From Litorimonas taeanensis (GTDB lineage: Bacteria > Pseudomonadota > Alphaproteobacteria > Caulobacterales > Maricaulaceae): 64,000 nt of DNA. Below are positions 1-64,000 of the stretch, piece after piece. Location: assembly GCF_003634015.1 (NCBI RefSeq), contig NZ_RBII01000001.1, positions 310,001 to 374,000 of the forward strand. The letters run 5' to 3'. Positions within the stretch are counted from its first letter, which is position 1. Every line of letters starts with the position of its first letter. The translations under genes and the position numbers were made by a program. Under the pieces are notes generated by a model. It was given only the letters and a program-made list of their open reading frames with translations, ran no database searches and was not told the DNA's origin.

Positions 1-1154
1 CAGCGTTATCCGAAGATTATGAGACAGCAGCCCCGTTATTCGAAGCTTTGCGTGAACCGACACAGGCGATAATGGAATCCACTCTTTCGTCTATCCGGTT
101 TTACGCGGCGTCTGGCCAGATTGAGAAAGCGGCTGAAATTGCCAACGCCTATGTTGATGATGCGAATATCGAAAGCGGCCCTATAACGACTTATGCAAAA
201 GCCTTGAAGGCGGGGCGAAGCATAGACAAACCGTTAAAACCAAATCAGCAACTTTCTTTGTCTTTGACGGACCCTGCTTATGAGTTTTTCTTACGCAATC
301 GCGCCGCTGATGCTGCCGAAGTCTATCTGCGGTTCGCTCTTCAGGTAGATTCAAAAAATGAAAAAGCGCAATTATGGCTGGCGCGTCTCTTGGAGGAAAC
401 TGATAGAGCTGATAATGCAATGGCAATTTATCAAAGCTTTGCAGATAGCTCACCTTATATTATTTCGGCCAGATTATCAGAAGCGAATATTTATTTTGAC
501 AGAGATGAAGACGATAAAGCGTTGAAAGTCTTGGAAGATGTAAATGCGAAACACGAAACCTTTGTAACGCGTGAAGCTTTGGGCCGCGCGCGATTTATAC
601 GCGAGAAGTTTGCTGAGGCTTTGCCTATTTACACCGCAATCATCGAGAGCATGAGCGATGAGGAATTGGCCAAAAATACACAACCGCTATATTTACGCGG
701 AATTGGGTATGAACGAACAGAGCAATGGAAAAAAGCAGAGGACGACTTTCTACGGGTGTTAGAAATTGAACCCGACAATTCAGACGCTTTGAATTATTTG
801 GGTTATACATGGGTGGACCGCGGTGAAAACTTGACGGAAGCCTTTGATATGATCCGTAAGGCCGTGGCTTTGGAGCCAGATAGTGGCGCCATCATTGATA
901 GCTTAGGTTGGGCTCACTTTAAGCTCGGAGAATATAAAGAAGCCAAAGTTCAGCTTGAAAAAGCGGTTGAGCTGTCGCCATCCTCGGCCACGATTATTGA
1001 TCATTTGGGCGACGTTTATTGGAAGTTAGGCCGATATCGCGAAGCAGGGTATCAGTGGGAGCGGGCCTTGATATATGATCCGACAGATGAGGAAAGAACG
1101 CGTATCCAGCAGAAATTAGAAACAGGATTGCCTTCTGTTTCATCCGCGCAATAA
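1..1154 (+). CDS. TPR-repeat protein, 5' end outside the window
   Basis: The frame is open from base 3 without interruption, so the gene starts left of the window; the TTG at 48 is only an internal Leu codon. The visible protein is a chain of degenerate tetratricopeptide repeats, clearest in the last third (for example DSLGWAHFKLGEYKEA and DHLGDVYWKLGRYREA). TPR arrays are protein-protein interaction scaffolds; similar alphaproteobacterial proteins often carry a signal peptide, but the N-terminus cannot be seen here. It ends 21 bases before the ATG of ispE and may share its transcript. No catalytic domain is visible. The TPR call is safe; the cellular role is unknown. Confidence 0.85.
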   Translation, partial: ALSEDYETAAPLFEALREPTQAIMESTLSSIRFYAASGQIEKAAEIANAYVDDANIESGPITTYAKALKAGRSIDKPLKPNQQLSLSLTDPAYEFFLRNRAADAAEVYLRFALQVDSKNEKAQLWLARLLEETDRADNAMAIYQSFADSSPYIISARLSEANIYFDRDEDDKALKVLEDVNAKHETFVTREALGRARFIREKFAEALPIYTAIIESMSDEELAKNTQPLYLRGIGYERTEQWKKAEDDFLRVLEIEPDNSDALNYLGYTWVDRGENLTEAFDMIRKAVALEPDSGAIIDSLGWAHFKLGEYKEAKVQLEKAVELSPSSATIIDHLGDVYWKLGRYREAGYQWERALIYDPTDEERTRIQQKLETGLPSVSSAQ

Positions 1155-1175
1155 CATACATATCTGTTGGCGATA

Positions 1176-2030
1176 ATGGCCCGTCAATCACAGTTTGATG
1201 CATCAGTTCTGGCGAGGGCCAAGATAAACTTGACCCTTCATGTCGGGCAGGCTTTCTCTGAGGGGGATTACCAAGGCTACCATCCTGTCGATAGCCTTGT
1301 AGTTTTTGCTGATTTTGGCGATTTATTACATTTTAATGCAGGAGAGCCCGAAGCGATACATATTACGGGGCCTTTTGCTGCGGGGTTACAGGCCGAACGG
1401 GATAACCTTGTCAGCCGCGCTCTAGGCAACACAAAGGCAGGTTCTCAAATCATTACCTTAGAAAAAAACATACCTGTCTCAGCGGGGTTAGGGGGAGGCA
1501 GCGCGAATGCCGCCGCCATATTGCGTTTTTTCGATCCCAAGGGAGAGGCCTCAGCCATACAGTTGGGGGCGGATGTGCCTGTTTGCCGCCTTTCTGAAAC
1601 AGCGCTCATGCAGGGTATTGGAGAGCGGGTCACACCAATAGCAGGAAAAGGTCAGGTTCATGCCGTTCTCGTTAATCCGGGGGTGGCTGTATCTACCTCT
1701 GAAATTTTCAAGGCTTTCGATTCTGTTTCGCATCAGCCGCAGCCCTTACCAAGCCTCACGACAGGGACGCTATTGGAGTGCGCGAGAGCAGGCCGAAATG
1801 ACCTTGAGCCGATTGCCATAAAACTTGCGCCTGTCATCTCAGAGGTTTTATCCGCTTTGGCGCAAACATCTGGCTGTGAACTTGCCCGTATGAGCGGGAG
1901 CGGCGCGACTTGTTTTGGTTTATACCCTGATGAAGAGTCCGCTGAAAATGGAGCTAAGGTACTGAAAGGGCTGCATACAAATTGGTGGGTGCGGTCTTGC
2001 CTTTTGGGTGATGACGATACAAACCCTTAA
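1176..2030 (+). CDS. ispE: 4-diphosphocytidyl-2-C-methyl-D-erythritol kinase
   Basis: GHMP-family kinase of the MEP isoprenoid pathway; it phosphorylates CDP-methylerythritol with ATP in the cytoplasm. The N-terminal ARAKINLTLHV holds the conserved Lys, PVSAGLGGGSANAA is the ATP-binding glycine loop, LGADVPVC holds the catalytic Asp, and MSGSGATCFGLY is the C-terminal GHMP motif. I prefer ATG 1176 over the in-frame TTG at 1167; neither has a clear ribosome binding site. Only 17 residues lie between GGGSANAA and GADVPV, where E. coli IspE has about 26, so a helical segment is shortened. A prenyl diphosphate synthase downstream at 3142-4158 fits an isoprenoid neighbourhood. Confidence 0.93.
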   Translation: MARQSQFDASVLARAKINLTLHVGQAFSEGDYQGYHPVDSLVVFADFGDLLHFNAGEPEAIHITGPFAAGLQAERDNLVSRALGNTKAGSQIITLEKNIPVSAGLGGGSANAAAILRFFDPKGEASAIQLGADVPVCRLSETALMQGIGERVTPIAGKGQVHAVLVNPGVAVSTSEIFKAFDSVSHQPQPLPSLTTGTLLECARAGRNDLEPIAIKLAPVISEVLSALAQTSGCELARMSGSGATCFGLYPDEESAENGAKVLKGLHTNWWVRSCLLGDDDTNP

Positions 2031-2035
2031 AACTT

Positions 2036-3145
2036 ATGACGGAAGCACTTTGGATACATCTTTGGCCTGTGATTAACTTAGCTGGACTTGGTTTTTTCAC
2101 AAGCCTTGGGGTGACGGGGTTTATGGTTTTTGCGGGGCTTGGTGACACACCCAACGCTCGAAGCAATCATAAGCATGTCACGCCCAGTTGCGGCGGCGTG
2201 GGTCTGGTGGCGGCTTTTGGCGTGTGTAGTCTAGCTTTAGTTTTGATTCATCCCCAGCTTTTGGGCGCTATGCCGCTCACCTTTGCTAAAATTCTCAGTC
2301 TAGTTTTTGCTGTAGCTGCGCTGGGTTTGTGCGATGATTTATTTGAGTTCTCAGCACGGTTTAAATTTGCCTTGATGATTTTACTCTCAGCACTTGGGGT
2401 GAGCTGTGTAGGCTATCCATCGGCCTTGCCTCTAGGAGACAGTGTCATACCACTGCCGCCATTTATTGGGTTTTGGGGTGCGGTCTTATGGGTGTTTGTT
2501 GTCATAAATGCTGTCAATTTTATTGACGGAGCAAATGGTTTGATGGCCAATACATTGATAATACCGTGTCTGGCGCTCGGCTTTATTGGCCTTAGTTCTG
2601 GTTCCGTAGTAGCGGCCTTTCTCTGTGGGGCGCTGTTCGTCGGCTTACTCGGCTTTTTACCTTATAATATGCGGAGTAAAGCCGCCATATTTTGCGGAGA
2701 TACAGGCGCTTTATTAGCAGGGTATGTTTTCGCCTTAGCCGGCTTAGCCGTTATCCATGCCGAGGACGGGGCGAACCTCGTCTATTTTGTACCACTCTTG
2801 ATTTTGCCGATATTGGCTGATGTTTTACTGACTTTATTATGGCGGGCAAAACGCCGAAAGAACCTCTTAGCACCGCATAAAGAGCACCTCTTTGCCCGTA
2901 TTCTTTCAATGGGCGTGGGGCATATGCAGATTACTTGGGTCTATGGATTTTTGACGCTGCTCTTTGCCAATATTGCCGTTTTTGGTGTGCAGTCCGGTTA
3001 TATCCGGTCGCCTTTTTATATCGGCTTTTTTGTTGTGGTCATGGCGGCGGCCTATTTTATCGTAGGCCGTCTTATCGAAAAGGCTGATGCGGGAAGCGAA
3101 ATACCTGCACCTACGCATAGCGCAGATAAAGCGAGTTCAGATTAA
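2036..3145 (+). CDS. Glycosyltransferase family 4 (WecA/MraY-type) membrane protein
   Basis: Polytopic membrane enzyme of the polyprenyl-phosphate N-acetylhexosamine-1-phosphate transferase family. These enzymes move a sugar phosphate from a UDP-sugar to undecaprenyl phosphate, the first step of O-antigen, teichoic acid or capsule synthesis. Supporting motifs are CGGVGLV near residue 50, LGLCDDLFEF (paired Asp), NAVNFIDGANGLMA, IFCGDTGALLAGY and the basic loop PHKEHLFARI. About ten hydrophobic segments are present. It starts five bases after ispE and its stop overlaps the convergent prenyl synthase stop by four bases. The sequence fits WecA/TagO-like enzymes better than MraY of the mur pathway, and no mur genes are adjacent. 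The exact sugar cannot be read from sequence. Confidence 0.85.
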   Translation: MTEALWIHLWPVINLAGLGFFTSLGVTGFMVFAGLGDTPNARSNHKHVTPSCGGVGLVAAFGVCSLALVLIHPQLLGAMPLTFAKILSLVFAVAALGLCDDLFEFSARFKFALMILLSALGVSCVGYPSALPLGDSVIPLPPFIGFWGAVLWVFVVINAVNFIDGANGLMANTLIIPCLALGFIGLSSGSVVAAFLCGALFVGLLGFLPYNMRSKAAIFCGDTGALLAGYVFALAGLAVIHAEDGANLVYFVPLLILPILADVLLTLLWRAKRRKNLLAPHKEHLFARILSMGVGHMQITWVYGFLTLLFANIAVFGVQSGYIRSPFYIGFFVVVMAAAYFIVGRLIEKADAGSEIPAPTHSADKASSD

Positions 3146-4158
3146 CTAATACGATCAACAACAAAATCAGCCAGTTCAGCAAGCGTATCGCGCCACGGGC
3201 TCGGTTTAAAGATAGCTAAGGCTTCTCTGGCTTCGCGAGATTTTTGACGCGCTAAATCCATAGTGCTTTGCAATGCGCCGGCTTTGCGTAAATATGAAAC
3301 GGCAATTTCCAGATCGACGGGTTCTTGATTGTGATCCACGATGACGCGTCGCCAAAAGGCTGTTTCTTCTTCAGAAGCTGTTTGTAGGGCCCTGATGACG
3401 GGGAGTGTCATTTTACCCTCACGGAAATCATCACCGACAGACTTGCCAAGCGCGCTTTCAAGCCCGCCATAATCAAGGGCGTCATCCACCAATTGAAAGG
3501 CAAGGCCAAGTTTCAATCCGTAATCGCGCAACGCGTCTCGTTCTTCGGTGGGCCGTTCGGCAATGACAGGGGCGACTTCGGTTGAAGCCGCAAATAAGGC
3601 AGCGGTTTTGGCCTGAATAACGGCCATATAGGCGTCTTCAGACATTTGTAGGTCTCTAAGGGCGGCGAGCTGTTGCACTTCGCCTTCTGCAATGACGGAG
3701 GAAGCATTAGATAATATCCCCAAGGCTTCCATAGAGCCCGTTTCGACCATCAAATTAAAAGCACGTGCAAAGAGAAAGTCTCCGACCAAAATCGAGGCAG
3801 AATTTCCCCAAATTAAGTTGGCGGGTTTCTTCCCTCGGCGCAGAGCGCTTTCATCGACTACATCGTCATGCAGTAATGTGGCCGAGTGTATGAATTCCAC
3901 AGCGGCGGCAAGCTTGTGGTGGTTTACACCCTCATATCCGCAAAGTGCGGCTGTCGATACGGTCAAGAGGGGCCTTAGACGTTTTCCGCCCGCGCCCACT
4001 AAATGTTGGGCAAGATTTGGAATAAGGCCGACGGGGCTCTGCATTTTTTCAAGGATAATGGCATCGACAGCGGCCATATCTTTGCGCGCTAAATTCCACA
4101 AAATCTCTGCGGGACTTTTCGCGGGGACTGTCTTTTGAATTGTGGCAGTTGCGTTCAC
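3142..4158 (-). CDS. ispB: Polyprenyl diphosphate synthase (octaprenyl/solanesyl type)
   Basis: Trans-isoprenyl diphosphate synthase that extends farnesyl diphosphate with isopentenyl diphosphate to make the quinone side chain. The first Asp-rich motif is LLHDDVVDESALRRGKKPAN and the second is LVDDALDYGG. GGKRLRPLL near the N-terminus binds substrate diphosphate. At 338 residues it matches the long-chain IspB/SdsA class. It is convergent with the glycosyltransferase (stops overlap by four bases) and divergent from the DUF2007 gene. The chain length made cannot be told from sequence alone, so the symbol is by family resemblance. Confidence 0.88.
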   Translation of the reverse strand: MNATATIQKTVPAKSPAEILWNLARKDMAAVDAIILEKMQSPVGLIPNLAQHLVGAGGKRLRPLLTVSTAALCGYEGVNHHKLAAAVEFIHSATLLHDDVVDESALRRGKKPANLIWGNSASILVGDFLFARAFNLMVETGSMEALGILSNASSVIAEGEVQQLAALRDLQMSEDAYMAVIQAKTAALFAASTEVAPVIAERPTEERDALRDYGLKLGLAFQLVDDALDYGGLESALGKSVGDDFREGKMTLPVIRALQTASEEETAFWRRVIVDHNQEPVDLEIAVSYLRKAGALQSTMDLARQKSREAREALAIFKPSPWRDTLAELADFVVDRIS

Positions 4159-4264
4159 GCGGTATTGGCCTTCTCTGAATTAGCCTTATATGTAGTCTGC
4201 ACAAGCCTCTGTAACAAGCGTTTTGATGTCACAGATAACAGCTAAGTGATGAAAAGAGAGCGTT

Positions 4265-4486
4265 ATGATTGCGATTATCAAGACCCCGAACCCTGCGACT
4301 ATCAGCTTTGCAGAAGCAATTTTAAAAGAGGCTAGCATAGATTGTTATATTATGGATCAGAATATGTCTGTCCTAGAGCCCGGGATTATGATTCCCAAAC
4401 GCTTAATGGTGATAAAGGATGACGAAGCGGCAGCTAGACGGGCGCTAATGCTAGCGGGATTAGAAAAGGAACTCGTGCAGCCTTAA
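4265..4486 (+). CDS. DUF2007 small putative signal-transducing protein
   Basis: 73-residue protein that resembles the DUF2007 family: a small alpha/beta fold starting MIAIIKTPNPATISFAEAIL, followed by a strand-rich middle and DDEAAARRALMLAG. An AAGAGAG ribosome binding site lies shortly upstream of the ATG. Members are thought to be PII-like or ACT-like small regulatory proteins, but no partner or ligand is established. It begins about 100 bases from the divergent prenyl synthase start and ends just before glyQ, so it may be co-transcribed with glyQS. Confidence 0.75.
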   Translation: MIAIIKTPNPATISFAEAILKEASIDCYIMDQNMSVLEPGIMIPKRLMVIKDDEAAARRALMLAGLEKELVQP

Positions 4487-4525
4487 ACCTTGAATCAAAT
4501 GCGCTTTGCGCTAAACACCCTTCCC

Positions 4526-5458
4526 ATGACGAACTCGACAAAACCGCTCTCTTTTCAGGGCCTGATCCTTACCCTTCAAAATTACTGGGCCGAGCAGGGC
4601 TGTGTGATATTACAGCCATTTGACACAGAGGTCGGAGCCGGGACGTTACACCCCGCGACTGTACTGCGTTCATTGGGGCCAAAGCCTTGGAATGTGGCTT
4701 ATGTACAGCCTTCACGTCGCCCCGCCGATGGCCGCTATGGTGACAACCCAAACCGCCTTCAGCATTACTATCAATTCCAAGTCATCATGAAGCCGAACCC
4801 AGCCAATTTACAAGAGCTATATCTTGGCTCTCTTGATGCTATTGGCATTGACCGCGATCTGCATGATATCCGTTTTGTGGAGGATGATTGGGAAAACCCA
4901 ACTGTGGGCGCCTGGGGTCTTGGGTGGGAAGTTTGGTGTGATGGTATGGAGGTTAGTCAATATACCTATTTCCAACAGGTTGGCGGCCTTGATCTGGACC
5001 TTGTGTCTGGTGAGTTGACCTATGGGCTAGAACGTCTTGCCATGTATGTGCAAGGCGTCGAAAATGTTTACGACCTTGTCTTTACCGAAGCGAATGAGAA
5101 AAACGGAACGCCTGAAGTGCTTTATGGCGATGTGTTCCATCAGAACGAAGTACAGCAATCGACATATAATTTTGAATATTCTGATACTGAGAAAGTGTTG
5201 GAGAAATTCAAATTCGCTGAGGCCGAATGTAAATACCTCTTGAACTTGCCAAAACCGCTTCCGCTCCCCGCTTATGAGCATGCGCTCAAGGCGTCGCATC
5301 TGTTCAACTTACTTGATGCGCGCGGCGTCGTCTCGCCGACCCAGAGACAAGAATATATTAAACGCGTGCGCGACCTCGCCAAAGGCTGCGCCGAGGCACA
5401 TGTCGCCGTAGAAGCCACAGTGAAAGACAAAGCTTGGTCTGAAAAGGCAGGAGCATAA
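4526..5458 (+). CDS. glyQ: Glycine--tRNA ligase alpha subunit
   Basis: Catalytic alpha subunit of the bacterial alpha2beta2 glycyl-tRNA synthetase, which activates glycine and charges tRNA-Gly. The near-invariant family segments are all present: [55 protein letters not shown], and the active-site region [21 protein letters not shown] chose ATG 4526 ([13 protein letters not shown]) because homologs begin about ten residues before the FQxLIL motif. A TTG at 4490 and an ATG at 4499 would give longer versions. It is followed two bases later by glyS, which supplies the beta subunit. Confidence 0.96.
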
Positions 5459-5460
5459 TC

Positions 5461-7584
5461 ATGGCTGAATTATTATTTGAAATCTTCTGTGAAGAAATTC
5501 CAGCCCGTATGCAGGTTCGCGCCGGTGAAGATTTATCCAAGGCGCTGACAGACGGAATGAAAAAAGCAGGGCTGTCTGTTGAGGCCGTACAGGTCATGAC
5601 GGGGCCGCGCCGTTTAGTGTTTGCCGCGGACGTGCCGCTGCGCTCGCCGGATGTTTCTGAAGAACGTAAAGGGCCACGTGTTGGCTCACCTGAAAAAGCT
5701 TTGGCGGGCTTCCTGCGGGGGGCTGGGCTTTCGGATATATCCGAAGCGGAAATCCGTATAGACCCTAAAAAGGGTGAGTTTTATGTCGCTATCTTGAACA
5801 GTGAAGGGCGCGATACAAAAGATATATTGGCCGAGCTTATTCCTGATGTGATGCAAAATTTCCCTTGGCCAAAGAGTATGAAATCGGGGGCCTCAACTTT
5901 CCGATGGGTGCGGCCATTACAAAGCTTGTTGTGCCTATTAAATGGAGAGGTTGTGCCTTTCGAGGTTGGCGGAATTAATTCTGGCGATGTGACTGAAGGC
6001 CATAGAAAGCATGGCAAGGGGCCATTTAAAATCAGTGGCTTAGACTCTTTTGTTAACTTGCTCGAAAATGAAGGTCATGTTGTTCTTTCTGCGGAAAAAC
6101 GCAAAGATATAATTTTGACTGCGGCGCGCAAAGCTTGTGATGATAAAGGTTTGGAACTGGTTGAAGATGAGGGTTTATTGAACGAAGTTGCGGGTCTGGC
6201 AGAATGGCCTGTGGTGATTTTGGGCGATATGGATCCGAGCTTTTTGGAATTGCCTAGCGAAGTTATTCGTCTGTCTATGCGGACGCATCAAAAGTATTTT
6301 GCTGTCCGTAATCCCAAGATGGGCGAACTCGCGCCGCACTTTATCGTGGTCGCAAATCAAGCGGCCCCTGATGGCGGGAAAGCCATAGCGGCCGGTAACT
6401 CACGCGTCTTGTCAGCGCGTCTGGCCGATGCGCAATTCTTCCAATCCGAAGACGCTAAGAAAAACCTCGAAGACTATTACGAAAAACTCGACACGGTTGT
6501 GTTTCATAAGAAGCTCGGTTCTATCAAAGATAAGGCTGAACGGGTCGCGGCGCTCGCGCGTGAACTCGCGCCGATTGTTGGAGCCGATGCTGAGAAAGCC
6601 GAAAAAGCGGCCAAGCTCGCCAAGTGCGATTTGGTCACGAATATGGTTGTCGAGTTTACCTCGCTCGAAGGGCAAATTGGTCGCTTGATGTATGAACGCG
6701 AAGGCGGCGATAAAGACATCGCGATGGCTATCGAAGATCACTATAAACCCAAAGGGCCAAGTGACGATGTGCCAACAAACCCTGTCGCTGTGGCTGTTGC
6801 GCTTGCCGACAAACTCGACACGCTCGTTGGCTTTTGGGCGATTGATGAGAAGCCGACGGGGAGTAAAGATCCCTTTGCACTACGACGTGCGGCCTTAGGG
6901 GTAGTGCGGATTATTTTAGAGAATGATGTTCGAGTAAAGATTTCAAACGCGATTCTGCGGGCAGATGTGAAAAAGTATGAAGGGGCGCTTCGGTGGGACG
7001 AGGGATTTACTGGCGATCCTTCAACAATTGATTTACTGTTAATAGATTCCGTATCTCCCGATCTCTTTTCATTCATCGCCGACCGCCTCAAAGTTTACCT
7101 CAAAGACAAAGGTATTCGTCATGACCTTATCGACGCAGTCTTCGCGCCCAAGGAAAATGGGGAACGCGAAGATGACCTCGTCGCTATCGTCAACCGAGTC
7201 ACGGCGCTCCAAAAATTCTTGTCTACGGACGAGGGTGAAAACCTGCTCGCGGGATATAAGCGGGCGGCGAATATTTTGAAGGCTGAAGCCAAGAAGGGCG
7301 ATTTGCCAGAGGGCGCGCCGAATCGTCCCGATGACGCCTATGGGGCGGCGCTTTATGACGCTTTACAATCATCTTCGAAATCCATCACAGCGGCGCTCGA
7401 AACCGAAGATTTTGACAAAGCCATGTTCGCTCTCGCAGAACTCCGAGCGCCAATTGATGATTTCTTCACCAATGTCCAAGTTATTTCCGATGACATCGCT
7501 GTCAGAGAAAACAACCTTCGACTTTTACGTTTAATTCGTGATACGTCGCGGCAGATTGCGGATTTTGAAGCGATTAATGGGTAA
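5461..7584 (+). CDS. glyS: Glycine--tRNA ligase beta subunit
   Basis: Beta subunit of tetrameric glycyl-tRNA synthetase. It carries the tRNA-binding and HD-like domains and is needed for charging. It opens with MAELLFEIFCEEIPARMQ, the family signature, and contains RTHQKYFAV and an HD-like region ending in the DALR-type anticodon-binding C-terminus. At 707 residues it is close to the usual 690-700. AGGAG eight bases upstream of the ATG is a good ribosome binding site and overlaps the end of glyQ, which suggests translational coupling and equal subunit supply. A 7-bp hairpin follows at 7596-7614. Confidence 0.96.
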   Translation: MAELLFEIFCEEIPARMQVRAGEDLSKALTDGMKKAGLSVEAVQVMTGPRRLVFAADVPLRSPDVSEERKGPRVGSPEKALAGFLRGAGLSDISEAEIRIDPKKGEFYVAILNSEGRDTKDILAELIPDVMQNFPWPKSMKSGASTFRWVRPLQSLLCLLNGEVVPFEVGGINSGDVTEGHRKHGKGPFKISGLDSFVNLLENEGHVVLSAEKRKDIILTAARKACDDKGLELVEDEGLLNEVAGLAEWPVVILGDMDPSFLELPSEVIRLSMRTHQKYFAVRNPKMGELAPHFIVVANQAAPDGGKAIAAGNSRVLSARLADAQFFQSEDAKKNLEDYYEKLDTVVFHKKLGSIKDKAERVAALARELAPIVGADAEKAEKAAKLAKCDLVTNMVVEFTSLEGQIGRLMYEREGGDKDIAMAIEDHYKPKGPSDDVPTNPVAVAVALADKLDTLVGFWAIDEKPTGSKDPFALRRAALGVVRIILENDVRVKISNAILRADVKKYEGALRWDEGFTGDPSTIDLLLIDSVSPDLFSFIADRLKVYLKDKGIRHDLIDAVFAPKENGEREDDLVAIVNRVTALQKFLSTDEGENLLAGYKRAANILKAEAKKGDLPEGAPNRPDDAYGAALYDALQSSSKSITAALETEDFDKAMFALAELRAPIDDFFTNVQVISDDIAVRENNLRLLRLIRDTSRQIADFEAING

Positions 7585-7595
7585 ATTATTTCTAC

Positions 7596-7614
7596 TCTCT
7601 TTGTTAAAAAGAGA
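7596..7614 (+). other. Small AT-rich hairpin between glyS and ppdK
   Basis: TCTCTTT pairs with AAAGAGA across a five-base loop. There is no T-run afterwards on the plus strand, so it is a poor intrinsic terminator. It may be an mRNA 3' end stabiliser or a processing site. Confidence 0.4.
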
Positions 7615-7640
7615 AAAAAGTGCAGAATAGGCGTAATTCG

Positions 7641-10292
7641 ATGACACAATGGGTTTATAATTTCGGCGGGGGCTCAGCCGAAGGCAACACATCCATGAAA
7701 AACCTTTTAGGGGGAAAAGGCGCTAACCTCGCCGAAATGGCCTCTTTGGGTTTACCGGTACCACCGGGTTTCACACTCACGACAGATGTCTGTACCTATT
7801 ATTACGATAATGGCGAACAATATCCTGATGATATGAACGACCAGATTGAAAAAGGTCTGTCGCATATTGAAGAGCTGACAGGCAAAAAATTTGGCGATCC
7901 TGCCAATCCATTACTTGTCTCTGTTCGGTCTGGCGCTCGGGCGTCTATGCCTGGCATGATGGACACAGTGCTTAACCTTGGTTTGAATGACGAAACAGTC
8001 GAAGGCTTGGCGAAGCTTTCGGGCGATAGACGGTTTGCTTTGGACAGTTATCGCCGTTTCATTACCATGTATTCTGACGTGGTTATGGGTGTGCATCACC
8101 ATACTTATGAAGACATCCTTGAGCGTCACAAAGACGATCAGGGCTATATGCTCGACACTGAAATGACGGCTGATGATTGGGATGTTGTCATAAAAGACTT
8201 TAAATCCGCTACAAAGCGTGCTTTGGGCCGTGATTTCCCGCAAGACCCTATGGAACAGCTCCAAGGCGCTGTGGATGCTGTGTTTGGTTCTTGGATGAAT
8301 GAACGCGCGATTGTTTATCGCCGGCTTAATGACATTCCTGCCGCATGGGGCACCGCTGTTAATGTTCAAGCGATGGTCTTTGGTAATATGGGCGATACCT
8401 CGGCAACGGGCGTTGCCTTTACGCGCGATCCTTCGACTGGGGATAATCGTTATTATGGGGAATTCCTCATTAACGCTCAGGGCGAGGATGTGGTGGCTGG
8501 TATTCGTACGCCGCAAACCCTGACGAAAGTCGCTCGCGAAGAAATGGGTGATGATGCGCCCAGCATGGAAGAAGCGCTTCCAGAAGTATATACACAACTG
8601 GCAGAAACTTTCGTGACGCTCGAAGCGCATTACCGCGATATGCAAGACATTGAATTCACCGTGGAAGAGGGCAAGTTATGGATGCTCCAAACACGAACGG
8701 GTAAACGGACAGCCCGTGCTGCGCTTAAAATCGCTGTTGATATGGCAGAGGCTGGACAAATATCCCAAGAAGAAGCCCTTCTTCGTGTGGACCCGATGAG
8801 CCTTGATCAACTGCTTCACCCGACGCTTAATCCTGATGCTCCGCGTGATTTGGTCGCCATGGGTCTACCGGCTTCACCGGGCGCGGCTATTGGCGAAGTG
8901 GTCTTTACGTCTGACGAGGCTGAAACGCTTTCAAAAGCTGGGCATAAAGTCATCTTGGTGCGGGTTGAAACCTCACCAGAAGATATTCACGGCATGCATG
9001 CTGCTGAAGCTATCGTTACGGCACGTGGGGGCATGACCTCTCACGCCGCTGTGGTGGCTCGCGGAATGGGAACACCTTGCGTTTCTGGTGCAGGAGATAT
9101 TCGTATCGACTATGACGCGCAGCAATTTTCTGTCGCAGGCCGTACAATTAAAAAAGGCGAAATCGTCACCGTAGACGGGGCGACAGGGCAGGTCTTTTTC
9201 GGCGCTGTAGAGATGCAGCAGCCAGAGCTTTCTGGAGACTTTGCTAAGGTTATGAAATGGGCGGACGCTGCGCGCCGATTGGGCATACGGACGAATGCGG
9301 AAACACCTCTGGACGTACAGACGGCCAAGGATTTCGGCGCAGAAGGTATTGGCCTTTGCCGCACAGAACATATGTTCTTTGAAGCCGATCGCTTGGGTTA
9401 TTTCCGCGAAATGATTCTGGCCGAAGATAAAGAAGGCCGCGAGGCAGCGTTGTCTAAAATCTTACCAGTTCAACGCGAAGATTTCGCTGCAATATTCCGC
9501 ATTATGGGGGACTTACCTTGCACAATTCGTTTGCTTGACCCTCCCTTGCATGAATTCCTTCCACATACCGAAGCGGACATTGAGACAGTGGCGCAGTCAA
9601 TCGGTGTGCCTGCGAAAGAATTAATGGCCCGTGCAACGGATTTGGCAGAATCGAATCCAATGCTTGGTCATCGGGGTTGCCGATTAGGTATTTCTTATCC
9701 TGAAATTTATGAGATGCAGGCGCGCGCTATATTCGAAGCGCAAAAAGCTGTGGCCGAAGAAACAGGCGTAACGCCAGTTGCTGAAATCATGGTGCCTCTC
9801 GTCAGTTCAGCGAAAGAGCTTGAGATACTGAAAGGTAAAATTGACGCCATTGCCAAAGATGTCGGCGCGCTTGATTACATTGTGGGTACAATGATTGAAT
9901 TGCCGCGTGCGGCACTACGGGCGGGTGATATTGCAGAACATGCTGAGTTCTTCTCTTTCGGGACGAATGATTTGACCCAAACTACATTTGGCCTTTCACG
10001 TGATGATGCGGGGCGTTTCTTGCCAGATTACGTCAGCCAAGGGATTATGGAAAAAGACCCCTTTATGACGTTGGATCAAGACGGTGTGGGTGATCTTATT
10101 CAAATCGCGACAGAGCGTGGCCGTAAAACAAAAGAAAGCCTCAAGCTTGGAATTTGCGGTGAACATGGCGGTGACCCAGCTTCAGTTGAGTTCTGCCACC
10201 GTGTTGGTCTGAACTATGTGTCTTGCTCGCCTTATCGCGTGCCAATCGCTCGACTGGCTGCCGCGCAAGCGGCCATAAAAGAGACGAAATAG
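7641..10292 (+). CDS. ppdK: Pyruvate, phosphate dikinase
   Basis: Interconverts pyruvate, ATP and phosphate with PEP, AMP and diphosphate; in bacteria it serves gluconeogenesis or reversible glycolysis. Domains in order: an N-terminal ATP-grasp region starting MTQWVYNFGGG with MKNLLGGKGANLAEMA, the swivelling phosphohistidine domain with GGMTSHAAVVARGMG (phospho-His near residue 468), and the C-terminal PEP-utilising TIM barrel with GLCRTEHMF, FSFGTNDLTQTTFG and GICGEHGGD (catalytic Cys near 839). I chose ATG 7641 because the family starts just before the WVYxFGGG motif; a GTG at 7620 would add seven residues. At 883 residues it has typical length. Confidence 0.96.
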   Translation: MTQWVYNFGGGSAEGNTSMKNLLGGKGANLAEMASLGLPVPPGFTLTTDVCTYYYDNGEQYPDDMNDQIEKGLSHIEELTGKKFGDPANPLLVSVRSGARASMPGMMDTVLNLGLNDETVEGLAKLSGDRRFALDSYRRFITMYSDVVMGVHHHTYEDILERHKDDQGYMLDTEMTADDWDVVIKDFKSATKRALGRDFPQDPMEQLQGAVDAVFGSWMNERAIVYRRLNDIPAAWGTAVNVQAMVFGNMGDTSATGVAFTRDPSTGDNRYYGEFLINAQGEDVVAGIRTPQTLTKVAREEMGDDAPSMEEALPEVYTQLAETFVTLEAHYRDMQDIEFTVEEGKLWMLQTRTGKRTARAALKIAVDMAEAGQISQEEALLRVDPMSLDQLLHPTLNPDAPRDLVAMGLPASPGAAIGEVVFTSDEAETLSKAGHKVILVRVETSPEDIHGMHAAEAIVTARGGMTSHAAVVARGMGTPCVSGAGDIRIDYDAQQFSVAGRTIKKGEIVTVDGATGQVFFGAVEMQQPELSGDFAKVMKWADAARRLGIRTNAETPLDVQTAKDFGAEGIGLCRTEHMFFEADRLGYFREMILAEDKEGREAALSKILPVQREDFAAIFRIMGDLPCTIRLLDPPLHEFLPHTEADIETVAQSIGVPAKELMARATDLAESNPMLGHRGCRLGISYPEIYEMQARAIFEAQKAVAEETGVTPVAEIMVPLVSSAKELEILKGKIDAIAKDVGALDYIVGTMIELPRAALRAGDIAEHAEFFSFGTNDLTQTTFGLSRDDAGRFLPDYVSQGIMEKDPFMTLDQDGVGDLIQIATERGRKTKESLKLGICGEHGGDPASVEFCHRVGLNYVSCSPYRVPIARLAAAQAAIKETK

Positions 10293-10334
10293 GTTCTCTA
10301 GCCTATTGGTTTATGTAATTTATTGGCGCGTGAC

Positions 10335-11048
10335 ATGAGCCGTAATTTCTTTAAATATTTAACCCGAGCCCATAAATGGGCCGGGCTTATACTTTCTGTT
10401 CAAATCCTGTTCTGGTTTAGTTCAGGGTTGTTTTTTACGCTCTTCCCCATTGATGAAGTACGAGGGCGACACTTGACGGATTCGCCGTCTTATACGCTCT
10501 CTGATCAAAGCCTTCTGCCTATTGAAATTGCCATGACAACATATGATGGGCAATTGACAGGGGCTAAGCTGATTAGTGTGGCAGGACGCCCTGCTTATGT
10601 ACTTTTAGGGGATTCGGGCAGTCAGCTAATTGATGCCAGAACGGGGTCGGCGTGGGCGGCTTTGGGGGAGGGGGATATCCGCCGTATTGCCGAAGCGAGC
10701 TATAAAGGAGAGGGCAAGATTGCCGCTCTGTCTCGACTAGATAGCTTGCCCAAAGACTACCGCGGCGGCTTGCCTGTCTGGCAGGTAAAATTTGATGATA
10801 AGGCCAAAACACGCCTTTATCTTGACCCGCAAACCGCGGAGATTCGCGCAACGCGAACTCGGCTTTGGCGGGTTTTTGATTTCATGTGGAAGCTCCACAT
10901 AATGGACGTAACAGGCGAGGATAACTTTAATGCTTGGTGGCTACGCTTGGCCGCTTTCTGCGGATTTCTCTTTGCCCTTAGCGGCGTTGCATTGCTTTGG
11001 CACCGCCTTGTTTTAAGGCCGCGCCCAAAGCGTATAAACAGAGCTTAA
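10335..11048 (+). CDS. PepSY domain membrane protein
   Basis: An N-terminal membrane segment (HKWAGLILSVQILFWFSSG, then LFFTLF) is followed by about 150 periplasmic residues that include a PepSY-like stretch (IAEASYKGEGKIAALSRLDS, then the predicted strand VWQVKFDDKAKTRLYLDPQT). A second segment near the C-terminus (LRLAAFCGFLFALSGVALLW) ends in a basic tail. This is the PepSY-associated TM architecture, often found near TonB receptors or iron reductases. Here the nearest receptor is 6.4 kb away, so a role in metal handling is only a guess. ATG 10335 gives 237 residues; a TTG at 10323 would add four. It converges on the DUF885 gene. Confidence 0.78.
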   Translation: MSRNFFKYLTRAHKWAGLILSVQILFWFSSGLFFTLFPIDEVRGRHLTDSPSYTLSDQSLLPIEIAMTTYDGQLTGAKLISVAGRPAYVLLGDSGSQLIDARTGSAWAALGEGDIRRIAEASYKGEGKIAALSRLDSLPKDYRGGLPVWQVKFDDKAKTRLYLDPQTAEIRATRTRLWRVFDFMWKLHIMDVTGEDNFNAWWLRLAAFCGFLFALSGVALLWHRLVLRPRPKRINRA

Positions 11049-11055
11049 TTTGCCT

Positions 11056-12906
11056 TTAGGCGCGGCTTTTTTCCCGCGCAATATAGGTGTCAATCACGCC
11101 TTCTAAGACGGTCATCGGAACGCTTCCGCCCAACACCACAGAGTCGTTAAAGCGCTTGTAGTTAAATTTATCGCCCAATGCGGCTTTGGCCTTTTGGCGC
11201 AGCTGATTTATTTTTGTGTGACCCACTTTGTAGCCCAAAGCTTGCCCGGGCCAAGCGCAATACCGGTCGACTTCACCGCGCACTTCTTCGGGGTGAGAGC
11301 CATTACTGCGCACAAACCAATCAATCGCTTCTTCGCGCGTCCAGCGTTTTGCATGTAAACCGCTATCGACCACAAGGCGGCAGGCGCGGAAGGCAAGGGA
11401 TTGTAAGTAACCTAAGCGGCCCTCTGGGAAGTCATCATAGACTCCGAGTTCGTCTGCGATTTGCTGTGCATAAAGCGCCCAGCCTTCGGAATAAGCGTTA
11501 AAGGCAAGGAGGGACCGAATAACAGGTTGTTTGAATGCGTATTCTCCTTGCCAGACATGTCCTGGAATCGCTTCGTGATATGTTAAATCTGCTAGGCCGA
11601 GTTTATTGTGTAGATCTGTGGCGCGTAGATTTATCCAAAAATGCCCCGGTTGCGTGCCATCTATGGACCCCGCGCCGCCATACGCTCCGGGCGCACCCGC
11701 TTCGATTTCTGGTGAAATACGTGTGACCTCAAGGAAGCCAGGTACCAATGTTTCAAAGGCTTGTGGCATACGGGCACGAATGTCGGTTAGAGCATCATCA
11801 ATAAAACTCATGATTTCAGCCCGCCCTTTATCACCCTTGGCAAAGGCATAGCGCGGGTCTTTTCCCAGCGCCGTCATGCGTTCGCCAACTGTGCCCTGTG
11901 TATAGCCAAGTGATTGCAGGATAGGTTCCATCTGACCTTGCAAATCGGCAAGTTCGTCAAGCCCCATTTGATGGACTTCATCTGGCGTCATTTTCGTTGT
12001 GGTGCTGGCCGCTATGGTCCAGTCATAATAGGCACTACCTTCTGGTTTGGCCCAAATTCCTGCATCAGATGTGGCGCGGGGCGCAAGCGCTTCAAGTGCT
12101 GCGACTTGTCGTTCCATTGCGGGGCGGACTTTCGCGTTCACGATTTCGGCTGCCCGTTTACTATAGTTTTCGCCATAAGCTGCGCCGCGTGTACCAACTG
12201 ACGTGACTAGCCCCCAATTTTCCGTTGGTCTGGCCAAAGTATCGGTAAATTGACCCAGAGTTTTAGCCATTAAAAAGTCCGGGAGAATGACGCCTTGTTC
12301 TCCGGATATACGCGTGCGTTCAGTTTCTCCGTCTAGCTGTTCAGCATAAGCCTCTATACGAGAAAGATAATCCTCGGCGTCTTGAGCGGAGCCAATGGAA
12401 TGAGATGAGTCTAAAAAGCTAGGTATTTCAACAAAGGCCCCAGTATTTTGAGCGACAGCATAAGGGCTGTTTCGATAAGACCAATTGGAGTTTAAGAGAG
12501 CGACATCCCCATAAGGTAAATCAAACCCTTCGACAGTGCGTTCAAAGACTGTTGTCACGACTTGAACATTCAAGGCTTCGTCATCGGATAAAGTCGACGT
12601 CTCTATGGCCTGTAAGTCTTTGGTGATGGCCCGAACATCGGATTCAATGGCCGCTTGACCTTCTGGGGAACGATCCGTCAACTTGGCTTTCAAGTTCGCA
12701 TATTCGCCGACATCTATGCCATAACTTGACGCTGTCTCAGGATAGGCTGTGAGCATCATATGTTTGGCTTTGTCCAATATCGCGCTTGCATCTGCCGGAG
12801 AGGCCGTGCTTGGCGCATCAGATGTGCAAGCCGATAAAGCTGGCAAGGCTGATACAGCCATTGCAGCGGATGAGGTTTGGAGTAAGCGGCGACGAGAAAC
12901 GGTCAT
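11056..12906 (-). CDS. DUF885 family lipoprotein, putative metallopeptidase
   Basis: 616 residues. The N-terminus has a Tat-like twin-arginine motif (SRRRLLQTS) and a lipobox (ALSAC), so it is probably a Tat-exported lipoprotein. The body is a long mostly helical DUF885 domain. DUF885 proteins are treated as M32/M3-like metallopeptidases. The segment LTYHEAIPGHVWQGEY contains HExxxGH, a zinc-site pattern typical of this family. EGWALYAQQIADELG is the usual downstream segment with a further candidate Glu ligand. Substrate is unknown. It stands alone, convergent with the PepSY gene, about 170 bases upstream of the 3' end of the glycosyltransferase. Confidence 0.85.
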   Translation of the reverse strand: MTVSRRRLLQTSSAAMAVSALPALSACTSDAPSTASPADASAILDKAKHMMLTAYPETASSYGIDVGEYANLKAKLTDRSPEGQAAIESDVRAITKDLQAIETSTLSDDEALNVQVVTTVFERTVEGFDLPYGDVALLNSNWSYRNSPYAVAQNTGAFVEIPSFLDSSHSIGSAQDAEDYLSRIEAYAEQLDGETERTRISGEQGVILPDFLMAKTLGQFTDTLARPTENWGLVTSVGTRGAAYGENYSKRAAEIVNAKVRPAMERQVAALEALAPRATSDAGIWAKPEGSAYYDWTIAASTTTKMTPDEVHQMGLDELADLQGQMEPILQSLGYTQGTVGERMTALGKDPRYAFAKGDKGRAEIMSFIDDALTDIRARMPQAFETLVPGFLEVTRISPEIEAGAPGAYGGAGSIDGTQPGHFWINLRATDLHNKLGLADLTYHEAIPGHVWQGEYAFKQPVIRSLLAFNAYSEGWALYAQQIADELGVYDDFPEGRLGYLQSLAFRACRLVVDSGLHAKRWTREEAIDWFVRSNGSHPEEVRGEVDRYCAWPGQALGYKVGHTKINQLRQKAKAALGDKFNYKRFNDSVVLGGSVPMTVLEGVIDTYIAREKSRA

Positions 12907-13078
12907 AGTGAGTCCTTCTTTGGATTAAAGAATTACTGCCATGTGAGAGCGCCCGTGGCAATTGGGGATAGAATCCCTCAAGGCCTAACAAGACACTCAA
13001 TAAATGAGGTCGTTACACAGGATGAACTGGCCAAGCCCCATGCGCTTAGCTTTCATAAAGCGCGCTATGTTTCGGCGC

Positions 13079-14068
13079 TTATTGAATGGGCGTAGATTTT
13101 GTTATGCCAGAAAATTTCAGCCAAGCTTTGCCATATAATTTGGGGCGGAAGCTCTCAAACCAAAGGACTTTTCCCGCACCTTCAGCGGCTTTTCGCATAA
13201 ACCAAATAGAGCGATGTGAACGGAAAAGGTGAGTAAGGACGGACAATGGCCAATAAACAGCAAATTGCAGTGCGCCAATGATTGACCATTTGAAAAGCCC
13301 TAATAAGTTGAAGTTCTCAGGCGCTGCGCAAAGGCGGCTAGGCCCTTGACCATAAGCAAAACTACGCTGCTTTATATATCGTTTGGTCATCCTTCTGTCG
13401 TCAACATCCTCAAGAGCGTTGGTATCATTCGTCCAAACAATGCGGCCACCTTGATTTTGTAAATATGAAAACAAAAGATCATCTTCCCCACCCGTTTCAT
13501 TCGTTGATGGGCAGAAAGGAGGCGATGGAAGTGCAATTTTGCGTCTGTCCAAGAGAGAGTTTCCACAGCCAAAAAATTCGTCAACCAGTGTTGACCCTTG
13601 TTTGTGAATATCGCGTGTGAAAAATTCTAAAAACTCAGCCTTATAACGTATATCAAGCTGACTTTGTGCGTAGGTCGGGCAAAAGACCAGAGTAGCATTA
13701 AAGTGCTGGGCTTTTTCAAAAAGTGTTGCAAGCCAGTTTGGAGTCGCGATTTGATCGTCATCTAAAAACGCCAAATAGTCGCCCTGGGCCTTTTCCAAGG
13801 CTTCGTTTCTGGCATTGGCGACACCAGGGTCAGGGACGTGAATGTAATGTAGATCAATTGGGCATTGTTCAGCAAAAGTTTCAACATAGGCGCGTGCATT
13901 TCCATCAGGCGCGTTATCAGCAACGATAATTTCAAGTGTTCGGCCCTCAACACTCTGTATAGAGAGGCTTTCTAAGGCATTTTTAAGCCCTTCAGGCCTG
14001 TTAAATGTCGGTACGACTATCGAAATGTCGACAGGTGTTAGTGTGGATTTCACTATAAGGGCCTTCAC
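13079..14068 (-). CDS. Family 2 glycosyltransferase
   Basis: GT-A fold glycosyltransferase. VDISIVVPTFNRPEGLKNAL is the nucleotide-sugar binding start, LAFLDDDQIATPNWL holds the metal-binding DxD, and TGGEDDLLFSYLQNQGGRI is the ED acceptor-side motif. A hydrophobic patch near the C-terminus (IIGALQFAVYWPLSVLTHLF) suggests membrane association. It probably adds a sugar to a polysaccharide or lipid; donor and acceptor cannot be inferred. No other polysaccharide genes are adjacent. A small stem-loop (14077-14093) lies just upstream of the ATG. Confidence 0.87.
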   Translation of the reverse strand: MKALIVKSTLTPVDISIVVPTFNRPEGLKNALESLSIQSVEGRTLEIIVADNAPDGNARAYVETFAEQCPIDLHYIHVPDPGVANARNEALEKAQGDYLAFLDDDQIATPNWLATLFEKAQHFNATLVFCPTYAQSQLDIRYKAEFLEFFTRDIHKQGSTLVDEFFGCGNSLLDRRKIALPSPPFCPSTNETGGEDDLLFSYLQNQGGRIVWTNDTNALEDVDDRRMTKRYIKQRSFAYGQGPSRLCAAPENFNLLGLFKWSIIGALQFAVYWPLSVLTHLFRSHRSIWFMRKAAEGAGKVLWFESFRPKLYGKAWLKFSGITKSTPIQ

Positions 14069-14176
14069 GTATTCTCACTCAGTCATTCTGAGTATGCAAT
14101 TCTCTATCCTAAACGGCCCAAATGAGAGAATCCTTCGCAAAAATATTCTTATTTTATGATTAAAGTGACGTGACAT

Positions 14177-14204
14177 AAAAAAACCCAGTTAAATCTGGGT
14201 TTTT
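14177..14204 (-). terminator. Intrinsic terminator after the transaldolase gene
   Basis: AAAAACCCAG pairs with CTGGGTTTTT around a six-base loop. Read on the minus strand the stem ends in seven T's. It lies 35 bases past the transaldolase stop. It also has a T-run on the plus strand but no plus-strand gene feeds it. Confidence 0.85.
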
Positions 14205-14238
14205 GAAGGTTGTTTTATGCTTTAGGCTGGAAGGAAGG

Positions 14239-14892
14239 CTATAAGATTGATTGCCCAGTCGCAGCCCAATCCTTCATGAAGGCCTCGAGGCCTTTATCTG
14301 TGAGGACATGTTTAGACAGGTTTTCAATAACTGCGGGTGGCGCTGTAATGACATCCGCACCTATAAGTGCGCAGTCTTTAACATGGTTTACATTCCGAAT
14401 AGAGGCGGCGAGAATTTCAGTCTCAAAGCCATAATTATCATAAATAGTGCGAATATCTTCTATCAACTCTAAACCATCCAAGGTGATGTCATCCAAGCGG
14501 CCAATGAAAGGGGAGATATAGGTTGCGCCGCATTTTGCTGCTAATAAAGCTTGGTTCGGTGAGAAGCAAAGCGTGACATTTGTTGGCGTGCCTTCGCGCG
14601 AAAGAGTATTGCAAGCCTTTAAGCCCTCCATAGTCAAAGGTAGCTTCACGCAGACATTATCCGCGATTTTACGTAAATGACGACCTTCGGCTATCATACC
14701 TTCTGCGTCGGTTGCGACGACTTCTGCACTCACATGACCTTCAGTTATTTTGCAGATTTCTGCGATGACGTCTTTAAAGTCCCTACCTGATTTCGCGATA
14801 ATTGATGGGTTGGTTGTTACACCATCCACAAGCCCGATATCATTGAGGGCCGCAATCGCATTCAGGTCTGCGCTGTCTACAAAAAATTTCAT
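14239..14892 (-). CDS. tal: Transaldolase / fructose-6-phosphate aldolase family (TalC type)
   Basis: 217-residue short transaldolase. It starts [18 protein letters not shown] and has [13 protein letters not shown], the Schiff-base Lys in [15 protein letters not shown], and [30 protein letters not shown]. Short members act either as transaldolase of the pentose phosphate pathway or as fructose-6-phosphate aldolase; the choice rests on a few active-site residues that I cannot resolve confidently. It has its own terminator and is divergent from priA, with 74 bases between the start codons. In several alphaproteobacteria this gene sits next to priA, as here. Confidence 0.9.
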
Positions 14893-14966
14893 GACTTTAT
14901 GTCCGCTTTAAGGGTGATAGGTTCAGTGGGCTGTTATCACGAATCACCTTTATACAAAACGCTCAA

Positions 14967-17120
14967 ATGCAAAATGCCCAGATTCTCTTTCCTGTAAATG
15001 TGCCCGGCGCGTTCGATTACGCCGTTCCCATAGGCATGGAGTTAAGTGTTGGGGATTTCGTCTACGCCCCCATTGGCAAGCAAATGAAGCTGGGCGTTGT
15101 CATTGGCTTAGGTACCGCAGAGGTAGGCCGAGAGCTGAAAGCCATTGCAGAGCGAAAAGCGACACGGCCTTTATCTCCTGATATGGTGAAATTTGTCCTT
15201 TGGACGGCAAAGTATAATGTGGCCTCCCCCGGGCAAGTATTACGTATGGTCATACGATCGTATAAGGCCCTCGACCCTAGTCCGATTGTTAATCACTATC
15301 TTCCCACTGGAGAGACGCTAAGGCAGCTGACTTCCTCTCGGCGCGCTGTCTTACGTGAGGGTGGGCCTTTTCCCGCCCGCGCGAGCGAAATCGCGTCGCG
15401 AGCAGGGGTGAGTGCAGGGGTGGTTAAAGGCCTCGTTAAAATAGGGGCAATGCAGGAATTGGCCATGCCCGTTGATGCACCTTTTCCAGTGCCTGATCCT
15501 GAACACCCCGGCATGGCTTTGACACAAGGGCAGGAAGACGCCGCAAAGGAATTAGCCGCGCAAGTTAAAATGGGCGGGTTTTCCGTTAGCCTGCTCGATG
15601 GCGTTACGGGGTCGGGTAAAACTGAGGTCTATTTTGAGGCCGTGGCAGAAGCTCTTCGTCAAGGTGGACAGGTCTTGGTGCTTGTACCCGAAATTGCGCT
15701 CACCCAAGCAGGGCTAGAGCGGTTTGCAAAACGGTTTGGAGCCGAGCCTGCTGCGTGGCATTCCGCCATTGGGGACGCACCAAGACGCCGCGTGTGGCGC
15801 GAAGTGGCACAAGGCCGCGCCAAATTAGTCGTCGGCGCTAGATCCGCGCTATACCTACCTTTCGCTGATTTAAAGCTTATCGTTGTCGATGAGGAGCATG
15901 ACACGTCTTATAAGCAAGAAGAGGGCGTTATATATAATGCCAGAGATATGTCTGTTGTACGGGCCAAGCTATCTGGTCACGCGGTGGTGCTGGCTTCGGC
16001 TACGCCGTCACTCGAAAGTCTGCATAATGCGCGTTCGGGCCGATTTGCTCATATCGTTTTACCAGAGCGTCCAGGAGCGGCGGTATTGCCCGAAATTGGG
16101 CTTGTTGATCTGAAAGAAACACCCGCCGAGAAAGGTGACTTTCTTTCCGCGCCCCTGATTGATGCCATTCGTGAGGGTCTCTCACGCGGCGAACAGTCAA
16201 TGCTGTATTTGAACCGACGGGGTTATGCGCCGTTGATTATTTGCCGATCTTGCGGGGAAAAGCTGAAAAGCCCTGATACAGATAGCTGGCTTGTAGAACA
16301 CCGCGCAAGTGGTCGAGCCATGTGTCATTTAACGGGCTTTTCTATGCGTATGCCAACGCAATGTCCAAAATGTAAAGCGGACGATAGCCTTACGGCTGTA
16401 GGTCCTGGTGTTGAGCGCGTCGCCGAAGAGGCTGCTCGGCACTTTCCAGAGGCAAAGATTGAAATTTTTAGTTCCGATACGGCAGGGAACCCCGCGGCTA
16501 TTAAAGACCGTATGGACAGAATGGCGCGCGGAGAGATTGATATTTTAGTCGGCACGCAAATGGTTGTTAAGGGACATAATTTTCTCAATCTTACTTTCGT
16601 GGGAGTTGTTGATGGTGATCTGGCCTTGGCGGGCGGTGATCCTCGCGCAGGTGAGCGCACCTATCAAACCCTTGTCCAAGTTGCGGGCCGGGCGGGCCGC
16701 GCAAAAAAGGCGGGTCATGCTCTTATCCAAACGCATCAACCTGAACATGAGGCATTATTGGCTCTGGCGGCAGGGGATAGAGAGTTATTTATCGGTGTGG
16801 AGCTTGCGATGCGCGAAATGCTTGGTCTGCCACCATTTGGCAAATTAGCGGCCATTATTATTTGGGGGCCAGATCGTGCGAAAACGGAAGCGCTCGCAAA
16901 AAAAATGGTTAGTCTTGCCCCGCGCACTGATGGGGTTGAGATTTTAGGGCCGTCTGAGCCGCCCGTTGGGCGCCTACGTGGCCAATATAGACGACGTCTA
17001 TTTATACAAGCGGAATCAACGGTGAATCTCTCCCGTTATATGGCCGTTTGGCGCCAAAAAATCCGTCCGCCAGCGAAATATAAGGTTCAAATCGACATAG
17101 ATCCGCAGAGTTTTATGTAA
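14967..17120 (+). CDS. priA: Primosomal protein N' (replication restart helicase PriA)
   Basis: Superfamily 2 helicase that reloads the replisome at stalled forks. The N-terminal DNA-binding domain is followed by Walker A GVTGSGKTEVYFEA, the DEEH box in LIVVDEEHDTSYKQE, and helicase motifs V and VI (ILVGTQMVVKGHNF, QVAGRAGRAKKAGHALIQT). The cysteine-rich insertion is abnormal. The outer pair CRSC (426-429) and CPKC (466-469) is intact. In the inner site, CxxC has become Ser435-Pro-Asp-Thr438, and CHxC reads Cys453-His-Leu-Thr456. Three of the eight zinc cysteines are therefore missing. The rest of the protein is full length, so this is not a pseudogene. Confidence 0.95.
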   Translation: MQNAQILFPVNVPGAFDYAVPIGMELSVGDFVYAPIGKQMKLGVVIGLGTAEVGRELKAIAERKATRPLSPDMVKFVLWTAKYNVASPGQVLRMVIRSYKALDPSPIVNHYLPTGETLRQLTSSRRAVLREGGPFPARASEIASRAGVSAGVVKGLVKIGAMQELAMPVDAPFPVPDPEHPGMALTQGQEDAAKELAAQVKMGGFSVSLLDGVTGSGKTEVYFEAVAEALRQGGQVLVLVPEIALTQAGLERFAKRFGAEPAAWHSAIGDAPRRRVWREVAQGRAKLVVGARSALYLPFADLKLIVVDEEHDTSYKQEEGVIYNARDMSVVRAKLSGHAVVLASATPSLESLHNARSGRFAHIVLPERPGAAVLPEIGLVDLKETPAEKGDFLSAPLIDAIREGLSRGEQSMLYLNRRGYAPLIICRSCGEKLKSPDTDSWLVEHRASGRAMCHLTGFSMRMPTQCPKCKADDSLTAVGPGVERVAEEAARHFPEAKIEIFSSDTAGNPAAIKDRMDRMARGEIDILVGTQMVVKGHNFLNLTFVGVVDGDLALAGGDPRAGERTYQTLVQVAGRAGRAKKAGHALIQTHQPEHEALLALAAGDRELFIGVELAMREMLGLPPFGKLAAIIIWGPDRAKTEALAKKMVSLAPRTDGVEILGPSEPPVGRLRGQYRRRLFIQAESTVNLSRYMAVWRQKIRPPAKYKVQIDIDPQSFM

Positions 17121-17431
17121 ATTTTCGGTCTTGAGCTCAAATAAGAGGGCCAAAATGAGGAAACTAAGGGGTTTCTAAGGCCATATTTCATTAACTCTTT
17201 CACAACCAAGGGTATAAAATGCCTGAAATCGACCAAAAAGTGTTCAAATCTTGTTACTAAAAAGGCACGGCGTGCTGTTTTTGCAACAGTTTAAAGGAAA
17301 TTGGACTGTTTGCTTAATTTTTGTCCATTTGGTCATTGCTCTCATTAATTATTGTCAATATCCCTGCTCGCCAAGAACTTCGCCTAGGTGGGGTTTGATG
17401 TTTAATTAAACAATATAAAAGGGAACTTATT
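17121..17431. other. 311-base AT-rich intergenic region upstream of the TonB receptor
   Basis: No reading frame, RNA gene or convincing hairpin was recognised. TATAAA-like strings occur at about 17212 and 17413, but neither has a well-placed -35 partner. AAAGGGAA at about 17418-17425 may be the ribosome binding site for the GTG at 17432. The region probably holds the receptor promoter. Confidence 0.5.
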
Positions 17432-20398
17432 GTGAAATCAGTAAAAAGAAATCTGTTGATAGGGACACTGCTTTCAAGCGCGATGCTTGTTTCAGCTGCT
17501 CCTTCATTCGCTCAAGATGCCAGTGATGACGAAGTCATCGTAACTGGTTCACGTTTGAACGTTAATCCGAACTTAATCTCGGCTAGTCCCGTTCTGACTG
17601 TGGGTGATGAAGAAATTAGCGCGCAAGGTGCTGTTAATATCGAAGACTTAACAAACAACCTTCCTCAAGTTTTCGCTGGCCAAGCTGGTGAAGTTTCAAA
17701 CGGTGCGTCTGGTACTGCTAACTTGAACCTACGGGGTTTAGGTGCGGTCCGCACATTGACAATGATTGATGGTCGTCGTCTTCCTTATGGTTCATCAACT
17801 TCTTCTGCTGTTAACTTGGACTTGGTTCCAACAAACCTTGTTGAGCGTGTTGAAATCCTAACTGGTGGTGCTTCTGCTGTTTATGGTTCTGACGCGGTTG
17901 GTGGTGTTGCTAACTTTATTCTTAAAGACGATTTCGAAGGCGCTGAACTCGACCTTCAGTATGGTTTTGCTCAAAACAGCAATGGCATTGATCTTTATGA
18001 TGAAGTTCTTGTTGCTAATGGTGTTGATGTTCCTGGTAGCTCAACAGATGGCGAAGAATTTAATGCGTCTATCACGCTTGGTGCAAATACTGCTGATGGC
18101 AAAGGTAACGTCACAATGTTCGCTTCATATCAGAATCGCGAGCAAATCACTCAAGACAACCGCTCATTCTCTGCTTGTACATTAGGCAGTGGTGACACGA
18201 ATGGTTTTGGTTGTGTTGGTTCTGCAAACTTCCGTTTGTTTGGCGGCCCTGGTGGGTTTAACTTCCAAGAAGAAGACGGAACTTTGGTTCCATATGCAGG
18301 TGGATCTGATCAAACATTTAACTTTGGTCCTTTCAACTTCTTCCAGCGCCCTGCTGAACGTGTTCAGATATTCACAAAGGGTCAGTATGAGATTTTTGAC
18401 GGTCATGAAGTGTTTGGTAGTGCTTCATACACAAATAACTTCTCTGATGCGCAAGTTGCTCCATCAGCTTCATTCGGTATTGGGGCTTACTCAATTAACT
18501 GTGATAACCCGTTTATTCAAAACAACCCTGGTAACTCTTTCCTAGACGTATTTGGTTGTACTGATGCAGACGTTGCTGCAGGTAATGATGTTTCTGGTGT
18601 CACATTATCTCACCGTAACGTTGAGGGTGGACCTCGTAATTCACGTCTTGAGAACTCTGCTTTCCGTTTAGTAGGTGGTTTGCGTGGTAATGTTGCTGAA
18701 ATCTGGAACTATGAGCTGTTTGGTCAGTTCTCAAGAACAACAGATCAGTCAATCTCAACAAATGACTTCGTTATTGCAAATCTACAGGATTCATTGTTCG
18801 CCGTTGATGATGGCGAAGGTAATGTTGTTTGTCGTTCAGGTAATGCTGGATGTGTGCCTTATAACATCTTCCAACGTGGTGCTGATGGATCATCAATGGT
18901 CACGTCTGACCAGACTGACTTCATTCAAGGTATCGGTATTGTAAATGGTGATACTGAGCAGGTCGTATTCGGTGGTACAGCACAAGCTAACCTCGGTGAT
19001 TACGGTTTCAAATCTCCATATTCCGACAGTGGCGTCGGCCTTTTGATCGGTTATGAAAACCGTACAGATAGCCTAGATTCACGTCCTGACGAAATCAGCC
19101 AGGTTCCTGGTGGCGGCTTTACAGGTGTTGGCGGTGCTACGCTTCCTGTTAAAGGTGAAGTGAAGTCTTCAGAGTTCTTTGCTGAGGTACAGGTTCCATT
19201 ATTAACGGATATGCCTTTCGCAAAAGAATTGGTTGTAAGTGGTGCTTATCGTCACTCTAAGTACGACACTGACGGAAACGACATTCAGAATAGCTTCAAC
19301 ACAGATGCTTATGGTGTCACAGCCTCATGGGCTCCTGTCGAAGATTTCTCTCTTCGTGGTCAGTACCAGCGTTCAGTGCGTGCACCGAACGTAATCGAAC
19401 TTTTCACTGGTCAAGATGTTGGCCTTCCTAACTTGAACGCGGGCGAAAACTCACTTGGTGAGACTATCTATGACCCATGTGCAACATCTGCTCCAACAGC
19501 TTCTGCTGCGGCCTGTGCTTTCACTGGTGTTACAGCGGCTCAGTACGGAAACATTCTTGATGTTATCTCTGGTCAAACTCAGGGTATCACAGGTGGTAAC
19601 CCAGGATTGACTCCTGAGAAGTCAGACACATTTACACTTGGTGGTATCTTTACGCCAAGCTCTGTGCCTGGATTGTCACTCTCTGTTGATTACTTTGACA
19701 TTACTGTTGAAGACTTCATCGCGGCTGGTATCGGTGCCCAAACAACACTTACTGAGTGTTTGGCGACTGGTAACGCTGCATTCTGTGACCTTATTCAGCG
19801 TGACTCAACTGGCTCACTGAACTCTGGTACAGCAGGTGTTGGCTTTACGCTTACAAACTTGAACATTGCTGAGCTTGCTACAGCTGGTGTTGATCTTCAG
19901 GCTGGTTACAGCTTCGATCTTGCTGACATTGGCGTAAACAATGCTGGTGATCTTAAGCTTCAGTACGCTGCTACGATCCTTGATAAGTTCGCTTATACAC
20001 CATTCCCTGGTGGCGAAGCTATCGAGTGTTCTGGTAAGTATGGTAACGATTGTGCACAGCCAGTGAACCCTAAGTACCGTCATCGTGTTATGGCAACATG
20101 GGCTTCACCATTTGGTGTTGAGACACGTCTTACATGGCGTCATTACTCAGGTGTTGACAATATTGCTGCAGACCCAGCCGAAATTGATCAAACTCTAAGT
20201 GCTCAGAATTACTTCGATCTTTCAGGTAATTATGAAATCGTTGAGGGTGTTAAGTTCCGTGCAGGTGTAAACAACTTGTTCCTAGAGCAACCGCCTGTAT
20301 CAATCTCTTCAGGTCCACCACTAGGTAACGGTAACACTTACCCAGTAACATATGACACTGGACGTTTTGTCTTTGTTGGCTTGAACGTTAAGCTTTAA
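17432..20398 (+). CDS. TonB-dependent outer membrane receptor
   Basis: 988 residues with signal peptide (KRNLLIGTLLSSAMLVSA, cleavage after SFAQ). The plug domain follows at about residues 35-160, with TonB-box-like DEVIVTGSRL, LRGLGAVRTLTMIDGRRLPY and VERVEILTGGASAVYGSDAV. The rest is a long beta-barrel. RAPNVIELFTGQ and the NPGLTPEKSDTFTLGG segment are typical of the barrel's second half. It imports a ligand across the outer membrane using TonB-ExbBD energy. Plug and barrel resemble the large carbohydrate/peptide-type receptors of marine alphaproteobacteria more than siderophore receptors, but substrate is unknown. The start is GTG. Codon use is strongly biased to GGT/GTT/TCT, as in the neighbouring atp genes, which suggests high expression. 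Confidence 0.93.
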   Translation: MKSVKRNLLIGTLLSSAMLVSAAPSFAQDASDDEVIVTGSRLNVNPNLISASPVLTVGDEEISAQGAVNIEDLTNNLPQVFAGQAGEVSNGASGTANLNLRGLGAVRTLTMIDGRRLPYGSSTSSAVNLDLVPTNLVERVEILTGGASAVYGSDAVGGVANFILKDDFEGAELDLQYGFAQNSNGIDLYDEVLVANGVDVPGSSTDGEEFNASITLGANTADGKGNVTMFASYQNREQITQDNRSFSACTLGSGDTNGFGCVGSANFRLFGGPGGFNFQEEDGTLVPYAGGSDQTFNFGPFNFFQRPAERVQIFTKGQYEIFDGHEVFGSASYTNNFSDAQVAPSASFGIGAYSINCDNPFIQNNPGNSFLDVFGCTDADVAAGNDVSGVTLSHRNVEGGPRNSRLENSAFRLVGGLRGNVAEIWNYELFGQFSRTTDQSISTNDFVIANLQDSLFAVDDGEGNVVCRSGNAGCVPYNIFQRGADGSSMVTSDQTDFIQGIGIVNGDTEQVVFGGTAQANLGDYGFKSPYSDSGVGLLIGYENRTDSLDSRPDEISQVPGGGFTGVGGATLPVKGEVKSSEFFAEVQVPLLTDMPFAKELVVSGAYRHSKYDTDGNDIQNSFNTDAYGVTASWAPVEDFSLRGQYQRSVRAPNVIELFTGQDVGLPNLNAGENSLGETIYDPCATSAPTASAAACAFTGVTAAQYGNILDVISGQTQGITGGNPGLTPEKSDTFTLGGIFTPSSVPGLSLSVDYFDITVEDFIAAGIGAQTTLTECLATGNAAFCDLIQRDSTGSLNSGTAGVGFTLTNLNIAELATAGVDLQAGYSFDLADIGVNNAGDLKLQYAATILDKFAYTPFPGGEAIECSGKYGNDCAQPVNPKYRHRVMATWASPFGVETRLTWRHYSGVDNIAADPAEIDQTLSAQNYFDLSGNYEIVEGVKFRAGVNNLFLEQPPVSISSGPPLGNGNTYPVTYDTGRFVFVGLNVKL

Positions 20399-20419
20399 TC
20401 CACGGATTAATATGATTGG

Positions 20420-20446
20420 AAAGGCGGCCCATTGGGTCGCCTTTTT
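20420..20446 (+). terminator. Intrinsic terminator after the TonB receptor gene
   Basis: AAAGGCGGCCC pairs with GGGTCGCCTTT (one G-T wobble) around a three-base loop and runs into six T's. It starts 22 bases after the stop codon. Confidence 0.85.
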
Positions 20447-20450
20447 TATT

Positions 20451-20479
20451 GTGTCAAAACAACGCATTTTAGCTATGAT
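20451..20479 (+). promoter_or_regulatory. Possible sigma-70 promoter of the atp operon
   Basis: GTGTCA (20451-20456), a 17-base spacer and TATGAT (20474-20479) lie just past the receptor terminator and about 155 bases before atpH. The -10 is good and the -35 weak. No other candidate in this gap looks better. Confidence 0.3.
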
Positions 20480-20635
20480 TCATCCCTTGGCAGGGGGAAA
20501 AGGCCATGCTAAAGGCGGCGCGAGTTTGGCGGATATGCCCAGTGAAAACCTATGTTTTCGATTTGGTCGTCTCTGTTGTATTTATGTTAAGCGAACAGCA
20601 ATTGCGGTTCCATTCCTAAGAGACGGACCTGATAC

Positions 20636-21193
20636 GTGTCAGAGACTGAAGTCATTACCGGCGAAGCCCCCATTCGTTATGCGCAAGCCCTGCTTGAGCT
20701 TGCAGAAGGCGCTAAGTCATTGAATTCTGTAGAAAAAGACGTGAAGTCTTTGAAAGCGATACTCGGCAATAGTGATGTTTTAAGCGCGGTGATTAACTCT
20801 CCTGTATTTGCAACAGAAGACAAAGTTAATGCGCTAACGGCGATTGCTAAAAAGGCTAAATTAAAGCCTTTGACGGTACAATTTATTGGCACTGTTGCAG
20901 AGAATCGCCGTGCCGATCAGCTTCCTTCTATATTGGCGGCTTTTGAAGATATGGTGGCGCGACGCCGTGGTTCAGAAGTTGCAAAGGTGACGAGCGCCAA
21001 GAAATTGACGGCGGCTCAGGTCACATCAATCAAAACGAATTTAAAAAAATCGCTGGGACGCCCTGTTCAGGTAGAGACTTCTGTCGATCCTGATTTATTG
21101 GGTGGTTTCGTCGTGCGCGTTGGTTCGCGTTTATATGATAGCTCCCTCAAGACTAAACTTGAGGACTTACGTTTGACCCTCAAAGAAGCATAG
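20636..21193 (+). CDS. atpH: ATP synthase F1 delta subunit
   Basis: Peripheral stalk subunit (OSCP) that links the F1 head to the F0 b subunits. It has 185 residues. The N-terminus [20 protein letters not shown] and the C-terminal signature [20 protein letters not shown] are diagnostic. The start is GTG at 20636 ([17 protein letters not shown]). It is the first gene of a five-gene F1 operon in order delta, alpha, gamma, beta, epsilon. F0 genes are absent here, as expected for alphaproteobacteria, which keep F0 elsewhere. Confidence 0.94.
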
Positions 21194-21203
21194 AGGTTAT
21201 AAA

Positions 21204-22736
21204 ATGGATATTCGTGCTGCGGAAATTTCCAGCATCCTGAAAAAGCAAATCAAAGATTTTGGTAAAGAAGCCAAAGTCTCTGATGTGGGTCAGGTGCTCT
21301 CAGTGGGCGATGGTATCGCCCGTATTTATGGTTTGGACAATGTCCGCGCCGGCGAAATGGTGGAATTCCCAGGTGGAATTAAAGGCATGGCGCTTAACCT
21401 CGAATCTGACAATGTCGGTGTTGTTATCTTTGGTGATGACCGCGGTATTAAAGAGGGTGACACGGTTAAACGTCTTGGCGAAATCGTTGACGTACCTGTT
21501 GGTAAAGGCCTTTTGGGCCGCGTTGTTAACCCACTGGGTGAGCCAATTGATGGCAAGGGGCCAATTGAAAGCTCTGAGCGTCGCCGTGTTGATGTTAAAG
21601 CGCCTGGTATTATGCCGCGTAAAGGTGTGCATGAGCCCGTACAAACAGGCATTAAAGCGATTGATGCGCTTATCCCTGTCGGTCGTGGACAGCGCGAGCT
21701 TATCATTGGTGACCGTCAAACTGGTAAAACAGCTGTCGCTGTTGATGCGATCTTGAACCAAAAGGCGGCCTTCGACGAAGACCGTGAAAACGACAAGCTA
21801 TATTGTATCTATGTTGTTATTGGTCAGAAGCGCTCAACGGTAGCGCAACTCGTTAAAACGCTCGAAGAGAACGGCGCGATGGAATATTCTATCATCGTTG
21901 TGGCTTCTGCTTCAGAGCCAGCTCCGCTTCAGTATCTTGCACCTTTCGCAGGTTGCGCGATGGGCGAGTACTTCCGTGATAACGGCATGCACGGCCTCAT
22001 CATTTATGATGATCTGTCAAAGCAAGCTGTAGCCTATCGTCAAATGTCACTTCTTCTTCGTCGCCCGCCAGGACGCGAAGCTTATCCTGGTGACGTTTTC
22101 TATCTTCACTCCCGCTTGCTGGAACGTGCTGCGAAACTGAACGAAGATAATGGTTCTGGTTCATTGACAGCTTTGCCTATTATTGAAACGCAAGGTAACG
22201 ATGTTTCTGCCTTTATTCCGACAAACGTAATTTCGATTACAGATGGTCAGATTTTCTTGGAAACAGATTTGTTCTTCCAGGGAATTCGTCCTGCTCTTAA
22301 CGTCGGTCTGTCTGTGTCTCGTGTGGGTTCATCTGCTCAGATTAAAGCGATGAAACAGGTTGCAGGTCCTATTAAAGGCGAGCTTGCCCAGTACCGTGAA
22401 ATGGCTGCTTTTGCGCAGTTTGGTTCTGATCTTGATGCCTCTACACAGGCCCTATTGGCACGTGGTGAGCGTTTGACTGAGCTGTTGAAACAGCCGCAAT
22501 TCTCTCCGCTTCAAGTGGAAGAGCAAGTTGCTGTTATCTATGCGGGTACACGGGGTTATCTTGATGGAATTCCTGTGAAGTCTGTTCAAAAGTATGAGCG
22601 TGAACTTTTGGCGCATTTGAAATCTGACGGTAAAGCAATCTTGGCTGATATTGCATCAGAGAAGAAGCTGACTGACGATATTGAAGGCCGTCTAAAATCG
22701 GCTCTGGATTCATTCACTGCTAATTTCGCAGCTTAA
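21204..22736 (+). CDS. atpA: ATP synthase F1 alpha subunit
   Basis: Non-catalytic nucleotide-binding subunit of the F1 hexamer. Walker A is [15 protein letters not shown] near residue 170, Walker B region [17 protein letters not shown], and the signature segment [20 protein letters not shown] follows. At 510 residues it is standard length. GAGG nine bases upstream of the ATG is the ribosome binding site, and the gap to atpH is ten bases. It works with the beta subunit to form the alpha3beta3 head on the cytoplasmic face of the inner membrane. Confidence 0.97.
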
Positions 22737-22756
22737 GGACGGGAAAGGACTGAGCA

Positions 22757-23677
22757 ATGGCCAGCCTTAAAGACCTCCAAAATCGGATCAAAAGCGTGAA
22801 AAACACGCAGAAGATCACCAAAGCCATGCAAATGGTGGCGGCGGCAAAATTGCGTAAAGCGCAAGAAGCTGCAGAGAGCGCACGTCCATATTCTGATCGT
22901 ATTTCTGCGGTCATTTTGAACCTCGCTAACTCTATGAGCAATGCTGGAGATGCGCCTGAGCTTTTGGTCGGAAACGGCAAAAAGGATACGGTTCTTCTAG
23001 TCGTAGCAACGGCCGATCGCGGCCTTTGTGGCGGCTTTAATACGAATATTGTTCGTAAAGCGCGCGAAGAAATCGTGGCCATAGAAAAGGCTGGGAAAAC
23101 TGTTAAGCTCTTTCTTATTGGTAAAAAAGGGTATGATCAGCTGAAGCGACTTTATGGCGATAATATCGTTGAATATATTTCGCTTAAAGAAGAGCGTAAA
23201 TTACATGCGGGTATCGCTCGTAATATTGGCGAGAAAATTACGTCTATGTTTGAAGCGGGTGAGTTTGATGTCTGTAAACTTATCTATTCTGAATTCGTAA
23301 ATGTGATGCAACAAGACGCAACGTCAAAGACACTCATTCCAGCAATGGCGGGTATGGGGTCAGAAGACGAAGCCGAAGGCAAACATGCGGCTGATGATGT
23401 ATTTGCGCCTGACCTTAAAGGTGCGATTTACACATATGAGCCAGATGAAGCGGGAATTTTGCGCGTTTTATTGCCTCGTAATATCAATACACAAGTCTTC
23501 ACTGCGCTCTTGGAAAACCAAGCGGGCGAAATGGGCTCTAAGATGACAGCTATGGACAACGCCACACGCAATGCGGGCGATATGATTGATAAGTTGACAT
23601 TGACATTTAACAGAACACGTCAGGCCCAGATTACATCTGAACTGATTGAAATTATTTCAGGCGCAGAAGCGCTTTAA
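22757..23677 (+). CDS. atpG: ATP synthase F1 gamma subunit
   Basis: Central rotor shaft that couples proton flow to conformational change in the catalytic sites. The N-terminal helix [54 protein letters not shown] and the C-terminal [20 protein letters not shown] match the family. At 306 residues it is slightly longer than the E. coli protein (287); an acidic insert near residues 195-215 ([19 protein letters not shown]) may explain this. It is co-transcribed with atpA (20-base gap) and atpD (21-base gap). Confidence 0.95.
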
Positions 23678-23686
23678 AAGAGCTAG

Positions 23687-25237
<1,551 letters not shown>

Positions 25238-25241
25238 TTTC

Positions 25242-25267
25242 TTTCTCCCTTAGTAATAAGGGAGAAA
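25242..25267 (+). other. Perfect 11-bp hairpin between atpD and atpC
   Basis: Bases 25242-25252 pair perfectly with 25257-25267 around a GTAA tetraloop. There is no T-run after it, so it is not a standard terminator. It begins four bases after the atpD stop and ends 13 bases before the atpC ATG. It probably affects mRNA processing or lowers epsilon relative to beta. Confidence 0.6.
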
Positions 25268-25280
25268 AATAGAGGCAGTT

Positions 25281-25673
25281 ATGGCTGATAAACTTACATT
25301 TTCATTAGTATCACCTGAGCGCGAGTTGTTTTCGGGTGATGTTGATCAGGTTAATCTACCTGGTTCCGAAGGGGATCTAGGGATATTACCTAATCACTCT
25401 CCCTTAATGGCGGCTATACGGACAGGCGCAATTACTGTGATTGCTGATGGCAAAGAAACTCAGTTTTTTGTCCAAGGTGGTTTCGCTGATGTTACGCCAG
25501 AAGGTTTAACTGTATTGGCTGAACGCGCAGCGCCTTTATCTGATGTAACAGCCGAAAGTTTGTCAGCAGACATCGAGGCGGCAAAAGCCTCTCTTTCTAC
25601 TTTGCAAGGCGATGCCGCTTTGGCCGCACAGCAAAACCTTGATGGTCTAAATGCCTTGGTGGGGACACTTTAA
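25281..25673 (+). CDS. atpC: ATP synthase F1 epsilon subunit
   Basis: Rotor subunit and inhibitor of ATP hydrolysis. The N-terminal beta sandwich shows FSLVSPERELFSGDVDQVNL, PGSEGDLGILPNHSPLMAAI and FFVQGGFADVTPEGLTVLAE. The C-terminal helical part is short, ending near ALVGTL, for 130 residues in total. GAGGCAG upstream of the ATG is the ribosome binding site. It is the last gene of the F1 operon and is followed by a strong terminator at 25702-25731. Confidence 0.94.
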   Translation: MADKLTFSLVSPERELFSGDVDQVNLPGSEGDLGILPNHSPLMAAIRTGAITVIADGKETQFFVQGGFADVTPEGLTVLAERAAPLSDVTAESLSADIEAAKASLSTLQGDAALAAQQNLDGLNALVGTL

Positions 25674-25701
25674 GAGTTTTGATTTGTTAGATTTTTCTTT
25701 T

Positions 25702-25731
25702 AAACCGAGCCAATGAAAGCTCGGTTTTTTT
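25702..25731 (+). terminator. Intrinsic terminator of the atp operon, overlapping the next gene's start
   Basis: AAACCGAGC (25702-25710) pairs with GCTCGGTTT, with an eight-base loop, and leads into a run of seven T's. It lies 29 bases after the atpC stop. The loop contains the ATG (25713-25715) of the downstream metallophosphoesterase gene. Confidence 0.85.
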
Positions 25732-26540
25732 ATGTCATATGCTCATTGGTTTTGTTAGCTACGGCTTGTCTAATTTATGGGTTTTACATTGAACCGCGTC
25801 GTCTTGTTCTCCGAACAGTAGACATCGAGAGTGCTTCTTATAAGGGCACGCCTCTAAAGATAGCCTTCGTGTCTGATATTCATATTGGCGGGGCTCCGAT
25901 ATTCTCTGAGAAGGTCAACCATATTGTAGAGAGCGTGAACGCGCAGTCACCCGATATAATCATGCTAGGAGGGGACTATATAAACGGTCATACAGAGCGA
26001 CGTCATCATACTTCAGCATTTAATTCGGAGATCGAGAAAGGTCTTTTAGAGCTTGAAAACCTTACCTCTAAATATGGCGTTTATTCTGTCATTGGTAATC
26101 ATGACAGATGGTATGATGCCGAATGGACAGCACAGTATTTGAATCAACTCAACATTAATGTGCTTGAAAACCAAGCCTATAACTTAGGCGCGCTCTGTAT
26201 AGTTGGGTTATCTGATTTCGACACGGCCCAACCTTCGCCAGAAGCTTTTAATGGTTGCATGGAAAACGCAGTCCCGCTCGTTCTGACACATTCTCCAGAT
26301 GCCTTCCGATATTTGCGTAGTGATACGGCATTGGCTCTAGCGGGGCATACTCATGGCGGGCAGATAAATTTGCCGCTTATAGGCCGCCGCGTCACAGCCA
26401 CAGAGGCCGGAAAGCCCTTGGCTTATGGGGTGAAGCTAGTGAATGAGACACCTGTTTTCATAACGGCCGGAATAGGCACTTCCATCTTGTCAGCACGGTT
26501 CCGTGCACCGCCAGAAATCGTGATAATTAACTTGCAATAA
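25713..26540 (+). CDS. Membrane-anchored calcineurin-like metallophosphoesterase (YkuE type)
   Basis: 275 residues. One N-terminal membrane segment (FFYVICSLVLLATACLIYGF) anchors a metal-dependent phosphoesterase domain with all core motifs: AFVSDIHIGG, MLGGDYING, VIGNHDRWYD, LVLTHSPDAF and LALAGHTHGGQI. YkuE-like members hydrolyse phosphoesters outside the cytoplasm, sometimes lipid headgroups; the substrate here is unknown. The ATG at 25713 sits in the loop of the atpC terminator and the first codons form its 3' arm. No later ATG gives an N-terminal anchor. No ribosome binding site is visible. Expression should need read-through of the terminator or a promoter inside atpC. Confidence 0.88.
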   Translation: MKARFFYVICSLVLLATACLIYGFYIEPRRLVLRTVDIESASYKGTPLKIAFVSDIHIGGAPIFSEKVNHIVESVNAQSPDIIMLGGDYINGHTERRHHTSAFNSEIEKGLLELENLTSKYGVYSVIGNHDRWYDAEWTAQYLNQLNINVLENQAYNLGALCIVGLSDFDTAQPSPEAFNGCMENAVPLVLTHSPDAFRYLRSDTALALAGHTHGGQINLPLIGRRVTATEAGKPLAYGVKLVNETPVFITAGIGTSILSARFRAPPEIVIINLQ

Positions 26541-26700
26541 TGCTTACCTCATCATTTAGGGCTTGAATTATCCAGTTGCCAGACAGAATTCATTACCTAA
26601 TATAATTACCATTTCCACGAGGGCGTCATTATAGTTTGCTGACTGGACTAAATTACTCCCACGAAATAGCAATATTGGATAGTCTTGGGATGGGTAAGTC

Positions 26701-28020
26701 ATGAAAGAATCTGAGATATTTACATTATGGGCTGATGATAGCCAGCCTGAAGCTATTGATCCTAAACAGAGGAAATCGTTTAAAGCGCATCTGATATTAA
26801 ATGCTATTCTAAATGATCGGATAGTCATGTCAGATAGCCAAGTTATTACATGTAGGAATTTCCGTCACTTAGTTAGAGATGATGCTTGCGTTTCAGAATT
26901 AATAAAGAGTGGTGTCTTTTCCGTGGCGATGCGGACAAAAGAAAAAGGTAATGGCCCCATCTCTGACCTTATGTCATTGGATACTGAATTTCACAAAACT
27001 GGAAAAATTCGGCCTGATAACACCATGGGCGATAGGCGTGTAGAAGATCTTGAGTTCTTAGAAAAACATGCACCTAAGAAAATATGGTCTATTTCAGAAA
27101 TTGGTAATAATTATGCGAACAACGCAAAACGAATTATATATGAGCACTTTTGTAGTATGTTGGACGACCGCGACCGCCTTACTGCCCGTGAAATTATTCG
27201 TGAACGAGAATCCGTTAGAAATCTGGACCGCTTTTTTCTTCAGGAAGAGTTTTTAAGTTTATTGCAACCCAGACTACAGTCAAAGTATGATATGCGGATT
27301 TTGAAAAAAGGGCTACATGATAGTTACATTGCACCTTATATATCGAATTTACCGAGTATTTTAAATTTAAATCCTATATATCTACCTAATCATAAAAAAT
27401 CTTTCCAAATTTTCCGTGGTTCATCCTATGAAATGGTCGATATGGAGGATCCCATAATCATAGAACCTGAGTTGGATCACTCGCATTTTGTAGAAGGTCT
27501 TTGCCGTTTAGATATCGATGATATTTTCTCGCTAAAGTCGAGCAAGTTTATAAAAAATTATGTCGCTCTCTCTGGCAAAGGTATTAACTCTGCTCATGAC
27601 CATGAATCGCTTCAGCACGCGTTTTTTGAAGCCAACATTGCTATTGAACGAAAAATTATCGAACGATTTCAAGGGCTTAAAACTTCCACAACAGTCCCAA
27701 ATATTCAACATGTGAAACGACAATATGCGAGGGATAAAAAAGCAATAGGTGTGGCTTTGGATATACTGGGATTAGCACTCTTTATGCCATTCGCAGGTAC
27801 GATTACTAGCGCTTTATTTGATGTTTATGAGAAACGTAAGTTTGGCACTGCAGATGAACAAAACATGAAAGTAATCGGATCTCATCGTTCTGAATTAAAT
27901 AAAATAGAACGATACCTTAAACAAAGTAATCAAAGTTCTGCTTTGAATACAGAGTTAATTATACATGATACAAATAGTTTCAAACAAGAAACAATTTCAC
28001 ACGTGATTGATAAATTTTAA
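26701..28020 (+). CDS. AT-rich orphan protein of unknown function
   Basis: 439 residues; I do not recognise the family. The gene is visibly more AT-rich than its neighbours, with many AAA, ATA and TTA codons, which suggests horizontal acquisition. The protein is mostly charged and likely soluble, with an acidic N-terminus. One hydrophobic stretch near residues 345-370 (VALDILGLALFMPFAGTITS) could be a membrane hairpin or buried helix, with basic residues on both sides. A start at 26701 is supported by GGGA about 15 bases upstream and by its being the first ATG of the frame. Its 3' end overlaps the convergent NUDIX gene by 24 bases. A role in defence or stress is possible from its location but nothing in the sequence proves it. 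Confidence 0.75.
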   Translation: MKESEIFTLWADDSQPEAIDPKQRKSFKAHLILNAILNDRIVMSDSQVITCRNFRHLVRDDACVSELIKSGVFSVAMRTKEKGNGPISDLMSLDTEFHKTGKIRPDNTMGDRRVEDLEFLEKHAPKKIWSISEIGNNYANNAKRIIYEHFCSMLDDRDRLTAREIIRERESVRNLDRFFLQEEFLSLLQPRLQSKYDMRILKKGLHDSYIAPYISNLPSILNLNPIYLPNHKKSFQIFRGSSYEMVDMEDPIIIEPELDHSHFVEGLCRLDIDDIFSLKSSKFIKNYVALSGKGINSAHDHESLQHAFFEANIAIERKIIERFQGLKTSTTVPNIQHVKRQYARDKKAIGVALDILGLALFMPFAGTITSALFDVYEKRKFGTADEQNMKVIGSHRSELNKIERYLKQSNQSSALNTELIIHDTNSFKQETISHVIDKF

Positions 28021-28530
28021 CAGGCAAATTTGTGTTACCGCATCAAATATTCCTAAGTCTTCAAAACTTGTATTTTTTAAAGTATTTAAGGAAAATAATT
28101 TAACTCCGGATATGCTCTCTGTGTCTTCAACATTATTAAAGGCAGGGGAAAATTTTTCAGGTAATGTAGTTTGAAATAGATAGGTCTCGAATGCTTTTCC
28201 TGTTTTACCTATAGGCAAGAAGTCTTCACCCTTAGCGCCTATCTCTTCACTTAGTTCTCGCCTTGCATCTTCAACGGGCGTGCTGCCTTCTGTTCCAAAA
28301 CCCTGTGGGACTTCAAGTGAATGGCTTAACTCTGCATATCTATAGGTATTAATAAGAAGTGCTTGTCCCATATAAATGGGTAGGATAGCTACACCATAAG
28401 GCGCTTTCCACTGAGTACGAAAATAGGAGCCTTTTTTCCCAGATGGAAAAAGAACATCATTATCATAGACTGAGACGAAATCATTTTCGTATACAGGAGT
28501 GACTTTTATCGTCTTAATTGCTTTCAGCAT
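27997..28530 (-). CDS. NUDIX hydrolase, ADP-ribose pyrophosphatase-like
   Basis: 177 residues. The NUDIX box is EVPQGFGTEGST followed by PVEDARRELSEEIGA; the catalytic RExxEE core is intact, but the conserved Glu seven residues before RE is Ser. Layout and length resemble ADP-ribose or nucleoside-diphosphate-sugar hydrolases (the NudF/YrfE group). Substrate is not certain. Composition is AT-rich, like the convergent orphan gene, with which it overlaps by 24 bases. The two may have arrived together. Confidence 0.85.
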   Translation of the reverse strand: MLKAIKTIKVTPVYENDFVSVYDNDVLFPSGKKGSYFRTQWKAPYGVAILPIYMGQALLINTYRYAELSHSLEVPQGFGTEGSTPVEDARRELSEEIGAKGEDFLPIGKTGKAFETYLFQTTLPEKFSPAFNNVEDTESISGVKLFSLNTLKNTSFEDLGIFDAVTQICLLKFINHV

Positions 28531-28638
28531 AAATCAGCTCATATTCTAGGCTTAGGTTTTAGCCAAGTCGTCTTTCAGCTTGTTATCAGTTTACATTAGT
28601 TGAAGTATGTATACCGAGAGTATCTAAAGGAACTATTT

Positions 28639-29982
28639 TTATTTTGCTTCATCGACATCGTAATAGCGCGCCTGTCGGTCGGCTTTCGTTGTGACCAAGA
28701 CAAACAACCCAAAACCCAATAAAGACAAAGCAGCTGCGGTAAGGAATGGAGCGCCGGGCACATAAGGCGCAGGGCCGTGTGCAAAGGCGTGTTGCGCCAT
28801 ATGGATGAGGTTATCAGGAAAACCTACAAGACCGTAGGGAAGCTTATTCTCGGTATCGCCAAAATACCAAAACATACCTGACATAGCGAAAGGCCCAATC
28901 ATCAAGGCTAGGCCTTGGGCAGCCCCTATAGCGCCCTGAAGCTCTCCTTGTTCCGAGGCGGAAACGCGAGAGCTCATCATATTGGTCAAAGCCGGACCAT
29001 AGAGACCGGCTAGGGCGGCAAAGGGGCCTGCAGCATATATGACCCATCCACTATCAGCACTTCCCATCATCGTATAGGCGATAATGGCGGATATGATGCC
29101 AATCACGCCGGCCCAAAACAAGCCAACTTTTGGAATAATGATGCGGATTAAGCCGCCTTGGACAACCATGCTGGCGATACCAAAGACGCCCAGAGAGAAT
29201 CCAACATCTGCCTTGTTCCATCCCAGCCCTTCAATAGTCGAGAATGCGTAGGTCGTTGGATATACTGTATGGGCCATAGCCAATAGAAAGAGAATAAAGA
29301 TAAGGCCTTTAACGCCTTTAATTTGCCCCAGAGACTTTAAAGAGCCAAATGGATTTGAACGCTTCCAGCTAAAGTCGCGCCGTTTATCGGCTGGCAGTGT
29401 TTCGGGCAAAAAGATATAGCCATAAGCCACATTCATAAGTGAGAGCACGCCAGCGGCTATAAATGGGGCGCGCGGGCCAAAACTTTCCCCTATTAATCCG
29501 CCGATTACAGGGCCCAGCATAAAGCCTACACCGAAAGAGGCTCCCACTAAGCCAAAATTTTGTGCCCGTGTCTCAGGCGGGCTTATATCGGCGATATAGG
29601 CATTTGCAGTGCTGAAAGTGGCGCCCATAGCGCCAGCGATTATGCGGCCTATAAATAAAAATGCCACCGTGGGGGCGAGCCCCATAATAAAATAATCAAT
29701 GCCTAGTCCAAAAAGTGAGAGCAGCATAATAGGGCGTCGACCATATCGGTCAGACAAGCCGCCAATAATGGGCATGCATATGAACTGGAATAGAGCAAAG
29801 ACAAAGGTTAGCCACATGCCATAAAGCGCGGCTTGATTATTTGGCAAGTCCGTCAGCGTCTTTAACAAATCTGGCAGAACGGGAATAAGAATCCCAAAGC
29901 CAATCGAGTTGATCATCACGGTAATCAGCACGAAAACCATAGCATTTTTACTCTGCTTTGTTTTCGTTTTTAGGCTTATCAT
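28639..29982 (-). CDS. MFS exporter of the TCR/Tet family
   Basis: About twelve membrane segments over 447 residues. MFS motif A is [13 protein letters not shown] between TM2 and TM3, and the antiporter motif C region is [16 protein letters not shown] in TM5. The start [16 protein letters not shown] is typical of TetA-like drug/H+ antiporters. Chromosomal members with this layout are common in alphaproteobacteria and need not confer tetracycline resistance. GTG at 29985 and ATG at 29982 are both possible. The gene starts immediately after the rppH stop, so the two are probably co-transcribed. Confidence 0.87.
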
Positions 29983-29985
29983 CAC

Positions 29986-30492
29986 TTAGCTCTTAGGCGC
30001 GTTTACGGGCTTTGCAAATGCCGCAAATTCGGTGACCAAAGTTTCATAGACAGCGCGTTTAAACGGCACGACAGTTTCTGGGATAGACTGTAGATTGGCC
30101 CATTTCCATTCTGAGAACTCTTGCTCGCCATGCGCCGTTAAATCTACATCAGACCCATCTCCATAATATCGAAATGCGAACCACTTTTGCCTCTGGCCAA
30201 TAAAATTCCATTTTTTACGCTTGGATTTTAAAGCTTCAGGCGTGAAATCATAATAGAGCCAAGGCTCAATTTTACCTAATTTTTCGAGGCAATCACCTTG
30301 TAAGCCAGTTTCCTCAAATAACTCACGACGTGCGGCTTTTGACGGTTTTTCGCCTGCATCAATTCCGCCTTGTGGGCATTGCCAAGCATAAGGGCCTTCC
30401 TCGCCAAATCGTTTGCCAAGCCAAATTTGGCCAGCTTCATTGAATATCGCAACGCCGACATTGGGGCGATAAAGTTTCGGGTCTCTTTTCAT
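29986..30492 (-). CDS. rppH: RNA pyrophosphohydrolase
   Basis: NUDIX enzyme that removes pyrophosphate from the 5' end of mRNAs, which starts their decay. The protein begins MKRDPKLYRPNVGVAIFN. WQCPQGGIDAGEKPSKAARR, then ELFEETG, is a full NUDIX box, and the family-specific KWNFIGQRQKWFAFRY segment follows. The TTG at 30501 would add three residues; ATG 30492 is preferred. It follows the polysaccharide deacetylase gene closely (16 bases). Neighbouring ctpA and envC place it in the usual alphaproteobacterial context. Confidence 0.93.
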   Translation of the reverse strand: MKRDPKLYRPNVGVAIFNEAGQIWLGKRFGEEGPYAWQCPQGGIDAGEKPSKAARRELFEETGLQGDCLEKLGKIEPWLYYDFTPEALKSKRKKWNFIGQRQKWFAFRYYGDGSDVDLTAHGEQEFSEWKWANLQSIPETVVPFKRAVYETLVTEFAAFAKPVNAPKS

Positions 30493-30508
30493 GTGTATCA
30501 ATTCAAAC

Positions 30509-31732
30509 TTATTGTAGGCGAGTGGAGGCTGGCACTAATTGCAAAGACTGAGCAGGTAGGGTGGCTATCCAGCTATTGACGGATTGGAGCGTTTCTGGAT
30601 AGGCAAACCCGACTCCAATTGGGGCGTTACCCTGGCTTGCCTCGGCGGCTAATCGCGAGAGTTCAATATCTATCAAAGCTGTCTGAGGTTCAGGGTCGAT
30701 GAGGCCAAAGCCTTGCTTGAAAGGAAGACCAACCGAGCGGGCGATACTGTCTAGGGTCGGCGTTTTAACGGCGCCATCTGTGATAAAGGCGAGGCCAGAC
30801 TTGGCGAAACGATCAAAAATTGAAACAGTCGCGTCAGCCCGTAACAAAAACTTATCGCCATTATAATTTGTAACGCCGTAATATCCTTGTGCACGGCTGA
30901 GGAGCCAATCAAGATGCTGATGGTTCACAGGGTCTTGCCCTGCTTTCAAGGTACGGCTGACGCCAGCTTCTGACGCGTTTATGTCAGCTGACTCCATTGG
31001 GATTTCTAGTAAAACCTCATGCCCGTCTGCACGAGCTATATTTATCCAATCTTGTAAACCCTCACTTTGTGCGGCGAAGGATAGCGTAACCTCGGCAGGT
31101 AGAATATCTATGGCTTGCTGTGTGAGAGGACGATTTATGCCTAACCCACCAATAATCAAAGAGACAGCCTGCTTGCCAGACTGAAGTTCGGTTGCCTTTC
31201 GATAGGTATTATAAGCGGTTTTGCCATTTTGTGCGCGAACAGGGAGGGGGCCAAGGGGGCCATTTTTTACCAGTTCAGTGTATAAGTTGGTGCTGCCTCC
31301 ATTGAGCGTTTTTCCATCAATCAAAATCATTTTGGGTTTTGGCGGTGCGGCTGGCGTACTCTCAGCCGATTTTTTATCTGATTGAGAAGATGGCGACGTC
31401 ACGGTGACAGGATTGCCCAAAGCATCTGTTTTTGGCTGTACCTCTGCTATGATTGTCGGGTTTTCCCCCTGTAAAACGTCTCCGGCCAAAAGGTCTGGTA
31501 GGGCATCGTTATCTGCATTTAAGTGGGTGGAGGGCAGGGGTTGTGGTATCGCGCTTAGGGGTAATTCCCCGCTGATATTGGGGTCATCATGGATAGCTGG
31601 TGATAAAGCTACTCGGGCGATGGCGCCTGTGAAAAAGGCTAGAACAAGAATAGCGCCTAGAACATGCCAGCGTTTTTTTGGCAATGTGAATCGCTGTCGC
31701 CGTGTGACTGATATATGTGAGTTAGACCCCAT
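30509..31732 (-). CDS. Divergent polysaccharide deacetylase family protein
   Basis: 407 residues with one N-terminal membrane segment (WHVLGAILVLAFFTGAIARV), a Pro/Ser-rich linker of about 100 residues, then a NodB-fold domain of the divergent polysaccharide deacetylase family. VSLIIGGLGINRPLTQQAID and EVTLSFAAQSEGLQDWINIA are family hallmarks. The usual metal-binding Asp pair of true deacetylases (IDD) is IGG here, as in many alphaproteobacterial members, so enzymatic activity is doubtful. It lies downstream of two S41 proteases and EnvC, a set linked to cell wall maturation and division. Confidence 0.87.
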   Translation of the reverse strand: MGSNSHISVTRRQRFTLPKKRWHVLGAILVLAFFTGAIARVALSPAIHDDPNISGELPLSAIPQPLPSTHLNADNDALPDLLAGDVLQGENPTIIAEVQPKTDALGNPVTVTSPSSQSDKKSAESTPAAPPKPKMILIDGKTLNGGSTNLYTELVKNGPLGPLPVRAQNGKTAYNTYRKATELQSGKQAVSLIIGGLGINRPLTQQAIDILPAEVTLSFAAQSEGLQDWINIARADGHEVLLEIPMESADINASEAGVSRTLKAGQDPVNHQHLDWLLSRAQGYYGVTNYNGDKFLLRADATVSIFDRFAKSGLAFITDGAVKTPTLDSIARSVGLPFKQGFGLIDPEPQTALIDIELSRLAAEASQGNAPIGVGFAYPETLQSVNSWIATLPAQSLQLVPASTRLQ

Positions 31733-31834
31733 AACTCTGCGTTAAAATGTTTCGCGTCTCAGGTCTACTAGCCTTCTCATTTTCTCCTGGAGGGGGAGAG
31801 TAGCCTCACTTTTGAAACGCACTTCACTCCAAAA

Positions 31835-33202
31835 TTATTGCAAAAATGCACTCTTAGGCAAGTTTTGACCCGGAAATTGGTTTTGGGCCTGAAGAAGGGC
31901 CTGATAGCGAGACGTTTTTAAGACATCGATAGCTTTCCGAAGTTGGAAGTCGACACTTTCGGCTTCGTCTTCTGATGGATATAGAATCGCGTCATAGTCC
32001 TCTTCGTAATCAGTATCATCTGGATTTATGAGAGAGTTGGGTAAGCTATCCTCGCGAAAGCGTTTGCGAAGTTCGCCTTTATCTGGCTGCGCGGCCACGA
32101 GAAAGTCTGGCATGATGCCTCGCCCTTGTATGGAATTCCCCGACGGTGTGTAATAGCGTTGAGTGGTGATACGCAAAGCCCCGCCATTTTCTTGTAGGGG
32201 TATAACAGACTGGACTGAACCTTTGCCAAAAGACCGCCGGCCGATAATGACGGCTCGTCCTCTATCTTGGAGGGCACCCGCGACAATTTCTGCGGCAGAA
32301 GCAGAACCGGAATTTACTAGAACCACTATCGGCATCTCTGGATAAAGTTCACCAGCTTCCGCATGATAGCGCTGCGTATCAATATCAGTGCGCCCACGGG
32401 CGGATAAAACTTCGCCGCCATCCAAGAATAGGCTCGAGACGCTGACTGATTGGGTCAATAATCCGCCGCGATTACCTCTAACGTCGATGATAAGGCCAGG
32501 AATTGTCCCTCCTAACTCAGCTTCAAGCTCTTTAAGGGCTTTTTCCAGATCTTCGGTAAGTCTGTCATTGTTAAAGGTTTCGATGAATACATAGCCCAAG
32601 CCTTGTTCGATACGGTGGCGAACAGCTCTGCCTCTTACCTGAGCGCGGGTTACGATGATATCGCGTGGGGCGCTTTGTCCCGTTAATACAGTTACGGTGA
32701 CAGGCTCGCCTGCAAGGCCGCGCATATTCTCCACTGCAGCATTTAAATCTTTACCCAGAACCGAGTCACCCGCCACAGCGGTGATGTAATCGCCAGAGCG
32801 AATGCCTGCTGCATAGGCTGGGCCTTCTTCAATGGCATAATTTACCTTTACAAGGCCGCCTTCCATGCTGACCTCAATACCAAGTCCGCCATATTCGCGC
32901 TTGGCCGCTTCTCTTTGTTCCGTAAACTCAGCTGGAGGGCTATAGTTTGAATGTGGATCGAGTGAGGCTAAGGCCCCATTTAAGGCGTGTTCGACAAGTT
33001 GTTTTTCTGAAACCTCTGTGACGTAATTATCACGAACCCGCGCAAGGACTTCTGCAAATAACTCCATTTTTGCTAGTATCTCGGCATCCGAGGGCTGTTC
33101 TTTTTTATTTGTCTCGACGCTATTTTGTGCTTTGGCCAAGGGCGCAAAGGTTAGAAAAACCGACGAAAGAAGACAGCAAGATAGAAATTTTGATAGAGGC
33201 AT
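31835..33202 (-). CDS. S41 carboxy-terminal processing protease, second tandem copy
   Basis: Periplasmic serine protease of the CtpA/Prc type. Signal peptide SKFLSCCLLSSVFLTFAPLA with cleavage near KAQ. A PDZ domain (GGLGIEVSMEGGLVKVNYAI, AGIRSGDYITAVAG) precedes the catalytic domain. The nucleophile Ser is in VNSGSASAAEIVAGALQDRG and the catalytic Lys in SFGKGSVQS. ATG 33202 is preferred to TTG 33211. Nine to eighteen bases separate it from the upstream paralog, which is clearly homologous from the DxLARVRxxYV region to the C-terminal 'KAIDVLK' tail. Function: cleavage of C-terminal tails of envelope proteins or control of peptidoglycan hydrolases. Confidence 0.92.
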   Translation of the reverse strand: MPLSKFLSCCLLSSVFLTFAPLAKAQNSVETNKKEQPSDAEILAKMELFAEVLARVRDNYVTEVSEKQLVEHALNGALASLDPHSNYSPPAEFTEQREAAKREYGGLGIEVSMEGGLVKVNYAIEEGPAYAAGIRSGDYITAVAGDSVLGKDLNAAVENMRGLAGEPVTVTVLTGQSAPRDIIVTRAQVRGRAVRHRIEQGLGYVFIETFNNDRLTEDLEKALKELEAELGGTIPGLIIDVRGNRGGLLTQSVSVSSLFLDGGEVLSARGRTDIDTQRYHAEAGELYPEMPIVVLVNSGSASAAEIVAGALQDRGRAVIIGRRSFGKGSVQSVIPLQENGGALRITTQRYYTPSGNSIQGRGIMPDFLVAAQPDKGELRKRFREDSLPNSLINPDDTDYEEDYDAILYPSEDEAESVDFQLRKAIDVLKTSRYQALLQAQNQFPGQNLPKSAFLQ

Positions 33203-33220
33203 AGAAATCAATTATCAGGT

Positions 33221-34531
33221 CTATCCTTGAAATTCTGCTAATTTCGCCACGTAATTTCCACCTTTTAGAAGTTCAATAGCCTTTTCTAACTGATAATCGC
33301 CTTCAGGGTCATAATCTTCTGGCGGGTAATCCACGACAAGCTCTTCTGTCTCGGTGTCTTCATTTTCATTCTTGATAGCGTTTGGCAAATCAGCTTCGCG
33401 GCGTTGAAGTCGCTTTTTGCCATCATCTGGCACAAAGGAAACGGCAATATCAGGCTCAATGCCTGTGCCTTGAATAGACCGCCCCGCGGGAGTGTAATAG
33501 CGCTGAGTTGTCATGCGCAAGCCTCCGTCGCGTCCGCCGCGAAGAGGAATAATGGATTGAACAGAGCCTTTACCAAAAGACGTCATTCCTAAAATAATTG
33601 CGCGGCCTCTATCCTGTAGAGCGCCAGCAACAATTTCCGAAGCAGAGGCAGAGGCCCCATCAATTAAAACGACAATAGGTACATCTTTGGCTAGTTCACC
33701 GGCTTCGCCATTATAACGCTGCGTATCAGAGGCCACACGTCCTCGTGTAGAGACGACTTCTCCGCCATCCAAGAATACACTTGAGACTTTCACAGATTGA
33801 TCCAACAGACCGCCGGGGTTACCACGAAGGTCCAATATGAGACCTGGTATTTTGCCACCAAATTCTTTGCTTAATTCTTTAATGGCTTTGACCACGCCTT
33901 CTTCGGCTTTGTCATTAAATTGTGCCAGACGTATATAACCAAGGCCGTCTTTTACTTCGTATTTCGCGACGATACGTTTGATGACTTCTCTCGTCATCGT
34001 TATTTCCATCGGATCTTCGTCCTCACGAATAACGGTCACGGTAATGTCTTCGCCCGGTTTACCGCGCATTTGTTTTACGGCTTCGGTTAATGACAGCCCC
34101 ATAATGGATTTTCCGTCAATTTCTGTAAGGTAATCACCCGCTTTAATACCAGCGCGCTTAGCGGGCGTTTCATCAATGGGCGCAATGACTTTTACAAAAC
34201 CGGCTTCCATCGTCACTTCCATGCCCAAGCCGCCATATTCACCGCTTGTGGTGACTTGTAATTCTTTAAACTGTTCAGGCGTGACATAGCTGGAATGAGG
34301 ATCAAGTGACTGTAACATGCCGTTTAAGGCGTTCTCAATGAGCTCAACATCATTTACATCCACAACATAGTCGGTACGGACTCTAGCAAGAACATCGGCA
34401 AAAAGATCAAGCTGTTCAAATGTATTTGTATTGGATGAAGGTTCAAAGGCGATAGCGGATTGGTTCGTCGATGAGAAAGCAAAAAGTGCAATGGCAGCGA
34501 CAGAGCCAATAGCGGGTAGAATATATTTCAT
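33221..34531 (-). CDS. ctpA: S41 carboxy-terminal processing protease, first tandem copy
   Basis: 436 residues with N-terminal signal/anchor (YILPAIGSVAAIALFAFSS). The PDZ segment is EYGGLGMEVTMEAGFVKVIA and the catalytic Ser and Lys are in GASASASEIVAGALQ and SFGKGSVQS. It is the more conventional of the pair and best matches alphaproteobacterial CtpA beside envC. It is the upstream gene of the tandem pair. The C-terminal acidic tail (ENEDTETEELVVDYPPEDYD) also occurs, in altered form, in the second copy. Such proteases often require an activator lipoprotein with TPRs; none is next to it. Confidence 0.93.
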   Translation of the reverse strand: MKYILPAIGSVAAIALFAFSSTNQSAIAFEPSSNTNTFEQLDLFADVLARVRTDYVVDVNDVELIENALNGMLQSLDPHSSYVTPEQFKELQVTTSGEYGGLGMEVTMEAGFVKVIAPIDETPAKRAGIKAGDYLTEIDGKSIMGLSLTEAVKQMRGKPGEDITVTVIREDEDPMEITMTREVIKRIVAKYEVKDGLGYIRLAQFNDKAEEGVVKAIKELSKEFGGKIPGLILDLRGNPGGLLDQSVKVSSVFLDGGEVVSTRGRVASDTQRYNGEAGELAKDVPIVVLIDGASASASEIVAGALQDRGRAIILGMTSFGKGSVQSIIPLRGGRDGGLRMTTQRYYTPAGRSIQGTGIEPDIAVSFVPDDGKKRLQRREADLPNAIKNENEDTETEELVVDYPPEDYDPEGDYQLEKAIELLKGGNYVAKLAEFQG

Positions 34532-34728
34532 GTTTTAGCCTTTAATCCTTTTTGCCGAATATGATGCAATATTTGGGCCTTATTTTAAAATTTGCCAGAT
34601 TTTAAAAAGTGTCAGGCTAAATTCATAGCATCAGCATTGACGTATTTTGTAGGTCGGGAAGTGTGAGGTGCAAAGTCAAAAATTCGTAATTCTTCAGTGA
34701 ATAGCTATAATTGTCAGAATTCGGGCTT

Positions 34729-35907
34729 TTATAGAGCTAGCCAAGGCGCCGGGTCGACAGTTGTACCGTTTTTACGAAGTTCAAGATATAACTCGCTTGC
34801 TCCGCTGCGTTCAAATGGCATCGCTCCAATCGGAGCGCCCTGTTTGACAATTTCACCTGTCTCGGCAAACACATTGCCTAGGCCCGTCATTAGCAGAAAA
34901 TAACCGTCACCCACGGCCAAGATAATGACTTGATCATAATTTTTGAATGGACCAGCGAATTCGACGCGTCCTGAATAGGGTGCTAAAACTTGCCCTTCAG
35001 AGGTTGATGCAAAGGTCAGGCCTTTCTCGCCACGGCCAAAGCGTTTCAATAGGGCCCCTGAGACCGGTAAGCTTAATCGACCTTTGGCTTGATTGAACGG
35101 CCCAAGATTGTCTGGCAGAGGGAGAGAGGCAACGCGTTCGCCTGTGTCTCGCCCCCCTGTGTTCCGCCCGGGTTTAATACGAGGTTTTACTCTAAGCGCT
35201 TCGTTCTCAAGCTTTTCGACTAATTCTCTGAGCGTTGCAGCCTCTTCAGCCAATCGCATGGCTGTTGCCTGTTTTTCTGCGCGTTGTGTGTCGATAGAGG
35301 CTCGAAGGTCAGATTTATTTTTGACAAGATTTTGTGTCTTATTGCGGCGATTTTCGAGTTGTTTTTTATTGGCCTCAATCTGGGCCTGTGTTTCTTCTGC
35401 CAAGAGTTTTTCTTGTGCCAAGGCTTCTAGCTGTACGCTGAGGATTTTAGTGCGTTGGTCAAGTTGTTTCGTGAGGGCAGCAATAAGCTGCGCTGCCTGC
35501 GCTGAGGCTATGGCATTGTCTGGCCGTAAAATAATTGCAGGCGGCGGATTGGCTTCAAGTCGTTGCAGCGCTGCCAAGAGTTTCATGAGTTCTGCTTCGT
35601 CAGCCTGAATATCATTTTCCAGATTAGCAATATTCGCATCAATTTTTTGTTTTTTGTCATTTAAGGCAATTGAATCGCGTTCAAAGACTTTTACTTCACG
35701 GGAAAGGTTGCGGAGTGATTTCTCAAGGTTGTTTATTTCTGATGAGACGGCCTCCCGTTTTTTCTCCAAGGCTTCGGCTTCTGCTCGCGCATTTTTTTCG
35801 GCTTGAGTAAGGGCGTCCAGATCTTGCGGTGCTCTATCTTGGGCCAAGGCGAAATTGGCTATAACGAGAGCCATAAGAGACGAATATATGAGACGACGTA
35901 AGATCAC
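34729..35907 (-). CDS. envC: EnvC-like murein hydrolase activator (degenerate LytM domain)
   Basis: 392 residues: a signal peptide (SLMALVIANFALA), a long coiled coil from about residue 30 to 230 rich in Glu, Lys and Leu, a Gly/Arg linker, and a C-terminal LytM/M23 fold. In place of the zinc ligands the domain reads QVIILAVGDGYFLLMTGLGN, where active enzymes have HxxGY and xxHL, so the His residues are missing. EnvC/NlpD proteins use such inactive domains to switch on amidases at the division septum. Start is GTG at 35907. It lies between rlmH and the protease pair, the usual order in alphaproteobacteria. Confidence 0.92.
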   Translation of the reverse strand: MILRRLIYSSLMALVIANFALAQDRAPQDLDALTQAEKNARAEAEALEKKREAVSSEINNLEKSLRNLSREVKVFERDSIALNDKKQKIDANIANLENDIQADEAELMKLLAALQRLEANPPPAIILRPDNAIASAQAAQLIAALTKQLDQRTKILSVQLEALAQEKLLAEETQAQIEANKKQLENRRNKTQNLVKNKSDLRASIDTQRAEKQATAMRLAEEAATLRELVEKLENEALRVKPRIKPGRNTGGRDTGERVASLPLPDNLGPFNQAKGRLSLPVSGALLKRFGRGEKGLTFASTSEGQVLAPYSGRVEFAGPFKNYDQVIILAVGDGYFLLMTGLGNVFAETGEIVKQGAPIGAMPFERSGASELYLELRKNGTTVDPAPWLAL

Positions 35908-35947
35908 CTTAGTGCTTTAGCCTAGCTCTTAGCTCTAAGATAGAGCC

Positions 35948-36424
35948 CTAATCTCTATGATAGGGCGTCCCTGCCAAAATTGACAGTGCGCGATAGGTTT
36001 GCTCGGCAATCATGACACGAACCAATTTATGTGGCCAAGTTTGAGGGCCCAAAGCCCATCGACGCACCCCAGAAGGGATGGATGAGGGGTCAAATCCGTC
36101 AGCGGCCCCAATGACTAAGTAAAGCTCGCCTTGACCGTCATCGCGAGCCTCAGCCAAAGTTTTCGCGATTTGGCGAGAAGTGAGTGTCTTCCCGCGCTCA
36201 TCAAGGGCTATGCACAGTGCCGTATTGGGAATGCCGTCAAAGAGGCGTTCGGTTTCATCTTTACGGCTTTTACAGCTACGCATATCGACGGCTTGCTCTT
36301 CTATTGAGATGAAGCCTGTCTGACGCGCCAATAAACTGGCACGTTGCATATAATCATCCACCATTTCCCGTTCAGGCCCAGAGCGCATTGTGCCGCCGGC
36401 GCGAATGATGAGTTTAGTGGCCAT
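35948..36424 (-). CDS. rlmH: 23S rRNA pseudouridine-1915 N3-methyltransferase
   Basis: SPOUT-class methyltransferase that modifies pseudouridine 1915 in helix 69 of 23S rRNA in assembled ribosomes. The C-terminal trefoil knot is clear: LYLVIGAADGFDPSSIP, WALGPQTWPHKLVRVMIAEQ and the final YRALSILAGTPYHRD. At 158 residues it has normal length. It is preceded by rsfS with a 24-base gap, the common rsfS-rlmH pairing. Confidence 0.95.
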   Translation of the reverse strand: MATKLIIRAGGTMRSGPEREMVDDYMQRASLLARQTGFISIEEQAVDMRSCKSRKDETERLFDGIPNTALCIALDERGKTLTSRQIAKTLAEARDDGQGELYLVIGAADGFDPSSIPSGVRRWALGPQTWPHKLVRVMIAEQTYRALSILAGTPYHRD

Positions 36425-36448
36425 AAATAATTAGGGTAAAGCAGCGCG

Positions 36449-36895
36449 TTATTCAGGGTCAGATGGCGCTTCTTCGGCAATGTTTTGTAAGCCATCAGGT
36501 AATGGGACTGACCAAATTTTCTCTATGTTATAGAAAACGCGGACTTCTGGGCGGAAGATATGCAAAATAACATCCCCCACATCGACTAATACCCAATCAC
36601 AGCCTTCTTGGCCTTCAACGCCAATATCTTTGTACCCTTCTTCTTTGAGGGCCCGCAATACATAGTCGGAAAGCGCACTGACATGGCGGTTTGAGCGGCC
36701 AGAGGCGACAAGCATATAGTCGGCGACGGAAGATTTTCCGCGAATATCAATTTCGATTACATCTTGGGCAGAGTTTTCATCCAATACATGTTGGAGAAAG
36801 TCGGACAAAGCCTTAGCCGCTTTTTGGCTTTTGGCTGAAGATTTCGAGGGTGAGGGTGTAGTCACAACGCGTTGGGTGCTCAGAAGGCTCTCCAT
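36449..36895 (-). CDS. rsfS: Ribosomal silencing factor RsfS
   Basis: Binds ribosomal protein uL14 and blocks joining of the subunits when nutrients are scarce. DIRGKSSVADYMLVASGRSN and GVEGQEGCDWVLVDVGDVIL, HIFRPEVRVFYNIEKIW are diagnostic. A low-complexity N-terminal tail of about 35 residues (Ser/Lys/Ala) precedes the domain. ATG 36895 is chosen; a GTG at 36901 would add two residues. It lies between nadD and rlmH on one transcript. Confidence 0.94.
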   Translation of the reverse strand: MESLLSTQRVVTTPSPSKSSAKSQKAAKALSDFLQHVLDENSAQDVIEIDIRGKSSVADYMLVASGRSNRHVSALSDYVLRALKEEGYKDIGVEGQEGCDWVLVDVGDVILHIFRPEVRVFYNIEKIWSVPLPDGLQNIAEEAPSDPE

Positions 36896-36945
36896 GTTCA
36901 CAGCGGGAAAATACCCGCGTCTCTAATCCTATAGAGAATCACTTA

Positions 36946-37536
36946 TCATAGTTCGGGCCCAGTGGCCAGTTTGGCCCTTATGGCCGTGGATGAGGTGTTA
37001 TCTAAGGGTAAAGTTAAATATGTCCAGCACGGGGCTGTCATTTCTGCCAAAGCCCCTGCATAAGTTTCGCTTAATCTCTCATCTGCATATTGGCGTGCCG
37101 TTTGGCTAAGGCGGGCTTTGATGGATTGTCCGGGGCGCGCTATGACGGCAATTGGGTATGCAGACATAATCTCTTTCCATTTTCGCCATTTGGGCAATTG
37201 TTGGAAATTATCGGCACCCATCATGAATACAAACTGCGTGACAGGGTATCGACGCTTCAAAGACTGTAAAAGATCAATGGTATAATTTGTACCGCTGTCC
37301 CTTTCGATATGGCTGATTTTCATACGCGGGGGCAGGGCAAGAGCCTTTACAGTCTCAACACGGCTTTCATAGCTTGGTTGCATTGGTTTCAATGGATTTT
37401 GAGGGCTAACGAGCCACCAGACTTCATCAAGCCCTAATTCGCGCAACCCGGCCTTGGCCACGTGCAAATGGCCTTGATGGGCGGGGTTAAAGGATCCCCC
37501 AAAGAGGCCAATCTTCATATGGGCTAAGTCTGGCAT
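36946..37536 (-). CDS. nadD: Nicotinate-nucleotide adenylyltransferase
   Basis: Adenylates nicotinate mononucleotide to deamido-NAD in NAD synthesis. KIGLFGGSFNPAHQGHLHVA is the nucleotidyltransferase (HxGH) motif, WWLVSPQNPLKP follows, and SSTAIRAKLATG is the C-terminal ISSTxIR equivalent. The ATG at 37536 overlaps the proB stop as TAATG, which points to translational coupling; an ATG at 37518 is an alternative start. Confidence 0.94.
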   Translation of the reverse strand: MPDLAHMKIGLFGGSFNPAHQGHLHVAKAGLRELGLDEVWWLVSPQNPLKPMQPSYESRVETVKALALPPRMKISHIERDSGTNYTIDLLQSLKRRYPVTQFVFMMGADNFQQLPKWRKWKEIMSAYPIAVIARPGQSIKARLSQTARQYADERLSETYAGALAEMTAPCWTYLTLPLDNTSSTAIRAKLATGPEL

Positions 37537-38681
37537 TAGTCCCGCATTACCAAATTATCGCGATGTACGATGGCGTCGCCATTGGTATAGCCCAAAAGCA
37601 TTTCAATATTGTCGCTATGTAGGCCCATTATACGGTTGGCATCTTTGGAACCATAATTGACCAAACCGCGCGCGATTTCTTGTTTGTTTTGATCAATAAT
37701 GCAGATGGCGTCGCCTTTGTCGAATTGACCTTCAATACTCACAATACCTGCTGCAAGCAGGCTGCGGCCTTTTTTAAGGGCGCTGTGGGCGCCACTATCA
37801 ATTTCAATTTGGCCTTTGGGTTTAAGAGAGCCTGATATCCACTGCGCACGGGCTTTACGTGGGCTTTGCGTCGCTATGAAAAGACTATGGCGTTCCCCAT
37901 TGTCAAACCGAGAGAGGGGGTGGTTATCCGTACCGTTTAAGATGATCATTTCGCAGCCTGCTTGAACGGCGATTTGCGCTGCTGCGAGTTTTGTTTCCAT
38001 TCCGCCTGTCCCGACAGCCGCATCTGTATTGGCAGGGCCACCCATTGCTATTATCTGAGGGGTAAGGTTTTCAATGACGGGTAGGTGCTTGGCATCCGAA
38101 TAAAACCGTGGATCCGCCGTATAAAGGCCGTCAATATCAGACAAGAGAAGGAGGGCATCCGCGCCCACCATTTGGGCCGTGCGGGCCGCGAGGCGGTCAT
38201 TATCGCCATAACGAATTTCATCAGTCGCGACTGTGTCATTTTCATTAATGATAGGTATAGCCTCTAATGCCAAGAGCGTTTCTAAGGTTGAGCGAGCATT
38301 CAGCCATTTACGCCTATCTTCGGTATCATTTAGCGTAAGAAGCGCTTGAGCCGAAATTAAACCCTTTGCTGAAAGCGCCTTATCATATGCTTGGGTCAAA
38401 AGGGCCTGACCCGCAGCTGCACAGGCTTGTTTCTCAGATAAATCCAGAATGCGCCCAATTAGATTGAGCCGCGCCCGTCCCAGAGCAATCGCGCCCGATG
38501 AAACTATAAGGGTTTCGAGACCCAGTTTATGTCGTTCGGCAATGTCATCGCAGATACTGTTAAGCCAAGATTGTCTTAAAGTGAGGCTGTCACTTTCAAC
38601 CAGTAAGGCTGAACCGATTTTGATAACCAGGCGTTGATATTTCCCTAGTCCAGACAAAGATGATTTTGGCCCCATACTCAT
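37536..38681 (-). CDS. proB: Glutamate 5-kinase with PUA domain
   Basis: First enzyme of proline synthesis; it phosphorylates glutamate. The amino acid kinase domain shows RLVIKIGSALLVES, IVSSGAIALGRARL, INENDTVATDEIRYGDND and GTGGMETKLAAAQIA. A C-terminal PUA domain (residues about 285-380) includes KGRSLLAAGIVSIEG. The frame is open further upstream into obg, but ATG 38681, eight bases after the obg stop and preceded by AGGT, gives 381 residues, close to E. coli ProB (367). proA is not in the window. Confidence 0.94.
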   Translation of the reverse strand: MSMGPKSSLSGLGKYQRLVIKIGSALLVESDSLTLRQSWLNSICDDIAERHKLGLETLIVSSGAIALGRARLNLIGRILDLSEKQACAAAGQALLTQAYDKALSAKGLISAQALLTLNDTEDRRKWLNARSTLETLLALEAIPIINENDTVATDEIRYGDNDRLAARTAQMVGADALLLLSDIDGLYTADPRFYSDAKHLPVIENLTPQIIAMGGPANTDAAVGTGGMETKLAAAQIAVQAGCEMIILNGTDNHPLSRFDNGERHSLFIATQSPRKARAQWISGSLKPKGQIEIDSGAHSALKKGRSLLAAGIVSIEGQFDKGDAICIIDQNKQEIARGLVNYGSKDANRIMGLHSDNIEMLLGYTNGDAIVHRDNLVMRD

Positions 38682-38688
38682 TGTAAAC

Positions 38689-40249
<1,561 letters not shown>

Positions 40250-40252
40250 GTT

Positions 40253-40801
40253 TCAGCCGCCATTCATTATAGAGACTGCTTCGCGCTCAAACAGTGCGCT
40301 ATCGGCTTTTTCCATACGGGCCATAGAGAAATACATTTCTGTTTTTCCGGTTGGCATGAAGCCCATTTTCTCCAACACTCTGTGGCTCGCTGGGTTGTCG
40401 GTAAAGGCACCCGCTATTACTTTCTTTGGCTTTAGAGATGCGTCTGCCTCGGCTAATATGGCTTGCCCTGCCTCGGAAGCGTAGCCTTTTCCCCAAGCGG
40501 GTTCGGCAATCCAATAGCCAATCTCTAGAGTATCTTCATCACTTTTACGGCATAAATCCATAATGCCAATCATCTCGTCACTGCCATTTTCTGTGATAGC
40601 ATAAGGATAAGCGAGCCCACGTTCATGCATGGACCGTAAATGCATGATTTTAAACTCAGCAGAAATCAGAGGGAAAGGGTGAGGGAAACTACCTGTCATT
40701 CGTGCAATATCAAAATTGCTACCATATTTTGACAGGGCCATGGCATCTTTGTCTTTTAGTTGGCGTAGAACCAAATTTTCAGTTTCTATAATCTCTCTCA
40801 T
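40253..40801 (-). CDS. GNAT family N-acetyltransferase, RimJ/RimL type
   Basis: 182 residues. It starts MREIIETENLVLRQLKDKDA (ETxRLxLR-type start) and contains EIGYWIAEPAWGKGYASEAG and AGAFTDNPASHRVLEKMGF, the usual acetyl-CoA site of RimJ/RimL-like enzymes. Such proteins often acetylate ribosomal protein N-termini, and the gene lies between ribosomal protein genes and obg, but this is only suggestive. A terminator follows rpmA upstream, so it likely has its own promoter between 40801 and 40871. Confidence 0.88.
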   Translation of the reverse strand: MREIIETENLVLRQLKDKDAMALSKYGSNFDIARMTGSFPHPFPLISAEFKIMHLRSMHERGLAYPYAITENGSDEMIGIMDLCRKSDEDTLEIGYWIAEPAWGKGYASEAGQAILAEADASLKPKKVIAGAFTDNPASHRVLEKMGFMPTGKTEMYFSMARMEKADSALFEREAVSIMNGG

Positions 40802-40870
40802 GTTCGCCTCCTCACATTGGCGTCACAGGGAATTAGTCTTTCTTATCCAACCTTCATATTCATAGACAAA

Positions 40871-40900
40871 AAAAGAGGGAAATCGGAGACCCGATTTCCC
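40871..40900 (-). terminator. Intrinsic terminator of the rplU-rpmA transcript
   Basis: A perfect 10-bp stem (GGGAAATCGG with CCGATTTCCC, loop AGAC, 40877-40900) reads into a T-rich run on the minus strand. It lies 52 bases after the rpmA stop. Confidence 0.92.
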
Positions 40901-40952
40901 TATTAAATTTTATCGGGTCACCTATCGGTACGACCCAAGATTTTTAATGGGT

Positions 40953-41222
40953 CTATTCAGCAGCGTCGGCCAGCGGCATGACAGACACAAATGTGCGCGC
41001 ATTGCGTTTCGTTTCAAAAGAGACGCGGCCTTCGGCTTTAGCGAACAATGTGTGATCTTTACCCATGCCAACATTTGTGCCGGGGTAATATTTTGTTCCG
41101 CGCTGGCGGATAATAATGTTGCCAGGAATGACCGCTTGGCCACCTGATTTTTTTACGCCAAGACGACGGCCAGCACTGTCGCGGCCGTTATTGGATGAAC
41201 CACCTGCTTTTTTATGAGCCAT
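40953..41222 (-). CDS. rpmA: 50S ribosomal protein bL27
   Basis: 89 residues. It starts [20 protein letters not shown] and has [20 protein letters not shown], the standard bL27 core. The N-terminal tail reaches the peptidyl transferase centre. There is no Firmicutes-type cleaved N-terminal extension. It is the second gene after rplU, 36 bases downstream, and is followed by a strong terminator. Confidence 0.97.
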
Positions 41223-41258
41223 GAGTTACTCCTCTAATCCTAAAGGTTGGCGCGGGGC

Positions 41259-41570
41259 CTAACCTTTAATTCCTGTGATTTTAACAGCCGTCTCGTTTTG
41301 ACGATGGCCTTTTTTACGACGGTAGTTCTGACGACGCTTTTTCTTGAAAACCAAGACTTTAGCGGCTTTGCGCTGCTCTAGGATTTCGCCTGTTACAGAA
41401 GCGCCTTTAACGAGAGGGGCGCCAACTTTTACGTCTGCACCAGTACCGCTCAATAGAACGTCACCAAAATCAACTTTGTCTCCGGCTTCGCCGTCTAATT
41501 TTTCCACGACGATGATATCGTCTTTAGCGACTTTATATTGCTTGCCGCCTGTTTGGATCACTGCGAACAT
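41259..41570 (-). CDS. rplU: 50S ribosomal protein bL21
   Basis: Early assembly protein of the large subunit that binds 23S rRNA. MFAVIQTGGKQYKVAKDDII and GDVLLSGTGADVKVGAPLV are typical, and the C-terminus has the RNA-binding KKRRQNYRRKKGHRQN. ATG 41570 gives 103 residues, the usual length; an ATG at 41576 would add two. It is first in the rplU-rpmA operon with the promoter at 41709-41736 and a leader of about 130 bases. Confidence 0.96.
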   Translation of the reverse strand: MFAVIQTGGKQYKVAKDDIIVVEKLDGEAGDKVDFGDVLLSGTGADVKVGAPLVKGASVTGEILEQRKAAKVLVFKKKRRQNYRRKKGHRQNETAVKITGIKG

Positions 41571-41708
41571 GATCATTCCTTCCTGCGGGAAAACCCTTTT
41601 GAGCTCTCCAAAAATTCAAAAGCCGCCTTGTGTTTGTCCTCAGTCTCTAAAGGGTCCGAATGTTCCCATAAGAATCGTGGACGAAAGGCGGCGGCCAATT
41701 CGTTGCGC

Positions 41709-41736
41709 TTTATACAGTTAGAGCCGTATCTGTCAA
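41709..41736 (-). promoter_or_regulatory. Sigma-70-type promoter of rplU-rpmA
   Basis: On the minus strand TTGACA (41731-41736), a 16-base spacer and TATAAA (41709-41714) form a near-consensus housekeeping promoter. Transcription would begin near 41702, about 130 bases before the rplU ATG. Confidence 0.8.
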
Positions 41737-41826
41737 CGCATTGCCTCATCTTTTACACTTTTTCCTATCGGCGCGTAAGGGCCAAATCAAAGCAAAACGA
41801 TAAAGCGGTGATTGCGGCGAGCCGCA

Positions 41827-41863
41827 AAAAAGAAAGCCCCGCAAGGTTAACATCTTGCGGGGC
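41827..41863 (-). terminator. Intrinsic terminator of the giant repeat-protein gene
   Basis: GCCCCGCAAG (41836-41845) pairs perfectly with CTTGCGGGGC (41854-41863) around an eight-base loop. On the minus strand it runs into TTTCTTTTTT. It lies 38 bases past the stop of the giant gene. Confidence 0.92.
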
Positions 41864-41900
41864 CTCTTATTCAGTCCGGGCTTTCGCCCGGAAACTTATC

Positions 41901-44900
41901 TTAGTTTACGCGGCCGATGATTGTACCCGCAGCATTGATAACATTACCGTTTGCATCAACACGGCCAATAACTGTGCCTGTTGAACGGTTGATTACCATA
42001 CCATCTGCACGGACTTGGAAGTCACCCGCTGACAGACCTCCTGTAGTCGTCGTCGTTGTCGTGCTGCCGATTGTGCCGGCGGCACCTGATGTTGCAGATA
42101 ATCCGCGAAGAACAACTGTTCCTGCTGAGTTCACTACATCACCTGCGGCATTCATTCTTCCGATGACGCGACCAGAACTGTCTGTGACAGTACCGTTTGC
42201 ACCGATAGAGTATCCGCTCAATGACCCGCCTGTGACGAGACCAGAACCACCACCCACTGAGGATGAGAAGCCGCTGATAACGACAGTACCGGCAGAGTTA
42301 ACAACATCACCTGCGCCATTTAAGCGGCCGATAACCACACCAGAGGCATTACGGACTGTGCCATCGGCACCGACTGTATAACCAGATGTAGTCGTTGTGG
42401 TGACAGTTGAACCTGTCGTGAAGCCTGTTGAGCTACCTGAGACTGTAGAGCCAGTTGTGAAACCGCCCGTTGTCACACCAGATGTTCCGCTAATCATTGA
42501 GCGCCAGTTCACACCCAAGGCGTCAACTGTTGTCAATGTTAGGCCACCTGTTGATAGACCACGTGCTGTTTGGAAACGCTCGACAGCGGCGTAAGTCATA
42601 CGACCCAATGTACCGTCAATTGCACCTTGATAGTAGCCTTGTGCGGTTAGTGCACGTTGGATGGCAGAGATAACTTCGCGGCTAGCATTCGCTTCGCAAA
42701 GGATCTGACGCCATTCGGCTTTCTCACCCGTAATCTGTGTACGACGCTCGATTGTGCCGTATTCAGCTGGGATAGCAATTGTTTCAGTACGTGGAGCTTC
42801 AACCATACGCTGAACTGTCACTGTGTCGTAACGCGCTGGGATAACCCGACGTTCGATACGTGGCGCACCCACAGGGACGCGGCGAGTGACTTGCTTTGTC
42901 ACAGCAGGGATAACCCGCTCTTGCGTTGTCGCTGGTGTTCTAACGACGCGGCGAGTGACTTGCTTCGTAACAGCCGGGATAACGCGCTCTTGCGTTGTCG
43001 CTGGTGTTTTGATGCGACGACGTGTTTCAGTCTTAGTCACAGCAGGGATGACCCGTTCTTGCGTTTGAGCTTCAGTCCGCATGACACGGCGCTGTACTGT
43101 TTTTGTGACAGCCGGAATGACACGCTCTTGTGTCGAAGCTGGTGTCTTAACAACACGGCGTTGAACCGTTTTCGTCACAGCAGGAACAGTGCGCTCAATC
43201 GTACGTGCTGGTGTCTTAACAACACGACGCTCAACGACATTGCTTACGGCTGGGATCACACGTTCACGTGTAGAGGCCGGTGTTTTGACCACTTGGCGTG
43301 AAACCTGTTTCGTTACCGCAGGAATGACGCGCTCTTGCGTTGATGCAGGTGTCCGCATGACACGGCGTTGAACCTGCTTTGACACAGCCGGGATAACCCG
43401 TTCTTGGGTCGCAGCCGGTGTTTTCACAACACGGCGAGTGACTTGCTTTGTGACCGCTGGAACTGTGCGCTCGACAGTCTGTGCCGGTGTCTTAACGACG
43501 CGGCGTGTTTCTGCCTTAGTCACAGCCGGAATAACACGTTCTTGAACCTGAGCCGGTGTCTTAACGACGCGGCGAGTTTCAGTCTTTGTTACAGCCGGGA
43601 TAGCACGCTCAACTGTACGCGCTGGTGTCTTAACAACACGGCGCTCAACAGTTTTAGTCACAGCTGGGATAACCCGCTCTTGCGTCGCAGCTGGTGTCTT
43701 AACAACGCGGCGAGCCACTTGCTTCGTGACAGCTGGTACAGCCCGTTCAACTGTGCGGGCCGGCGTAGCGATACGGCGGCGCGTTTCAGTTTTCGTGACC
43801 GCAGGAACAACACGTTCCTGAACCTGAGCCGGTGTTTCAACCACACGGCGGGTGACTTGTTTTGTCACAGCCGGGATTGCCCGTTCGACAGTCTGCGCAG
43901 GTGTCTTAACAACACGGCGTGTTTCCATCTTAGTCACTGCAGGGATAACGCGTTCTTGTGTCGCTGCTGGTGTTTTAACAACACGACGTGAAATCTGAGC
44001 CGTTACAGCTGGAATAACACGTTCAACAGTTGACGCTGGCGTTTTCACGACGCGGCGTGTTTCCGCTTTAGTCACAGCTGGGATGACACGCTCTTGAACA
44101 GAAGCAGGTGTCTTCACAACGCGGCGAGAAACAGTTTTCGTAACAGCAGGCGTTGCACGCTCAACTGTACGGGCCGGTGTTTTCACAACGCGGCGTGTTT
44201 CTGCTTTTGTGACGGCTGGAATAACACGTTCCTGTACCTGAGCCGGTGTCTTAACAACACGGCGAGAGACAGTTTTTGTAACCGCTGGTGTCGCGCGCTC
44301 AACCGTAGAGGCTGGCGTTTTCACGACGCGGCGTGTTTCCATTTTAGTCACAGCTGGGATGACACGCTCTTGAACAGAAGCAGGTGTCTTCACAACGCGG
44401 CGAGAAACCTGTTTCGTAACAGCAGGCACTTGACGCTCAACTGTACGGGCAGGTGTTTTCACGACGCGGCGTGTTTCCATCTTCGTTACCGCTGGAATGA
44501 CGCGCTCTGTCGTCGCTGCAGGCGTTTTCACGACGCGGCGAGAGACAGCTTTCGTTACAGCCGGGATAACACGTTCGACAGTTTGCGATGGTGTCTTGAT
44601 AACACGACGCGTTTCCATCTTTGTGACCGCTGGAATGACACGCTCTTGGGTCGCAGCTGGCGTCTTAACAACGCGGCGTGTGACCTGTTTCGTGACAGCC
44701 GGTACAGTGCGTTCAACAGTACGTGCTGGCGTCGCGATACGGCGACGTGTTTCCGTCTTCGTGATCGCTGGAATGACGCGCTCTTGTGTCGCCGCTGGTG
44801 TCTTAACAACACGACGTGTGACTTGTTTCGTCACAGCAGGGATGACCCGCTCAACAGTAGAGGCTGGTGTTTTCACGACGCGGCGTGTTTCCACTTTTGT

Positions 44901-47900
44901 GACCGCTGGAATGACACGTTCTTGTGTCGCCGCTGGTGTCTTAACAACACGACGAGACACTTGTTTCGTGACAGCCGGAACGACACGCTCGACAGTAGAC
45001 GCTGGTGTTTTCACAACACGGCGTGTTTCCATCTTCGTCACTGCAGGAATAACGCGCTCAGTCGTAGACGCTGGTGTTTTCACAACACGGCGAGTGACTT
45101 GCTTTGTTACGGCAGGTGTCGCGCGCTCAACCGTAGAGGCTGGCGTTTTCACAACGCGGCGAGTTTGCGCCTTAGTGACAGCTGGGATGACACGCTCTTG
45201 AACAGAAGCAGGTGTCTTCACAACGCGGCGAGAAACCTGTTTCGTAACAGCAGGCACTTGGCGCTCAACTGTACGGGCAGGTGTCTTAACAACGCGGCGT
45301 GTTTCCATCTTCGTCACAGCAGGGATGACACGTTCTTGTGTCGCCGCTGGTGTCTTAACAACACGGCGCTGAACTGTTTTCGTAACGGCTGGTACCGTAC
45401 GTTCTACAGTTCTTGCTGGTGTCTTAACAACACGGCGTGTTTCCATCTTTGTGACAGCTGGAATGACACGTTCTTGCGTCGAAGCCGGACGATCAACAAC
45501 ACGGCGTGTAACCGTCTGTGTAACCGCTGGAATGACGCGTTCTTGTGTCGAAGCCGGTGTCTTAACAACACGGCGTGTACGCTGCTTTGTTACCGCAGGG
45601 ATAACACGCTCAACTGTCTGAGCCGGTGTTTTCACAACACGGCGTGACACTTGCTTCGTGACTGCAGGTACAACACGTTCAACAGTTCTCGCTGGCGTCG
45701 CGATACGGCGACGTGTCTCTGTTTTAGTGACAGCAGGGATAACACGTTCTTGTGTCGAAGCCGGAGTTTTCACAACGCGGCGAGTAACCTGTTGTGTAAC
45801 GGCTGGAATGACACGTTCTTGTGTTGCTGCTGGTGTTTTCACAACACGGCGTGTTTCTGTTTTTGTAACAGCTGGAATGACGCGCTCTTGAACAGAAGCA
45901 GGGCGGTCCACGACGCGGCGAGTGACCTGTTTCGTAACGGCAGGAACAATTTGTTCTGCTGTACGGGCAGGGGTCTTAATCCGGCGACGTGTTTCCATCT
46001 TAGTTACAGCTGGAATGACGCGTTCTTGCGTAGATGCAGGACGGTCAACAACACGGCGTGTCACTGTTTGAGTAACTGCAGGGATAACACGTTGCTGTGT
46101 TGACGCTGGAGTTTTCACAACACGGCGTTGAACTGTCTTCGTAACCGCAGGGATACGACGTTCAGCAACACGAGCTTCCTCGTCAATGACGCGTTTGGAA
46201 ATTGTACCCAATTGCTGTCCGTAACGTGTTGACCCTGTAATTCCGCGGCGTCCACCACCAGCACGGTCTGCATTAGCAGCCGCTGTGCGGGATAGTCCGT
46301 CACGGTCATCACTTCCGTCATTGTTTGTATCAACAAAGCCAGAGTAACCGCCAAATGCCTGACCTTTAAGGCCTGCACGTTCAGCTTCGCTACGTGTCAT
46401 TACACGTGCGGCTGATTTAACAACGCGGCGTGTAATTGTGTCAGTAACCGCAGGGATTACAGTTTCACGTGTTGTGGCTTCTGTATCGACGACACGTTTC
46501 GTGATTTGCTTTGTGACAGCAGGGATAGTGCGTTCCACTGTGCGCGCTGGCGTGACGATAACTTGCTTAGTGATCGTTTTGTAGCGTGCAGGGATAAGAA
46601 CACGACAGAGGATTTCACCTGTTTGGTTCACGATAGTTTGTGTTGATTCAACCACTTGCTCAGACACACCGTTAAAGACAGTGAACTGTCCACGTGTGTT
46701 TGTATTGATTGTACCAGATCCACCGAGCTGTGTTGCATTGATAGCTTGGCTACCAGGCTTCCACTCTTCACGTGCAGGTTCGATCAAAACGCGCTCAGAG
46801 CGTGTTTCGTAAACAGCAGGAATGACTTCAATGTCGACGCGAGAAGGCTGAACGACGATTGTTTCTTGTACTGTTTTGTATGTTGCAGGAACAACATCAA
46901 CCCGTGTGCTTGCTTCTTGAACAACGATTGTTTCAGTGACGTTTTCATAAACCGCCGGGATAACAACCAATTCGTCAGCTGCGTCTTGTTGGATGTATGT
47001 TTCTTGTTCTGTGCGGTATGTTGCGGGAACAGAGACATATTCAACCGTTTCTGGCTGAACAACAATAGTTTCAGTGACAGTTTCATATGTCGCTGGGATT
47101 GAAACAAGCTCTGTAGAGGCTTCTTGAACCACAACAGTCTCAGTCACATTTTTATATGTTGCTGGAACGACAACAAGCTCAGTTGACGCTTCTTGGACAA
47201 CAACGGCTTCTTGATATGTTTCATATTCCGCAGGGACAGTCACATAGTTTACAGTTTGCGGCGTAACGACAACTGTATCTGTTACGTTTTTGAACGTTGC
47301 AGGAATTGTAACAAGCTCTGTTGTTGCTTCTTTAACAACAACTGTCTCAGAGACAGTTTCATATGTTGCTGGGATTGAAACAAGCTCTGTAGAGGCTTCT
47401 TGAACCACAACTGTTTCAGTCACAGTTTCAAATGTCGCTGGAATAGTGACAAGCTCAGTAGAGGCTTCCTGAACAACAACTGTGTCTTGGTAAGTTTCGT
47501 ACTCAGCTGGCACAACAACGTAATCAACAGATTGAGGCTGTACTACGACTGTTTCAGTCACTGTCTCAAAGACAGGTGGAACTGTCACAAGCTCAGTAGA
47601 CGCTTCTTGAACAACATAAGTTTCAGTCACGTTTTCATAAACAGCTGGGATAGTGACCAATTCTGTCGTTGCGTCTTGAACGACAACAGTTTCAGACACT
47701 GTTTTGAATGTCGCAGGAACTGTTACAAGCTCAGTCGAGGCTTCTTGAACCACAACAGCTTCTTGAACTGTTTCATACACAGCAGGCACTGTTTCATAAG
47801 TAACAGAGGCTGGTGTGACGACGAGTGTTTCGGAAACAGTCTCGAATGTCGCTGGAATAGTGACGAGCTCTGTTGAGGCTTCCTGAACAACAACCGCTTC

Positions 47901-50900
47901 TTGAACGGTTTCGTAAACAGCAGGCACAGATTCATAAGTTGTCGTTGCTGGCGTAACGACAACAGTTTCTGTGACAGTTTCGAATGTGGCTGGGATAGTC
48001 ACAAGCTCTGTTGACGCTTCTTGTACGACAACATTTTCTGTGACGGTTTCATATGTCGCAGGGACTGAAACATACTCAACGCCAGCAGGCTGAACGACGA
48101 TTGTTTCAGAAACAGTTTCGAATGTTGCTGGGATCGTCACAAGCTCAGTCGAGGCTTCTTGAACAACAACAGCTTCTTGGACTGTTTCATATACAGCAGG
48201 CACAGAAACATACTCAACAGTTTGCGGCGTAACCACCACAGTGTCAGTCACTGTTTCGAAAGTTGCTGGGATAGTGACGAGCTCTGTAGACGCCTCTTGT
48301 ACAACAACAGTGTCTTGAACGGTTTCGTAAACAGCAGGAACAGAAACATATTCAACTGTTTGCGGTGTTACGACGATTGTTTCTGCAACAGTTTCATAAG
48401 TCGCAGGGATCGTGACGAGCTCTGTAGAGGCTTCCTGAACAACGATTGTTTCTTGGTAAGTCTCATACTCAGCAGGGACTGTCACATAATCAACAGTTTG
48501 TGGCTGAACAACAACTGTGTCTGTCACAGTTTCATATGTCGCTGGGATAGTCACAAGCTCTGTAGACGCTTCTTGTACGACAACAGGTTGCTGCACAGTT
48601 TCGTAAACAGCCGGAATAACTTCATAAGTTACAGTTTGCGGTGTTACGACAAGCGTTTCAGTCACTGTCTCAAAGACAGGTGGGATAGTGACAAGCTCAG
48701 TCGAGGCTTCTTGAACAACAACAGCTTCTTGAACAGTTTCAAAGACTGCTGGGATTGTTTCATATGTCACAGAAGCTGGCGTTACGACGACAGTTTCGTT
48801 CACAGTCTCAAATGTCGCTGGGATAGTGACAAGCTCTGTAGAGGCTTCTTGAACGACAACCGCTTCTTGAACGGTTTCGTAAGTCGCAGGCACAGAAACA
48901 TACTCAACGCCAGCAGGCTGAACGACAACGACGTCAGTTACAGTTTCAAATACTGGTGGGATAGTGACGAGCTCTGTAGACGCTTCTTGTACAACAACTG
49001 TTTCTTGTACGGTCTCATATTCTGCAGGCACAGAAACATACTCAACGCCAGCAGGCTGAACGACAACGACGTCAGTTACAGTTTCAAATGTTGCTGGAAT
49101 AGTGACGAGCTCTGTTGAAGCTTCTTGTACAACAACAGTGTCTTGAACGGTTTCGTAAACCGCAGGAACAGAAACATATTCAACTGTTTGCGGAGTAACC
49201 ACAACTGTTTCAGTCACAGTTTCGAATGTTGCCGGAATAGTGACAAGCTCAGTAGAGGCTTCTTGAACAACGACAGGCTCTTGAATGGTTTCAAAAACAG
49301 GCGGGATAGTCACATACTCAACGCCAGCAGGCTGAACAACGACAGTATCTGTAACTGTACGGAATTTAGCTGGGATAGTGACGAGTTCTGTAGAGGCTTC
49401 CTGAACAACAACCGTGTCAGTATATGTTTCATATTCCGCCGGTACGACGACATAATCAACACCAGCAGGCTGAACAACAACTGTGTCAGTCACAGTTTCA
49501 TAAGTCGCTGGAATAGTGACAAGCTCTGTAGAGGCTTCTTGTACGACGACAGTTTCAGCAACAACGCCAAATTCTGCAGGTACAGTAACAAGCTCTGTAG
49601 TCGCTTCTTGAACAACAACAGTTTCAGAAACTGTTTCGAATGTTGCTGGGATAGTGACAAGCTCTGTTGAGGCTTCTTGAACAACAACAGTATCCTGTAC
49701 GGTTTCATAAACCGCTGGGATTGTTTCATATGTTACTGAAGCGGGCGTGACGACGATCGTTTCCGTAACGTTTTCGAATACAGCTGGGATAGTGACGAGT
49801 TCAGTCGAGGCTTCTTGAACCACAACTGTGTCTGTGACTGTTTCAAAAACAGGCGGGATAGTGACAAGCTCTGTAGTGGCTTCTTGCACAACAACAGTGT
49901 CAGTCACAGTTTCAAATGTCGCTGGGATAGTGACGAGCTCAGTTGAAGCTTCTTGTACGATGACAGACTCAGAAACAGTTTCATATTCGGCAGGAACAGA
50001 AACATATTCAACAGTCGCAGGCTGAACGACAACAGTGTCAGTCACTGTTTCGTAAGTCGCTGGGATAGTGACGAGTTCAGTTGAGGCTTCTTGTACAACG
50101 ACAGTGTCTGCGACGGTTTCAAATACTGGAGGGATAGTCACAAGCTCAGTTGAGGCTTCTTGAACCACAACAGTGTCTGTATAAGTTTCGTAAACAGCAG
50201 GGACTGTTGTGTATTCAACAGATTGTGGCTGAACAACAACTGTCTCTGTTACAGTTTCGTAGACTGGGGGAATGACTACGAGTTCAGTTGAAGCTTCTTG
50301 AACGACAACAGTTTGTGTTTCTGTCCGGAAAGCAGATTGACCACCAGTTGAAGCCGCGCCGCTGTAAGAATTTACAATGTTACGTGTGATAAGGTTACCG
50401 TTTGTACCCACCAAGCCGCCATTGCGGTCGATTTGGCCGATGCGTGAACCAGAAGCATTGCGAACGCTCATATCCGAAGCGACGCTATAACGAGTGTTAC
50501 CATATGAGAGTGTAGTCGTTGCAGAACCGCGACCAATGAGAGTCAGTGGGTCGACGGCGTCGCGTACGATGACACGGCCATTTGAGCCAACAATATTGCC
50601 TTCACTATCAACCGATCCAATAACGGCGCCATTGGAGCCAGTTACTGTACGGGCAGAGTCAATGTTGTAAGCTGTGCCATTGATTGTAACAACGATTGTG
50701 CCACGTCCAGGGACGATAGTGCCACCGTTGCCGACAACAACAAGCTCATAGCTTTCTTCTTGAACGAGCACGCGTTCAGTGACGGTTTCGAAACGACCCG
50801 GAATTTTTCTGATTTCCTCACCCGCTTGACGCAGAACAATCTGCTCAGTCGAAGTTTGGTATGTTGCCGGCACGATTACCCGGGCAAAACATTCACCAGG

Positions 50901-50987
50901 CAATGGATTACCGGGTGGTAATTCCTGTGCGATGGTTGGTGCAGCAAGCACCGCGGCCGATGCGGCCAATAATAGAGTACGTTTCAT
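41901..50987 (-). CDS. Giant secreted repeat protein with acidic and basic 23-residue arrays and a peptidoglycan-binding domain
   Basis: 3,028 residues from ATG 50987 (MKRTLLLAASAAVLAAPTIA, signal peptide, cleavage near AQ); the frame is open 18 codons further but that would bury the signal. Order: Cys33 and two degenerate repeats (32-85); two glycine-rich modules (105-143, 165-203); acidic array of 51 units (227-1399); a linker with Cys1461, two and a half early basic units and a Ca-loop-like D1553-G1564; basic array of 48 contiguous units (1598-2701) plus degenerate ones; Cys2764 and a PG_binding_1-type domain (about 2768-2825); three more glycine-rich modules (2868-3028). Shorter proteins with such VPAxYxTVTxxV repeats, an EWREVLC-like cap and a PG-binding domain are known; this size and charge split are not familiar to me. 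It is monocistronic, with its own terminator. Role unknown; a cell-wall-attached fibre, adhesin or scaffold is likely. Confidence 0.9.
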   Translation of the reverse strand: MKRTLLLAASAAVLAAPTIAQELPPGNPLPGECFARVIVPATYQTSTEQIVLRQAGEEIRKIPGRFETVTERVLVQEESYELVVVGNGGTIVPGRGTIVVTINGTAYNIDSARTVTGSNGAVIGSVDSEGNIVGSNGRVIVRDAVDPLTLIGRGSATTTLSYGNTRYSVASDMSVRNASGSRIGQIDRNGGLVGTNGNLITRNIVNSYSGAASTGGQSAFRTETQTVVVQEASTELVVIPPVYETVTETVVVQPQSVEYTTVPAVYETYTDTVVVQEASTELVTIPPVFETVADTVVVQEASTELVTIPATYETVTDTVVVQPATVEYVSVPAEYETVSESVIVQEASTELVTIPATFETVTDTVVVQEATTELVTIPPVFETVTDTVVVQEASTELVTIPAVFENVTETIVVTPASVTYETIPAVYETVQDTVVVQEASTELVTIPATFETVSETVVVQEATTELVTVPAEFGVVAETVVVQEASTELVTIPATYETVTDTVVVQPAGVDYVVVPAEYETYTDTVVVQEASTELVTIPAKFRTVTDTVVVQPAGVEYVTIPPVFETIQEPVVVQEASTELVTIPATFETVTETVVVTPQTVEYVSVPAVYETVQDTVVVQEASTELVTIPATFETVTDVVVVQPAGVEYVSVPAEYETVQETVVVQEASTELVTIPPVFETVTDVVVVQPAGVEYVSVPATYETVQEAVVVQEASTELVTIPATFETVNETVVVTPASVTYETIPAVFETVQEAVVVQEASTELVTIPPVFETVTETLVVTPQTVTYEVIPAVYETVQQPVVVQEASTELVTIPATYETVTDTVVVQPQTVDYVTVPAEYETYQETIVVQEASTELVTIPATYETVAETIVVTPQTVEYVSVPAVYETVQDTVVVQEASTELVTIPATFETVTDTVVVTPQTVEYVSVPAVYETVQEAVVVQEASTELVTIPATFETVSETIVVQPAGVEYVSVPATYETVTENVVVQEASTELVTIPATFETVTETVVVTPATTTYESVPAVYETVQEAVVVQEASTELVTIPATFETVSETLVVTPASVTYETVPAVYETVQEAVVVQEASTELVTVPATFKTVSETVVVQDATTELVTIPAVYENVTETYVVQEASTELVTVPPVFETVTETVVVQPQSVDYVVVPAEYETYQDTVVVQEASTELVTIPATFETVTETVVVQEASTELVSIPATYETVSETVVVKEATTELVTIPATFKNVTDTVVVTPQTVNYVTVPAEYETYQEAVVVQEASTELVVVPATYKNVTETVVVQEASTELVSIPATYETVTETIVVQPETVEYVSVPATYRTEQETYIQQDAADELVVIPAVYENVTETIVVQEASTRVDVVPATYKTVQETIVVQPSRVDIEVIPAVYETRSERVLIEPAREEWKPGSQAINATQLGGSGTINTNTRGQFTVFNGVSEQVVESTQTIVNQTGEILCRVLIPARYKTITKQVIVTPARTVERTIPAVTKQITKRVVDTEATTRETVIPAVTDTITRRVVKSAARVMTRSEAERAGLKGQAFGGYSGFVDTNNDGSDDRDGLSRTAAANADRAGGGRRGITGSTRYGQQLGTISKRVIDEEARVAERRIPAVTKTVQRRVVKTPASTQQRVIPAVTQTVTRRVVDRPASTQERVIPAVTKMETRRRIKTPARTAEQIVPAVTKQVTRRVVDRPASVQERVIPAVTKTETRRVVKTPAATQERVIPAVTQQVTRRVVKTPASTQERVIPAVTKTETRRRIATPARTVERVVPAVTKQVSRRVVKTPAQTVERVIPAVTKQRTRRVVKTPASTQERVIPAVTQTVTRRVVDRPASTQERVIPAVTKMETRRVVKTPARTVERTVPAVTKTVQRRVVKTPAATQERVIPAVTKMETRRVVKTPARTVERQVPAVTKQVSRRVVKTPASVQERVIPAVTKAQTRRVVKTPASTVERATPAVTKQVTRRVVKTPASTTERVIPAVTKMETRRVVKTPASTVERVVPAVTKQVSRRVVKTPAATQERVIPAVTKVETRRVVKTPASTVERVIPAVTKQVTRRVVKTPAATQERVIPAITKTETRRRIATPARTVERTVPAVTKQVTRRVVKTPAATQERVIPAVTKMETRRVIKTPSQTVERVIPAVTKAVSRRVVKTPAATTERVIPAVTKMETRRVVKTPARTVERQVPAVTKQVSRRVVKTPASVQERVIPAVTKMETRRVVKTPASTVERATPAVTKTVSRRVVKTPAQVQERVIPAVTKAETRRVVKTPARTVERATPAVTKTVSRRVVKTPASVQERVIPAVTKAETRRVVKTPASTVERVIPAVTAQISRRVVKTPAATQERVIPAVTKMETRRVVKTPAQTVERAIPAVTKQVTRRVVETPAQVQERVVPAVTKTETRRRIATPARTVERAVPAVTKQVARRVVKTPAATQERVIPAVTKTVERRVVKTPARTVERAIPAVTKTETRRVVKTPAQVQERVIPAVTKAETRRVVKTPAQTVERTVPAVTKQVTRRVVKTPAATQERVIPAVSKQVQRRVMRTPASTQERVIPAVTKQVSRQVVKTPASTRERVIPAVSNVVERRVVKTPARTIERTVPAVTKTVQRRVVKTPASTQERVIPAVTKTVQRRVMRTEAQTQERVIPAVTKTETRRRIKTPATTQERVIPAVTKQVTRRVVRTPATTQERVIPAVTKQVTRRVPVGAPRIERRVIPARYDTVTVQRMVEAPRTETIAIPAEYGTIERRTQITGEKAEWRQILCEANASREVISAIQRALTAQGYYQGAIDGTLGRMTYAAVERFQTARGLSTGGLTLTTVDALGVNWRSMISGTSGVTTGGFTTGSTVSGSSTGFTTGSTVTTTTTSGYTVGADGTVRNASGVVIGRLNGAGDVVNSAGTVVISGFSSSVGGGSGLVTGGSLSGYSIGANGTVTDSSGRVIGRMNAAGDVVNSAGTVVLRGLSATSGAAGTIGSTTTTTTTGGLSAGDFQVRADGMVINRSTGTVIGRVDANGNVINAAGTIIGRVN
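41904..42386 (-). repeat. Three C-terminal glycine-rich modules of the giant protein
   Basis: Residues 2868-2906, 2924-2962 and 2988-3028 share YxVGADGTVRNASGxVIGR followed by xNxAGDVVNSAGTVV. They are separated by Ser/Thr/Gly linkers with Thr runs. The same module type occurs twice near the N-terminus (50373-50675). The pattern suggests short beta-hairpin or solenoid turns. Confidence 0.85.
42885..46196 (-). repeat. Basic array: 48 tandem 69-bp units (23 residues each)
   Basis: Counted by hand; the 48 x 69 = 3,312 bases fit exactly between Lys1598 and Thr2701. Typical unit: RRVVKTPAST at positions 1-10, then QERVIPAVTK at 11-20, then a variable three (MET, QVS, QVT, TET). Each unit has about five or six Lys/Arg and one or two Glu. 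Units often alternate between a 'TQER...KMET' and a 'TVER...KQVS' form, giving a 46-residue period. Two complete units and one partial unit precede the linker, and one or two degenerate units follow. There is no insertion or deletion inside the block. Confidence 0.95.
46293..46340 (-). other. Calcium-binding-like loop in the inter-array linker
   Basis: Residues 1550-1565 read GFVDTNNDGSDDRDGL. The DxNxDGxxD pattern matches the calcium loops of EF-hand, dockerin and thrombospondin type 3 repeats. It lies in a Gly/Arg-rich linker of about 55 residues that interrupts the third basic repeat. Confidence 0.6.
46791..50309 (-). repeat. Acidic array: 51 tandem 69-bp units (23 residues each)
   Basis: Counted by hand; 51 x 69 = 3,519 bases exactly span Val227 to residue 1399, with no length variation. 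Main unit form: VVVQEASTELVTIPAT at positions 1-16, then F/Y, ETV, a Thr and Asp/Glu-rich end. It usually alternates with a second form having QPAGVEY or TPQTVEY in positions 4-10, giving a 46-residue super-repeat. Typical units have three or four Asp/Glu and no Lys/Arg. Pro14 is nearly invariant. Confidence 0.95.
50373..50675 (-). repeat. Two N-terminal glycine-rich modules of the giant protein
   Basis: Residues 105-143 (YNIDSARTVTGSNGAVIGSV and following) and 165-203 (YSVASDMSVRNASGSRIGQI and following). VRNASG and the IG-x-x-(D/N)-x-x-G-x-(V/L) spacing match the three C-terminal modules. Confidence 0.8.
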
Positions 50988-51019
50988 TTCAAAAAACCCC
51001 CAACTCTCCAGTAACAAAC

Positions 51020-51036
51020 ATCTACGAAGTGTAGAT
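51020..51036 (-). other. Small stem-loop in the 5' leader of the giant gene
   Basis: ATCTAC pairs with GTAGAT around a five-base loop about 33 bases upstream of the ATG. It could affect message stability or translation; no further support. Confidence 0.4.
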
Positions 51037-51116
51037 TCCACAATAACCTAACCAAACGTAAACGCTATGGCTAGACGTTAATTTCCTATTAAAAGGAATT
51101 CTTCCAATTTCAATGC

Positions 51117-51824
51117 CTAAGACGGCGATAGGCGAAAAGGCTTAAAGTAAGACGCCTCTGCGGCGTTTAACAGTTCCAAATCACCCCTTGTATCTCCATA
51201 AGCCTCTTTAATATGAACGTAATCTGAATTGAAGGCTTGGTAGATACGGCGAACCTTGTTCTCACCCCAGACATTATACCCCGCTATACGCCCTGTTGCG
51301 ACGCCCGATTCGAACTCTAACTCAACGGCTAAGACATGATCTTCTGGGAGGCCTTGTTGCACAGCCCAATGGCGTAGATACGGCGTGATAGAGGCGCTAC
51401 ATATATATAATGACTCTATGTCTTGCTTTTTTTGGTCAAAACACTCTTGTGCAAGCGGGCGGATAAGGGGCGGGATGACGTCGTTTGCAAATGTTTGGGC
51501 CTTGGCAAAAATGTTCTCTTCAGTTTCGCCCTTGAAAAACGTCTTGATGACGGCGGCTTTCACGGCATGACGGTCAATACGTCCCAGCTTATAGGCCATA
51601 AATACGGGCATAAGGCGCATGACCTTAAAGAACCAAGGCAATAACCCTGCATAATAACGCAAAAATAGGGCAAAAGTGTCTTTGGTCGTAATTGTGCCAT
51701 CGAAATCAAAGACGATAAGTCCTGATTCGGGGGCAGCAAAAGGCGCTGTATTCGTCATATTGGAAGGCGGTAAACTCACAGGCAGGCCATGCCGCAACTG
51801 CTCAAATGTTTCAACCCATGACAC
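51117..51824 (-). CDS. HAD-IB family phosphatase
   Basis: 235 residues. The HAD nucleophile motif is VFDFDGTITTKDTFALFLRY, motif II is ICSASITPYL, and the acidic motif is EAYGDTRGDLELL. The region LPWFFKVMRLMPVFMAYKLG is the hydrophobic cap seen in HAD-IB1 phosphatases of the SerB-like or lysophosphatidate type. The substrate is unclear. The first ATG is at 51824; an internal ATG at 51758 would start nearer the motif and is a serious alternative. It is divergent from the M16 gene with 91 bases between. Confidence 0.85.
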   Translation of the reverse strand: MSWVETFEQLRHGLPVSLPPSNMTNTAPFAAPESGLIVFDFDGTITTKDTFALFLRYYAGLLPWFFKVMRLMPVFMAYKLGRIDRHAVKAAVIKTFFKGETEENIFAKAQTFANDVIPPLIRPLAQECFDQKKQDIESLYICSASITPYLRHWAVQQGLPEDHVLAVELEFESGVATGRIAGYNVWGENKVRRIYQAFNSDYVHIKEAYGDTRGDLELLNAAEASYFKPFRLSPS

Positions 51825-51915
51825 ACATTATAGTTAAGTATAACTTTACGACTTGCACTCTCTCGTTTGGCAGACCATGCCTTAACGGGTAAGGCTTTTT
51901 TAAGGACAGACCGTA

Positions 51916-54759
51916 ATGCGAAAAATATTTATCTATCCTATTGTTATTTATGCTTTATTTTCTTCATCATGCGGCCGGGTCGAGGAATCAGCCGCCATAA
52001 AAGCAGAGGCTTCATTTGTACATGAAGTCAGCGATTTAGCTGTTGATCCCAATATTGAATATGGAAAATTAGAGAACGGCTTACGGTATGCCGTGAGATC
52101 AAACTCAACCCCTACAAAAACAGCCACATTATTGATGCGTGTTGACACAGGTTCTCTTAATGAAAGTGATGAAACGAGAGGGCTCGCGCATTTTCTGGAG
52201 CATATGGCCTTTAACGGTTCAAAGAATATCCCAGAAGGTGAAATGATCAAACGTCTTGAGAAATTTGGTCTTTCATTTGGCGCGGATACAAACGCTTCGA
52301 CAAGTTTCTTCGAGACCACATATCAGTTGGAATTGCCCGAAGTCGATGAAGCCATTTTGAATGAAACATTGATGATTATGCGCGAAACCGCCAGTCATCT
52401 AACCCTTGATGCAGAAGCCATTGATCGCGAGAGAGGGGTCATATTGGCCGAAAAACGCGCGCGCTCTAGTCCCGGTTTTGATGCCTTTATAGATTATCTA
52501 GAGTTTTTTCTCGGCGACACTTTGATTCCCGACCGTTTGCCTATCGGAACGGAAGACACCATTAAAAGTGTAACGGCAGAGCAGTTCAAAGCCTTCTATG
52601 AAGGATATTATAGACCGGAGAATACTTTTGTCGTTTTCGTTGGTGATGTTGAAACAGATTATGCGGCAAAAAAGATAGAAGAGTATTTTTCAGACTGGCA
52701 AGCCGTAGGTGAAGGCGCGGCAAAATATGAAGCTGAGGCTTTGTCGCTAGAGACGGCTCGAACCCATTATTATGTCAATCCAGAGATACAAACGTCGCTT
52801 TCACTGTCTGTCGCTCAGCCTTTAGAGAAAAAGGACGACACGATACAATCCCGTAAGGATGCCTTCGTAGAGAGCCTTGGCAATAGAATTCTGTCTCAGC
52901 GGCTAGGAGAGCTATCTCGGACTACAGATGCGCCGTTTATTAGCGCGTCCGCTGGGACCAATTCACTTTTTGATGGCGTGCGCCTCAGCGCGTTATCAAT
53001 ACAGCCTGAGAAAGGAAAGTGGGACATGGCCCTTAAAGGGGCTGAACCCGTATTGCGTCAAGCATTGGAATTTGGTTTCTCACAATCAGAATTAGATGAA
53101 CAGATTGCAAATTCTCGCAAAAGCTATGAAGTCAGTGTTCAAACAGCCTCAACGCGCCGCACACCGAATTTAGCCCGCCGTATATTATCTGCTTTTGGGG
53201 ATGATATTGTTGTCACAACTCCTGAAAGCGCTTTGGAGCGCTTTAACGATTATGCTGATGATATTACGCTTAACGACGTCAATCAGGCGTTCAGAAAGCA
53301 ATGGAAGGGTGTCGACCAAGCGCCGCAGCTCTATTTAGCGACTTCGGAAATGATAGAGGATGCCGAGAGTAAGCTCGAAACCGCCTTGATGGAAGCTCGG
53401 CAAATCTCAGTGTCTCCGCGTGAAGAGATTGCGAGGCAGGAATTTGCCTATAGTGAGTGGGGGACTCCTGGTCTGATTAAGAGCCGGGAAACTGTCCAAG
53501 ATATAGACTTTGAACGCGTCGTTTTTGAAAATGGTGTAAAGTTAAATATAAAACAAACCCCATACCAAAAGGATATCATTTCTATAAATGTGGCCCTGTC
53601 TGGAGGAGAACTCTTTTTGCCAAGAGAGGAGCCTGGTTTACGTATATTCGCCCCTAATGCTCTAGGGCTTGGTGGATTAGAGGCCCATTCAGTTGATGAA
53701 ATCCGAAAGATTACAGCGGGGCGCTCGGTTGGCGTTTTGCAATCGATGGGAACAGACAGGCGTGTTTTAAGCGGTGCAACAGTGCCAAGTGATTTGGATC
53801 TACAGCTTAACTTAATGGCCGCTTATGTGACAGCGCAGGGCTATAGACCTGAAGCCAAGGCGCAATATGATAAATATATCAAATCATTCTATCCAACATT
53901 AGATTCCACGCCGAACGGGGTCGCTTCTCGTGATATACCTCGTCTTTTACGGTCGGGCGACACCCGTTTTGGCTATCCGAGCGAAGATGAAATGTTGCGT
54001 GTCACAACAGATATGGTGAAGGCATATTTATCACCCTTTCAGTCTAATACAGCGATAGAAATCGCGATTGTCGGGGATATTACTCCGGATGAGGCAATAA
54101 AGTCTGTGGCCCGAACCTTTGGGGCTTTTCCTAAACAGCAAGAACAATTTGCAGAACCTTCTGACGAGGATATCAGGCTTAACTTTCCGAAGGGCAGTAA
54201 TCGGCCTGTGAAATTGTCACATGCAGGGGATACGACAACAGCCTTATATAGTGTTTATTGGCCGACGCCAGATGGCCGTGATGCACAAACGAGCCGCGAA
54301 GTGTCTATGCTCGCCACATTATTTCGTTTGAGGCTAACCGAAGTCTTACGCGAAGAAGAGGGGGCCAGTTACTCTCCCTCCGCCTTTAGTTTTACGCCGC
54401 GTACCTATCCTGATTATGGGTATTTTGGGGTGTCACTCGAAGTGTCACCCGATGACATAGACAGAATGAGCCTAAAAGTGGATGAAATTGCCGCTGAATT
54501 TAGAGAAGGCAAGCTCGACACAGACATGTTCGAGCGCGGAATGAAGCCAGTCTTGGAGAATATCGAAACTTCATTAGAGAGTAACAGCTATTGGATGGAT
54601 GTAATTGCAAACGGTCAAACGGATGAGGAACGTCTTAATCGACATAGATCGCGTTCTGAAGCTTATAAAAACATGACTGTTGAGGATTTACAGTCACGCG
54701 CGAAGACAATGTTCGACCCAAAAACAGCTTATCGGATTCAAATTTTGCCGGAAAAGTAA
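51916..54759 (+). CDS. M16 family metalloprotease, lipoprotein
   Basis: 947 residues, pitrilysin type with two M16 halves. N-terminal signal with lipobox (YALFSSSC), so it is probably anchored in the periplasm. The zinc motif HxxEH is GLAHFLEHMAFNGSKNIPEG, and the third ligand is in DRERGVILAEKRARSS. The inactive second half begins around residue 535 (FERVVFENGVKLNIKQTPYQ). AAGGA upstream of the ATG is the ribosome binding site. Such proteases degrade peptides or precursors in the periplasm. It is monocistronic, with a palindromic terminator candidate at 54830. Confidence 0.92.
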   Translation: MRKIFIYPIVIYALFSSSCGRVEESAAIKAEASFVHEVSDLAVDPNIEYGKLENGLRYAVRSNSTPTKTATLLMRVDTGSLNESDETRGLAHFLEHMAFNGSKNIPEGEMIKRLEKFGLSFGADTNASTSFFETTYQLELPEVDEAILNETLMIMRETASHLTLDAEAIDRERGVILAEKRARSSPGFDAFIDYLEFFLGDTLIPDRLPIGTEDTIKSVTAEQFKAFYEGYYRPENTFVVFVGDVETDYAAKKIEEYFSDWQAVGEGAAKYEAEALSLETARTHYYVNPEIQTSLSLSVAQPLEKKDDTIQSRKDAFVESLGNRILSQRLGELSRTTDAPFISASAGTNSLFDGVRLSALSIQPEKGKWDMALKGAEPVLRQALEFGFSQSELDEQIANSRKSYEVSVQTASTRRTPNLARRILSAFGDDIVVTTPESALERFNDYADDITLNDVNQAFRKQWKGVDQAPQLYLATSEMIEDAESKLETALMEARQISVSPREEIARQEFAYSEWGTPGLIKSRETVQDIDFERVVFENGVKLNIKQTPYQKDIISINVALSGGELFLPREEPGLRIFAPNALGLGGLEAHSVDEIRKITAGRSVGVLQSMGTDRRVLSGATVPSDLDLQLNLMAAYVTAQGYRPEAKAQYDKYIKSFYPTLDSTPNGVASRDIPRLLRSGDTRFGYPSEDEMLRVTTDMVKAYLSPFQSNTAIEIAIVGDITPDEAIKSVARTFGAFPKQQEQFAEPSDEDIRLNFPKGSNRPVKLSHAGDTTTALYSVYWPTPDGRDAQTSREVSMLATLFRLRLTEVLREEEGASYSPSAFSFTPRTYPDYGYFGVSLEVSPDDIDRMSLKVDEIAAEFREGKLDTDMFERGMKPVLENIETSLESNSYWMDVIANGQTDEERLNRHRSRSEAYKNMTVEDLQSRAKTMFDPKTAYRIQILPEK

Positions 54760-54829
54760 ATCGGCGTTAAATCTATTCTCTTTTGAGGCCCCATAAGGGC
54801 CCAGTTTATTTTATCAAATTATTATATCA

Positions 54830-54880
54830 AAAGAGCCGTTCAATTGAACGGCTCTTTGTTTGGCCCTTTGAACGGCTCTT
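54830..54880. terminator. Palindromic terminator with a third repeat arm between convergent genes
   Basis: A perfect 28-base palindrome (AAGAGCCGTT at its left, AACGGCTCTT at its right) occupies 54830-54857. A second right arm, GAACGGCTCTT, follows at 54870-54880. It lies between the convergent M16 and FKBP genes and can end both transcripts. The left arm can pair with either right arm. Confidence 0.7.
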
Positions 54881-54914
54881 GAAATATCCGAATTGTTTTG
54901 GAATATTCGCTTTA

Positions 54915-55511
54915 TTAATTTGTTACAGGCAGCGTCGGTTCCACTGCGATAAGCTGCATCTTAAATAATAAGGTGGCATTAGCGGGAATACCCGGGCGGC
55001 CTGAGGGGCCATAGGCCAAATCACCAGGGATATAGAGAATTCGCGCTTCGCAGACCTTCATGTCATGCAGGCTTTCAATCCAGCCTTTGATAAAACCTGT
55101 CGCTGGATATTGAATGGTTTGACTGCGGTCATAAGAGCTATCAAATTTCGTTCCATCTGGAAAATAGCCGTGATAATGCATAGTGACGACTTGGTTGCCG
55201 ACAGGTTGAGCTCCATCTTTCAGGCCTTCTTGGGCGACTTTATATTGAAGGCCCGTCGTCGTCGTCATGACATCTTTGCGTTTGCCATTTTCAACATGAT
55301 AGCTCTTGAAGTCCGCGCTCATGACGGGGGCGTCTGCATCATCACCATAAGGTTCAATTGTTGTCAGGATTTTATCTGCAGGGCAGGTATAAACCAAATC
55401 TGAGCTGTCTATGGCTGTCTCATTTGTGGCGTCATCTTGCCCTGCATTATTACAAGCCGTGAGAGTTAAGGCCGTGAGTGCCGGCAGGATAAAATGTTTT
55501 GTGAATTTCAT
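54915..55511 (-). CDS. FKBP-type peptidyl-prolyl isomerase, lipoprotein
   Basis: 198 residues. Signal peptide and lipobox (ALTALTLTAC) point to a lipid-anchored periplasmic isomerase. The FKBP domain occupies the last 110 residues: VVTMHYHGYFPDGTKFDSSY, FIKGWIESLHDMKV, LYIPGDLAYGPSGRPGIPAN and ATLLFKMQLIAVE. It helps fold exported proteins. It is the last gene of the TerB-Kazal-cupin-VWA-FKBP operon, 29 bases after the VWA gene. Confidence 0.9.
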   Translation of the reverse strand: MKFTKHFILPALTALTLTACNNAGQDDATNETAIDSSDLVYTCPADKILTTIEPYGDDADAPVMSADFKSYHVENGKRKDVMTTTTGLQYKVAQEGLKDGAQPVGNQVVTMHYHGYFPDGTKFDSSYDRSQTIQYPATGFIKGWIESLHDMKVCEARILYIPGDLAYGPSGRPGIPANATLLFKMQLIAVEPTLPVTN

Positions 55512-55540
55512 GGTGTGCTTTCAGTTAAAATTAAAAGGGG

Positions 55541-56728
55541 TTATCGGGCTAGTTCACGCATAGCGTCTTCTAGGCCTGATAAGGTCATTGGGAACATACG
55601 GTCAGGGCCAATAATGTCCTGAATCATATTAGTGCTTTGTGAATATTGCCAATATTTTTCTGCGGTAGGATTAATCCAAATTAAGTGCGGATAAACATCA
55701 ACTAAACGCTGTAGCCAAACCGCGCCGGGTTCGTCATTCCAGTGTTCCACGGAACCACCGCGTACCGCGATTTCATACGGACTCATGGCAGCGTCACCGA
55801 CAATAACCACGCGATGATCGGACGGGAACTTGTGTAAAACATCCCATGTTGGCGTCACATTATTCATACGGCGAATATTGTCCTTCCAAACTTGCTCATA
55901 GAGGCAGTTGTGGAAATAGAAATACTCTAACCGTTTAAATTCGCTGCGAGCGGCAGAGAATAAGTCTTCAACCTGTTTAATATGAGCATCCATAGAACCG
56001 CCAATGTCAAAGAAGGCGAGGACCTTTACGGCATTGCGGCGTTCGGGCCGCATTTTAATATCAAGCCAACCTTGCTTGGCGGTACCAGCAATTGTGCCGT
56101 TTAAATCGAGTTCTTCCGCCGCGCCCTCTCGTGCAAATTTGCGCAGTCTCCGTAAGGCGACCTTGATATTCCGCGTCCCAATTTCCTTATCACCATCCAG
56201 ATTTTTAAATTGGCGCTTATCCCAGACTTTGACGGCTCTGCCATGCCGTCCTTCTTTTTGTCCGATGCGAACACCCTCTGGGTTGAAGCCATAAGCTCCG
56301 AAAGGGGAGCGTCCTGCCGTGCCGATATTTTTATTACCGCCTTCATGGCGCTTGTCTTGATTTTCAAGACGTTCTTTCAGAGCTTCCATGATTTTGTCAA
56401 AATCTCCGAGCTTTTCAATTTCCGCCATCTCTTCAGGCGAGAGATGAAGCTCTGCCATCTTACGGAGCCAATCGTCAGGAATGGCGCTGGAGTCTTGGCC
56501 GAAAATATCGCCGATATAATCTAGGCCGCGAAAGACATGAGAGAAGACTTGGTCAAATTTATCGAGATTGCGTTCATCCTTTATAAGGGCCGTGCGGGAG
56601 AGGTAATAAAACCCGTCCAAGCTCTCATTTGCCACGCCTTTATCGACGCCTTCTAATAGCGTTAAATATTCACGTATAGAGACGGGCACTTTTGCCGCTC
56701 TTAATTCGTCAAAGAAGTTTTGAAACAT
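55541..56728 (-). CDS. VWA domain protein, CoxE-like
   Basis: 395 residues. The N-terminal part starts MFQNFFDELRAAKVPVSIRE, typical of the CoxE-like group. The VWA domain in the C-terminal half has a MIDAS variant, VLAFFDIGGSMDAHI (DxGGS rather than DxSxS), and HRVVIVGDAAMSPYEIA. CoxE-like proteins usually work with a MoxR AAA ATPase as a chaperone pair for metal enzymes; no MoxR gene is in this operon, though one may lie elsewhere. It sits six bases after the cupin gene. Confidence 0.86.
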   Translation of the reverse strand: MFQNFFDELRAAKVPVSIREYLTLLEGVDKGVANESLDGFYYLSRTALIKDERNLDKFDQVFSHVFRGLDYIGDIFGQDSSAIPDDWLRKMAELHLSPEEMAEIEKLGDFDKIMEALKERLENQDKRHEGGNKNIGTAGRSPFGAYGFNPEGVRIGQKEGRHGRAVKVWDKRQFKNLDGDKEIGTRNIKVALRRLRKFAREGAAEELDLNGTIAGTAKQGWLDIKMRPERRNAVKVLAFFDIGGSMDAHIKQVEDLFSAARSEFKRLEYFYFHNCLYEQVWKDNIRRMNNVTPTWDVLHKFPSDHRVVIVGDAAMSPYEIAVRGGSVEHWNDEPGAVWLQRLVDVYPHLIWINPTAEKYWQYSQSTNMIQDIIGPDRMFPMTLSGLEDAMRELAR

Positions 56729-56734
56729 AAGAGA

Positions 56735-57235
56735 TTAATTTCTAGCTGTTAGTGGATCACGCGGGTCGAGTTCGGGAAGGCTTGGGTCTGGGTCAACGGG
56801 CGGAGGTGTATCCTTGGCCGAATATTTGAATACAACAAATTCTAAAGGGCTATCTGCTGCAGCGGTAATTCCGTGATAATCCCAAGGCGCAGCATAGAGC
56901 ATGTCGCCTGCTTTTGCAGGGCGCTCTTCTCCATGGATGAGCCAAATGCCTTCACCTTTGGTAATGAGCAAATATTCTTCATCTTTATGACGATGGGCGG
57001 GGTGAACTTGTTCACCTGGTTTGATTTTAGCAACGCCGACAATAACAGAGTTCGTGGCGTGCGTATCTTCATTAAAATAAAGGTGAAAATCTCCCCAATT
57101 TTCTCGATCCGTATGAACGTCGCTTTCTGATTTGACTTCCGTAACGGCAGAATTATCCGCGCTATGTTGCACGTCAGTTTCAGAGCAAGCAATAACGAGA
57201 AAAGCCGTGCATACAAACAGGCTGGGTTTTATCAT
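56735..57235 (-). CDS. Cupin-domain lipoprotein
   Basis: 166 residues. Signal and lipobox are LFVCTAFLVIAC. The cupin motif 1 is PGEQVHPAHRHKDEEYLLIT with potential metal ligands HxHxxxE, followed by motif 2 AGDMLYAAPWDYHGITA. It is a small single-domain cupin, perhaps a metal-dependent enzyme or sensor. The ATG overlaps the stop of the Kazal gene by four bases (ATGA), so translation is likely coupled. Confidence 0.84.
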   Translation of the reverse strand: MIKPSLFVCTAFLVIACSETDVQHSADNSAVTEVKSESDVHTDRENWGDFHLYFNEDTHATNSVIVGVAKIKPGEQVHPAHRHKDEEYLLITKGEGIWLIHGEERPAKAGDMLYAAPWDYHGITAAADSPLEFVVFKYSAKDTPPPVDPDPSLPELDPRDPLTARN

Positions 57236-57639
57236 TTACACTCTCCCTCATAACTCGCGCTGACGCCTTGTCCATTAGCTGTACATTCATTGGGATAGGT
57301 TTTTCCGTTACACCCGCAAACAGGCGCGTAAATTTGAGGACAAACCTCTGGTAAAGGAGTGCATGTCCCGGGCGCGTCTGCGACTCCGCATAAATCGCCA
57401 ATGGTTCGGCGGCAGAACTGGCCCACAGGGCATTCATTACCTTGAACGCGTGCCATGCCACCGCAAAAACGAACATCAGACGGTGCTTCGCTAACGGGAA
57501 AATTAGGCGGCGGGAGGTGAGGTTGGTTCTGACCATTGTGACTAGGCGGTGGGGCGCAGCACTCTTCAGTCGGGGCCGTACATGCCGTGAGAACGCTTAA
57601 AACTATCAAACTTGCGAGCGTGTAAATTATCTTCCGCAT
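57232..57639 (-). CDS. Kazal-type protease inhibitor-like lipoprotein
   Basis: 135 residues. Lipobox SVLTAC is followed by a Pro/Asn-rich linker. A first Cys-rich segment contains FCGGMARVQGNECPVGQFC, the CGGxxG...CPxGxxC pattern often paired with Kazal domains in bacteria. The C-terminal Kazal-like domain contains APVCGCNGKTYPNECTA and ends EGEC. Kazal domains inhibit serine proteases; two S41 proteases and an M16 protease are encoded in this window, but no link is shown. The gene overlaps TerB (TAATG) and cupin (ATGA) genes. Confidence 0.85.
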   Translation of the reverse strand: MRKIIYTLASLIVLSVLTACTAPTEECCAPPPSHNGQNQPHLPPPNFPVSEAPSDVRFCGGMARVQGNECPVGQFCRRTIGDLCGVADAPGTCTPLPEVCPQIYAPVCGCNGKTYPNECTANGQGVSASYEGECK

Positions 57640-58349
57640 TATCCAGTCCTCACTTCTGTTTCGACCTGAGCAGCCATTTCTGGGTCTAGTCGCAATTCCA
57701 TTGCGAGCCGATCTAAGTAGTCCCGTTCTTTTGGGTGCAGACCATTAGCAATGCGGCAAGAGACAGCATAAATTTCATAGGCTGTTTGGTCATTTTCAGC
57801 GAGCGCAGCAATGGCTTTTGGGTCTGCATTAGCCTTTAAGGCTGATAGGAGCGTGGTTTCGCTCGCGCCTTCATGGGCTTCAATAAGCGTTTTTTCGTCA
57901 TGGCTGATTTCGCCGTCGGCTTGCGCCGCTGCGACCATGGCTTGTAGCAAGATATTGGCACGCTTTTCAGCCTTTTCACCTTTGATAAGACCGATAACGT
58001 CATCGACATTTTTAGGCATGCGGCCTGCTTGGTGAGCTTTAAACGCAATCATACCTAAGGCGCCTAACCCACCAAGAGTGGCGAGTTTTCGTCCAGACCT
58101 TGAAGAAAGGAGTAAGGCTAGACCGCCAGCCCCGGCAGCAATCTTGGCTTTATCGCGCAAATCTTTGCGGCTTTCTGCATCGTCGCCAATGCTTAATTTG
58201 TCTGCAAGGTAGTCTTCGCCTTGTTGATATAGGGCTTTGCCCTTTTGCGTTATATCTTGGCGGCCCTTGCTGTTTGGGTCCATAAGCGCTTTGCCTTCAG
58301 AGAGGAGCTGCTCCAAAAAATCCTGAATATTGGGTTTAGCTGTCGTCAT
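57639..58349 (-). CDS. DUF533/TerB-like protein
   Basis: 236 residues from ATG 58349, which has a strong AGGAGG ribosome binding site eight bases upstream; the frame is open further upstream but without this site. The C-terminal half is TerB-like: LLQAMVAAAQADGEISHDEK with the acidic metal-binding pattern, and YLDRLAMELRLDPEMAAQVE. A hydrophobic stretch (AAGAGGLALLLSS, TLGGLGALGMIAFKAHQAG) near residues 75-115 resembles the DUF533 membrane-associated region. The family links to tellurite resistance or inclusion membrane functions in annotation only. It heads the five-gene operon. Confidence 0.83.
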   Translation of the reverse strand: MTTAKPNIQDFLEQLLSEGKALMDPNSKGRQDITQKGKALYQQGEDYLADKLSIGDDAESRKDLRDKAKIAAGAGGLALLLSSRSGRKLATLGGLGALGMIAFKAHQAGRMPKNVDDVIGLIKGEKAEKRANILLQAMVAAAQADGEISHDEKTLIEAHEGASETTLLSALKANADPKAIAALAENDQTAYEIYAVSCRIANGLHPKERDYLDRLAMELRLDPEMAAQVETEVRTG

Positions 58350-58455
58350 TATGAAGTCCTCCTGAAACGGAGGATAGGGGAATTCTGGCGACTTCACAAA
58401 CGCCAAAATGTAGTTTCCGCTTTCAAAAAATGAATAGCCGTTGCACAAATACAGC
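58350..58455. promoter_or_regulatory. Divergent promoter region between TerB-like and acylase genes
   Basis: The two ATG codons face away from each other across about 106 bases. It must contain the start signals of both genes, but no clear -35/-10 pair was recognised. The Shine-Dalgarno sequence of the minus-strand gene is the only firm element. Confidence 0.4.
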
Positions 58456-60597
58456 ATGAAGAATGTTCTTAAAGTCCTCGGCTTAGTTATCTTTTTTCTT
58501 TTGGTGGTGGCCGCGCTTTATTTACGAACGCCAGCGGGGCCCAATTACAGCCAGTCAAAAATTAAAAAAACCGCCGCATCTTATGACGTTCGTATCATTC
58601 GTGACGGTTATGGCGTGCCCCATATTTTCGGACAGACAGACGCGGATGCAAGTTTTGGGTTTGGATATGCCCATGCTGAGGATGACTTTGAAACTATTCA
58701 AGATGTTATAATCGCCGCGCGCGGGATGAGCGCGCAATATAAGGGTAAATCTGCGGCGCCTCAGGATTATCTCTTTGATTTATTCAAAGTGTCCGAAACG
58801 ATAGAGCAGCGCTATCAAAGTGATGTGCGAGAGGATGTGAAAGCCATTGCCCGCGCCTATGCCGACGCAATAAATCTATATGGCGTAGAGCATCCCGAAA
58901 AAGTTTTATCGGGCGTTCTTCCTGTAACAGAGCAAGACGTTTTGGCTGGGTTTACATGGGCCACGCCGTTTTTTTATCGTTTAGACGGATATCTCGAAGA
59001 TTTATTCACAGCTGACGACAAACCCAATGTTTCGCCTTGGGCGCAAACCAGTGCACTTAATCTGGTTGATGCGGTTCGTGGCTCGAATGCCTTTGCGGTG
59101 GCACCAATCAGAAGTGAGGATGGCTTTACACGGCTTATTGTGAATTCCCATCAACCCATGACAGGGCCATATGCTTGGTATGAAGCGCATATGGTTTCAG
59201 AAGATGGGTTGAACATTGCCGGAGGTACTTTTCCGGGCGTGCCTATAATTGCCAATGGGGTAAACGAAAATTTAGGCTGGGGGCAGACCGTGAATAGACC
59301 TGATTTAGTGGATATTTACGCCCTTAAGGTTGATGATGTCGACACACCTAAACGGTATAAATTAGACGGTGAATGGCAAGACTTTGACATTACGAAGTCT
59401 ACGTTTCGAGTGAAATTATGGGGCCCATTTTCTCTCCCTATCTCACGGCCACTCTTATGGTCAAAGCACGGCCCTGTTCTCTCAACTCCAACGGGGCATT
59501 ACGCTGTTCGGTTTTCAGGATTGCAAGGTATTGGTGCATTACAGCAATGGTATGATATGGGCAAAGCTAGCACATTGGCCGAATGGCAAGCCGCCGTGGC
59601 GCAAAACCATGTGCTTTCATTTAATATGATATATGCAGACAAAGAGGGGAATATTGGCGCGGTCTATAACGCCCGTATGCCAAATCGGATAGAAGGCCCA
59701 GATTGGGAATCGGTCTTGCCGGGGGATAAGTCAGAATTGATTTGGGAAGGCTTTCGTCCGCTGAGTGATATGCCGCAAAACTGGAATCCAGAATGCGGTT
59801 GGGTGTTTTCCGCTAATGCAACGCCATTTAATATAACGGATCCATCCTGCAATCTGTCTCGGGCTGATTTCTCTGAAACTTTCGGGATAGAAAAGCGTGT
59901 GACAAACCGTTCTCGCCGCGCTCTGAAATTATTTACGGCGGATAAGGCTATCTCGAAAAATGATATTCTGAAATATCGATCCGACACGCGTTATGACCCT
60001 GAATCTAATTTGATGAAATTCGTTGTCGATCTCGTCTCTCGCTCCTACGAAGATCCGCTCTTAAATGAAGCAAAAGAGATTCTAAGGCATTGGAATGGCG
60101 ACACCTCGCAATCCTCTCGAGGGGCAGCCTTAGCCGTTATTGCGGGCACTCAGGCCTTAGGGTATGACTATACCGAGCCTGAGATGGAACCTGTGGAGGC
60201 CCTCTTATATGCGGCCACAAATTTGAAGGCTCGGTTTGGACGGCTTGACCCCGAATGGGGCGAGGTGAATCGGCTGCAACGCGGCGATGTTGATTTACCT
60301 TTGGAGGGTGGCCCCGATGTATTGCGGGCCATTTATTCAGATCGAGAGGGTGTCGAAAAAACAGGTGCGATGAATGCGTTCGCAGGGGATACGCATATTA
60401 TGATGGCCGAATGGAATAAGGCAGGTGAATTGGATCTTATCTCTATTCACCAATATGGCGCGGCCACTTTGGATGAAACATCGCCGCATTATGATGACCA
60501 AGCCCCGCTTTTCGCGAGGGGAGACTATAAAGCGATGCCAATGCGTTTGGAGGCCGTATTAGAGACGGCCACGCGAGATTATAGACCGGGGAAATAG
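58456..60597 (+). CDS. Penicillin acylase-family Ntn hydrolase
   Basis: 713 residues. The N-terminal hydrophobic segment VLGLVIFFLLVVAALYL targets it to the periplasm. The alpha-chain signature IRDGYGVPHIFGQTDADASF is present. The autocatalytic cleavage site and nucleophile Ser lie in VRGSNAFAVAPIRSEDG, and the beta chain includes VNENLGWGQTVNRPDLVD and LSFNMIYADKEGNIGAVYNA. Family members hydrolyse amides of acyl side chains (penicillin G, acyl-homoserine lactones, aculeacin). Active site residues cannot separate these by eye. ATG 58456 is chosen over TTG 58441. It ends 19 bases before the retropepsin gene. Confidence 0.9.
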   Translation: MKNVLKVLGLVIFFLLVVAALYLRTPAGPNYSQSKIKKTAASYDVRIIRDGYGVPHIFGQTDADASFGFGYAHAEDDFETIQDVIIAARGMSAQYKGKSAAPQDYLFDLFKVSETIEQRYQSDVREDVKAIARAYADAINLYGVEHPEKVLSGVLPVTEQDVLAGFTWATPFFYRLDGYLEDLFTADDKPNVSPWAQTSALNLVDAVRGSNAFAVAPIRSEDGFTRLIVNSHQPMTGPYAWYEAHMVSEDGLNIAGGTFPGVPIIANGVNENLGWGQTVNRPDLVDIYALKVDDVDTPKRYKLDGEWQDFDITKSTFRVKLWGPFSLPISRPLLWSKHGPVLSTPTGHYAVRFSGLQGIGALQQWYDMGKASTLAEWQAAVAQNHVLSFNMIYADKEGNIGAVYNARMPNRIEGPDWESVLPGDKSELIWEGFRPLSDMPQNWNPECGWVFSANATPFNITDPSCNLSRADFSETFGIEKRVTNRSRRALKLFTADKAISKNDILKYRSDTRYDPESNLMKFVVDLVSRSYEDPLLNEAKEILRHWNGDTSQSSRGAALAVIAGTQALGYDYTEPEMEPVEALLYAATNLKARFGRLDPEWGEVNRLQRGDVDLPLEGGPDVLRAIYSDREGVEKTGAMNAFAGDTHIMMAEWNKAGELDLISIHQYGAATLDETSPHYDDQAPLFARGDYKAMPMRLEAVLETATRDYRPGK

Positions 60598-60616
60598 TAA
60601 CGAAAAAGAGAGGTGC

Positions 60617-61645
60617 ATGCGGAAATTCACTCTAATAGGTCTTTGTCTATCCATGCTCTGGCTGGCGTCTTGCTCGACAACGGCTGAACGCACTTTATCC
60701 TTACGACAAGCGCTTCGTTCAACGGAAACCGTCACGCTCCCAATACACATTCAAAGCAATGGTCTGATATTAATCGAAGGGGTAGAAATTGAAGGCAAGG
60801 CTTATAAATTTTTGATGGATACGGGCGCCACGCGAAGCTCCATTTTTAAAACGATTTCTGAAAAACTAACAGAGAAAGAAAATTACGGTGAGTCCATACC
60901 GATTTACGGGATTTCAGAAGTCGGGTCTGGTCAACGGATAACAATCCCGCAATTTAATGTTGGACGATTGAAACACCTCGGCCAAATCTTGGTGGTATTA
61001 GAGAATAGAGCCGCATCAACGCAATCTCACCCTCTTGATCAGTCTTTTGACGGTATTGTGGGGATGGACATATTGGCAAAGTATAAGGTTCATATTTCAA
61101 AACGTGATAAGACCATCAGTTTTATGCCAAGGCATTTAAATGTAACTTTGGGGCAAGAATGGGCCTCTACCGCGCTATATCCAAATCCTTTCAAAGACGA
61201 TGGCAGGAATATTAAGTTTGTGGCGCTGTCATTTCTCGACCAGACTATTCCGGCTTTGTTTGATACGGGCGCAGATCTAAATGTGATGAGCTGGAATGAA
61301 GAACGCTATCCGGTTTTATCTAAATTGCGAAAGAAACTGCGCACGGATTGGGAATATCAAGGGGCGATAGGTGTGTTCACGCCAAAAGCAAAAATCAGAA
61401 TTGAGCGCTTAACGTCTGGGAATTTATCGTGGAGGAATAAAAACTTCGTCGCGATGGAGCTGCCAAATTTAGGGGTGCTGGGCGCAGAAGGGCATGCTTT
61501 TGGTGTGGTAGGAATGGACTTATGGCCTCAGGACGAAATATATATGGATTTTCACCAAGATTTTGTTTCAGCGCGTATCCCTAATCGTCTAAGGGAACGT
61601 CCCTTTATCGCGGGTGGATTAGGTGTGGTTCATCTCGACAGATAA
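60617..61645 (+). CDS. Double retropepsin-like aspartyl protease, lipoprotein
   Basis: 342 residues. Lipobox SMLWLASC. Two aspartyl protease motifs occur: FLMDTGATRSS (D68) and ALFDTGADLNVMSW (D216). Each is followed by a GxxGMD segment (GIVGMDILAK, GVVGMDLWPQ). Most bacterial retropepsin-like proteins have one domain and act as dimers; this one has both halves in a single chain, like pepsin. An AGAGAGG ribosome binding site precedes the ATG. The target is not known. It may be co-transcribed with the acylase. Confidence 0.88.
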   Translation: MRKFTLIGLCLSMLWLASCSTTAERTLSLRQALRSTETVTLPIHIQSNGLILIEGVEIEGKAYKFLMDTGATRSSIFKTISEKLTEKENYGESIPIYGISEVGSGQRITIPQFNVGRLKHLGQILVVLENRAASTQSHPLDQSFDGIVGMDILAKYKVHISKRDKTISFMPRHLNVTLGQEWASTALYPNPFKDDGRNIKFVALSFLDQTIPALFDTGADLNVMSWNEERYPVLSKLRKKLRTDWEYQGAIGVFTPKAKIRIERLTSGNLSWRNKNFVAMELPNLGVLGAEGHAFGVVGMDLWPQDEIYMDFHQDFVSARIPNRLRERPFIAGGLGVVHLDR

Positions 61646-61660
61646 GGGGCTTGTCTTAAT

Positions 61661-62779
61661 CTATGCGTCTTCTTTCTTAGGCTTCCAATAGTCACGACGA
61701 CATCTTTGGCCAAGACGGACCAGTAACTCATAATTGAGGGTGTCGCCAATCTGAGATTCGGTTTCTAAATGTGCCCCTCTGAATAAGGCAACGCCTCCGG
61801 TCTCGACAGTCAACCGCGCTTCGGTCACATCCAATATAGTAAGGTCCATACTGACGCGCCCGACAATAGGCACTTCCATGTCATGCATAATGGCTGTGCC
61901 TTTGTTTGATTGTGCGACGGGTACGCCGTCTGCATAGCCCGCGCCTACAATGGCGATACGCATATCGCGAGGGGCTGTGAAGGTGGCATTATATCCAACA
62001 GTTTCACCGGCTTTGATATATTTTACTTGTAGAACAGGGGCGAGGAGTGAAACGACGGGACGGCTTACTTCTTGATCTGGTTTGGTTGTTGCCGCTCCGC
62101 CAAACAAGCCTATACCCGGGCGTACCATCTGAAAATGATAAGGCTTGCCAAGATAAATGCCGGCCGTATTCGCAAGGCTCAACGGAGTGAGCGGTAACTG
62201 GGCGGCGGCTTTACGGAAAGCCGCTAATTGGGCTTTATTCATAGGGTTTGACGCATCGGGCGCACAAGCGAGATGGCTCATCACCCATTCTGGGTTAAGT
62301 GACTTCCAGAGCTTTTTATCACGAGAGAGTTCTGTCAATTCTTCGGCGTTCAGGCCAAGACGATTCATCCCTGTATCAATATGTATAGCTGTGTAGGGGG
62401 GCTCATTAACTTCGTTTGAGACAGACGCCCAAAATCGGGCTTGTTCAATTGAGTTGATAACAGGCTTAAGTTTTGCGCCTAATAATACGCCTTTATCGCG
62501 CGGAGCTGGCCCGTTCAAAACATAAATGGCCGCATTAGGGCCGACACCCTCTCGTAATAATTTACCTTCGCCAGCCGTAGCCACAAAGAATATTCGACAT
62601 CCAGCCCCGTAAAGTGCCCGCCCTACGGGGACGGCGCCAAGTCCATAAGCATCCGCTTTCACAGAAGCCCCGATCTTAGCGGCTCCCACCTTATTTTTTA
62701 GGGCGGTATAGTTCGCTTTGATAGCATCCAAATCGACACGAAGTGTCGGACGAGTAGAATATGAGGGCTGATTAATCAT
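61661..62779 (-). CDS. alr: Alanine racemase
   Basis: PLP enzyme that makes D-alanine for peptidoglycan. The PLP Lys is K41 in GASVKADAYGLGAV. The C-terminal beta domain contains the catalytic Tyr in ETVGYNATFTAPRD, and VGRVSMDLTILDVTEA. At 372 residues it is of standard length. It is convergent with the retropepsin gene. The gap of 187 bases to the mscS-like ATG has no other recognised content. Confidence 0.95.
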   Translation of the reverse strand: MINQPSYSTRPTLRVDLDAIKANYTALKNKVGAAKIGASVKADAYGLGAVPVGRALYGAGCRIFFVATAGEGKLLREGVGPNAAIYVLNGPAPRDKGVLLGAKLKPVINSIEQARFWASVSNEVNEPPYTAIHIDTGMNRLGLNAEELTELSRDKKLWKSLNPEWVMSHLACAPDASNPMNKAQLAAFRKAAAQLPLTPLSLANTAGIYLGKPYHFQMVRPGIGLFGGAATTKPDQEVSRPVVSLLAPVLQVKYIKAGETVGYNATFTAPRDMRIAIVGAGYADGVPVAQSNKGTAIMHDMEVPIVGRVSMDLTILDVTEARLTVETGGVALFRGAHLETESQIGDTLNYELLVRLGQRCRRDYWKPKKEDA

Positions 62780-62966
62780 GACATGCCCCTAACGGAGTAA
62801 TGCGGCAGAGGGAAGGAATTTTGGCGGTTATATTGGGGCAGGGATTAAAACAATGGAACGAAAAAGGAAAAGCCTCGTTGTCTAAAAGTAATAATTTGGA
62901 AAATTTCATTTAAGCTATGCCTGATTGCGCTCAGGGCTGGCTCCATTACGGCGAAAGCGAGAAAAA

Positions 62967-63998
62967 ATGCAAGTGAACGGAACCGAAGGCCAAGATGCAG
63001 GCAATGGTATTGCCTCAGATAAAACCGGGCAAATTGATCTCAACCCTAAAATCGCACTTGAGCAAATCGATAGCTGGCTTGATGGCTTTATAAAGCTGCT
63101 TCCGAACCTAGTCGTCGCCGTCGTGGTCTTTATTTTATTTTGGATCGCCGCGAGACTTATTCAATCCGTTATACTTAAAACCTTTCAACGCCGAAATCGT
63201 AGTAATTTAGGGGAGGTTCTCGGCGCCTTTGCAAAATGGGCTATGCTTATTTTTGGCGGGGTCATTGCCCTTACAATCGTTATTCCGGGATTAGAGCCGG
63301 GCAGCATAGTGGCGGGTCTTGGTGTCAGCTCTGTGGCGATTGGTTTTGCGTTCAAAGACATTTTGCAAAACTGGTTGGCGGGCTTGCTCATTTTATTGCG
63401 TCAACCTTTCGAAATCGGAGACCAAATCGAGGCTTCAGGCTTTGAGGGTACTGTCGAACATATTGAAACCAGAGCCACGATTATTAAAACTTACGATGGG
63501 CAAAAAGCCGTTATTCCTAATAGTGATATTTATACCAATGCTGTGCTGGTCAAAACGGGCGAAACTGTCAGGCGCACGCACTATGATGTGGGCATTGGCT
63601 ATGCTGATGACATTGATGCTGCGAGCGAAGTTTTGCGTAAAATTATGGAAAACCATGATGAAATTGTCAAAAGCCCCAAACCGCAAGTTCTTATTTGGGG
63701 GCTAGATGCAAGTTGGGTGACCTTAAGAATGCGTTGGTGGACGGATAGTGAGAAAAGCGATGTCACCGCCATCAAATCAGACATCTTACGCGCTGTGAAA
63801 TATGCTCTTGATGATGAAGGTGTTGATATGCCTTATGAGACTAAGGTTCATCTATTCCATGACCAAACTGAGGATCGAGATGGCGATCGCGAAAGTCAAA
63901 GAGAAGGCTGGCCTGCTCCCAAAGAAGGTCAGAAACCCAAACCGCGTTACAAGGTCATCGAAGCTGAGGCCGGCAAGAAAAAGGCGAGTACAGAGTAA
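62967..63998 (+). CDS. Small-conductance mechanosensitive channel, MscS type
   Basis: 343 residues from ATG 62967 (a TTG at 62925 would add 14). Three membrane segments (about 45-65, 84-104, 110-135). The third is pore-lining with VAGLGVSSVAIGFAFKDIL, followed by LLRQPFEIGDQIEASGFEGT of the beta domain and AVIPNSDIYTNAVLV. It opens on membrane tension to release solutes during hypo-osmotic shock. The C-terminal 50 residues are hydrophilic and charged (DRDGDRESQREGW), longer than in the smallest members. It ends two bases before the window edge. Confidence 0.93.
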   Translation: MQVNGTEGQDAGNGIASDKTGQIDLNPKIALEQIDSWLDGFIKLLPNLVVAVVVFILFWIAARLIQSVILKTFQRRNRSNLGEVLGAFAKWAMLIFGGVIALTIVIPGLEPGSIVAGLGVSSVAIGFAFKDILQNWLAGLLILLRQPFEIGDQIEASGFEGTVEHIETRATIIKTYDGQKAVIPNSDIYTNAVLVKTGETVRRTHYDVGIGYADDIDAASEVLRKIMENHDEIVKSPKPQVLIWGLDASWVTLRMRWWTDSEKSDVTAIKSDILRAVKYALDDEGVDMPYETKVHLFHDQTEDRDGDRESQREGWPAPKEGQKPKPRYKVIEAEAGKKKASTE

Positions 63999-64000
63999 TG

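Follow-up and report, generated by a model that had tools for sequence, protein, structure and literature searches.

Pal, OmpA and Lpp are tethers between the outer membrane and peptidoglycan. All are exported or lipid-anchored and bind peptidoglycan, and in this they resemble the giant protein of Litorimonas taeanensis analyzed here, which unlike them would bind through a PG_binding_1 domain. No OmpA-type C-terminal domain was found among the Pfam matches of the giant or of 28 of its short relatives, and we know of no tether of the giant's length or hairpin design.

Known tandem-repeat proteins are chains of self-folding domains, solenoids or coiled coils. MpAFP of Marinomonas primoryensis reportedly contains a 104-residue, Ca2+-dependent Ig-like repeat in about 120 copies and is, like the giant, a huge exported protein whose repeats set its reach. 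Its repeats fold singly, whereas in the giant each repeat would pair with one from the other arm, which requires equal numbers. Neither RTX or Ig-like repeats nor a type 1 secretion signal were found among the Pfam matches of the giant. The abstract of PMC12863079 describes Giant1-5 of Apilactobacillus kunkeei, a bacterium with a small genome, as surface or envelope proteins of 3,000-8,000 residues, of which Giant1-4 are elongated and have an N-terminal beta-solenoid domain; no acidic-basic pairing is reported in that abstract. The nearest proteins are short PG_binding_1 relatives, which share with the giant the order of the parts, three cysteines, Trp-marked arm ends, the 23-residue unit and antiparallel covariation, but have about 4 + 4 rather than 54 + 54 units and a weaker charge split. 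Among open-licence PMC papers, none was found on the protein, its repeat or a giant hairpin. Our reading of the giant's sequence, to which we give a probability of roughly 0.7, is that it forms a single two-stranded beta hairpin, about 0.4 µm long, whose strands carry opposite charges and whose open end is bound to peptidoglycan.

Parts of the giant protein

The gene lies on the minus strand of the 64,000-nucleotide stretch that we analyzed (the window), in a genome of 2.78 Mb assembled in 3 contigs. The open reading frame 41901-50987(-) encodes 3028 residues counted from the ATG at 50987; a longer frame of the same gene, 41901-51041(-), begins with GTG. The ATG at 50987 is the likely start and is followed by a putative signal peptide, MKRTLLLAASAAVLAAPTIA, which has no lipobox. 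A lipobox-like motif was present in 1 of the 24 giants of the set described below. The parts are as follows, in window coordinates.

50928..50987, minus strand: Sec signal peptide (predicted), residues about 1-20 of 3028, cleavage site placed by eye
50889..50891, minus strand: cysteine C1, residue 33, in PGECFARV, directly before unit A1
50736..50873, minus strand: acidic-arm units A1-A2, residues 39-84
50343..50735, minus strand: insert between A2 and A3, 131 residues, Gly-rich, with motifs resembling those of the C-terminal tail
46755..50342, minus strand: acidic-arm units A3-A54, residues 216-1411, final residues EEWKP
46608..46754, minus strand: inter-arm linker, 49 residues, predicted tip loop
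46605..46607, minus strand: cysteine C2, residue 1461, TGEILCRVLIPA, opening the basic arm
46389..46595, minus strand: basic-arm units B1-B3, residues 1465-1533
46224..46388, minus strand: insert between B3 and B4, 55 residues
42705..46223, minus strand: basic-arm units B4-B54, residues 1589-2761, final residues AEWRQ
42696..42698, minus strand: cysteine C3, residue 2764, in EWRQILC
42516..42677, minus strand: PG_binding_1 domain (PF01471), residues 2771-2824, predicted to lie at the hairpin's open end
41904..42515, minus strand: Gly/Ser/Thr-rich C-terminal tail with three 'VGADGTVRNASGVVIGR' motifs
41833..41866, minus strand: terminator-like hairpin with a T-run, directly 3' of the giant gene, from a scan that was overall at chance level (14 found, 12.8 expected)

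The PG_binding_1 domain scored 39.4 bits in Pfam, compared with a curated cut-off of 23 (E 6.7e-10). Full-length matches to the linker in giants of the bacterial family were 71-88% identical; NCBI assigns Litorimonas to Robiginitomaculaceae. The inserts varied in length: that between A2 and A3 was absent or reduced to 3 residues in L068, L071, L073, L075 and L086, and that between B3 and B4 had 5-61 residues in other giants when the divergent unit B4 was counted apart. DUF3659 and Bflower_2 both matched the tail below their own cut-offs. A five-fold beta-flower at the base, built from two motifs of the A insert and three of the tail, was considered and rejected; with the motif pattern that we used, the totals ranged from 0 to 6 in 24 giants.

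Two arrays of one repeat

Both arrays had a period of exactly 23 residues. At lags of 23, 46, 69 and 92 residues, self-identity was 0.55, 0.72, 0.57 and 0.73 in the acidic array and 0.64, 0.71, 0.61 and 0.72 in the basic array, compared with at most 0.21 at the listed lags between 5 and 119 that are not multiples of 23. The arrays were rich in Thr, Val, Pro and charged residues. The mean net charge was -3.44 per acidic unit (n = 50) and +3.62 per basic unit (n = 47), with only 10 Lys or Arg in 1150 residues of the acidic array and 71 Asp or Glu in 1081 residues of the basic one; the units alone summed to -178 in arm A and +185 in arm B.

The acidic and basic profiles aligned best at register 0 with a score of 15.7, which permuted columns (mean -2.1, SD 3.1) reached once in 20,000 times. 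With hhalign, E values were 7e-5, 1.9e-6 and 6.6e-9 (probabilities of 63, 90 and 96%) for one-, two- and four-unit profiles, respectively. As the profiles align far above permutations, the two arrays belong to one repeat family and do not resemble each other by chance. They had no match in Pfam or NCBIfam at E <= 1, and the sole PDB match over the arrays, a weak one to LIC10831 (4u06), covered the acidic array with an E value of 0.01.

An earlier note, made from the letters of this DNA, had described these two exactly periodic and homologous arrays, with an acidic arm almost free of Lys and Arg and a strongly basic arm, in a secreted protein with a PG-binding domain. The period, the charges and the homology were borne out, as was the PG-binding domain, and export agrees with the putative signal peptide. 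Its count of 99 units became 54 + 54 = 108 once divergent end units were included. It did not mention the single insert in each arm (after A2 and after B3), the super-period of 46 and 92 residues, the antiparallel residue-level partnership of the arms or the equality of their unit numbers, which is the most telling feature.

Short relatives share the two-arm plan

One scan of a genome collection gave 96 relatives, giants included, of which the best 80 were retained. The short relatives, with stop-to-stop frames mostly of 277-506 codons, occurred in Woeseiaceae, Kangiella, Campylobacterales, Hirschia, Henriciella, Gemmatimonadetes, Myxococcota and others (for example, L132 of Hirschia maritima, L101-L104 of Kangiella and L117 of Henriciella). 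Their plan is C1 - units - W - linker - C2 - units - W - C3 - PG_binding_1, with 3-7 and mostly 4 units per arm. The giant of the window follows the same plan, and the only three cysteines that it contains (residues 33, 1461 and 2764) are exactly C1, C2 and C3. The spacing from C2 to C3 equaled 6 + 23n residues in 108 of 113 short proteins and was 98 residues, i.e. four units, in 99 of them. C1 and C3 were both present in all 92 four-plus-four arms having C1, while C2 was missing from its place in 5. Eleven more lattice matches were without C1 at the expected place, several owing to another unit number; inspection covered the matches other than L289 and L290.

PG_binding_1 was detected at E <= 0.001 in 26 of 28 short relatives, for which the Pfam search returned PG_binding families only and no match to the repeat. 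A lipobox-like motif preceded C1 in 58 of 111 short relatives; unlike the giant, about half appear to be lipoproteins, with an N-terminal stretch that was judged by eye to be coiled-coil-like.

The lengths of the two arms rose together, with r = 0.94 in the short proteins (n = 40) and 0.74 in the giants (n = 22), kinship being ignored. The second arm was more positive than the first in 39 of 40 short relatives, L110 being left out of both the charge and the length comparison; 26 of the 40 had a net negative first arm and 33 a net positive second arm, and in Campylobacterales members both arms were positive. Since the short relatives are already two-armed with a charge bias, the plan and the bias predate the giant. 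Judged from these comparisons, the charge split is inherited and was sharpened in the giant, with arms that expanded in step to 54 + 54 units.

Unit numbers of the two arms match

Twenty-four complete giants were examined, in which units were located by a scoring dynamic program. L076 and L085, in which no C3 was found, were left out, as were L067 and L081, whose frames run to the edge of the sequence, and other truncated giants. In L085 (Algimonas arctica), the giant falls into two frames, of 1913 and 755 residues. All 24 giants had an acidic first arm (units-only net charge -199 to -120) and a basic second arm (+95 to +216). The size and charge split, of which the earlier note had known no other case, therefore recur in other giants, and the acidic and basic arms did not arise by division of a single array in the giant, being foreshadowed in the short relatives; thus its interpretation holds for homology, export and the PG_binding_1 domain, but not for uniqueness.

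By score alone, 13 of the 24 giants had equal arms (54/54 in 12, 46/46 in 1). With divergent units added, this number rose to 21 (54/54 in 18, 46/46 in 3), 8 of which depend on divergent units set by hand from the lengths of gaps into which one or two units fit. The three unequal giants (L054, L062 and L072, with 54/50, 52/48 and 42/41 units) were all from metagenome assemblies, in which repeats may have collapsed.

Units have also kept their places. In 11 giants and both arms, unit identity to the window protein was higher at the same index (0.67-0.81) than at every tested shift (0.58-0.73), in 22 of 22 comparisons. The inner units most divergent from the consensus were A51 and B4, which are predicted partners (51 + 4 = 55). 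More generally, the likeness of A_n to the consensus tracked that of B_(55-n) (rho 0.54, p 3e-5; 0.19 with B_n), a correlation that was weak (rho 0.28, p 0.06) when four terminal units were removed from each end. In the shorter giants, the units lost from A and B were roughly, not exactly, opposite each other, their placement being uncertain.

The arms covary in antiparallel register

The arms A and B covaried residue by residue, ANTIPARALLEL. For the short relatives, we applied mean-field DCA with APC to 144 distinct four-plus-four sequences (effective number 93), whose arms were aligned gap-free. The inter-arm block contained a single line at i+j = 92-99, counted from C1 and C2. Antidiagonals 95, 97 and 96 scored 7.8, 7.6 and 7.0, compared with at most 2.26 for antidiagonals more than 8 away (n = 150), 2.50 for parallel diagonals and 2.7 for lines within an arm; parallel and intra-arm pairing are thus disfavored. 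Pairs within 3 of the line made up 12 of the top 20 (1.4 expected) and 36 of the top 99 (6.8 expected), and the peak was still at i+j 95-96 with the middle units alone. This line is the signature of a predicted antiparallel strand pair, which would set C1 next to C3, and C2 across from the Trp at the end of the first arm. In 0-based unit positions, the register corresponds to p+q = 17 +/- 1, so that with 54 + 54 units A_n should face B_(55-n) with p+q near 16-18.

The giants provided a separate test, with other sequences (18 giants with 54/54 units, 2 x 1,242 columns, 56-92% identity) and another statistic (pairwise-difference vectors, overall distance being regressed out). The band n+m = 55, p+q = 15-19 (five lines) scored 11.75, while 409 control bands had a mean of -0.09, an SD of 1.17 and a maximum of 3.29. 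Bands one unit off scored 0.22 and -0.69, those two units off 2.84 and 2.26. Divided into six nine-unit segments, the exact register scored 7.8, 2.9, 4.1, 5.0, 4.4 and 4.6 and was top in each (controls <= 2.2). The score was 10.12 (null maximum 3.71) for the 12 giants under 80% identity and 6.8-12.1 for random subsets of 12; shuffling the species between arms gave a maximum of 3.63 in 300 permutations.

Among 1,884 single antidiagonals, the top four (p+q = 19, 16, 18 and 15) were all at n+m = 55. Next came two lines elsewhere (4.24 and 4.0), both above the weakest line of the band, p+q = 17, which ranked eighth with 3.17. The finest peak thus differs between the short proteins (p+q = 16-18) and the giants (19, then 16 and 18). 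The leading position pairs (1-based) were A8-B12, A11-B7, A17-B23, A11-B5, A1-B20 and A6-B14, and A20-B22 scored too; in the consensus of the window protein, A6-B14 is Glu-Lys and A20-B22 is Glu-Arg. Counts of opposite charges did not single out the register (best p+q = 14, second 18, like charges at 16), and a test of the phase of unit types ranked the exact antiparallel offset first or joint first in 5 of 6 giants, the parallel offset 0 being nearly equal. Antiparallel pairing of the arms over their whole length is strongly supported by these covariation patterns.

Mini-hairpins and predicted structures

Some genomes encoded a vWF_A protein (PF12450) in which the hairpin occurs once or twice in short form, usually as a basic strand followed by an acidic strand, with a [DN]G turn between them. 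If p+q = 17 is correct, the symmetry center of such a mini-hairpin must fall in the turn. Its distance to the D/N of the turn was 0, 0.5, 0.5, 0.5 and 1.0 residues in the five distinct cases (5/5, four genomes) that passed the score cut-off of a search using turn residues rather than unit positions; the single acid-first case is weaker, as the nearest of several centers was allowed.

AlphaFold2 models were of modest confidence and were read for the strand pattern per residue rather than for strand partners. That of the short Hirschia protein (28 sequences; pLDDT 69.5, pTM 0.48) had strands of ~12 and ~7 residues in each unit, with pLDDT near 90 in the PG-binding part and below 50 in middle units. 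The model of a fragment of the window protein (45879-47306, A47-B8; 19 sequences; pLDDT 70.0, pTM 0.21) had the same E12/E7 pattern in both arms, with dips at A51, the linker and the B insert. Foldseek found no match to either model in the PDB at E <= 0.001. For the short model, the best non-significant hits were proteins with long hairpins (E >= 8.6e-3, TM about 0.06), and PG-binding domains appeared, likewise non-significantly, with a probability of 0.99-1.0. The solved long beta hairpins share the extended two-stranded geometry; no homology or common function is claimed.

Proposed fold and alternatives

In the proposed hairpin, the acidic arm (54 units, 1,242 residues) would pair antiparallel with the basic arm (54 units, 1,242 residues), unit A_n lying against B_(55-n), to form a two-stranded ribbon. 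Each unit would contribute a 12-residue and a 7-residue strand with two-residue Pro/Ala breaks between them. The chain would fold on itself starting near the tip, made of the 49-residue linker and C2, and the opposite charges would help the arms to meet in register. At the open end, C1 would adjoin C3, probably in a disulfide locking the base, next to the PG_binding_1 domain and the Gly-rich tail. Because the base of the hairpin carries PG_binding_1, the open end would anchor the ribbon to the wall. Taking about 0.33 nm per residue, we estimate a length near 0.4 µm for the extended ribbon in the giant's family and about 30 nm in the common, short form.

We tentatively suggest, at somewhat less than even odds, that the protein serves as a stiff tether or spacer (or lattice element) of the envelope, with a reach set by the number of paired units. 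That it acts as a one-chain molecular ruler, its matched 54 pairs and ~0.4 µm being locked over several genera to set a dimension of an envelope structure, e.g. a prostheca, appears unlikely. The 54/54 count in 18 of 24 giants is suggestive in this respect; we know of no cell structure whose size follows the repeat number of the giant. Prosthecae are borne by bacteria of the giant's family. The passages of PMC12700997 examined mention neither the family nor Hellea or Litorimonas.

Rather than a periplasmic tether, the giant could be a fiber or adhesin of bacteria living on algal surfaces, extending through the outer membrane. The periplasm is some tens of nm wide, which a reach of ~0.4 µm far exceeds. 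Bacteria of the giant's family have been isolated from algae, as stated in the abstract of PMC11556061. However, the Pfam matches contained nothing typical of autotransporters, type 1 secretion or sortases, and the PG_binding_1 domain, together with the lipobox-like motif of short relatives, points to the periplasm, which makes a surface location doubtful.

The arms could also pair between two head-to-tail chains, in a domain-swapped ribbon that is anchored to peptidoglycan at either end and reaches up to double the length, or in a polymer. Covariation between arms is equally expected in that case and cannot separate one chain from two; moreover, a linker of 49 residues does not force a tight turn, and C2 at the tip would be free to bridge chains. 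The turn-closed mini-hairpins of the vWF_A proteins are, however, intramolecular by their sequence, and all 92 four-plus-four arms with C1 also have C3, as for a one-chain clamp, so that we regard pairing between chains as improbable.

Separately folded arms, each a repeat rod (solenoid) whose charges bind other molecules or copies, would fit the regularity and strong periodicity within each arm and the strong intra-arm column covariation seen in giants at offsets of 46 and 92 residues (8.6-18.0). Yet these offsets connect identical positions in different units, as expected from concerted evolution of the repeats, the short family lacks any intra-arm line comparable to the inter-arm one, and equal unit numbers would be left without an explanation; this is very improbable. 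Least credible of all is a disordered polyampholyte with loosely attracted arms (a coacervate, gel or slime), which the simple repeats and their Thr/Val/Pro/charged composition might suggest, but which has no place for a residue-level register along the entire length, for unit identity frozen by index or for the regular strands predicted.

The hairpin reading gives a reason for the frozen repeat number, as it is explained by the pairing of the arms. The PG_binding_1 anchor is ordinary; the ribbon of paired arrays is, to our knowledge, a new kind of repeat protein, in which two complementary arrays of one chain would close like a zipper and keep register over more than 1,200 residues, by a rule, A_n with B_(N+1-n), that the sequence itself suffices to reveal. 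We know of no other protein with the shape of a ~0.4 µm hairpin of two charge-opposed arms, and it would perhaps be the longest beta hairpin known. It would offer a simple recipe for designing very long protein ribbons, and an unannotated family of many Gram-negative bacteria becomes testable as a peptidoglycan-bound ribbon of countable length.

Distribution and gene neighborhood

With the linker as a query (match at E <= 4.6e-26 in a frame of 1,641 residues or more, vWF_A frames excluded), the giant was found in at least 25 of 108 genomes of the family, a lower bound, since only the C-terminal part is present in fragmented assemblies such as G001 and G003. In a 60-genome sample, no listed frame outside the family exceeded 390 residues. 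At E <= 1e-40, more relatives were found in the order (110 of 348 genomes) and in the class of G335 (46 of 369); there were few in the phylum (13 of 398 genomes at E <= 1e-20) and in the class of G326 (1 of 78 at 1e-40).

In 13 of 14 regions, the giant gene was followed by rplU; M16 was nearby in 12 and HAD in 10 of the 14, and L044 lacked all three. Judging from this gene order, the neighborhood of the giant gene is old. We also considered that the giant arose in place from a short gene and rejected this, none of 46 short-relative loci (L087-L132) having the HAD or rplU neighbor of the window. A weak M16 match was present near two of these 46 loci.

Apparent homogenisation of the repeats within the arms

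The 23-residue repeats of the giant protein seem to have been homogenised two or four units at a time: a super-period of that size (138 and 276 bp) was found at positions 42876-46128 and 47056-50312 of the window, and inside each arm, columns lying 46 and 92 residues apart covaried.

Relatives of the giant protein

Many of the genomes that bear a giant also contain a second, short paralogue, with a frame of roughly 380-470 aa (loci L226, L228-L230, L232, L235, L236, L239, and others). The match of these short paralogues to the model of the short two-armed family ran over about positions 2-226 of 287, ending ahead of the PG_binding domain. For the window's own genome, two matches were listed, and both fell within the giant.

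Mini-hairpins, short strand pairs made from the acidic and basic unit types of the giant, were observed in four vWF_A (PF12450) proteins (L298, L299, L302, and L035, from genomes G002, G016, G071, and G012, respectively). All four contained a putative membrane segment, and the linker sequence of the giant was found in three of them. In several of these mini-hairpins, the basic strand preceded the acidic one, so that they resembled circular permutants of the tip or base of the giant. These proteins may act together with the giant or regulate it.

The giant of Algimonas arctica (L085, G005:C4) was broken into two frames of 1913 and 755 aa, reflecting either a broken gene or an assembly error. 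In L129, a protein from a Deltaproteobacteria MAG, the order of parts was C1-arm-Cys-arm-Cys-arm-Cys-arm-C3; this chain perhaps forms two hairpins, nested or serial.

Gene overlap elsewhere in the window

At 57639-60597, a DUF533/TerB-like gene on the reverse strand shares a few bases with a forward-strand penicillin-amidase gene, at the start of the latter.
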